Assembly: GCA_019348495.1 (NCBI GenBank)
Contig: JAHWJI010000016.1
Span: 1-35,316, forward strand
Direction of reading: 5' to 3'
Length of the DNA stretch: 35,316 bases
DNA from: Actinomycetota bacterium
Lineage (GTDB): Bacteria; Actinomycetota; Acidimicrobiia; Acidimicrobiales; CADCSY01
Part shown: positions 1-35,316 of the stretch, one piece after another
Layout: the number at the start of each line of letters is the position of its first letter
Numbering within the stretch: the stretch's first letter is position 1
The notes under the pieces: generated by a model
Seen by the model: only the letters and a program-made list of their open reading frames with translations
The model's database searches: none
Told to the model about the DNA's origin: nothing
Translations under genes and position numbers: made by a program

Positions 1-185
1 CGGCCGCCCTTGACCGCCCCTCGCCGACAATCAAAGCGGCAGGACCCATCGGCGGGACCCATGTCGCCGTCCGCGGAACTCTCGCTACGCCTAGATATGC
101 CGGTGATCCACCAGCTCTGACCACACGCCGTGAAGGCTGCAGTCAAGAATGTGGAGGAGGATCACCTTGACCGATGGAAACCACG
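1..185. other. gene-free window edge downstream of the lasso cluster
   Basis: I see no supportable gene here. It lies beyond the stop codon of the lasso ABC transporter, so it should hold that operon's 3' end. I found no strong GC hairpin followed by a T tract. An 8-bp direct repeat GGACCCAT (42-49 and 55-62) is the only structure noticed and is probably chance. Confidence 0.5.
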
Positions 186-1997
186 TCACACGCCCCGAGG
201 TTCCGGCTCCAGCCATCCGGTGGCAACGGCCCGGTAGTACTCGCTCGTGTCGAGCAGGTCGTCGTGGCCCCCGACAGCCACGACCTCGCCCTCGTCGAGA
301 ACCACGATCTGGTCGGCCGATCGCACTGTGGCGAAGCGGTGAGCGACTACCAGCAAGGCACAGCGAGTGGACACTTGCTCGATCAGCCTGCTGAAGGCGG
401 CTTCGTTCAGCGGGTCGAGATGCGCGGTTGGCTCGTCCAGCAGCAGCAGGCTCGGGCGCGGGAGGAGAGAGCGGGCGATCGCCACCCGCTGTCGCTCTCC
501 GCCGGACAGCAACATTCCGTGCTCGCCGACGTCGGTGTCGAGGCCGAACGGGAGCCGTGCCACGACCTCCTCGAGGTTGGCAAGGCCCAGAGCCGTCGAC
601 ACGGCCTGGTCGTCCGCGTTCGGCGCGGCGTACACCAGGTTCTCCCGCAACGTCCCGTACAGCAGCGGGCAGTGCTGTTCCACAAAGCCGATCCTGGCCC
701 GGTGCTCCTGTCGGGTGAGCGAGCGCACGTCGCGACCCTCGAACAGGATCTGCCCGCGGTCGGGGTCGTAGAACCTCTCGATCAAAGCGAACACCGTCGA
801 CTTTCCGGCGCCGGAGAGGCCGATCAACGCCGTGTGGCCCCGCGTCGGCATCTGGAACGACACTCCCCGCAGCACGGAGCGATCCGAGCCGTAGCCGAAC
901 CAGACGTCGCGAAACTGGAGGACGGCCATGGCGCCGTTTCCGTTGGCGAGCTCAGGTTCCACCGGCGTCGGGAGGGCCGAGACGTCGGTGCCCATCTGGT
1001 CCGGGTCGACTTCGGGCGGCAAGGCAAGGACTTCGTTGATCCGCTGCAGGGCCCCGGACCCCTGCTGGACTGCGCTCACCGCTTGGAACACGGACGCGAT
1101 CGGAACGGACAGATAGGTCATGTAAAGGAGGAAGGCAACGAGATCACCAACGGAGCTGGATCCATTGGCGACCCGAAGGCCGCCGACGAGGAGCACGGCG
1201 ATGAGTGAACCGCCAACCGCCAGCTCGCCAGCTGGCCCTACAAAGGCGTCAAGCTTCGCCATTTGCAGGTTCGCTAAATAGGCGGACCTAGCCCGGTCGC
1301 CAATGCGGGCGCTCTCCCGCTGCTCGCCGCCGCTCGCCCGGACGGTGCGGATGGCGCTGAGGGCTCGCTCGAGGTCGGCGGTCATGTCGCCGGTGGAGCG
1401 CTGAGCCCGGAGCGAGGCGCTGCGGATGCCTCGCACGACCGACACCACGATCAGGCCGCCGACGGCGACGAGAACGGCGACGATCATGAAGAGGGCCCAG
1501 TCCAGCCAGATCATCAAGGCGACCGCGCCCACCATGCCGATGCCCCCCGTAACGGCGTCGGTGAACCCCTCGCTGACGGCCCGCCGCAGAGCCAGCGTGT
1601 CGGCAGTCGTGGTCGACATCAGGTCCCCGGTCCGGCACCGGTCGTACGCAGGCATCCGAAGCCGAAGCAGGTGGTCGACGAGGCGCAGTCGGACCTGGAG
1701 GACGATGCCTTCGCTCGTCCTGGCCAGCACGTAGCGGCCGATCCCCTGCACCACCGCCTGACACACAAAGAGCAGGACCAGCAGGACCACGAGCCGCCAG
1801 GGGAGCGGGCCCACTGCGCCGGCGTCTACCACCTGCTTCACGATCAGTGGCTGTGTCAGCGCGAGCACCGACGCGGCTAGCGCCAGTACGACGGCAAGAG
1901 CGATCGACCGTCGATGCTCTCCTACGACGCGCAGCACGTCCCGGACCTTGGCCCTGTTCTCCACCGTGACGGGCCTCGGCACGGTCGCTTCCGACAC
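186..1997 (-). CDS. lasso peptide ABC exporter (protein D)
   Basis: A half-size ABC exporter of about 603 residues, expected to sit in the cytoplasmic membrane as a homodimer, pump out the mature lasso peptide and so give self-immunity. The N-terminal half has several hydrophobic helices. The nucleotide-binding domain shows Walker A GLSGAGKST (about residues 393-401), signature LLSGGERQ, Walker B LLLLDEPTAHLD and H-loop AHRFAT. There is no N-terminal C39 peptidase domain, as expected because leader removal is done by B1/B2. The frame stays open upstream to 2204, but that part overlaps B2 and is non-homologous in character. I place the start at GTG 1997, eight bases after the B2 stop; GTG 1982 with GGAAG five bases upstream is an equally good choice. 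It is the last gene of the lasso operon. Confidence 0.9.
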   Translation of the reverse strand: MSEATVPRPVTVENRAKVRDVLRVVGEHRRSIALAVVLALAASVLALTQPLIVKQVVDAGAVGPLPWRLVVLLVLLFVCQAVVQGIGRYVLARTSEGIVLQVRLRLVDHLLRLRMPAYDRCRTGDLMSTTTADTLALRRAVSEGFTDAVTGGIGMVGAVALMIWLDWALFMIVAVLVAVGGLIVVSVVRGIRSASLRAQRSTGDMTADLERALSAIRTVRASGGEQRESARIGDRARSAYLANLQMAKLDAFVGPAGELAVGGSLIAVLLVGGLRVANGSSSVGDLVAFLLYMTYLSVPIASVFQAVSAVQQGSGALQRINEVLALPPEVDPDQMGTDVSALPTPVEPELANGNGAMAVLQFRDVWFGYGSDRSVLRGVSFQMPTRGHTALIGLSGAGKSTVFALIERFYDPDRGQILFEGRDVRSLTRQEHRARIGFVEQHCPLLYGTLRENLVYAAPNADDQAVSTALGLANLEEVVARLPFGLDTDVGEHGMLLSGGERQRVAIARSLLPRPSLLLLDEPTAHLDPLNEAAFSRLIEQVSTRCALLVVAHRFATVRSADQIVVLDEGEVVAVGGHDDLLDTSEYYRAVATGWLEPEPRGV

Positions 1998-2005
1998 AGC
2001 CCGGT

Positions 2006-2419
2006 TCAGACGCTGAAGAAGGTGCGGAAGTAGTCCGGGGGGTAGTTCTCGCCGACCGCTGCCCCCTCCGCCTCGACCCAAGCGTGGGCCCCAAATGGCG
2101 GCATCCGCCTCGCCCCAACACACCATGTGGCCCAATGGCCGCGTGCTCGGCACAACAGCACCGTGGCCAGGGACCGGGGCAGGCAACCTTCCCGCCCGGC
2201 GCACGCCAGGCTTACCGTGACGACCGCCCCCCGAGCGGCCTTGGCCTCATCGACGGTGGCCGGCCGGGCCCCCCGCCGGAGCCACCCGAGAACGGTACGG
2301 ATGCGGCGAGGCGACTGGGTCGCCAGCAGCCGACCGGCACCCACGGCGAGGCGGGTCAACGCCCGGGTTGGAAACGGGATCGCCCGGGGATCGTAGGCAA
2401 CAGTCTCGATTACGCTCAT
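2006..2419 (-). CDS. lasso leader peptidase B2 (transglutaminase-like)
   Basis: A 137-residue protein of the lasso B2 family, a cysteine protease with a transglutaminase fold that cuts the leader from the precursor after delivery by the B1/RRE protein. The family signature is clear: GREGCLPRSLA with the presumed nucleophile Cys79, then GAHAWVEAEG with the presumed catalytic His112. The third catalytic position follows as VGE (Glu124) where family members often have Asp. The start is ATG 2419, preceded by AAGGAGGAAGG, a strong ribosome binding site; the reading frame also extends upstream to 2518 without such a signal. It stops 8 bases before the exporter start. Length is normal for stand-alone actinobacterial B2. 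Confidence 0.92.
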   Translation of the reverse strand: MSVIETVAYDPRAIPFPTRALTRLAVGAGRLLATQSPRRIRTVLGWLRRGARPATVDEAKAARGAVVTVSLACAGREGCLPRSLATVLLCRARGHWATWCVGARRMPPFGAHAWVEAEGAAVGENYPPDYFRTFFSV

Positions 2420-2480
2420 ACCCTTCCTTCCTCCTTGTGCTCTCGTGTCCCTCTGACGCGGAAGCTCCGCCTTGGCCGAT

Positions 2481-2732
2481 CTACTGCTCCACCAGCCCCG
2501 CCGAGCACAGCTCGTCAAGCAGCTCTTCGACGTCGCGAGCGGCGCTGTTGAGGTCCACCGCGTACTCGTCAGCGAGCGCCCGCGCGGCCTCGTCGAGGGT
2601 CCCGCCGGCGAGCACCGTCTCCAGGATCAAGGCGCCGGTCGGATTCAGGTTCCAGTACTCGCCGCGTTCTTCGTGGAGCAGTGCGGTCCCGTACTCGACC
2701 TCGGCGAGGAATACTCCAGGGCGAAGCTTCAA
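2481..2732 (-). CDS. lasso RRE protein B1 (PqqD-like)
   Basis: A small PqqD-fold protein (83 residues) that acts as the RiPP recognition element: it binds the leader of the precursor and presents it to B2. The sequence begins LKLRPGVFLAEVEYG and continues with the winged-helix pattern of the family (GEYWNLNPTGALILETV, then TLDEAARALADEY and VEELLDELCSAGLV). No ATG or GTG fits the start of the domain. I choose TTG 2732, with AAGGTGATGAA just upstream; this puts the start 23 bases after the cyclase stop at 2755. An ATG at 2755 has a better position but reads only eight codons in another frame. The start is inferred, the family assignment is firm. Confidence 0.85.
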   Translation of the reverse strand: MKLRPGVFLAEVEYGTALLHEERGEYWNLNPTGALILETVLAGGTLDEAARALADEYAVDLNSAARDVEELLDELCSAGLVEQ

Positions 2733-2754
2733 TTCATCACCTTCACCTTCTCCA

Positions 2755-4581
2755 TCAGCTGGGAACGGCCGAACGCTCGAGCGCTCGCAGCCATACTTCG
2801 CAAGCGACCGTCTGAAATAGCGTGTCGAACGGCAGGGATGGGGGCAACGGGCGGGTGCACACCTCCCGCAAAGCATCCGCGTCGATGAGGCCCAAGCGGG
2901 CCAGTCGGGAGTCCTGCCACAGAGCCAAGAGGTCGCCGCGGTGCTCCCGCAGCCCGGCTTCGACTTCATAGGAGCCCTCGTCCTTGGTCTGTCGAGTGAG
3001 GCTCTCCTCGGGCACGATGCCCCGCATCGCCTCAACGATCAGCGGCTTGTACTGCCAAGGCGTGACTCTCTCCTGGGCTCGGACAGCCAATCCTGCTTCG
3101 ATCACCCGGTCGTCATAGTACGGGGCCGCCAGCGTGATGCCGATGCGGGCGGCCATCTGGGCGAAGTGGCGGACGATGCGAGAGGTGGCCCGCATGGCTT
3201 CCAGCTCGACGTGTTGTCCGCGCCGCTCACTCAGCGGTTCTGCGTCACGTGCCGCGGTGGCGATCAGCTCTCGCGCTGCCTCGACGGCAGTGGACGTCGC
3301 CCACGGAGGCATGCGCGGCGGCGTTCCCCAACCCAAACTTGGGGTCTCGGGTGGGGGCGGCGGCGCGGTGAGCTGCTCCGCAACCTGGGTGAGCCATGCC
3401 CCGTACGAGCCGGTCGCGAACAGCTGCCGAAGCGTCTCCCGGTAGGGCCAGGGGCGCTGCGTGGCAAAGCCGCGGGCATTGCGAAGTGCAAGCCTGGGAT
3501 TGGTGCGCACCAGCGCATGCAGGTGAGCTGGCGAGCCGGCCAGCAGCTCGTCCCCGCCGAAGCCGGTCAGGTGCAGCGGCGAGCCGCTGGAGGCAGCAGC
3601 CTCTGCTATGGACAGGTACCGGGTGTGGTGCACGGTTGCGGCTGATGGCTCGTCCAAGCGGTCGTCCGCCTCCAGCACGCCGTCGTAAACCATGGGCAAT
3701 CGGTCTCCGGGAATGACCTGGTGCTCGACGTTGGTGAACGCAGCAACGGTGCGTCGAGCCCACACGACGTCGTCGGCCATGGGGTCCAGACCGTCGGCCG
3801 TGTAAGCCAGGACCTTGCCCCCGCCCCGGGCCGCCAGGCAGCACAGCGAGGTCGAGTCCAACCCGCCCAGATCCGAACTGACGAGGGGCCGGCCCCGCAC
3901 CCGAGCATCAACCGCCGCCAACAACGTCTCGCGGAGCGCGGGCGCGCCCTCGGCCATCGGCACCACTGGCTCGGGTGGGATCCACCACCTCACCGAACGG
4001 TGCCCCCCGTCGCTGTCGAGCACCAGGTAATGGTCGTTGGGCACGCCGCTCACCCCACGCCACACTGGCTGTCCGCCCAGTGGGTAGAGCGAGGAACCGA
4101 GGAGATAGAGCGCGAAACGCTGCTCGTCGAGCTCGGCGTCGAGAATGCTGGCTAGCACATCCGCCCGGTCGGCCGCCACGGTGACCTCGCCAACCAGCGC
4201 TTGGAACAAAGTTCGAAGACCGGTGATGCTCCCTTGCACCCTGACCTGACCGCCCACCGAAGCGGCCAGGTGCGTGCTCCCCACCAGCGACCGAGCCACC
4301 CGGTCGACGTCAGCGACCGTGCGGGTCGCGCCCGCGGCCGTGCACAGCTGCGCTGGGGTAACCGCGTGCTGGCCGAGGACCGCAAGCTTTACCTGGCCTG
4401 CCTGGCCGCTGACCAGCTCATCGTCGGACCACGAGCCGACCAACCACGGCCGGCCGGACGGGTGCGGGATCTGGTGAGTCGCTCGGCCCCGCAGCCGATT
4501 GGCGAGGCGCGCCGCTGAGGCCGCGTCGGGAAGGACCAGGAACCAGGAAGGGACATCTTGGGAGCTCGCGGAACCGAGCAT
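2755..4581 (-). CDS. lasso peptide cyclase C (asparagine synthetase-like)
   Basis: A 608-residue homologue of class B asparagine synthetase. In lasso pathways this enzyme adenylates the side-chain carboxylate of the core Asp/Glu and closes the isopeptide ring onto the core N-terminus. The N-terminal glutaminase-like domain lacks the catalytic Cys at position 2, as usual for lasso cyclases. The synthetase domain carries a PP-loop region VSSDLGGLDSTSL (about 234-246) and TGFGGDELLAG (339-349). The PP-loop reads LGGLDS where the superfamily has SGGLDS, as if one Ser codon were lost; see findings. Start ATG 4581 has GAGGAAAGG upstream; an ATG at 4686 lacks a ribosome binding site and adds 35 unlikely residues. 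It lies 140 bases after the precursor gene. Confidence 0.93.
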   Translation of the reverse strand: MLGSASSQDVPSWFLVLPDAASAARLANRLRGRATHQIPHPSGRPWLVGSWSDDELVSGQAGQVKLAVLGQHAVTPAQLCTAAGATRTVADVDRVARSLVGSTHLAASVGGQVRVQGSITGLRTLFQALVGEVTVAADRADVLASILDAELDEQRFALYLLGSSLYPLGGQPVWRGVSGVPNDHYLVLDSDGGHRSVRWWIPPEPVVPMAEGAPALRETLLAAVDARVRGRPLVSSDLGGLDSTSLCCLAARGGGKVLAYTADGLDPMADDVVWARRTVAAFTNVEHQVIPGDRLPMVYDGVLEADDRLDEPSAATVHHTRYLSIAEAAASSGSPLHLTGFGGDELLAGSPAHLHALVRTNPRLALRNARGFATQRPWPYRETLRQLFATGSYGAWLTQVAEQLTAPPPPPETPSLGWGTPPRMPPWATSTAVEAARELIATAARDAEPLSERRGQHVELEAMRATSRIVRHFAQMAARIGITLAAPYYDDRVIEAGLAVRAQERVTPWQYKPLIVEAMRGIVPEESLTRQTKDEGSYEVEAGLREHRGDLLALWQDSRLARLGLIDADALREVCTRPLPPSLPFDTLFQTVACEVWLRALERSAVPS

Positions 4582-4721
4582 GGTGGATTGCCTTTCCTCG
4601 ACGGAGGACACGTCGAACCCGGGTGATGGCAGACACGAACGCTCCGCCACCACCCGGGGTGTCCCAGGGCCAACGGGCACAGCCATTACGGCCTAGCCGG
4701 CAGCTCTAGGACATGGACGGA

Positions 4722-4841
4722 TCAGAGGCTGAACCTCAGGCCGACCACTCGCTCGGGACCCCTGTCGGTGCCGAGGCCGGTCTTCTTGAAGGAGCCGACC
4801 GAAGTCAGCGTCGGACGCTCGTATGTACGCTTCTGCTTCAT
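4722..4841 (-). CDS. lasso peptide precursor A
   Basis: A 39-residue precursor read from ATG 4841, preceded by the excellent ribosome binding site AGAGGAGGTGAGAAC. The leader carries the motif typical of actinobacterial lasso precursors, Y7-x-x-P10-x-L12-x-x-x-G16-x-F18, which is what the B1 RRE binds, and a Thr21 at the conserved -2 position. Cleavage after Gly22 gives the 17-residue core LGTDRGPERVVGLRFSL. Glu at core position 8 fits an eight-member Leu1-Glu8 macrolactam with tail RVVGLRFSL; Phe15 and Arg14 are the bulkiest candidates for the steric plug. Cleavage one residue earlier would give Gly1-Glu9. No cysteines, so class II. It is the first gene of the A-C-B1-B2-D operon. Confidence 0.92.
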   Translation of the reverse strand: MKQKRTYERPTLTSVGSFKKTGLGTDRGPERVVGLRFSL

Positions 4842-5803
4842 GTTCTCACCTCCTCTAAGGTTGGCTGAATGACAAGGAACTGCGGGCACCATGACCGCCA
4901 GCGAAGCACTGGTTTCCAATGGAGCTTCTCAGACCTCCTGATGCCCATTGCTCACCATCGCACGCTAGACCATTTGCGCATAGCCGGGCAAACCTGACAA
5001 AAGCCTTAAACCGACCCTTTCGGCTGCCGCGGCTCCTTCGCTCCGGTCCGCCATCGCCTCCATCGCCTTGCTCCTCCTGTTCCGGCACGGACAGGCAGGG
5101 CCGATGAAAGCTCGGCGTACAACGCCCAGGGGAAAGCTCCGGCGCAGTTCCGGTAACCACGTCCCGACGTGCCGCTCAAGGAGATAGCTGCGGCCGGGGT
5201 GGCCCCTGAGGGGGAGAACGCGCGCCATTTCTGGTCACACGTTGGTCACAGACTTGGCGAGACCGCAGGGCACGGGGTACGGAGCGCACGGTTGGACGAC
5301 GAGACGTCGAGCGAGGGAACACTATCGCAGTAGCGAGTTCCAGCCGTCACCAGAAAAGGGAAAGTTCGAGTCTCGCGGCCATGGGGGACTTCTCAGGGAG
5401 GCTCCGAAGAGGCTCGGGAGGTGACTACTCCGCAAAAACTCCGCGAACGCGCGGCGATGAGGCGACACTGAACGAGACGGGACGGCACAGAACACTGCCC
5501 CTGACCTGCGCTTTCTTCCAAAGTCGCTGGTGTGGATAACCCTTCGCACCCGCTTTGAAGGCGGGGGAGCCCACCAGGTACCCAGACACCTCCGCCCGGC
5601 AACCTACCGGGTCAGTGGGGTGTCCGGTGAATCCAGCCGCCGCGAGCGACGTCGATCCCGATGACCTCGGGCACACCGACCGGTTCGGGGCCACCTTGGC
5701 CAGCGCCGGCCCGAGCCTCTGGGAGAAGAACCGGTCGCCATCCCCGAGGAAGGGCCTACACGCCCGACACCCATCGCTGCTGAGCGCACCCCGACGGGGG
5801 AGG
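4842..5803. other. long gene-free, lower-GC region upstream of the lasso operon
   Basis: Nearly 1 kb in which I cannot support a gene; the open frames on both strands have no recognisable domain or codon bias. Base composition is visibly less GC-rich around 4860-5000 and 5240-5560 than the neighbours. It must contain the lasso operon promoter. On the minus strand a loose TTTGCC...TCTAGC pair with 17-base spacing lies near 4965-4994, too weak to call. The tandem GGTCACA/TTGGTCACA at 5231-5250 and the small inverted repeat CCCGC...GCGGG near 5549-5565 are the only local structures. It may be a decayed remnant left by acquisition of the lasso cluster. Confidence 0.5.
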
Positions 5804-6573
5804 TCAGCGGGTGACGGAGCGGCGGTACCTGGCCACTGAGAGCCGGGCGAAGACCAGAGCCAGTCCTAACGACCACAGCAGGGAGAGCCAGGCGTCGGTG
5901 CCGTAGGGAGTCCCGATGAACAGGCCCCGCACGGCGTCGACGGTGATGGTGATGGGGTTGACCTCGGCGACGCCCTGGAGCCACGACGGCATGGAGTCCA
6001 CGGGGACGAAGGCCGACGAGACGAAGGTCAACGGGAAGATGGCGATGAAGCCGAGGGACTGGGCCGACTCGGGCGACGACGACGTGAGGCCCACGAAGGC
6101 GAAGACCCACGAGAAGGCGTAACCGAAGGCCAGGACCAAGCCCAGGCCGGCCGCCACCTCGGCCACCCCGGTGGTGAAGCGGAAGCCGACCAGGAGCCCG
6201 ACCACGACCATGACCAGCACCGAGAACGTGTTGGTCACCACGTCGGCCAGGGTCCGGCCCGTGAGCAGGGCGGAGCGGGACATGGGTAGCGATCGGAAGC
6301 GGTCGATGAGGCCCCGCTTGAGGTCCTCGGCCAGGCCCATGGCGGTGACGAAGCCGCCGAAGCCCACCGTCTGGACGATGATGCCGGGCATGAGGAAGTC
6401 GACGTAGTCGTAGCCGGGCGTCTGGATGGCGCCCCCGAAGACGTAGACGAACAACAGCACGAACATGATGGGCTGCACGGTGAAGGCCAGGACCAGGTCC
6501 GGGGCCCGGGGGATGCGCAACAGGCTGCGCTTGGCCAGCACGACGGTGTCGGCCATCGCGACCGCCACCCCGC

Positions 6574-6577
<4 letters not shown>
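5804..6577 (-). CDS. ABC-2 type permease, DrrB-like
   Basis: A 257-residue membrane subunit of an ABC-2 exporter, about six membrane segments, expected to pair with the ATPase encoded just upstream. Family features include the N-terminal LAKRSLLRIPRAPDLVLAF segment before the first helix, QPIMFVLLFVYVFGGAI, the cytoplasmic stretch EDLKRGLIDRFRSLPMSR, and the C-terminal NPITITVDAVRGLF, all typical of daunorubicin-resistance DrrB proteins. The start ATG 6577 overlaps the ATPase stop as ATGA, indicating translational coupling. Substrate is unknown; DrrAB pairs export hydrophobic drugs, lipids or polyketides. Its nearness to the lasso cluster on the same strand may be coincidental. Confidence 0.88.
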
Positions 6578-7602
<1,025 letters not shown>

Positions 7603-7629
7603 CGGATTTCCGCCGCCGGCGGCGCCGAG

Positions 7630-8265
7630 CTACCGGTGCGCCGTCTCCGCCAACGCCGGCACCGGTCCCGCCACCATCGTGAAACGGGCGAGGAAGAGCT
7701 GCACCAGGGGGCCGATGGCCAGGGCGAACACCACCGTGCCGATGCCCACCGTGCCGCCCAGCGCCCAGCCCAAGAGCAGGGCGCTCAACTCGATGCCGGT
7801 GCGCACCAGCCGGATCGACGGTCCCCGGGCAGCCAGGTTGGTCATCAGACCGTCGCGCGGTCCGGGGCCGAGACCGGTGCCGAGGTAGAGCCCCGAACCG
7901 AGACCGACAGCGACCACGCCGGCCACCAGCAGCCCACCACGAACGACCAAGCCACCGGCTTCGGGGAGCACGGCCAAGCTGAGGTCGAGCACGGTGCCCA
8001 CGACGAGGACGTTGAGGACGGTGCCCACGCCCAGTCGCTGGCGCAGAGGCAGCCACGCCGCCAGCACGACCACCCCCACGGCGATGACGACCATGCCCAT
8101 GGGGATGTTCGTGCGCTCGGCGATGCCCTGGTGGAGCACGTCCCAAGGGCCCAGGCCGAGATCGCTGCGCACGACCAGGGCGATGCCCACGCCGGCGGCG
8201 ATCAGGCCGAGGAGCAACTGGACGAGACGACGGCGCAGGTCCGGCACCAGGGGGCAACGGGGCAC
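7630..8265 (-). CDS. YczE/YyaS/YitT-like integral membrane protein
   Basis: A 211-residue protein with about five to six membrane segments. Two similar motifs, LGLGPWDVLHQGIA (near residue 40) and TGLGPGPRDGLMTNLA (near 130), are diagnostic of the YczE/YyaS/YitT membrane family, whose transport or regulatory role is not established. The start GTG 8265 has no Shine-Dalgarno sequence but has a TACCCT box six bases upstream on the same strand, which suggests a leaderless transcript. The gene may be co-transcribed with the downstream ABC exporter, 27 bases away, though no functional link is known. Confidence 0.8.
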   Translation of the reverse strand: MPRCPLVPDLRRRLVQLLLGLIAAGVGIALVVRSDLGLGPWDVLHQGIAERTNIPMGMVVIAVGVVVLAAWLPLRQRLGVGTVLNVLVVGTVLDLSLAVLPEAGGLVVRGGLLVAGVVAVGLGSGLYLGTGLGPGPRDGLMTNLAARGPSIRLVRTGIELSALLLGWALGGTVGIGTVVFALAIGPLVQLFLARFTMVAGPVPALAETAHR

Positions 8266-8271
8266 CCGGTG

Positions 8272-8277
8272 AGGGTA
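8272..8277 (-). promoter_or_regulatory. candidate -10 box (TACCCT), leaderless start of the YczE-like gene
   Basis: TACCCT on the minus strand ends six bases before GTG 8265, so transcription would begin at or next to the start codon. It belongs to a recurring TANNNT-to-start pattern in this window. Confidence 0.45.
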
Positions 8278-8330
8278 ACGACGGCGCCGGCCGATCCCCG
8301 GGGAGTTTCCCGTGGGCTGGGCTCGGTTGG

Positions 8331-8543
8331 TCAGGAACCGCTGAAGTACTGCGAGCTGGTGGCCGTGCGACCGTTGATGCTGGAGGAGTCGTTGGCGGTG
8401 GTGAAGGCCAGCTCGATGATGATGAGGGCGGCGATGGCGGTGATGACCAGGACCACGATGATGGCCTGGCGGGTGGTCGCCCGATCGGGCCGCCCACTGC
8501 GGTCGCCCACGGGGGACTCGGTCGTCGCCTCGGGGCTGCTCAC
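8331..8543 (-). CDS. small single-pass membrane protein, unrecognised
   Basis: A 70-residue protein with a polar N-terminus of about 25 residues, one strongly hydrophobic helix (AIIVVLVITAIAALIIIELAF, roughly 27-47) and a short Ser/Thr-rich tail. Codon third positions are strongly GC-biased like the neighbouring genes, which supports coding. I do not recognise the family. Start GTG 8543 has no ribosome binding site but a TAGCCT box eight bases upstream, again the leaderless pattern. It is separated from the YczE-like gene by 65 bases. Confidence 0.6.
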   Translation of the reverse strand: MSSPEATTESPVGDRSGRPDRATTRQAIIVVLVITAIAALIIIELAFTTANDSSSINGRTATSSQYFSGS

Positions 8544-8551
8544 AGCCGGCC

Positions 8552-8557
8552 AGGCTA
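8552..8557 (-). promoter_or_regulatory. candidate -10 box (TAGCCT), leaderless start of the small membrane protein
   Basis: TAGCCT on the minus strand lies eight bases before GTG 8543. No Shine-Dalgarno sequence is present between them, so a leaderless transcript is the simplest reading. Confidence 0.4.
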
Positions 8558-8695
8558 GATCAGTGGGGAGGCGGACGGGAATCGGAACCCGCCGGACGGG
8601 GTCACCCGTCCCACCCGCCGGCTTCCAGGCCGCTCGGGCTCTGGGCGACCGGCCTTCTGGCAGAGTGATGGCGTCCCGCGGCGAAGGAGGTGCTC

Positions 8696-8971
8696 ATGAC
8701 CCAGGTGGACGTCACAGCGATGGGACCCCAGAGGTTCTGGGTGACGCTGCGCGGGGAGGGGGTCGAGACGAGCCACGAGGTGAGCGTGCCCGACTCCTTG
8801 GTCGACGACCTGGGACTGTCCGAGGTGGACGACGAGACCCTGGTGAAGGAGTCGTTCGAGTTCCTTTTGGAGCGGGAGCCGCCGACATCGATCCTCCGGG
8901 AGTTCCCGCTCACCGCCATCTCCGAGTACTTCCCGGAGTACCTCGGCGAGCTGCGGCGCCGACTGTCGTGA
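8696..8971 (+). CDS. small acidic protein of unknown function
   Basis: A 91-residue acidic protein without membrane segments. ATG 8696 follows GAAGGAGG with five-base spacing, which decides the start over a GTG two codons earlier. The sequence looks like a compact domain: a beta-rich N-terminus (FWVTLRGEGVETSHEVSVP), an acidic middle (DDLGLSEVDDETLVKESFEFLLERE) and a helical C-terminus ending ISEYFPEYLGELRRRLS. I do not recognise a named family. The stop overlaps the GTG of the next gene (GTGA), so it is translationally coupled to a cupin protein and the two may act together. Confidence 0.75.
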   Translation: MTQVDVTAMGPQRFWVTLRGEGVETSHEVSVPDSLVDDLGLSEVDDETLVKESFEFLLEREPPTSILREFPLTAISEYFPEYLGELRRRLS

Positions 8972-9276
8972 GCGTGCGGGTGGAGCCGGCCGGGGATGGG
9001 GAGACGCCGGGGCGGACGGAGCTGGAGGATTGGTTCAGGGCCGAGGGGCTGACGCCCCGGCCCTGGGGCAACGGGCCGGGCGACCGCTACGGCAGGCACC
9101 GCCACGACTACCACAAGGTGCTCTTCTGCGTGTCGGGCAGCATCGTGTTCCACACCGACGAGGGCGACGTCGAGCTGCACTCAGGCGACCGGCTGGACGT
9201 GGAGCCCGGCACCGACCACGCCGCCACGGTGGGGCCCGACGGCGTCGAGTGCATCGAAGCCGCTCGCCCGGTCTGA
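8968..9276 (+). CDS. small cupin-domain protein
   Basis: A 102-residue single-domain cupin. The metal-site region reads GRHRHDYHKVLFCVSGSIVFH, followed by LHSGDRLDVEPGTDHAATVG, matching the two cupin motifs. The His-x-His pair is present, but the usual Glu of motif 1 appears to be occupied by Lys in DYHK, so metal binding or catalysis may differ from the enzymatic cupins; the protein may be a binding or regulatory cupin. GTG 8968 overlaps the stop of the preceding gene; GTG 8974 is an alternative. No signal peptide. Confidence 0.82.
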   Translation: MSVRVEPAGDGETPGRTELEDWFRAEGLTPRPWGNGPGDRYGRHRHDYHKVLFCVSGSIVFHTDEGDVELHSGDRLDVEPGTDHAATVGPDGVECIEAARPV

Positions 9277-9366
9277 GCACACTCACACACGGCGCCTGGC
9301 CGGCCGGGTATCCGGTCGTCGCTCCGGGTAGGGCAGGAGCCGGAGCAACATGAGGAGGGAGCCATC

Positions 9367-9540
9367 GTGGGATTCAGGGACAAGGTCTCCAACAAGGCCC
9401 AGGATTTCAAGGGCAAGGGCAAGCAAGCCGGAGGCAGGGCCACCAACGACCGGGGCCTCGAGGCCGAGGGCAGGGCCGACCAGAAGAAGGCCGGGCTGAA
9501 AGACGTCGGCGAGAAGCTCAAGGACGTGTTCAAGAAGTAG
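9367..9540 (+). CDS. CsbD-like stress protein
   Basis: A 57-residue, highly charged, Lys/Gly/Ala-rich protein. It begins VGFRDKVSNKAQDFKGKGKQ and ends KLKDVFKK, the pattern of the CsbD family of small hydrophilic proteins that are often induced by general stress and whose biochemical role is unknown. The start GTG 9367 is preceded by GAGGAGGGAGCCATC, a strong ribosome binding site. The stop at 9540 overlaps the end of the converging TusA-MetE fusion gene by 11 bases. It is the third gene after the cupin, 90 bases downstream. Confidence 0.85.
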   Translation: MGFRDKVSNKAQDFKGKGKQAGGRATNDRGLEAEGRADQKKAGLKDVGEKLKDVFKK

Positions 9541-11146
9541 TCGCTGCAGGCGCAGGGGGGCTCAGCCGCCGGTCAGTGTGTCGCGGGCGGGTCAACTTGT
9601 CGCGGGCGGCGGCCAGCGCCCCCAGGTGAGCCTCGGCCAACTGGGCGTCGGCGATGGGGTTGTCGGCGAAGGTGGCGAAGCCGCAGTCGGGGTTGAGCAG
9701 CAGCCGCTCGGCGCCGAACAGGTCGACGGCGTGGCGGGCCCGTGCCGTCACCGACTCCACCGGGTCGACGACCGGCGACTTCTGGTTCACCAGTCCCACG
9801 CCGATGCGACGGTCGTCGGGAAGGGTCGCCAGCACGTCGATCTCACCGGCGCGGGGAGTGCACAGCTCGAGTACGAAGGTGCCGAAGTCCAGAGCCGACA
9901 GCAGCGGGACCAGCGGGCGGTAGTCGCCGGCCAGCGCCATCGCCTCGTCGGGCGTCCAGTTGCCCCGGCAGATGTGCAGCGCCATCCGCTCGCCCGGCAG
10001 GCCCGAGGTCAGCTCCTGCAGCAGGCCCCGGGCGAAGTCGAGCTCCTCGCCCACCCTGCCCCGCTCTCCGAGAGCGCCGCACATGAAGGTACGGCCCCCC
10101 TGTCCGGGCGTGCCGTACACCACCTCGGTGAGCACGGGCTCGTCGAACTGCACCAGGGCCACGCCGGCTGCCAACAGGTGGTGCAGCTCCTCACGTAGCA
10201 CCCGCACGATGTCCCGGGACAGGTCCTCGCGGTCGTCGTAAGCCCGGTCCGAGAGGCACTCCATCCACATGGTGCGGGTCAGCAGGTACGGCCCGGGCAG
10301 GCTGACCTTGACCGGCTTGTCGGTCAGGCGCTGCACGAACTGTGCCTCGTGCACGGTCAAGGGCCGGCCCCGCCCGAGGGGACCGAAGACCGCCGGATGG
10401 CGCACCTGGCCGGCGGGCACGTCCAGGGCGGCAAGCTCGGCTTCGAACTGGACCGGGTCGTCGACGTAGGGCAACAGGTCGGTGACGGGAATCAGCTGGC
10501 AGTTCTCGAGCAGGCCACCAACGAAGCTGGAGTAGTTGTCCCGGCGCTGCTCACCGTCGGTCACCACGTCGGCACCGGCCCGCAGCTGGGCGTCGACCGC
10601 CAGGCGAACGGCGTCGTCGGCGCTCTCGGTGAACTCGGCCTCGCTCATGCGCGATTCCAGGCGTTCGTGCAGCGCCCGGAGCAGCCAGCGGGGCCGGGGC
10701 CAGCTCCCCACACCCATTACCGACAACGGCTCAATCGCCGGTGCCGGCACCGGCGCCGGCAGTGTCGCTGGGATGGTCGGCGTGACCACCGGCTGGGTGA
10801 TGGGGGCCTGACGCCGGCCGCCTCGCCCGAGGATGACCTCGGGCCGGTCGGCCCCGACCGGCTGGAGGTCGTCGTCGGGGGGCGGCGTGAACGGGCCCTT
10901 GCTCACCAAGAAGCTGCGCTGGCGGCCCGTGCGCCACATGTTGACCATCTCGTTGCCGGTGAGGCGGCACCAGGCGGGGAGGTCCTCCTCCACCGACGCC
11001 TCCATGGAGAGGATCTCCAGGAGCTGGCCCTGCTCCAGCGGGTCGATGTGCTTGCGGATCAACAACAAGAGCCCGTTCCCGCAGTCGAGCTCCCCTCCGT
11101 CGAAGCCGACGGCGGCCTGGTACGGGTGCGTCCTGGTGCGACTCAC
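9530..11146 (-). CDS. TusA-like domain fused to MetE-type methionine synthase core
   Basis: A 538-residue fusion. Residues about 8-80 are a TusA-like sulfur-carrier domain: FDGGELDCGNG places Cys22 at the position of the TusA nucleophile, but it is followed by Gly rather than the usual Pro. A proline-rich linker (about 84-138) leads to a UROD/MetE-like barrel (about 140-520) that matches only the C-terminal half of cobalamin-independent methionine synthase. Zinc and homocysteine residues appear conserved: FDEP (Asp335), HIC (His391, Cys393), LELCTPRAGE (Glu427) and NPDCGFATF (Cys488). The N-terminal folate-binding half of MetE is absent, so the methyl donor is unknown. GTG 11146 is seven bases after the DsrE-like gene stop; this is the third gene of a TusA-DsrE-fusion operon. 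Confidence 0.85.
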   Translation of the reverse strand: MSRTRTHPYQAAVGFDGGELDCGNGLLLLIRKHIDPLEQGQLLEILSMEASVEEDLPAWCRLTGNEMVNMWRTGRQRSFLVSKGPFTPPPDDDLQPVGADRPEVILGRGGRRQAPITQPVVTPTIPATLPAPVPAPAIEPLSVMGVGSWPRPRWLLRALHERLESRMSEAEFTESADDAVRLAVDAQLRAGADVVTDGEQRRDNYSSFVGGLLENCQLIPVTDLLPYVDDPVQFEAELAALDVPAGQVRHPAVFGPLGRGRPLTVHEAQFVQRLTDKPVKVSLPGPYLLTRTMWMECLSDRAYDDREDLSRDIVRVLREELHHLLAAGVALVQFDEPVLTEVVYGTPGQGGRTFMCGALGERGRVGEELDFARGLLQELTSGLPGERMALHICRGNWTPDEAMALAGDYRPLVPLLSALDFGTFVLELCTPRAGEIDVLATLPDDRRIGVGLVNQKSPVVDPVESVTARARHAVDLFGAERLLLNPDCGFATFADNPIADAQLAEAHLGALAAARDKLTRPRHTDRRLSPPAPAATTS

Positions 11147-11153
11147 CGGGCGA

Positions 11154-11516
11154 CTAGTAGGTGACGCAGGGAGCGCCGCTGGCCAGGAACTCCACCAGCT
11201 TCGCCCCGCCCACGATGGTCGCTCCCTTCACCAGGGCGCCCTCGTCCAGGGCGCGCCTCTTGAAGCACGGCGAGCACACCCAGACGGTCCCACCCGCCTC
11301 GACGAAGTTGGTCATCAGGTCCTTCAGCGGGGAGAACCCTTCCTCGTGGATGTCGTCGGCATAGCCCTCGACGGCCAGACGCACGCCTTCGGTGGACAGG
11401 AACACGAGGGTCTCCTGGTCCGACCCTGCGGCCGCGTTGGCGATGACGAAGCCCACGGTGGCCCGGTCGGGGTCGTTCTTGGCGTTGGTCAGCGATACAC
11501 AGAACTTTCCAGCCAT
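11154..11516 (-). CDS. DsrE-like sulfur relay protein
   Basis: A 120-residue protein of the DsrE/TusD-like fold, small proteins that pass persulfide sulfur between carriers. Features are FCVSLTNAKNDPDRATVGFVIANAA at the N-terminus, LVFLSTEGVRLAVEGYADDI, and VWVCSPCFKRRAL with Cys81 and Cys84, the likely reactive cysteines, then the C-terminal GATIVGGAKLVEFLASGAPCVTY. ATG 11516 has GGAG at good spacing; ATG 11522, two codons upstream, overlaps the TusA stop as ATGA, so either start implies coupling. Sandwiched between two TusA-like domains, it probably exchanges sulfur with one or both. Confidence 0.85.
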   Translation of the reverse strand: MAGKFCVSLTNAKNDPDRATVGFVIANAAAGSDQETLVFLSTEGVRLAVEGYADDIHEEGFSPLKDLMTNFVEAGGTVWVCSPCFKRRALDEGALVKGATIVGGAKLVEFLASGAPCVTY

Positions 11517-11518
11517 TG

Positions 11519-11761
11519 TCATTGCTCCTGTCGTCGTTGGATCAGGTACACGGGGTGGCGCTCGGCGACCAGTCGGTGCCCGGTCAGGCGGCACCACGCG
11601 GGCAGGTCTTCGGGTGCGCCGGGGTCGTGGGCCACCAGCTCGAACAGCGCGGCCGGCCCCAGGGCGGCGAGGCGGCCACGAAGCTGGATGACCAGCTCCC
11701 CACAGCCCATCTCACCGGCGTCCCAGCGCTCGACCACCGAGTGCTCGCCGTGTTCGGACAT
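11519..11761 (-). CDS. TusA-like sulfur carrier protein
   Basis: An 80-residue TusA-like protein, first gene of the sulfur operon. WDAGEMGCGELVIQL aligns with the TusA active-site segment D-x-G-x-x-C-P, with Cys20 followed by Gly instead of Pro. The second half contains EDLPAWCRLTGH, shared almost word for word with the TusA-like domain of the downstream fusion protein (EDLPAWCRLTGN), so the two domains are paralogues. A second conserved Cys lies in that segment. Upstream AAGAGAGGAA is rather far (about 14 bases) from ATG 11761. The stop overlaps the next gene. Confidence 0.85.
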   Translation of the reverse strand: MSEHGEHSVVERWDAGEMGCGELVIQLRGRLAALGPAALFELVAHDPGAPEDLPAWCRLTGHRLVAERHPVYLIQRRQEQ

Positions 11762-12060
11762 CAGCGTTTCAGCGTTCCTCTCTTGCTGGACCTGGCTCGA
11801 CGGCCAAGCCGCGGTACGTGGGACCGGTGCGGCGCCGGCCCCCTCTCTAGGAGGGCGTACGGCGCGGTCCGAAGAAGGGGCGCTCGCCCGACCGGGCGAG
11901 AGCGGCGTCAGCTCAGCGACATGTCATCGGGGACGCCCTCCCTTCGCTCGGATCTCGGTGGCGCCCGCACAATAGCCCGGTCCAGTGGTCTGCACCTCGC
12001 GCCCTTCGGGCGGGCCCTCCCTCGCTGGTTGCGCCCGGGGCCCGCCGGGTGGTGTACAAG
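11762..12060. other. intergenic region between divergent sulfur operon and rsgA
   Basis: About 300 bases separating the minus-strand TusA gene from plus-strand rsgA. It should contain promoters for both. I see a small palindrome CCCTCTCTAGGAGGG (11840-11854) and a GCCCTTCGGGC hairpin (about 12001-12011), but no convincing promoter or riboswitch. Confidence 0.4.
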
Positions 12061-13098
12061 ATGGCGGTGACGTCGCCCGAGTTGGAGGCCTACGGCTGGA
12101 CGACGCGCTGGGCCACCCTGTTCGCCGAGATCACCGCCTCCTCGCCCGACGCCCGGCCCGGTCGCATCGTGCGCCACGACGGGTCGGCCGTGCTGGCGGT
12201 GTCCGTCGATGGGGCGCTCGAGCACCTCCAGGTGCCTCCCCGCGTTGATCCGGCGCCGGTGGTGGGCGACTGGGTGGCGATCGACCCCGCGACGCACAGC
12301 GTCATCGCCGCGCTGGCCCGGCACTCCCTGCTTCGCCGCCAGGACCCGGGCACCGGGAGCCAACAACCGCTCGTCGCCAACGTCGACGTGGTCCTCGTGG
12401 TCTGCGGCCTCGACCGTCCGGTCAAGCCCGGGAGGATCGAGCGCTCGGTCACCCTGGCGTGGGACGCGGGAGCGACGCCCGTCGTGGTGCTTACCAAGGC
12501 CGACCTGGTCGCCGATCCCGAGCAACGGGCCGAGGCGGTGCGCCGGGGAGGTCCCGGCCTCGATGTGGTCCTCACCAGCGCCGCCACCGGTGCCGGCATG
12601 GACGAGCTACGGCGGATGTGCCGCGACAGGACGGTCGTCCTGCTCGGTGAGTCGGGGGCCGGCAAGTCGACCATGACCAACACCCTCGCCGGCTGCGCCG
12701 TGGCCACCACCGGTGTCGTGCGGGGCGGCGACGCCAAGGGACGCCACACCACCACCGCCCGCCACCTGTACCCGCTGCCGAGCGGCGGCGTGCTGGTCGA
12801 CACGCCGGGGCTACGAGCCGTCGGGCTCTCGGTCGACCTCGACGCCGTCGCCGCCACCTTCGGCGACGTCGCGGCCATCGCCAAAGGCTGTCGCTTCGGT
12901 GACTGTCGTCACGACCGCGAGCCCGGCTGTGCCGTGCTCGCGGCCGTCGCCACCGGGGAGCTGGCCACCGAGCGGTGGGCGAGCTGGACCACGCTGCGGC
13001 GGGAAGCCAAGGTGGCCGAGCAGCGGGCGGACGGACAACAGCGGGAGCACGAGCGACGCGTCGCCCGACCCAAGCGCGGGCGAGAACGCGACCACTAG
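12061..13098 (+). CDS. rsgA: ribosome biogenesis GTPase RsgA
   Basis: A 345-residue circularly permuted GTPase that checks maturation of the 30S subunit. The permuted order is visible: an N-terminal OB-like domain, then G4 TKADL, G5-like SAATGAG, G1 GESGAGKST, switch region GRHTTTARHL and G3 DTPGLR. A C-terminal zinc knuckle follows as GCRFGDCRHDREPGC. The C-terminal tail is strongly basic, consistent with RNA contact. I chose ATG 12061; GTG 12049 is also in frame. It stands alone, divergent from the sulfur operon and followed by a microprotein gene. Confidence 0.93.
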   Translation: MAVTSPELEAYGWTTRWATLFAEITASSPDARPGRIVRHDGSAVLAVSVDGALEHLQVPPRVDPAPVVGDWVAIDPATHSVIAALARHSLLRRQDPGTGSQQPLVANVDVVLVVCGLDRPVKPGRIERSVTLAWDAGATPVVVLTKADLVADPEQRAEAVRRGGPGLDVVLTSAATGAGMDELRRMCRDRTVVLLGESGAGKSTMTNTLAGCAVATTGVVRGGDAKGRHTTTARHLYPLPSGGVLVDTPGLRAVGLSVDLDAVAATFGDVAAIAKGCRFGDCRHDREPGCAVLAAVATGELATERWASWTTLRREAKVAEQRADGQQREHERRVARPKRGRERDH

Positions 13099-13101
13099 GG
13101 T
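13096..13101 (+). promoter_or_regulatory. candidate -10 box (TAGGGT) for the microprotein gene
   Basis: TAGGGT overlaps the stop codon region of rsgA and ends six bases before ATG 13108. This fits a leaderless transcript for the following 24-codon gene. Confidence 0.35.
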
Positions 13102-13107
13102 GCCGCC

Positions 13108-13182
13108 ATGAAGAAGCTGTTGATCCTCGTCGTGCTCATCGCCCTCGGAACCGTGGCCGCCCGCAAGCTCAAGGAGGTCTGA
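13108..13182 (+). CDS. 24-residue membrane microprotein
   Basis: A 24-codon frame starting MKKLLILVVLIALGTVAARK and ending LKEV. It has a positively charged N-terminus, one hydrophobic stretch and a basic C-terminal end. It resembles the beginning of the small actinobacterial membrane proteins of the DLW-39 type, which are somewhat longer, but the resemblance is only by eye. There is no clear Shine-Dalgarno sequence; a TAGGGT box six bases upstream suggests leaderless transcription. It could also be chance, given its size. Confidence 0.5.
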   Translation: MKKLLILVVLIALGTVAARKLKEV

Positions 13183-13312
13183 GGACGACGACGCCGAACC
13201 GGCGGCGCGGCGCAGCCCGGTCGGATCTGAAACTTCTCCTTGTGCCCGGCGGTCGCCGCCGCTAGGTTCTCGGGCACCACTTCCCCGTGGAAGCGTTTCG
13301 ACGCGCCCGGGA

Positions 13313-13984
13313 GTGGATGTGCTCATCGCCTGTTGGTCGGCCAAGGGGGGAAGCGGCACCACCGTGGTGTCGGTCGCCCTCGCCACCGTGCTCGCCCGTT
13401 CGTCACCTGGCGGGGCCCTGCTCGCCGATCTGGGCGGCGACGTTCCCGCCGTGCTGGGACTGCCCGAACCCGCCGGCCCCGGTCTGGAAGAGTGGCTGGC
13501 CTCGGGTGCGTCAGTTCCTGCCGACGCCCTTTCCCGCCTCGAGATCGCCGGCCCCGGCGGCCTGCACGTGCTGCCCGTCGGGGCGCCGTCTTCAACCCCG
13601 CCGCCCCCCGGGACCACGGGCCGAGCAGAAGTGCTCGCCGCCGTCCTGGCCGCCGACCCCCGACCGGTGGTCGCCGACTGCGGCTGCCTCCCTGCCGGTG
13701 CCGGCCTGGCCGTGGCCGCGGCGGCCTCGGTGTCGTTGCTGGTGCTGCGGCCGTGCTACCTCTCGCTGCGCCGGGCCCTCCAGGCGCCCCTCCGCCCGTC
13801 GGGCGTGATATTGGTCAGTGCGTCGGGCCGCTCCCTCGGCCGCAGCGATGTCGAGCACGTGCTCGGTGTCCCCGTGCGTGCCGTGGTGGCGGTGGATCCG
13901 GCGGTGGCCCGGGCCGTCGACGCCGGCCTGCTACCTACCCGCCTGCCCCGTGGACTCGAGCGGGCGCTACGCCATGCTGCTTGA
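13313..13984 (+). CDS. tadZ: TadZ/CpaE-like P-loop ATPase
   Basis: A 223-residue ParA/MinD-superfamily ATPase opening a Tad pilus locus; such proteins localise the pilus machine to a cell site. The deviant Walker A motif is near the N-terminus, CWSAKGGSGTTVVSVALA (residues 7-24), and VVADCGCLPAGAG (about 118-130) occupies the Walker B position with Asp121. There is no N-terminal receiver domain of the kind seen in longer CpaE proteins. GTG 13313 is used as start; GTG 13319 is possible. The stop overlaps the start of tadA by 11 bases. Confidence 0.82.
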   Translation: MDVLIACWSAKGGSGTTVVSVALATVLARSSPGGALLADLGGDVPAVLGLPEPAGPGLEEWLASGASVPADALSRLEIAGPGGLHVLPVGAPSSTPPPPGTTGRAEVLAAVLAADPRPVVADCGCLPAGAGLAVAAAASVSLLVLRPCYLSLRRALQAPLRPSGVILVSASGRSLGRSDVEHVLGVPVRAVVAVDPAVARAVDAGLLPTRLPRGLERALRHAA

Positions 13985-15227
13985 GGCCACCACCGTGGCC
14001 ACGGTGGTCGAAGACCTGGAGGAGCGCCTGCACCGATCGGTGGTGGCGGCCGACAGCCATCTCGGCGAGCACCGCCTACCTCCCGACGGTGCCGGCGTGC
14101 GCATCCTGGTCGAGCGTCTGGCCCGGGCCGAGGCGCCGCTGCTGAGCGGCCCGGCGCTCGACGCCATCGTCGACGCGGTCACTGCCCGGGTGCGGGGACT
14201 GGGTCCGCTCGAGGCGCTGCTCGGCGACCCCTCGATCAGCGAGGTCATGGTCAACGGGCCCGGCAGGGTCTGGATAGAGCGCCACGGCCGCCTCGAGCGC
14301 CTCGAGACCGAGCTGGACACACCCACCATCGAGCGCCTCATCGAGCGGGTGGTCGGCCCCCTTGGCCTGCGCATCGACCGCTCCTCGCCCCTGGTCGACG
14401 CCCGCCTGCCCGACGGGTCGCGCGTCAACGCCGTGGTCCCTCCCCTCGCCATCGACGGGCCGTGCCTGACCATCCGCCGCTTCGGCGCCCGTCGCCTCAC
14501 CCTGGCCGAGGTCAGTCCTCCCGGCGTCGGCGAGCTCTTGGCCTGGGCCGTTCGCTCCCGGGCCAACGTGTTGGTCTCGGGCGGCACCGGTGCGGGCAAG
14601 ACCACCCTGCTCAACGCGTTGGGGGCCGAGATCCCCGCCGGCGAGCGTGTCATCACGGTGGAGGACGCAGCCGAGCTGCGGCTGCCCGGTGCGCACGTCG
14701 TGCGCCTCGAGTCCCGGCCGGCCAACGCCGAAGGCGTGGGCGAGGTCCCGCTGCGCCAGCTGGTCCGCAACGCCCTGCGGATGCGTCCCGACCGGATCGT
14801 CGTGGGGGAGGTTCGAGGCCCCGAGGCCCTCGACATGCTCCAGGCCATGAACACCGGCCACGAGGGCTCGCTGTCGACCTGCCACGCCAACAGCCCCACC
14901 GACGCCCTGCGCCGCCTGGAGACCATGGTCCTCACCGGGTCGGTGGCCCTGCCTCTGGCGGCGGTGCGCGACCAGCTCGGCGCCGCCCTCGACCTGGTGG
15001 TCCAGGTGGCTCGCCGGCCCGACGGTCGCCGGGGGGTGGTCGAGGTGGCCGAGGTGATCACCGATGACGAGGCGGTGACCACCGGTGGAGCCCCCGGACT
15101 GCGGACGCGCCGCCTGGCCGGTCCCGCCGGGGTGGTGGGGCTGCCCGCCCGAGCGCCGAGGGCCGTCGACGCCGATGCTCCCGACCCCTCCTGGGTGCTC
15201 GGTGGGACCGCGGTCGGGGCGTCGTGA
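13974..15227 (+). CDS. tadA: Tad pilus assembly ATPase TadA/CpaF
   Basis: A 417-residue hexameric secretion ATPase that powers assembly of Flp-type pili. The N-terminal region carries LGPLEALLGDPSISEVMVNGP (about 76-96), typical of CpaF. Walker A is SGGTGAGKTT (202-211), the Asp box follows as VITVEDAAEL, and Walker B/His box as MRPDRIVVGEVRGPEALDM with NTGHEGSLSTCHANS. The C-terminal tail is Ala/Pro-rich and probably flexible. ATG 13974 lies inside the end of tadZ; the frame extends further upstream without support. The stop overlaps the tadB GTG. Confidence 0.95.
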   Translation: MLLEATTVATVVEDLEERLHRSVVAADSHLGEHRLPPDGAGVRILVERLARAEAPLLSGPALDAIVDAVTARVRGLGPLEALLGDPSISEVMVNGPGRVWIERHGRLERLETELDTPTIERLIERVVGPLGLRIDRSSPLVDARLPDGSRVNAVVPPLAIDGPCLTIRRFGARRLTLAEVSPPGVGELLAWAVRSRANVLVSGGTGAGKTTLLNALGAEIPAGERVITVEDAAELRLPGAHVVRLESRPANAEGVGEVPLRQLVRNALRMRPDRIVVGEVRGPEALDMLQAMNTGHEGSLSTCHANSPTDALRRLETMVLTGSVALPLAAVRDQLGAALDLVVQVARRPDGRRGVVEVAEVITDDEAVTTGGAPGLRTRRLAGPAGVVGLPARAPRAVDADAPDPSWVLGGTAVGAS

Positions 15228-16126
15228 ACATCGCTCTCGGCACCCTCGTCGCCAGCCTGGTGATGGTGGTGGTCCTAGCGCTGCGTGGCGCCGTGGCCCG
15301 AGGGCGAGGGTCGCGGGTGGCCCGCCGGCTGGAAGGGGCACCCACGTCTTCGGGGCGGGCCGCGCTGGTCGCTGTGGTGCCCCAGCCGCCGGCTCGTCTG
15401 GTCCGGGGGCTGGCCGACGCCGGGCTGGTGCTCGATGCCCGACGGGCCTGGGGTGCCTGGTTGGTCACCGTCGCCCTGGCGCTCTGCGTTGCCCTGGTGG
15501 CCGGTGGTCCCGGCCTGGGTGTGGTCGCCGTGCTCATCACCACCGTCGGACCTGCGGTGGGCCTGCGCGCCGCCTCGGGACGGGCCGATCGGTTGCTGGA
15601 GGACGGCCTGCCCGACGCCCTCGAGGCCATGGCCCGGGCCCTGCGCAGCGGTGCCTCCCTTCGCCAGGCCGTGGCCGAGGCGGCTGCGGCCACGCCAGGG
15701 GCCCTGGGCGCCGACCTCAGCGGGGTGGCCCATGAGGTGAGCCACGGCCGGGCCCTCGCCGATGCCCTGGACGGGTGGGCCGCGCAGCGGCCGCTCCCAG
15801 GGGTGCGCCTGGCCACCTCGGCGCTGGGCCTCGGCGCCGAGACCGGCGGCGCCCAGGCCCGAGCCCTCGACGGCGTGGCCGCCACCCTGCGCAGCCGCCA
15901 GGCGGTGGGGCGCGAGGTACGGGCCCTGTCCTCCCAGGCTCGGCTGTCGGGCGTGGTCATAACCTTGGCGCCACTCGGCTTCTCGGCGCTGGCGGCCGCC
16001 ACCGACGAGCGCACCGCCTCGTTCCTCCTGGCCACCCCCCTCGGCCTGGTCTGCCTCTCCGTCGGCCTGGCCCTCGACGCAGTGGCGGCGCTGTGGATGC
16101 ACCGGCTCTCGCGGGTCGAGGCATGA
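15224..16126 (+). CDS. tadB: Tad pilus platform protein TadB
   Basis: A 300-residue inner-membrane protein of the GspF/TadB family. One or two helices lie at the N-terminus and near residue 85-110, then the cytoplasmic T2SSF domain: DGLPDALEAMARALRSGASLRQAV, and GVRLATSALGLGAETGGAQARALDGVAATLRSR. Two further hydrophobic helices close the protein. GTG 15224 overlaps the tadA stop and the gene's own stop overlaps tadC, so the whole set is translated in a coupled manner. Confidence 0.92.
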   Translation: MNIALGTLVASLVMVVVLALRGAVARGRGSRVARRLEGAPTSSGRAALVAVVPQPPARLVRGLADAGLVLDARRAWGAWLVTVALALCVALVAGGPGLGVVAVLITTVGPAVGLRAASGRADRLLEDGLPDALEAMARALRSGASLRQAVAEAAAATPGALGADLSGVAHEVSHGRALADALDGWAAQRPLPGVRLATSALGLGAETGGAQARALDGVAATLRSRQAVGREVRALSSQARLSGVVITLAPLGFSALAAATDERTASFLLATPLGLVCLSVGLALDAVAALWMHRLSRVEA

Positions 16127-16929
16127 GCGGCAGTGGCGTGAGTGCCATCGGCGTGCTGGCGTTGGCCTGGGCCGGCCTGGTGCTGGCCGCGGCCCGACGG
16201 CTGGCGCCGGCGCCGGCTCGCCACCGGGCCCGGTCGCTCACCCGCAGCGCCCCTGGCCGCGACCACGGCCCCGCTCGCCCGACGATCCCCGTCGTCGTCG
16301 GTGGAGCCCTGTTGCGCATCGCCCGGCGGCCCGACCCGGTGGAGAGCGCCCGACGACTGGGTCGAGCGGCCTTCGCCGGTGCGGCCACGCTGGTGCTCAG
16401 CCCTTTGGCTGCGCCGGCCGTCGGCGCCGCGGTATGGGCCCTGCCCGCCCTCGGGGAGCGCCGTCGCCGGCGTCGGCACCGGGACGAGCTTCTCCGCCAC
16501 CTACCCGAGGTCGCCGACCTGTTCGTGCTGGCGGTGGGCGCCGGGCTCACCGTGGCCCTGGCGGTGGCCGCCGTGTCCCGGCGGGCGCCCGGGCCGCTGG
16601 CCCCGGCGCTGGCCCAGGCCGTCGACGAGGCCAACCTCGGCCGGCGCCTGGCCGACGCGCTCGACGACGTCCCCGCGCTGGTGGGCGAGGAGGCCCGGCC
16701 GCTGATCGGCGCCCTGGTCGCCTCTGACCGCTACGGCGCACCGCTGCTCGACGGCCTCGTGCGTCTCAGCACCGAGCTGCGGGCCGATCGCCGCCGGCGA
16801 GCCGAGGAAGCCGCTCGGCGCGTCCCGGTGAAGCTGCTCTTCCCCCTGGTGTTCTGCACCCTCCCCGCCTTCGCGCTGCTCACCGTGGCGCCATTGCTCG
16901 CCGGCGCCCTTCGGGCGCTGCGCCTCTGA
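16123..16929 (+). CDS. tadC: Tad pilus platform protein TadC
   Basis: A 268-residue second platform protein of the GspF/TadB-C family. LLRHLPEVADLFVLAVGAGLTVALAVAAVSRRAPG marks the beginning of the T2SSF-like domain, and RRAEEAARRVPVKLLFPLVFCTLPAFALLTVAPLL is the characteristic C-terminal end. The N-terminus has a membrane helix and a basic, Arg-rich loop. ATG 16123 overlaps the tadB stop as ATGA. The pilin-like gene follows after 43 bases. Confidence 0.9.
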   Translation: MSGSGVSAIGVLALAWAGLVLAAARRLAPAPARHRARSLTRSAPGRDHGPARPTIPVVVGGALLRIARRPDPVESARRLGRAAFAGAATLVLSPLAAPAVGAAVWALPALGERRRRRRHRDELLRHLPEVADLFVLAVGAGLTVALAVAAVSRRAPGPLAPALAQAVDEANLGRRLADALDDVPALVGEEARPLIGALVASDRYGAPLLDGLVRLSTELRADRRRRAEEAARRVPVKLLFPLVFCTLPAFALLTVAPLLAGALRALRL

Positions 16930-16972
16930 AGAGAACCCTGCAGCATCCAAGACAGAAAGAAGGAGGAGCCCC

Positions 16973-17218
16973 ATGCTCCCGATCTCCGTTCGTCTCCACA
17001 TCGCCGTCCTGCTCGTCACCGAGCGCGTCCACGCCCGCCTGGCCCACCTGCGGGACGACGTGGCCCACGAGGAGGGCCAGACCTCGGCCGAGTACGCCCT
17101 GGTGCTCCTGGGCGCGGCCACCGTGGCCCTGCTCATCGCCCTGTGGGCCAAGAACACCGACAAGGTGGGCGGACTGCTCGACGCCATGTTCGACAAGGTC
17201 ATCGGCATGGCGCCGTGA
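16973..17218 (+). CDS. DUF4244 Flp-pilin-like protein
   Basis: An 81-residue protein with one hydrophobic segment preceded by a charged region: EEGQTSAEYALVLLGAATVALLIALWAKN. The G-x-T-S/T-A-E-Y block followed by a hydrophobic helix is the class III (Flp) pilin pattern, and in actinobacteria the whole belongs to the DUF4244 family. Cleavage by a prepilin peptidase would be expected after Gly in the EEGQT segment. No prepilin peptidase gene is present in this window. AAGGAGGAGCCCC gives a strong ribosome binding site before ATG 16973. It is the likely structural subunit of the pilus. Confidence 0.85.
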   Translation: MLPISVRLHIAVLLVTERVHARLAHLRDDVAHEEGQTSAEYALVLLGAATVALLIALWAKNTDKVGGLLDAMFDKVIGMAP

Positions 17219-17616
17219 GCCGGGGCACCTTCGGGTGCCGCGGGTGCAAGAGGGGCGACCAGGGCCAGGCCGCAGTGGAGCTGGCCCTGGTCCTGCCCTT
17301 CGTCGCCATGCTGGCGCTCGTGCTCGTCCAGGTCGCCCTGGTGGTGCGCGACCAGGTGTTGGTGAGCCATGCGGCCCGGGAGGCAGCCCGGGAGGCGGCG
17401 GTCAGCGAGGATCCGGGGCTCGCCGGCCAGGCCGCCCGGGCCAGCGACGCGCTCGATCCCGCCCGCCTGGTCGTCGAGGTCTCCGGCCGGGGCCGACCCG
17501 GTAGCCGGGTCCGGGTCGACGTCGGCTACGCCGCCCCCACCGACGTACCTCTGGTGGGGCCCATGGTGGGGGACGTGGCCCTCTCCGGCGCCGCCACCAT
17601 GCGGGTGGAACGCTAG
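17215..17616 (+). CDS. TadE-like pseudopilin
   Basis: A 133-residue TadE-family protein. RGDQGQAAVELALVLPFVAMLALVLVQVALVVRDQVLVSHAAREAAREAA contains the typical G-Q-A-A-V-E-x-A pre-helix motif, a membrane helix and the amphipathic segment after it; the remainder is a small extracytoplasmic domain. GTG 17215 overlaps the stop of the DUF4244 gene. Translation of the last part of the Tad operon is therefore also coupled. TadE proteins act as minor pilins or anchors in Flp pilus systems. Last gene of the locus. Confidence 0.88.
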   Translation: MSRGTFGCRGCKRGDQGQAAVELALVLPFVAMLALVLVQVALVVRDQVLVSHAAREAAREAAVSEDPGLAGQAARASDALDPARLVVEVSGRGRPGSRVRVDVGYAAPTDVPLVGPMVGDVALSGAATMRVER

Positions 17617-17795
17617 GTGGGGAGCTGTCAGCGGATGAGAACGCAGAGTGGTGAGCCGGCCACGACACGTCTGCGTCACATTCTCCTTGGTGGCGCGTCA
17701 AACCGGCAGTCGGCTACAGCATCGGTCCCGTCTGCCGATGGACAGCAGTGGCCGCCACCGGCTTCCCCCAGCGCTTCAGTAACCTTGGAGAACCC
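17617..17795. other. intergenic region between Tad locus and sortase
   Basis: No gene supported. It holds an imperfect hairpin CATCGG/CCGATG with a nine-base loop (17720-17740) and probably the sortase promoter. GTCAAACCGGCA near 17698 recalls part of a cyclic di-GMP riboswitch, but the second conserved half is missing. Confidence 0.4.
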
Positions 17796-17867
17796 ATGAA
17801 CCCAATCCTTTCCTCCTCCTCCTCCTCTTTCACCTCCGCTCCCACCGCCGGGGGGCTGGCGTGGTAG
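17796..17867 (+). CDS. possible 23-residue leader ORF overlapping the sortase start
   Basis: ATG 17796 is preceded by TTGGAGAACCC, a plausible ribosome binding site, and reads 23 codons beginning MNPILSSSSSSF to a TAG that overlaps the GTG start of the sortase gene by seven bases. The run of Ser codons comes from a TCC repeat. It could couple translation to the sortase. It may equally be a chance frame; there is no family resemblance. Confidence 0.3.
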   Translation: MNPILSSSSSSFTSAPTAGGLAW

Positions 17868-18490
17868 GAGACCGCCGGCAGCGCGACCCCATGGCTCGGG
17901 TGGCTGACCGGCTTCGCGACAAGAAGTGGGCCCGGGGGATGCTCTCCGGCCTGGCTGGGGTCATGCTGCTCGCCGCCGTCGGTGTCCTGGGCTACCCCTT
18001 CTACACCAACCTCTACCAGGACCGTGTCCAGGGCGATCTCGACGGCCAGCTCGCCAGCCCCGAGCTGGAGGAGGCCTATCGCGCCGGCGCCGTGGGCGAG
18101 GGCGAGAGCCTCACCCGGCTCATGATCCCCTCCCTCGACGTCGACGTGGTGGTGGTCGAGGGCACCTCGCCCAGCGCCCTGCGGGCGGGGGCGGGCCACT
18201 ACCCGGAGTCGCCGCTGCCCTGTGAGCCCGGCAACGTGGCCATCGCCGGCCACCGCACCACCTACGGCCGTCCCTTCCACAACCTCGACCTGTTGAAGCC
18301 GGGGGACGAGATCATCCTGGAGACCCCGGTGGGGAGGTGCACCTACTCGGTCAACAAGGCGCCCTTCGTCGTGCAGCCCAACGACTTCTCCGTGCTCAAC
18401 AGCACGCCCACCGGGACGCTCACCCTCACCACCTGCCACCCGAAGAACTCGGCGGCGCAGCGCCTCATCGTCCAGGCCGACCTGGAATGA
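17861..18490 (+). CDS. class E sortase
   Basis: A 209-residue membrane-anchored cysteine transpeptidase that attaches surface proteins to the cell wall. An N-terminal helix (about 26-46) follows a basic segment. The catalytic set is visible: His131 in AIAGHRTTYGRPF, Cys192 in TLTLTTCHPKNS and Arg201 in AAQRLIV, which is the sortase E arrangement. Actinobacterial sortase E recognises LAxTG-type signals. I take GTG 17861 as start; ATG 17891 (Met11) is possible. Lying between a Tad pilus locus and a secreted anchored protein, it probably serves the cell surface, but no canonical sorting signal occurs in the next protein. Confidence 0.9.
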   Translation: MVGDRRQRDPMARVADRLRDKKWARGMLSGLAGVMLLAAVGVLGYPFYTNLYQDRVQGDLDGQLASPELEEAYRAGAVGEGESLTRLMIPSLDVDVVVVEGTSPSALRAGAGHYPESPLPCEPGNVAIAGHRTTYGRPFHNLDLLKPGDEIILETPVGRCTYSVNKAPFVVQPNDFSVLNSTPTGTLTLTTCHPKNSAAQRLIVQADLE

Positions 18491-18506
18491 CCGGCTGGCC
18501 CGCACG

Positions 18507-19598
18507 ATGAACGGCCGTCGCCTCCTGGCCGCGGCGGCAGCCGGCGTACTCGTCGTGCTCACCGTCGCCCCCCCGGCCTGGGCGGCCCAGCACCCTCCTC
18601 CCAAGGTGGAGCGAACAAGCCCGCCCACCCTTGACAAGCAGGGCCCCATCACGGGCACGATCACCGCAAACGAGGGCCAGACGCTGCAAGGGGCGGAGTT
18701 CACCCTGACGTCAGAACCCGGTAGCAGCGGTCCGGGGGGAGATCGATGCCTCATCGACTTGCCCGACCAGACATACCGCGACACCACGAGGGAGACCTTC
18801 AGCTTCGACCCGACCTTCCTTTGCAACGGGGCCTACAAGCTCGTCATAAAGGTCTTCTATGAGAATCCTGGCCTCATTGAGCTAGCGCCAAGACAACCGG
18901 CCGAAACCACCGTCACATTGGAATTCTCGGTCGCCATCAAGCCGGCGCAGGTGAAGGGCTTGGGCGCCAGCTACGACGCCGCCACCCGGGAGGTGCGCCT
19001 CACCTGGGCGCCCAACCCCGAGCCCGACACCCGGTACCTCGTGGAGCGCTCGCCCGCCGGCCAGGCCCGCTTCAGCCCTATCGGCGCCGGACCGGTGACG
19101 GGCACGGAGTTCACCGACCCCGACATCGGCGACGGGCAGCTCTACCGGGTCATCTCGGTCCGTCCGGGGCCGGCCGGCGGTGAGATCACGGGCGATCCGT
19201 CCGTGTTCGTGCGCTCGGGCCCCGAAGCCCCCAGGCCCACCGCACCACCTCCCAGCCAGGGCAACTCCGGCGGGGGCAGCCGTGCCGGCGGCAACCCCTC
19301 CAGGGGTGGAGCGAGGCCGCAGGGCCAGGCCCCCGCCAACAACCGCTTCGAGCAGACCCTCCCGTTCGACCCGAGCCAGACCACGACCACGGTGACCGTC
19401 CCCCCGCAAGCTGACGAAACGCCCGAGGACGCCGCCGTGCTGGCTGAGTTCGACGACGAGCGCTCCGACACCGAGCGCAGGCGCGCCACCCTCGTCCCCG
19501 TGGCCGGAGGCCTCGCCCTCCTGGTCGGGGCCATGCACCTGTTCCTGCTGTCCCGACGGGCGGGGGAGATGAGCGACATCCCCATCGTCCCCCGCTAG
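18507..19598 (+). CDS. secreted surface protein with fibronectin-like domain
   Basis: A 363-residue exported protein. A Sec signal peptide is clear (RRLLAAAAAGVLVVLTVAPPAWAA, cleavage near residue 27). Residues about 33-145 look like an Ig-like beta domain of unknown family. About 150-235 resembles a fibronectin type III domain (YDAATREVRLTWAPNPEPDTRYLVER, YRVISVRPG). A Gly/Pro/Asn-rich linker follows, then a C-terminal membrane helix (TLVPVAGGLALLVGAMHLFLLSRRAG). No LPxTG or LAxTG motif precedes the helix. The DNA for the first beta domain (about 18600-18950) uses noticeably more A/T-ending codons than its flanks. It follows the sortase gene by 16 bases. Confidence 0.75.
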   Translation: MNGRRLLAAAAAGVLVVLTVAPPAWAAQHPPPKVERTSPPTLDKQGPITGTITANEGQTLQGAEFTLTSEPGSSGPGGDRCLIDLPDQTYRDTTRETFSFDPTFLCNGAYKLVIKVFYENPGLIELAPRQPAETTVTLEFSVAIKPAQVKGLGASYDAATREVRLTWAPNPEPDTRYLVERSPAGQARFSPIGAGPVTGTEFTDPDIGDGQLYRVISVRPGPAGGEITGDPSVFVRSGPEAPRPTAPPPSQGNSGGGSRAGGNPSRGGARPQGQAPANNRFEQTLPFDPSQTTTTVTVPPQADETPEDAAVLAEFDDERSDTERRRATLVPVAGGLALLVGAMHLFLLSRRAGEMSDIPIVPR

Positions 19599-19694
19599 CC
19601 AGCCCACCCGGAGCCGGATGGAGACCGGCCGGGAGCGACTGAGGGGTGGAGGCGGTAGCGTGACGCTGCCGGCGAGCGTGGAGGATGACAAGGA

Positions 19695-20042
19695 ATGGAT
19701 CTTGGGCTCGATCTGTCGGAGCGTGGCGGGTACTCGGTGCTCGCGGTGTCAGGCGAGGTCGACGTGGCCACCGTCCCCCGGATGCGCGAGCAGCTGCACG
19801 GCCTCGTGGCCCAGGGTGACAACCGCATCGTGGTCGACCTCGACGGCGTCGACTTCCTCGACTCGACCGGCCTGGGCGTCCTCGTCGGGGCGCTCAAGCG
19901 GGTGCGCTCCAGCGGTGGCGACCTCCAGCTCATCTGCAACCAGCCGCGCATCCGCAAGGTGTTCGAGGTGACGGGGCTCACCAAGGTGTTCTCCATCCAC
20001 GACAGCGTCGACCAGGCGGTCGCCGGGGCAGCCACCAACTAG
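19695..20042 (+). CDS. STAS-domain anti-sigma factor antagonist
   Basis: A 115-residue SpoIIAA/RsbV-like protein. The conserved loop [23 protein letters not shown] contains the expected phosphorylation site Ser57. In its unphosphorylated form such a protein binds an anti-sigma kinase and releases a stress sigma factor. No kinase or sigma gene lies nearby in this window. ATG 19695 is preceded by GGAGGATGACAAGGA. A CGGTAGCGTG box at 19654-19662 could be its -10 element with a short leader. Confidence 0.93.
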
Positions 20043-20058
20043 CGACGACGGGAGCCGC

Positions 20059-20595
20059 ATGGGCAACCAGCCCGATTCCGAGGACGGCGGCGGTCTGGCC
20101 ACCATCGCCAAGCCTGACGAGCTGCTCGCCCTGCACTCGGTCACCACCGAGATGTTCGCCATGCTGCGGGAGTGGTTCGACGTCCCTGATCACGTCACGC
20201 TCGACCTGTGCGAGGTCGACTCCGCCGTCGCCGAGCTGGGCGATCCCCAACTCGTGGCCGCCATGGCCATGCGCAAGCTCCAGGCCCTGCACCTGCTGTC
20301 CACGCCGGGCGTGCGCACCACCACTGACGTGGTGGTGACCATCGTCCAGGACCTCCAGCGCGCCCTGCTCCAGGCCCCGTCCATGCGCCTCAAGGTGGCG
20401 GCGGAGGCGGCCGACTGGGACGCCGAGCTGGCGTCACTGGCCGACCTCGACGACACCTCGACGGGGACCGCCCCCGACGCCGCCGACGCCGCCGACCCGG
20501 AGGTCGACCACTTCCGTGTGCTCCATGCCCTCCTGGTGGCCGCCGTCGAGGCCGTGGTGCAGAGCTCCGAAGGACGGATCTGCTACCTGCTCTGA
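20059..20595 (+). CDS. unrecognised protein downstream of the STAS gene
   Basis: A 178-residue soluble protein with no family I recognise. It is mainly helical in appearance (PDELLALHSVTTEMFAMLREWF, LVAAMAMRKLQALHLLS, VVVTIVQDLQRALLQ), with an acidic Asp/Ala/Thr-rich low-complexity stretch near 135-152 and a final segment FRVLHALLVAAVEAVVQSSEGRICYLL. Codon bias supports coding. It begins 16 bases after the STAS stop, so the two are probably co-transcribed and it may be a partner of that regulator, but this is only context. Confidence 0.7.
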   Translation: MGNQPDSEDGGGLATIAKPDELLALHSVTTEMFAMLREWFDVPDHVTLDLCEVDSAVAELGDPQLVAAMAMRKLQALHLLSTPGVRTTTDVVVTIVQDLQRALLQAPSMRLKVAAEAADWDAELASLADLDDTSTGTAPDAADAADPEVDHFRVLHALLVAAVEAVVQSSEGRICYLL

Positions 20596-20637
20596 CCGGA
20601 CCCTCCCAGCCCGAGGCTCAGGACGAGCGCCGGCCGC

Positions 20638-21459
20638 TCAGGAGGTGCTACGGGCCTTGATGGGAGCCCGACGGGGGGAACGCCGCGGCTGCGTGGGGGC
20701 CGGATCCGACACCGACTCGCCGTTCGTGGAGGTCTGCTTCACCTTGCGGGAGGCCGACGCCGCCCTCCGCTTCACGGTGGTGCCGGCATCTTCGGCCTCG
20801 TCCTTGACTTGGCGGGCCGAGCTCTGGGTCTCCTGCTTGACCTGGTCGACCGCGCCGGAGGCTCGCTCCTTGAGTTGCTCCACGCTGCCTTCGGCCACCT
20901 GCTTGAGCTCGCCGGCCACCTCCCGCCCGGCGGTGCTCGCCTGGCGCTTCAGCGGCTCGATCTCCTGGCGGAGTCGCTGCGCCGCCTCCCGCTCCCGCTC
21001 GGTGGGCGGCAACAGGGCGGCGGCGAGGACGCCGGCACCCACGGCCACCAACCCGGCCACCATGGGGTTGCGCTCGGTCCGCTCCCGGAGGGCAGGCGCC
21101 GCCCTCCTCGTCTGATCACCTGCGCTCGACACCGCCCCGCCCGCTCGCTCCGAGAGCTCCTCGGCCTGCCCTTTGACCCTGCGCCCGCTTCCTGCCATGG
21201 GGATCTCCCTCCTCGCGGTCATCCCGCTGCTCGTCACGCTGGTGGTCATGTCGTCGATCGACGTACGGACATCGTCCCAACGCCGGCGCAGGCCGGCGGT
21301 CTTGCGTTGCCATACGCGAGGCGGGCTCACCCGGTCGACGACGTCCTCCTTGCGTTCACGCAGCCGTTCCTCGAACGCGTCGACGGTGGCGAACAGCTCC
21401 CGGCGACTGCGGTCGATCTCGGCGCGCACCTGGGCTACCTGCGTCGCGCTCGTGCCCAT
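20638..21459 (-). CDS. DUF3618 domain protein
   Basis: A 273-residue protein with the actinobacterial DUF3618 signature near the N-terminus: QVRAEIDRSRRELFATVDAFEERLRERKEDVVDRVSP. A central helix (NPMVAGLVAVGAGVLAAALLPPTERE) probably inserts in the membrane, followed by a long charged coiled-coil-like region rich in Glu, Gln, Lys and Ala and a basic tail. ATG 21459 follows AAGGAGG. Its start lies inside the end of the preceding holin-like gene. The family is found with holin-X-like genes; role unknown, possibly envelope or stress-related. Confidence 0.85.
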   Translation of the reverse strand: MGTSATQVAQVRAEIDRSRRELFATVDAFEERLRERKEDVVDRVSPPRVWQRKTAGLRRRWDDVRTSIDDMTTSVTSSGMTARREIPMAGSGRRVKGQAEELSERAGGAVSSAGDQTRRAAPALRERTERNPMVAGLVAVGAGVLAAALLPPTEREREAAQRLRQEIEPLKRQASTAGREVAGELKQVAEGSVEQLKERASGAVDQVKQETQSSARQVKDEAEDAGTTVKRRAASASRKVKQTSTNGESVSDPAPTQPRRSPRRAPIKARSTS

Positions 21460-21860
21460 TGCACGTCCTCCTTGAGGGTCTCGACCGTCTGCTGGGGAAC
21501 CACCTGGACGTCGGCTGCCTTGGCCCGGGCGGAGCGCAACAGGACCACCGCAGCCACGAGGTAGACCACGCCCACGATGAGGAAGGCGACGCCGGTGGGC
21601 AGGACCGCGGCCAGGCCCCAGGCGGCGGCGAAGGACAAGAGCTGGAGCGCCATGAAGCCGGCCAGGGCGGTAGCACCGAACGCGACGCCGGCCTGGCCCG
21701 CCTGTTGCAGTTGCTCCTTGGTCTCGATCTTGGCCAGCTCGACCTCCTTGCGCAACAGGAGGGCAGCCTCGGCGGTCATGGCCGACCACAGCTCCTGCAG
21801 GGACCGGTCGTCGCCGGGACCCGGGCCGGAGACCCGCTGCTGGCGCATGGAGGACGCCAT
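21435..21860 (-). CDS. putative holin-X-like membrane protein
   Basis: A 141-residue protein with the layout of the actinobacterial holin-X family, which despite the name is widespread on chromosomes. SLQELWSAMTAEAALLLRKEVELAKIETKEQLQQA is the amphipathic N-terminal region, followed by two membrane helices (about 57-80 and 85-108) and a basic C-terminus. The start ATG 21860 shares bases with the stop of the upstream gene (TGATG), and AGAGG lies six bases ahead. Its last 25 bases overlap the DUF3618 gene. No phage genes are near, so a lysis role is unlikely. Confidence 0.85.
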   Translation of the reverse strand: MASSMRQQRVSGPGPGDDRSLQELWSAMTAEAALLLRKEVELAKIETKEQLQQAGQAGVAFGATALAGFMALQLLSFAAAWGLAAVLPTGVAFLIVGVVYLVAAVVLLRSARAKAADVQVVPQQTVETLKEDVQWARARRR

Positions 21861-22594
21861 CACGCACCTCTCGAAGCGGCCGGGTTGCGACGTCCCCCGC
21901 TGGCGGCACCCACGGGCGCACCCCGGCGGCTGGTGGCACTGGCCGCACGGGGCCGGGTGCCGGCGACGACCGTGTCGTCGGACCCGTCGTCGTCGGCACT
22001 GCCGGGGCTGGACTTGGCGCTGCGCACCAGGCGGCCTCCCCCGAAGCCGATCAGGGCGGCTCCCAACAAGAAGGTGCCGGGGCGCCGCCGGGCCAGGTCC
22101 TGGACCTCTTCGACCAGCCCGCTCGCGCCCCGGATCTCGATCTCCGACGCCGCCTGGTGCAGCCGATCGGCGATCTGACGGGCGTACATGCCCACCGTGC
22201 CGGCGTCGGCCGGGCGACCCTCCACCAGCGCCTGGGCCTCGCTGCCCCAGCGGTGCAGGGTCTGGGCCAGCGCCTGGGCCTGGACATCGGCCTGCTCGGC
22301 CACCTGCTGGCGGGTCTCCTCGTAGAGGGTGCGCCCCTGGCTCGACAGCTCCTGGGTGAGCAGGGTCGTCTGGTCCCGGACCAGGTCGGCCACCTCCCGA
22401 GCCTGGTCACCGGCGACGGAGGCCACCTGCTGGGTGTGGGCCCGGGCCTCGCGCGCCACCTCCTGGCCCTGCTCGCTGGCGGTGGCAGCCGCCGCCCGGC
22501 TGCGTTGGCCGCCCGACCCACCCCGGGCCCCGGAGCCTGTGGCCCGGCGCTGCGCTACCTCGGGTACCTGTGCCCCGTTGCCTACCATCGCCAT
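21860..22594 (-). CDS. Ala/Gln-rich coiled-coil envelope protein
   Basis: A 244-residue protein, first in a three-gene operon with holin-X-like and DUF3618 proteins. Residues about 35-150 are a long amphipathic, Gln/Ala/Glu-rich helix reminiscent of apolipoprotein-like or late-embryogenesis-like proteins (EQGQEVAREARAHTQQVASVAG, QTLLTQELSS type repeats). A short hydrophobic segment (RRPGTFLLGAALIGFGGGRLV) follows, then a disordered basic tail. ATG 22594 has AGGAGG upstream; the frame is open to 22696 without a signal. Function unknown; the operon suggests an envelope-associated structural role. Confidence 0.75.
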   Translation of the reverse strand: MAMVGNGAQVPEVAQRRATGSGARGGSGGQRSRAAAATASEQGQEVAREARAHTQQVASVAGDQAREVADLVRDQTTLLTQELSSQGRTLYEETRQQVAEQADVQAQALAQTLHRWGSEAQALVEGRPADAGTVGMYARQIADRLHQAASEIEIRGASGLVEEVQDLARRRPGTFLLGAALIGFGGGRLVRSAKSSPGSADDDGSDDTVVAGTRPRAASATSRRGAPVGAASGGRRNPAASRGA

Positions 22595-22706
22595 CGTTGA
22601 CTCGCCTCCTAGTCGCAAACCAGAGCATGCACGCCGCTTTGCGCTACCCGCTGGTCGCCACCGGGACACCTCGTAGGTCGCGGTACAGTCGAGCACGCAC
22701 CAACGC

Positions 22707-22779
22707 GCCGGGTTAGCTCAGCTGGCAGAGCGCTTCTCTTGTAAAGAAGAGGTCGTCGGTTCGAACCCGACACTCGGCT
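22707..22779 (+). tRNA. tRNA-Thr (anticodon UGU)
   Basis: A 73-base cloverleaf. The acceptor arm GCCGGGT pairs with ACTCGGC with one G-U, followed by discriminator T. The D arm is GCTC...GAGC; the anticodon stem CTTCT/AGAAG encloses loop CTTGTAA, giving anticodon UGU (Thr). The T arm GTCGG-TTCGAAC-CCGAC is perfect. CCA is not encoded. A TACAGT box at 22684-22689 is a plausible -10 element. Confidence 0.97.
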
Positions 22780-22859
22780 CGGACCCCACCCCTGGGGCCC
22801 GTCCGCCACCAGCCCGAGGGTCCTTGCATCGGGGACGACCCGAGGCAAGGCTGGCCCGG

Positions 22860-23120
22860 ATGGGCCTGGACGAGAGGGAGAAGGCGATCCTCGACTTCGA
22901 GCGACGGTGGAGGATGCTGCCGGGCCCCAAGGAACGGGCCATCCGCGACCACCTTTGCCTGTCGCCGGCTCACTACTACGCCCTGCTCGGCCGCCTCGTC
23001 GACTCCCCCGATGCGATGCGCTACGACCCCATGGTCGTGCGCCGCCTCCGGCGCCTGCGCCACCACCGCCGGCGGGCCCGCTTCGAAGGCCGCTCGGCTG
23101 AGGGTCGGCCGTCGAGATGA
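22860..23120 (+). CDS. DUF3263 family protein
   Basis: An 86-residue small basic protein of the actinobacterial DUF3263 family. The core MGLDEREKAILDFERRWRMLPGPKERAIRDHLCLSPAHYYALLGRLVDSPDAMRYDPMVVRRLRRLR pattern is characteristic and has a helix-turn-helix look. The tail is Arg-rich. Start ATG 22860 fits the family; a TTG at 22824 is in frame but adds unlikely residues. Its stop overlaps the ATG of the LytR_C gene (ATGA). This neighbour pair is common in actinobacteria. DNA binding is possible but unproven. Confidence 0.9.
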   Translation: MGLDEREKAILDFERRWRMLPGPKERAIRDHLCLSPAHYYALLGRLVDSPDAMRYDPMVVRRLRRLRHHRRRARFEGRSAEGRPSR

Positions 23121-23659
23121 GCCGGGGTCAACACGCCGCCGACGACGGCTCCTTCGGGCGCTCGGCGAGCGGCGCCATGCTGCGGGGCGTGGCACTCATC
23201 GTGGTCGCCGTGATCCTGGGCGTCATCCTCCTACGGGCCACCGACGGTCCCGATCCGTTCTCGGCCGGATCGGGACCGACGGGAGGCGACGACACCGCCA
23301 CCACCTCCACCCCGACCACCGAGGACCGGAACACGACCACCAGCCCACCCACGACGCTCGACCCGTCCACCATCACCGTCCTGGTGGCCAACGGCGCCGG
23401 CGTGAGCGGCCTGGCCGGCGACCTCACCGAGGTGGTGGCAGAGGCGGGCTTCGAGACGGTGGCGCCCATCGACGCCGACGAGGACGTGGAGACCTCGACG
23501 GTCTACTTCACCCCCGGCTTCGAGGAGGCGGCCACCGCGGTGGCCTCGGTGTTCGACCCTGTCCCCGAGGTGGCGGCCCTGCCCGACCCCCAGCCCGTCG
23601 CCGACCTGGCCGGCGCCAACGTCGTCGTGGTCGCCGGGACCGATCTCGTCCCCGAATAG
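23117..23659 (+). CDS. membrane-anchored LytR_C domain protein
   Basis: A 180-residue protein with a short cytoplasmic N-terminus, one membrane helix (MLRGVALIVVAVILGVILL, about 21-39), a Thr/Pro/Asp-rich linker and a C-terminal LytR_C-type domain (about 85-180) beginning ITVLVANGAGVSGLAGDLTEVVAEAGF and ending ADLAGANVVVVAGTDL. Such domains accompany cell-wall polymer ligases but this protein lacks the LCP catalytic domain. ATG 23117 is coupled to the DUF3263 gene by ATGA. Confidence 0.88.
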   Translation: MSRGQHAADDGSFGRSASGAMLRGVALIVVAVILGVILLRATDGPDPFSAGSGPTGGDDTATTSTPTTEDRNTTTSPPTTLDPSTITVLVANGAGVSGLAGDLTEVVAEAGFETVAPIDADEDVETSTVYFTPGFEEAATAVASVFDPVPEVAALPDPQPVADLAGANVVVVAGTDLVPE

Positions 23660-23686
23660 CCCAGGACGGCCCGCCCGCCTCCTGGT

Positions 23687-24523
23687 TCAGGCCGGGGCGT
23701 CTCGCAACCGGGTACGGGAGCTGACCTCGACCACCAGTGAGCCCCGCACCGGCGTCCCGGCCTGACCCGGCGGCGGGCCCACCTCCAGGTCGAAGTTGCC
23801 GATCGTGCTCGACATGGCCTCCCGCACGGCGCCGTCGTCGAGATCGTGGGTGGCGCGATAGTCGGTCACCTGGGTGCCCCACAGGCGCAGGGCGCCGTTG
23901 GGACCGGGCACCACCGACTCGAGAGGCAGCCGGGCCGCCGACGCCAGGCGGGCCACCGCCTCGTCACCGACCACGCCCAGCTCGACCAGGCGGCCCGAGC
24001 CGCTCAGCTCTGTCGCCTCGCCCACGCCGGGAAGCTGGATGGCGTCGTCGATGACCCAGCTCGCGCCCGGAGCCAGCGGGCGGTCGGGCGGCGCCCCGGC
24101 GGCGGCGGGGAAGATCTCGGAGATGCCGAGGGTTCCCAGGCGCTCATCGGGCACGCCGTCGATGGACTGGACCGCCTCGAGCTGGGCCGCCCGGTCGAAC
24201 AGCACCTCGAAGACACGGTCCTCGGCCCCCGGCTCCTGGAGCAGCACCCGCACGAGCACGCCGTCGTCGCCCGAGCGCAGGACCGTGTGCTCGGCGCTGA
24301 GCACGACGTCCTCCTCACGGATCTCGGGGGGGGCCCCACCCAGGTCGACCTCGGAGGTGGTGCGCACCTCGACCTCGTAGCGGTAGATGGCGCCCACCTC
24401 GGGGCGGAAGGTGAGGCGCACCGTGCCGGGCCGACAGGCCGTCAGACCGGCGGCGGCCAGGGCGCAGGCCAAGCCCACGCTCACCAGGCGGCGCAGTCGG
24501 GAGGGAGGGGTAGGGGGGCGCAT
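23687..24523 (-). CDS. lipoprotein of unknown function
   Basis: A 278-residue exported lipoprotein. The N-terminus is basic, followed by a hydrophobic stretch and the lipobox LTAC with Cys30 as the lipidation site. The mature part is beta-rich (VGAIYRYEVEVRTTSEVD, VLVRVLLQEPG, GASWVIDDAIQLPGVG, GSLVVEVSSRTRL), recalling DUF6263-type lipoproteins, although I am not sure of the family. ATG 24523 has no Shine-Dalgarno sequence; a TACCGT box eight bases upstream suggests a leaderless transcript. It is divergent from otsB with only 26 bases between the start codons. Confidence 0.8.
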   Translation of the reverse strand: MRPPTPPSRLRRLVSVGLACALAAAGLTACRPGTVRLTFRPEVGAIYRYEVEVRTTSEVDLGGAPPEIREEDVVLSAEHTVLRSGDDGVLVRVLLQEPGAEDRVFEVLFDRAAQLEAVQSIDGVPDERLGTLGISEIFPAAAGAPPDRPLAPGASWVIDDAIQLPGVGEATELSGSGRLVELGVVGDEAVARLASAARLPLESVVPGPNGALRLWGTQVTDYRATHDLDDGAVREAMSSTIGNFDLEVGPPPGQAGTPVRGSLVVEVSSRTRLRDAPA

Positions 24524-24531
24524 CCCGGGCG

Positions 24532-24537
24532 ACGGTA
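24532..24537 (-). promoter_or_regulatory. candidate -10 box (TACCGT) for the lipoprotein gene
   Basis: On the minus strand TACCGT ends eight bases before ATG 24523. Its TA step (24536-24537) is also the TA of the plus-strand box for otsB. Confidence 0.5.
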
Positions 24538-24541
24538 GCGT
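24536..24541 (+). promoter_or_regulatory. candidate -10 box (TAGCGT) for otsB
   Basis: TAGCGT ends eight bases before ATG 24550. The same CGGTAGCGTG string occurs before the AI-2E family gene and upstream of the STAS gene. Confidence 0.5.
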
Positions 24542-24549
24542 GCCCGGGG

Positions 24550-25320
24550 ATGGTCCTCCCGGCGCTCTTCACCCCGTTCCTCACCCAGCCCGACCGCTGC
24601 GCCGTGCTCACCGACTTCGACGGCACCCTCGCCCCCATCGTCGACGACCCCGCCGCCGCCGTTCCCCTGACCGGCGTCGCCGAGGTGATGGAGCGCCTGG
24701 CCGGGCGCTTCGCCCTCGCCGGCGTCGTCTCCGGGCGTCCCGTCGCCTACCTGGTTGACCAGCTCGGTTCCCAACTGTGGCTCTCGGGCCTGTACGGATT
24801 GGAGCGCTTCTCCCAGGGGCGGGCGATCGAGGTGGCCGAGGCGGAGCAGTGGCGGCCGGTGGTGGAGGACGCCGCCGCCCGGGCGCTGGCTGCGCTCGGC
24901 CCGGTGGTCGAGGACAAGGGCCTGTCGATCACGCTGCACTTCCGCACCGAACCCGAGAGGGGGGACGAGATCCGGGCGTGGGCTACGGCCGAGGCGGACG
25001 CCCGTGGCTTGGAGGTGCGGCAAGCCCGGGCGTCGATCGAGCTCCACCCCCCCGTCGCCACGGACAAGGGCACCGAGGTCGAGGAGCTGGCCCGGGGGAT
25101 GGAGGCGGCCTGCTTCCTCGGTGACGACCTCGGTGACGTGACCGGCTTCGACGCCCTGGACCGCCTGGCCGGCGGCGGCATGCACACCGTGCGGGTGGCG
25201 GTGGCCAGCGACGAGGCGCCTCCGGAGCTGCTGGACCGGGCCGACCTGGTGGTCGACGGTCCGCCGGGGGCGCTGGCCCTGCTCGAGGAGCTGGCGAGCG
25301 CGGCCCCGCCCCCGGACTGA
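24550..25320 (+). CDS. otsB: trehalose-6-phosphate phosphatase
   Basis: A 256-residue HAD-superfamily phosphatase that releases trehalose from trehalose 6-phosphate. Motif I is LTDFDGTLAPI with Asp22 and Asp24 as nucleophile and acid; motif II lies in AGVVSGRP; the family segments SGLYGLERF and EDKGLSITLHFR follow; ATDKGTEVEELA supplies the motif III Lys, and FLGDDLGDVTGFDAL is motif IV. Length is normal. It converges on otsA with 32 bases between the stops, so the two trehalose enzymes have separate promoters. The transcript is probably leaderless. Confidence 0.93.
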   Translation: MVLPALFTPFLTQPDRCAVLTDFDGTLAPIVDDPAAAVPLTGVAEVMERLAGRFALAGVVSGRPVAYLVDQLGSQLWLSGLYGLERFSQGRAIEVAEAEQWRPVVEDAAARALAALGPVVEDKGLSITLHFRTEPERGDEIRAWATAEADARGLEVRQARASIELHPPVATDKGTEVEELARGMEAACFLGDDLGDVTGFDALDRLAGGGMHTVRVAVASDEAPPELLDRADLVVDGPPGALALLEELASAAPPPD

Positions 25321-25352
25321 CGCCGGAGCCAGCGTGACGCCGCCACGCCGCC

Positions 25353-26744
25353 TCAGGCTGGCGTCGCCGCCCGCACCTGGTCGGCCACCCAGTCGGCCGG
25401 CGCCCGGGATCCGGCCAGGGCCCGCACGGCCCGGGCATGGTCCCGCCGCTCGCCCTCGTCCATGACCAGTGCCCGGTGGAGCACCTCGGAGGTGGCGGTC
25501 ACGTCGAAGGGGTTGAGGCCGAGCGCCGCGGCACCCATCTCGGACCACGCACCTGATTCCCGGCTGAGCAGGAGCACCCCGTGGCGCTCGTTGACGAGCG
25601 GGCCCTCCTTGGCCACCAGGTTGAGCCCGTCGCGCACCGGGTTGACCAACAACACGTCGTAGCGGCGAAGCCCGGCGACCGACCGGGGGAAGTCGTCGGC
25701 GGCGTCGTAGAGGATGGGCGTCCACTCGGGCGTGGCCCAGGTCTCGTTGATCCGCCGTACCAACCCCTCGACCTCTTGGCGGTAGGCCAGGTACTCGGCC
25801 AGGCCCTCCCGGGAGGGGTAGACGAAGGCGGCGAAGACGACGTGGCCCCGCCACTGCGGCCGCTCGACCAGCAGGTCCTCGAAGGCGAGGAACCCCCGCA
25901 GCAGGTTCTTCGACAGCTCGATGCGGTCGACCCGCACGATCAGCCGGCGGTCGCCGACCTGGCGGGCCATGTCGGACACCGCCGCCGCGCATGCCTCCGA
26001 GGCGGCCACCTTGGTGATCTCGGCCGGATCGACCGTAGCGGGCGACACGAACGTCGGGCACGCCGGGCGGCCCAGGACCTCGACGCAGCAGGCCTCGAAG
26101 GCGGCCGCCCACCGGGGCGCCTGGAAGCCGCAGGCGGCGTGGGCAGCCAGGCCGCCCAGCAGCTCGATGCCCACCTCGTCGGGAAGGATGCGTAGGTCGT
26201 CGGGGCCGCCGAAGGGCGTGTGGTGGAAGTGGACCGCGCGCAGGTCGGGACGCTCGGCTGCCAGGGCAGCGCCCAGCAGCGTCAAGTGGTAGTCCTGGAC
26301 CAACACGATGGCGTCGGCCGGCGCCTCGTCCACCACCGCGCGGGCGAAGGCGGCGTTGACCCGGCGGTACGACTCCCATGCCCGGCGCCAGTGCCGGTCG
26401 AAGCGAGGCCGACGGGCGCTGTCGTAGAGGCGGTGGTGGACGAACCACAACGCACCCGAGGAGACGACGTCGTAGTAGGCCCGGTAGTCGTCGGGGTCGA
26501 CGGTCAGGGATCGCACCTCGAACCCCTCGGCCTCGATCACACCGGTGGCCGCGGCCCGGCGATCGGCGTCGCTGATGGCCCCCGCGATCCACGTCGCCCC
26601 CGAGCCGGCCACCGCCGGTCCGAGAGCAGAGACCAGGCCACCGCCGCCCCGGCGGGTCACCAACGACCCGTCGTCGGCGATGTGGAACGACAGCGGGCCC
26701 CGGTTGGAGACGATGACAAGGGCTCTCGGGGCGTGGACGCTCAC
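25353..26744 (-). CDS. otsA: trehalose-6-phosphate synthase-like glycosyltransferase (GT20)
   Basis: A 463-residue GT20 enzyme expected to transfer glucose from a nucleotide sugar to glucose 6-phosphate. The N-terminus VIVSNRGPLSF and Gly-rich RRGGGGLVSAL, the VQDYHL segment, HFHHTPFG and the C-terminal VNPVRDGLNLVAKE match the family. The nucleotide-phosphate binding segment reads VDRIELSKNLLRGFLAFE where classic OtsA has a D-Y-S-K-G-type sequence; Lys is kept but the surroundings differ, so the acceptor deserves testing. GTG 26744 is chosen at the domain start; TACCGT six bases upstream suggests leaderless transcription. The frame stays open far upstream without coding signs. Confidence 0.88.
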   Translation of the reverse strand: MSVHAPRALVIVSNRGPLSFHIADDGSLVTRRGGGGLVSALGPAVAGSGATWIAGAISDADRRAAATGVIEAEGFEVRSLTVDPDDYRAYYDVVSSGALWFVHHRLYDSARRPRFDRHWRRAWESYRRVNAAFARAVVDEAPADAIVLVQDYHLTLLGAALAAERPDLRAVHFHHTPFGGPDDLRILPDEVGIELLGGLAAHAACGFQAPRWAAAFEACCVEVLGRPACPTFVSPATVDPAEITKVAASEACAAAVSDMARQVGDRRLIVRVDRIELSKNLLRGFLAFEDLLVERPQWRGHVVFAAFVYPSREGLAEYLAYRQEVEGLVRRINETWATPEWTPILYDAADDFPRSVAGLRRYDVLLVNPVRDGLNLVAKEGPLVNERHGVLLLSRESGAWSEMGAAALGLNPFDVTATSEVLHRALVMDEGERRDHARAVRALAGSRAPADWVADQVRAATPA

Positions 26745-26750
26745 GGCGAC

Positions 26751-26756
26751 ACGGTA
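26751..26756 (-). promoter_or_regulatory. candidate -10 box (TACCGT) for otsA
   Basis: TACCGT on the minus strand ends six bases before GTG 26744, with no ribosome binding site between. Fits the leaderless pattern seen elsewhere in the window. Confidence 0.45.
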
Positions 26757-26772
26757 GCCAGCACGCCGGGGC

Positions 26773-26789
26773 CCGGACCGAGGGTCCGG
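26773..26789. repeat. short palindrome between otsA and glycerate kinase
   Basis: CCGGACC and GGTCCGG flank a three-base loop in the 72-base space between divergent otsA and the glycerate kinase gene. It could be an operator or simply a GC-rich hairpin. Confidence 0.3.
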
Positions 26790-26816
26790 CACCGGGACGC
26801 GCTGGCGCCGGGCAAC

Positions 26817-27833
26817 ATGGGAGACGTGCACGTCGTGGCCGCGCCCGACAAGTTCCGGGGGACCCTCAGCGCCCCGGCCGCCGCCCGGGCGATGGCGCGC
26901 GCCGCCCAAGGGGCAGGTTGGGAGGTCGACGTCGTGCCCGTGGCCGACGGAGGCGAGGGGACCCTCGAGGCCCTGGGCGGCGCCAACCGCCGGACGGTGG
27001 TCACCGGGCCGCTGGGCGACCTGGTCGAGGCGAAGTGGCGCTGCGGCGACGAAGGTGGCCACGGGCGCCAGGCGGTGTTGGAGATGGCCCTGGCCTCGGG
27101 TCTGGACCTGGTGGGGGGGGCCGAGGGCAACGACGCGGTGGCGGCGTCGTCGTACGGCACAGGCGAGCTGGTGGCCGCCGCCCTCGACGCCGGGTGCCGT
27201 CGGGTGATCCTCGGCGTCGGTGGCTCGGCCTCCACCGACGGTGGCCTGGGCGCCCTGCGGGCGCTGGAGCCGCTGGGCCGGTTGCGGCGCGTGGAGCTGG
27301 TGGTGGGCTGTGACGTACAGACCACCTTCGTGGATGCCGCCCGGGTCTTCGCTCCCCAGAAGGGGGCGAGCCCGGCCCAGGTGGAGCTCTTGCACCGGCG
27401 GCTGCAGCGCCTGGCCCAGGTCTACGAGCAGACGCATGGCTGCGACATGCGCACCGTGCCCGGTGGCGGCGCCGCCGGCGGACTGGCCGGCGGACTGGCC
27501 GCCATCGGCGCCCGCCTCGTGGCCGGCTTCGACCTGGTGGCCGAGGAGATCGGCCTGGCCGAGCGCCTGGAGGGGGCCGATCTGGTGGTGTCCGGCGAGG
27601 GCTTCCTCGACGACCAGTCGTTCGCCGGCAAGGCGGTGGGCGGCGTGGTCGAGCTGGCCCGGGCCGCGGGCGTGGGTGTCCTCGCCGTGGTGGGCGAGGT
27701 GCTCGAGGGGGTCCAGGTACCTGCCGGGGTGGACGTCGTCTCCCTCGTCGAGCGCTACGGGCGCGACCGTGCCCTGGACGACACCGGCTCGTGCGTCGAG
27801 GAGGCCGTAGCCGCGTACCTGAGCGATCGCTGA
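26817..27833 (+). CDS. glycerate kinase
   Basis: A 338-residue glycerate kinase of the GlxK family (phosphorylates D-glycerate, generally to 2-phosphoglycerate). Family motifs: APDKFRGTLSAPAAARAMARAA at the N-terminus, VVPVADGGEGTLEAL, ASSYGTGELVAAALDAGCRRVILGVGGSASTDGG, and VPGGGAAGGLAGGLAAIGARL, with GADLVVSGEGFLDDQSFAGKAVGG near the C-terminus. ATG 26817 is chosen; GTG 26826 is possible. The gene is slightly shorter than typical GlxK. It is divergent from otsA. Glycerate is released when glucosylglycerate is degraded, so its place near gpgS may matter. Confidence 0.9.
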   Translation: MGDVHVVAAPDKFRGTLSAPAAARAMARAAQGAGWEVDVVPVADGGEGTLEALGGANRRTVVTGPLGDLVEAKWRCGDEGGHGRQAVLEMALASGLDLVGGAEGNDAVAASSYGTGELVAAALDAGCRRVILGVGGSASTDGGLGALRALEPLGRLRRVELVVGCDVQTTFVDAARVFAPQKGASPAQVELLHRRLQRLAQVYEQTHGCDMRTVPGGGAAGGLAGGLAAIGARLVAGFDLVAEEIGLAERLEGADLVVSGEGFLDDQSFAGKAVGGVVELARAAGVGVLAVVGEVLEGVQVPAGVDVVSLVERYGRDRALDDTGSCVEEAVAAYLSDR

Positions 27834-27837
27834 CAGG

Positions 27838-27923
27838 CTCGCTTCGCTCGCCGTCAAGCGCGTGGTGCCGCCTTCGGCGGCGCTCTCTTCGCCGCTCCGA
27901 CAGAGCAAGCCTCGCTTCGCTCG
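27838..27923. repeat. intergenic direct repeats with a central hairpin
   Basis: The 13-mer CTCGCTTCGCTCG occurs at 27838-27850 and again at 27911-27923. Between them GCCGCC-TTC-GGCGGC forms a hairpin (27865-27883 with the outer pairs), which may end the glycerate kinase transcript although no T tract follows. Confidence 0.5.
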
Positions 27924-27951
27924 GCGCCGTCGGTGGTCCACAGACGAGCGG

Positions 27952-27957
27952 TAGCGT
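27952..27957 (+). promoter_or_regulatory. candidate -10 box (TAGCGT) for the AI-2E family gene
   Basis: TAGCGT, within CGGTAGCGTG, ends seven bases before ATG 27965. No ribosome binding site is seen. Confidence 0.5.
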
Positions 27958-27964
27958 GTCGCCC

Positions 27965-29215
27965 ATGAGCGAGCGCATACGGCGCGCCGGTCAGGTGGCG
28001 TGGGCGGTCGTCGGCCTGGCCGCGCTCCTGGCCCTGGTGGGCCTGGTGGGATGGTCCATCCGGGTGGTGTGGGCCCCGGTCATCCTCGCCGGCGCCATCG
28101 TGTTCCTCCTCAACCCCGCGGTCACCGCCCTGGAGCGCCGCCACGTCCCCCGCCTGGCCGGTGCCGCCCTGTCCTATGTGGGCTTCTTCGCCGGTGTGGC
28201 CCTCGTCGGGCTCATCGTGGTCCCGCTGGCCGCCGACCAGACCCAGGAGCTGGCCGACGAGGCCCCCAGGGTCAGGTCGGACATCGAGCGCTGGATCAAC
28301 GACCGGGCCGAGCAGTCGCAGAACTGGATCATCACCCTGCCCAACGTGGGCGAGCTGGAGAGCCAGGTCGACGCCGAGGCCCAGGGCTCGGGCCTGGGCG
28401 ACACCATCAACACGGTGCGCGACGTCGGCACCCGGGTCTTCCACGTCCTGCTCATCCTGCTCCTGGCCCCCATCATCGCCTTCTACGTGCTGGTCGACCT
28501 GCCTCGCCTGCGGGTGGCGGCCGAGTCGCTGGTGCCGGCGCGCGCCCGGGACGAGGTCCTGCTCCTGGCCACCCGCCTCAACGCCGCCGTCGGCGGCTTC
28601 TTCCGGGGCCAGCTCCTGGTGGCGCTCGTGGTGGGGGTGCTGATCTCGATCGGCCTGGCCGTGATCGACCTGCCCTTCTGGCTGATCGTGGGCATGGTGG
28701 CCGGGCTGTGCAACGTGGTCCCCCTGGTGGGACCGTTGGCCGGAGGGACGCTCGGGGTCATCATCGCCCTGACCACGCGCGACACGACCACCGCCGTCTG
28801 GGTCGTGGTCATCATGGCGGGCGCCCAACAGCTCGACAACCACTTCATCAGTCCCGTGGTCATGCAGCGGGTGGTCAAGCTCCACCCCGCCGTGGTCATC
28901 CTCGCCCTGCCGCTCGGCGGCACCGCCGGAGGCGTGTTCGGTCTGCTCATCGCCGTGCCCACCGCGGCGGTGCTCAAGATCCTCATCAGCCACCTCTGGC
29001 ACACCTACGTTCTGGGAGAGCCGCTGGAGACGGTGGCCGAACGGGCCGAGGCAGCCGCGGCTGCCCCCGGCCCGGGCATCGTGCGCAGCGTCGGCGACGG
29101 CCTCGGGCCCGACGCCATGGCGGTCACAGAGCCCGGGGTTGACGGTCCCGAGGGTGACGGTCCCGAGGAGGGGGCCGAACGGCCCGAGCCGGCGGGTACC
29201 CCGGGGCGGGGCTGA
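27965..29215 (+). CDS. AI-2E family permease
   Basis: A 416-residue membrane protein of the AI-2E (TqsA/PerM-like) family, about seven to eight helices. The two N-terminal helices are followed by a long extracytoplasmic region (QELADEAPRVRSDIERWINDR onward), then helices with the family signatures IIAFYVLVDLPRLR, GGFFRGQLLVALVVGVLISIGLAVID, VVPLVGPLAGG and QQLDNHFISPVVMQRVVKLHPAVV. The C-terminal tail is Pro/Glu/Gly-rich and disordered. Members export varied small molecules or sodium; the substrate here is unknown. The family name does not imply quorum sensing. Confidence 0.9.
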   Translation: MSERIRRAGQVAWAVVGLAALLALVGLVGWSIRVVWAPVILAGAIVFLLNPAVTALERRHVPRLAGAALSYVGFFAGVALVGLIVVPLAADQTQELADEAPRVRSDIERWINDRAEQSQNWIITLPNVGELESQVDAEAQGSGLGDTINTVRDVGTRVFHVLLILLLAPIIAFYVLVDLPRLRVAAESLVPARARDEVLLLATRLNAAVGGFFRGQLLVALVVGVLISIGLAVIDLPFWLIVGMVAGLCNVVPLVGPLAGGTLGVIIALTTRDTTTAVWVVVIMAGAQQLDNHFISPVVMQRVVKLHPAVVILALPLGGTAGGVFGLLIAVPTAAVLKILISHLWHTYVLGEPLETVAERAEAAAAAPGPGIVRSVGDGLGPDAMAVTEPGVDGPEGDGPEEGAERPEPAGTPGRG

Positions 29216-29227
29216 GCTGCGTCGGCC

Positions 29228-30124
29228 ATGCGCATCGTGTCGCTGCTGCCCTCGGCCACCGAGATCCTCTTCGCCCTGGGCGCCGGCGAGCAGGTGGTGG
29301 GGGTGACCTTCGAATGCGACTTCCCGCCCGAGGCCCGCTCCCGGCGCATCGTGTCCGACACCACCTTGCCCCCGGACCTGACACCCGCCCAGATCGACGA
29401 GGAGGTGCGGGCCCGGGTCGGCGCCGGTGAGGACCTCTACACCCTCGACAAGGGAGCCCTGCGCGAGCTCGGTGCCGATCTCGTGGTGACCCAGGACCTC
29501 TGTGCGGTGTGCGCCGTCGACGTGTCCGAGGTGGACGACGCCCTCGAGCACCTGGGCTGTCGGGCCAGGGTGCTCACCCTCGACCCCACCACCCTCGACG
29601 AGGTCCTCGAGTCGATCATCGAGGTGGGCCGGGCCACCGGCGCCCCAGCGCGGGCCCGCGAGGTGGTGGCCGGGTTGCGCGAGCAGCTCGGCCGGGTGGC
29701 GGACCTCGTCGCCGGTCGGGCCCGGCCCCGGCTGGCGGTGCTGGAGTGGACCGACCCGCCCTACTCGCCCGGCCATTGGATCCCCGACCTGGTCTCGGCC
29801 GCGGGCGCCGTACCGGTGCTGGGGGACCCCGGCGGCCGCTCCGCCCCCATCGACTGGGTCGACCTGGAGGCGGCCGGACCCGACCTCATCGTGGTGGCCC
29901 CGTGCGGTTACGGGCTGGACGACGCACATCGCCTGGCCGGCGACCTGGTGTCTGCCGGCGTGCTGCCCAACGGCGTTGCCGTGTGGGCCGCCGACGCCAA
30001 CGCCGCCTTCGTCCGCCCTGGGCCGCGCCTGGTCGACGGTGTCGAGGCCCTGGCCGCTGTCGCCCACCCCGGCGTGGTCCCCCCACGACCCGATCTGCTG
30101 GCCCCGGTGGCTCCTCCGCGCTGA
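29228..30124 (+). CDS. cobalamin/metal-binding BtuF-like protein, no signal peptide
   Basis: A 298-residue periplasmic-binding-protein-like fold of the BtuF/FepB type. MRIVSLLPSATEILFALGAGEQVVGVTFECDFP at the very N-terminus is the start of the mature fold, and no signal peptide or lipobox precedes it, so it appears cytosolic. Other family segments are GADLVVTQDLCAVCAV, LAVLEWTDPPYSPGHWIPDLVSAAG and GPDLIVVAPCGYGLD. Two Cys residues in DLCAVCA are typical of this cytosolic subgroup. No permease or ATPase gene is nearby. The start is 12 bases after the AI-2E gene stop, so co-transcription is likely. Confidence 0.85.
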   Translation: MRIVSLLPSATEILFALGAGEQVVGVTFECDFPPEARSRRIVSDTTLPPDLTPAQIDEEVRARVGAGEDLYTLDKGALRELGADLVVTQDLCAVCAVDVSEVDDALEHLGCRARVLTLDPTTLDEVLESIIEVGRATGAPARAREVVAGLREQLGRVADLVAGRARPRLAVLEWTDPPYSPGHWIPDLVSAAGAVPVLGDPGGRSAPIDWVDLEAAGPDLIVVAPCGYGLDDAHRLAGDLVSAGVLPNGVAVWAADANAAFVRPGPRLVDGVEALAAVAHPGVVPPRPDLLAPVAPPR

Positions 30125-30150
30125 CGGCGGGCGACCGAGGGGGACCGGCC

Positions 30151-31011
30151 CTAGGAGGGGAGCGTGCGGTCGCGGTACCCGGGGACCTCCACGAGGGGGG
30201 GGCGCCACCGCGTCGTGGGAGCCGGGCCTGGCGGCTGGGCCACCCCGGCTCGATCCAAGGCGGTGGCCAGCACGGCCTCGGCCTGGACGATCAGCTCGCG
30301 CAGGGGCCGGTTGCGGTGGGAGCGTCGACCGAGGTCGACCTGGGCCATGGCCCCGATGCCGACCAGGGTGGCCACGTCGATCAGCAGCCCGAGGTCGACG
30401 CCGTAGCCGGCGGCGAACGGGAGGCGCTCCAGCAGCGCCCGTCTCCCGCCGTACTCGCCCGACAGCGGCTGGCGGAAGCCGCTCAGGTGGGGGAAGAGCC
30501 GGGCCAGCAGGGGTCGGGCCAGCAGCTCTGTCACCCGACCGCCTTCGTCGGGTCGCCCGTCGAGGTCGCGCCGGTAGCCCCCTTTGACGAAGTCCACCGA
30601 GGGGTCCTGCAACAAGGGAGCCAACAGGCTGGTGATGAACCGGGTGTCGAAGCCGACGATGTCGGCGTCGCACCAGACCACCAGGTCGCCCCTACAGACC
30701 ACCAGGGACTTCCACAGCGCCTCGCCCTTGCCCGTGGCCGGCCCGCACTCGGGGAGGATCTCCGCCGCGGCCACAACCCGGGCGCCGGCGTGGGTGGCCT
30801 CCTCGGCGGTGGCGTCGGTCGACCCGTCGTCGATCACCACCACCTCGTCGACGAGGCCGTGGTGGCGGACCAGGCGGTCCACGACCAGAGCGACGATGGG
30901 CCCGACCGTGGCCGCCTCGTCGCGTGCCGGGAGGCAGACCGACACGGTGGTGGCCCCCTTGTGCGCCACCAGGTCCTCGGTGGTGAGATCAGCGGTCGGA
31001 TAGGTGCGCAC
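30151..31011 (-). CDS. gpgS: glucosyl-3-phosphoglycerate synthase
   Basis: A 286-residue GT81 enzyme that joins glucose from a nucleotide sugar to 3-phosphoglycerate, the first step toward glucosylglycerate and, in some actinobacteria, methylglucose lipopolysaccharides. Motifs: VSVCLPARDEAATVGPIV near the N-terminus, VVVIDDGSTDATAE, CGPATGKGEALWKSL, WCDADIVGFDTRFITSLLAPLL (the metal-binding DAD), then PLSGEYGGRRALLERLPFAAGYGVDLGLLID. GTG 31011 is the start; no strong ribosome binding site. The gene is divergent from groEL and its start lies 42 bases from the CIRCE operator. The matching phosphatase GpgP is not seen in this window. Confidence 0.93.
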   Translation of the reverse strand: MRTYPTADLTTEDLVAHKGATTVSVCLPARDEAATVGPIVALVVDRLVRHHGLVDEVVVIDDGSTDATAEEATHAGARVVAAAEILPECGPATGKGEALWKSLVVCRGDLVVWCDADIVGFDTRFITSLLAPLLQDPSVDFVKGGYRRDLDGRPDEGGRVTELLARPLLARLFPHLSGFRQPLSGEYGGRRALLERLPFAAGYGVDLGLLIDVATLVGIGAMAQVDLGRRSHRNRPLRELIVQAEAVLATALDRAGVAQPPGPAPTTRWRPPLVEVPGYRDRTLPS

Positions 31012-31053
31012 GGGCGTTCCAGTTGCGAGTAGGGCCGGGGGATGGTTTGCTGG

Positions 31054-32803
<1,750 letters not shown>

Positions 32804-32829
32804 TCCAGCACCGCCCGCAGCATCAGGCG

Positions 32830-34563
32830 TTACGACACCACGGCCGGCTCTTCGGGGCCGGCCGTGGCGCGTCGCCGTAGCCGCCACCCCGCCGCTGGGC
32901 CGGCCCCGAGTCGAAAGGCGGCTCCACCGGCGATCCCGACGAGCAGCACGGCCGAGCTGAGCACCGCAGCCGTGCGCAGCGGCTCCTCGAGGTGAGCGAG
33001 GGCGGCCACGGTGACCAGGTCGTCGGAGCCCAGCGGCCGACCCCGCGTCGCCGACGCCGTCGGCGTACGGTCGCCGGTGCGCCCGGTCGACCCGGTGGCG
33101 CCGGTGCTGGCCTCCTCGGCGCCCGGTGGTGGCGGGGGGGATGCCTCGATGCGCACCGTCCAGAGGGTCGAGCGCAGGCCGAGCGCCTCGTCGAAGCTGA
33201 GCGCCGGGAGCTCCCGGGGACCGGCGTCGCCCATCAGGGCCACCGTGAGCGCCCGTCCCGACGGACCGGTGGTCGCCACCCGAACGTCGCTCAGCGAGCC
33301 CGGGTAGCCGAGGCGGGCGCCGAGCTGGGCCAGGGGCACGCGCAGGTCCCAGGCCTGGGGATCGGCGGTGGGGTAGGAGGTGGCCCCCAGGTAGGGCAGG
33401 CCCGCACCCGAGGTGCCGAAGCCCTCCTCGGGTGTGGCCGTCACGCCCCCGCCACTGGCCGAGTAGACGGTCTGGGCCAGCCCGCCCCCGGACCGCACCA
33501 CCTGCCCCGAGGTGGCGGCCACCGCCGCGTCCATGGCCCCGTACTCCGCCTGGGCGCCCAGGTAGACCTGGCAGTCCTGGGTGGCACAGAGCTCGCCGCC
33601 GAGCTCCATCGCCCGCAGGGCGTAGGTCCGGGCCGCCACCGCCTGGGCCCCGAGCGAGGCCCCGGGCCAGGAGCTGTCGCGCACCTCCCCCATGCCCCGG
33701 AGGTAGTCCTCGACGTCGAGCTCGTTGACCAGGCGCAGACCGCCGCCGGCGGCGACGGCCTGGACCGCACCCCGGTACGTGGCGCCGGCGGCGGGCACGC
33801 CCACCGTGCCCCCCCGGGGAACGGCCCAAAGGGCGGAGCTCGAGACGGCGACGTCCTCAGCCGGAGGCGGTGGAGCAGGGCCGCCGGGCCCGGCGCCCGG
33901 GGGAGGCGGAGGCGGAGGCAGCGGTCCTCCCGAGGGCGGAGGAGTCGTCGGAGGCGAATCGACCGGTGGAGGTTTCTCCGGGCCGAGGAGGCCGCCCCCC
34001 AAGAGCCCGCCGCCGCCGTCCTCGGTGGCGACGGCAGGTGAGCTCGAAGCCCGCTGGGGCCGAGCCTGGGCCACGATCGCGGGCTCGACCGCCCCGAGAG
34101 CCGTCACCTTGGCCCCGCTGAGAGGTGCAGCCCGGTAGGCGCCGTCGAAGCCCAGCTGCACCGAGCCTCCGGGGGCCACCGTGACCGGGAAGCCCGGCGC
34201 CTGGGCGCCGTCGCGGGAGCTGCGCACCTCTCCGCCGGAGGGGAAGGAGACGACCGCCTGGTCGACACCGTCGGCCACCACCACCCGTACGTCACCGCCA
34301 TCCTGGCCGAGGGTGGTCCCCGGGTAGAAGTGCTGGAGTATGTCGGCGGTGGAGGCTCCCTCGCGCCCCAGGGCCAGGGCACCGTCTTGGGCCATGCCCA
34401 CACCGTGGCCCCAGCCCTTGCCCTCGATCACCACCGTCGGCTCCACCGGGGCTTCGGCCTGGGCCGTCACCGCCGGCGCCCACACCAGCGCGGGGACAGC
34501 CACGAGGACCGACAGAACGGCCAGCAACGGGGCTGGAGGACGGTGGGACCAAGGACGGCGCAC
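32830..34563 (-). CDS. SpoIID/LytB-domain secreted protein
   Basis: A 577-residue exported protein. A signal peptide (LLAVLSVLVAVPALVWAPAVTAQA) is followed at once by GKGWGHGVGMAQDGAL and ADILQHFYPGTTLG (about 48-85), a block that usually closes SpoIID domains. A proline-rich, low-complexity region (about 185-245) separates it from the SpoIID core: VEDYLRGMGEVRDSSWPGASLGAQAVAARTYALRAM and YSASGGGVTATPEEGFG. A C-terminal helix (AAVLSSAVLLVGIAGGAAF) anchors the protein. SpoIID proteins are peptidoglycan lytic transglycosylases; non-spore-formers use them in wall remodelling. GTG 34563 is chosen; a TAGGGT box lies 11 bases upstream (34575-34580). Confidence 0.85.
   Translation of the reverse strand: MRRPWSHRPPAPLLAVLSVLVAVPALVWAPAVTAQAEAPVEPTVVIEGKGWGHGVGMAQDGALALGREGASTADILQHFYPGTTLGQDGGDVRVVVADGVDQAVVSFPSGGEVRSSRDGAQAPGFPVTVAPGGSVQLGFDGAYRAAPLSGAKVTALGAVEPAIVAQARPQRASSSPAVATEDGGGGLLGGGLLGPEKPPPVDSPPTTPPPSGGPLPPPPPPPGAGPGGPAPPPPAEDVAVSSSALWAVPRGGTVGVPAAGATYRGAVQAVAAGGGLRLVNELDVEDYLRGMGEVRDSSWPGASLGAQAVAARTYALRAMELGGELCATQDCQVYLGAQAEYGAMDAAVAATSGQVVRSGGGLAQTVYSASGGGVTATPEEGFGTSGAGLPYLGATSYPTADPQAWDLRVPLAQLGARLGYPGSLSDVRVATTGPSGRALTVALMGDAGPRELPALSFDEALGLRSTLWTVRIEASPPPPPGAEEASTGATGSTGRTGDRTPTASATRGRPLGSDDLVTVAALAHLEEPLRTAAVLSSAVLLVGIAGGAAFRLGAGPAAGWRLRRRATAGPEEPAVVS
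32838..32867. terminator. GC-rich hairpin between groEL and the SpoIID gene
   Basis: CCACGGCCGGC and GCCGGCCGTGG form a perfect 11-bp stem with loop TCTTCGGG. It lies 35 bases after the groEL stop, inside the last codons of the converging SpoIID gene. There is no T tract, so it may work as a two-way stem or with other factors. Confidence 0.5.
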
Positions 34564-34614
34564 GACGGGTGGGGACCCTATCGTCACGCCCGGCCGAGGG
34601 GTAGGGATGGTGAC

Positions 34615-35259
34615 GTGCCGAGACGTGTCGCCCGTGTGCTCGTCCGCCGCCATGCCGGGGGCCGCACGTCCAGCGGTCCCGACGAGCTCATCGTCGAGGA
34701 GCCCATGGAGATCCGCCTCGACGACGCCCTGGTCACCACCACCATGCGCACACCGGGGCATGACTTCGAGTTGGCCGTGGGGTTGTGCTTCGGCGACGGG
34801 CTCCTCTGTGGGGCACACGTCGAGACCGTCGCCTACTGCACCACCGGCTCAGTGATCTCCTCGGCGTTCAACGTGGTCACGGTGGGCACCGACGGGCTCG
34901 CTCCCCCGGCGCCGGCGCGCCTCGGGACCGTCACCTCCTCGTGCGGCCTGTGCGGGTCGGCCTCGATCGAACAGCTCGTCGAGCGCCTCTCCCCCGTCGT
35001 TCCCGAGGCCAGCTTCGAGCCCGACATGCTGGCGCGCATCCCGGCGAACACGTTGGTGGTGATCTTCTCCGATCACGGCGAGGCGTTTGAGGAGCACGGC
35101 TGGACGTGGCACGGCTCGCGATCGGCGCGGATCGATGACCTCGCTCGCACCCGGCAGCTGCAGCGGGCCGGCTGGACCGTCATCGAGTTCACGGAAGACG
35201 ACTCCGTCGAGGAGCTGGTGCGCACGGTCACGACGCTCCTCGCCCGCCTCGCCTCCTGA
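34615..35259 (+). pseudogene. chimeric ORF: truncated FdhD, sulfatase-like piece, DUF559-like tail
   Basis: A continuous 214-codon frame made of three unrelated pieces. Residues 1-144 match the first half of FdhD, the sulfurtransferase that activates formate dehydrogenases: VEEPMEIRLDDALVTTTMRTPGHDFELAVGL and SSCGLCGSASIEQL, with the CxxC at Cys110/Cys113. After LARIPA (near 35046) it becomes NTLVVIFSDHGEAFEEHG, a sulfatase-type metal-binding segment (145-167), and then ARTRQLQRAGWTVIEFTEDD, which resembles the end of DUF559 endonuclease-like proteins. The second half of FdhD is missing, so the product is probably non-functional. GTG 34615 is the likely start. A rearrangement scar or an assembly join is equally possible. 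Confidence 0.7.
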
Positions 35260-35263
35260 TTCT

Positions 35264-35298
35264 GGTCACGCAGGGCGGCTCTGCCGCCCTGCGTGACC
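35264..35298. repeat. perfect 16-bp inverted repeat at the window end
   Basis: GGTCACGCAGGGCGGC, loop TCT, GCCGCCCTGCGTGACC. With two mismatches the symmetry extends outward to GATT...AATC (35258-35304). No T tract follows. It starts four bases after the chimeric ORF's stop, so it may be a terminator, a REP-like palindrome or a mobile-element end. Confidence 0.75.
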
Positions 35299-35316
35299 GA
35301 AATCGGCGGCGCTACT

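Follow-up and report, generated by a model that had tools for sequence, protein, structure and literature searches.

Why are two TusA-like carriers and a DsrE-like relay protein encoded side by side with the catalytic half of a MetE-type enzyme, and what do these proteins handle together? The question is raised by three genes in the window, i.e. the whole stretch of 35,316 nucleotides of actinomycetotal DNA analysed here (GenBank assembly GCA_019348495.1). The initial annotation had read them as a possible operon in which the thiol substrate, or the sulfur for homocysteine, is handed over on a protein cysteine, or in which the enzyme methylates or demethylates a carrier-bound thiol. The relevant features are as follows.

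11519-11761, minus strand: TusA-like carrier, 80 aa (Pfam TusA 3.7e-8, 33.6 bits versus a cut-off of 28.6)
11154-11516, minus strand: DsrE-like relay protein, 120 aa from an ATG (Pfam DsrE 9.4e-15, 55.2 bits versus a cut-off of 22.7)
9530-11146, minus strand: TusA-MetE-core fusion, 538 aa, GTG start (Meth_synt_2 2.1e-30)
10862-11113, minus strand: N-terminal TusA domain of the fusion (TusN), residues 12-95 (the domain itself spans about residues 12-84; Pfam stretch 27-81), holding Cys22 and Cys60
About residues 136-522 of the fusion: MetE catalytic TIM barrel, separated from TusN by a linker
10064-10102, minus strand: family-specific loop with Cys356, residues 349-361, absent from 29 other MetE-core proteins
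9683-9976, minus strand: zinc site His391, Cys393, Glu427 and Cys488, at positions that align with the zinc ligands of MetE (PMC7857596)

On the minus strand the genes run in the order TusA, DsrE, TusA-MetE-core, with intergenic gaps of 2 and 7 nt. The coordinates given before are correct for all three genes, and of the earlier wording "overlapping or adjacent" only "adjacent" applies. The 3' end of the fusion gene overlaps a small convergent CsbD-like gene by 11 nt. No known RNA or riboswitch was detected in the operon at the gathering threshold, the sole match being a tRNA elsewhere in the window. TusN scores below the Pfam cut-off for TusA (2.5e-5), but alignments with more than 100 homologues support it independently. 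As annotated before, the fusion protein lacks the folate-binding N-terminal half of MetE; the catalytic half alone could be aligned.

At least 498 relatives turned up in a search of 84,980 species genomes, and the best 80 were analysed as loci. They share 54-89% identity over the core and represent at least eight phyla, with members from Planctomycetota, Beta- and Alphaproteobacteria, Anaeromyxobacter, Chloroflexi, Rokubacteria, Obscuribacterales, Acidobacteria and Actinobacteria. The co-occurrence search that had been suggested to check the annotation thus revealed one conserved unit: the order TusA, DsrE, TusN-MetE is retained in 72 of the 80 loci, and TusN is in frame with the MetE core in 75 of the 78 loci having a TusN domain, several of the exceptions to order or fusion being contig ends. 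The covalent link between carrier and barrel is therefore widespread and not peculiar to this assembly, and relatives in so many phyla rule out an assembly artefact. A viral or mobile origin was also rejected: there were no relatives in viral contigs, and of 72,556 plasmids just three, all of them Paracoccus megaplasmids, carry one. Of the 296 genomes from the window's own class, just one other harbours a close relative. In a sister subfamily, mostly from Planctomycetota and about 44-48% identical, the same genes occur but TusN and MetE are encoded separately, which argues that carrier and barrel belong together, fused or not. In this split subfamily the one TusN protein scanned (L131) is joined to an OsmC domain instead.

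Residue conservation was assessed in an alignment of 120 family members. The four zinc ligands, for which the earlier numbering was exact, are invariant (120/120) and were not lost on alignment. The MetE homocysteine motifs GSWPRP, DGEQRRD and QFDEP are invariant or nearly so, and the homocysteine-binding residues S148, E199 and D335 are conserved (residue roles from PMC7857596). In TusN, Cys22, the carrier cysteine named in the initial annotation, is kept in 108 of 109 sequences, Cys60 in 103/109 and G23 in 109/109. The free TusA combines its profile match above the Pfam cut-off with a near-invariant active-site cysteine at the CPxP position (Cys20, 108/108; equivalent to Cys22 in TusN); Cys57 is present in 107/108 and the pair C20-G21 in 108/108. 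The CPxP motif itself is absent from both carriers, CG replacing CP (GCG in free TusA). The DsrE-like protein, whose nearest solved structure is the DsrE/F-like 3mc3, has Cys81 (105/105) and Cys84 (104/105) within a VCxPC motif.

The AlphaFold2 model of the fusion has a mean pLDDT of 82. Its best structural match is MesD (pdb entry 3rpd; Z=34, rmsd 2.5 over 322 residues), while most MetE entries give Z values of 28-32. The zinc site and the amino-acid pocket suggest that the barrel would activate a thiol or selenol resembling homocysteine for alkyl transfer. The loop carrying Cys356 follows shortly after the QFDEP strand and is modelled with low pLDDT; such poor order is as would be expected of a mobile arm.

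The initial annotation had overlooked this loop with its invariant Cys/Sec356, as well as the selenium context described below. The 29 other MetE-core proteins that lack it are from the window's class, and against them the family is monophyletic with a support of 1.0. Position 356 is Cys in 117 of 120 members and an in-frame TGA in the remaining three (L123, L146 and L149), where the TGA lies exactly at the Cys356 codon with homologous sequence on both sides. Judging from the sequences, this TGA probably encodes selenocysteine. L123 and L146 share one planctomycete order and L149 is from another lineage; consequently the TGA occurs in at least two lineages, one of the three members coming from a metagenome-assembled genome (MAG) with 8% estimated contamination. 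SECIS-like hairpins are found downstream of the TGA in all three, strong in L149 and weak in the other two. By itself, a Sec/Cys position marks a reactive residue and not a selenium substrate. A text search of the 2026 review of the prokaryotic selenoproteome and of the deep-Sep study gave no mention of a MetE-type selenoprotein; earlier mention elsewhere is possible.

Further evidence comes from the gene neighbourhoods. In L149 the TGA-bearing MetE gene is followed by selD, senA and senB (SelD 310 bits, above a cut-off of 125; SenA 479, above 420; SenB 389, above 300). In three Paracoccus records TusN-MetE is followed by selA (565, above 268) and trxB, with a SufS desulfurase upstream. A putative selenate-transporter binding protein (TIGR04553, cut-off 250) is encoded close to the operon in Poseidonocella (L106, 362) and Anaeromyxobacter (L053, 365). 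Such selenium genes directly adjoin the operon in a minority of lineages and are absent from most neighbourhoods. In one genome (G383) SelD is encoded on the strand opposite to the operon, about 2.3 kb away and next to a cystathionine-synthase-like gene, an arrangement that we did not count as evidence.

At the genome level, SelD scores above cut-off in 48 of 51 operon genomes, and two of the three SelD-less ones are MAGs that carry a SelB sequence. All 13 cultured isolates of this set have both SelD and SelB. Several betaproteobacterial MAGs contain SelD but no SelB; the operon thus tracks SelD and not selenocysteine decoding. SelD is enriched in operon genomes of Planctomycetota (33/37 versus 131/209 others, p=7.8e-4) and Micrococcaceae (6/6 versus 35/143, p=3.3e-4) but not of Burkholderiales (7/9 versus 172/241, p=0.50), and the stratified one-sided test gives p=2.7e-5, all of these p-values being optimistic because genomes within one taxon are not independent. 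In the genome of the window, SelB and a MetH-like protein are encoded along with SelD, whose gene has a TGA of its own.

We regard the selenium link of the operon as well supported, and a selenium role as probable. Of the previous interpretation, the conserved carrier-enzyme unit stands, as does the statement that no described pathway has this layout, since none was found in the literature searched; the proposed supply of sulfur or homocysteine fits less well, since the evidence favours selenium and the genome has a full MetH-like methionine synthase. The chemistry that we infer is more tentative. The carrier cysteines, Cys/Sec356 and the co-occurrence with SelD suggest that the second product is a chalcogenide that is moved along proteins. 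Our preferred reading, to which we assign a probability of roughly 0.4, is a selenium-supply module in which a zinc-dependent (de)methylase frees selenide from methylated selenium and passes it to SelD via the carriers. With homocysteine or a comparable thiol bound to its zinc, the barrel would take the methyl group from methylselenol, dimethyl selenide or a Se-methyl amino acid without the help of folate. Cys/Sec356 would catch the released selenide, which could then travel as perselenide to Cys22 of TusN and on to Cys81/84 of DsrE and Cys20 of the free TusA. SelD would finally convert the delivered selenide to selenophosphate for selenocysteine, selenouridine or selenoneine. Demethylation followed by selenide relay would account for all parts of the operon, with precedents in Mlp, in SdmABC and in the co-induction of tusA-tusD with SdmABC; as a specific chemistry we consider it possible, at somewhat less than even odds.

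The selenium source may be imported. In about ten loci, the genes of a PhnD-PhnE-PhnC-type ABC transporter separate DsrE from TusN-MetE; in L115, the closest relative of the window, they lie directly downstream of the operon. This main transporter does not belong to the selenate family (73-84 bits versus 250 on the selenate model). In planctomycetes a transglutaminase-like lipoprotein and a porin-like protein are often encoded upstream, whereas alphaproteobacteria and one member of the Oxalobacteraceae encode a membrane protein as well as an exported protein of 550 aa that matches no family. These transporter, porin-like and exported-protein neighbours suggest the uptake of an external compound; in some lineages, the ABC transporters and the porin-like protein would bring in the selenium source.

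A more specific, rather unlikely variant is a selenium machine in which the zinc MetE-type enzyme exchanges carrier-bound selenium with its attached TusA by means of a swinging Cys/Sec arm. If this holds, free selenide would stay protein-bound throughout its route to SelD. How toxic and reactive selenide is delivered to SelD without leakage, and how it is told from the far more abundant sulfide, is a long-standing question. The operon provides a concrete and genetically testable candidate, in which chalcogen carriers and a zinc methyltransferase-like enzyme, possibly with selenocysteine in its own active-site loop, track SelD across phyla. It would extend the MetE superfamily by one enzyme family and also provide a selenoprotein family.

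The alternative that survives best, although we consider it unlikely, stays close to the initial interpretation. TusA and DsrE are classic sulfur carriers, and they could feed the MetE barrel with persulfide sulfur, for instance in the metabolism of homocysteine or methanethiol, the correlation with selenium then reflecting shared ecology or genome type. The SufS-type desulfurase that adjoins the operon in Paracoccus and Poseidonocella is consistent with this, as is the lack of SelD enrichment in Burkholderiales. Against sulfur delivery stand the TGA at Cys356, the SelD-SenA-SenB, SelA and TIGR04553 neighbours, the presence of SelD in nearly all operon genomes and in every cultured isolate, and the MetH-like methionine synthase in the genome of the window.

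It is quite unlikely that the route runs in reverse, as selenium detoxification, with the carriers bringing excess selenide to the zinc site for release as volatile methylselenol. Selenide delivery by the carriers is conceivable, MetE-type zinc enzymes methylate thiols and selenols, and the related Mlp enzyme methylates selenide from methylcobalamin (PMC10418091). The co-occurrence with SelD, however, suits supply better than disposal, the transporters adjacent to the operon in some lineages resemble importers, and the neighbour proteins scanned include no methyl-donor partner, for example a corrinoid protein.

That the operon encodes another folate-independent methionine synthase, whose carriers serve merely to hold it in the reduced state or to provide an unusual methyl donor, appears improbable. 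The zinc and homocysteine-binding residues are intact, and the nearest solved fold is that of a core methionine synthase, MesD. The scores of 43-141 bits, however, are far below the cut-offs of 258-930 of the NCBIfam methionine-synthase models. Full-length MetE, a match to which would have spoken against the initial annotation, was rejected with 74 versus 930 and 80 versus 541 bits (TIGR01371/PRK05222), and the core-synthase models gave 141 versus 406 (PRK04326), 105 versus 392 (PRK09121) and 83 versus 258 (PRK00957). Moreover, the family forms a separate clade with its own Cys/Sec loop. The MetH-like protein of the window's genome (1157 aa, L153 5695-9168), identified from its sequence and a B12-binding match, makes plain methionine synthesis unlikely as the purpose of the operon, and methionine supply is therefore less likely to be what the operon mainly does here. 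A system for organometals or metalloids (methylated arsenic or mercury), analogous to the selenocysteine-assisted organometallic (SAO) operon and with Cys/Sec356 and the carriers as metal ligands, is very unlikely: according to a review, Sec/Cys loops of SAO proteins may serve as metal ligands (PMC13188914), and PhnD-like binding proteins as well as an exported transglutaminase-like protein are encoded close by, but the neighbours scanned include no arsenic or mercury genes, TusA/DsrE-type carriers indicate a chalcogen relay, and the SelA, SelD and SenAB neighbours indicate selenium.

Compared with known systems, the barrel shares its fold, zinc ligands and homocysteine-binding residues with MetE and MesA-MesD, and like the Mes enzymes it has no folate half. 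It differs from them by the fused or separate TusA, the DsrE and TusA partners and the Cys/Sec356 loop; the scanned neighbour proteins did not include MesX (DUF1852), the partner of MesD. Mlp of type I MGCs and the methyl-selenide demethylation system SdmABC are likewise zinc methyltransferases of the MetE/UROD fold superfamily tied to selenium genes. These form the UROD branch, occur mostly in anaerobes and work with corrinoid proteins, whereas the operon represents the MetE branch with carriers instead, and no corrinoid protein was found among its neighbour proteins scanned. Many of the lineages with the operon are aerobic. For Mlp, co-occurrence with the Sec machinery amounts to 87% and methyl transfer from methylcobalamin to selenide was demonstrated (PMC10418091). 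In Methanococcus maripaludis, tusA-tusD and SdmABC are both induced by selenium starvation (PMC11097638). Selenium-linked zinc methyltransferase systems are thus already known, and the operon is possibly a distinct selenium-trafficking machine.

For the carriers, a parallel with selenium is YedF, a TusA+DsrE fusion linked to SelD and selenium utilisation (PMC5322559), which pairs TusA-type and DsrE-type domains as the operon does. Membership in YedF was rejected, since there is no TIGR03527 match in NCBIfam and TusA and DsrE are separate genes; unlike YedF, the operon also has a TusA without CPxP, CxPC instead of CGxC in DsrE, and a MetE core. The TusA-TusBCD and DsrEFH sulfur relays share with the operon the TusA and DsrE/TusD families and their conserved relay cysteines. 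In contrast to these relays, the operon ends in a zinc methyltransferase-like enzyme, and neither a tRNA thiolase nor dissimilatory sulfur enzymes were seen in it. The selenoneine cluster senA-senB-senC as described has no MetE-like gene, and most operon loci have no sen genes nearby; the two meet in L149, where selD, senA and senB follow the TGA-bearing MetE homologue.

In the split planctomycete operon of locus L131, the TusN carrier domain is joined to an OsmC domain (PF02566, 5.6e-10) and thus has two unrelated enzymes as fusion partners in sister lineages. The free TusA of planctomycete operons (L123, L131) carries a cysteine-rich N-terminal extension of the type CRECG...CVKC, for which no Pfam match was found.

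L131:6391-7086, minus strand, TusN-OsmC fusion protein
L131:7478-8044, minus strand, operon TusA with extension
L123:3469-4032, plus strand, operon TusA with extension

A degenerate relative (L075:5626-5874) has Ser in place of the carrier Cys22 and a TAG within its TusN domain. At L136:9999-11000, a second DsrE copy near the operon is followed downstream by an uncharacterised 212-aa gene.

In alphaproteobacteria and one Oxalobacteraceae, two further families are located between DsrE and TusN-MetE, neither of which has a Pfam or NCBIfam match.

L090:3942-5603 and L116:5862-7946, CVSC-motif membrane protein and exported protein of ~550 aa

In two other loci, MetE-family genes are adjoined by proteins resembling the Rv1680 family (NF049985, below cut-off). 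Together with a weak match of the window TusA domains to the Rv1681 radical-SAM model, these neighbours hint at a link to the mycobacterial gene pair Rv1680-Rv1681.

L142:4342-5238, similar to Rv1680-family binding protein
L112:3074-4975, similar to Rv1680-family binding protein

In the window, the CsbD-like gene converges on the MetE gene and overlaps its end by 11 nt, and a gap of 287 nt separates the operon from the divergent GTPase gene. The row beyond is a Tad-type pilus or secretion cluster.

9367-9540, plus strand, small CsbD-like stress protein
12049-13098, plus strand, RsgA-type GTPase
13313-16126, plus strand, consecutive CpaE/ParA-like, T2SSE and T2SSF genes

The selenophosphate-forming SelD of the window genome (L150, G000:C161:26739-27662) is probably a selenoprotein itself, since its gene contains an in-frame TGA.
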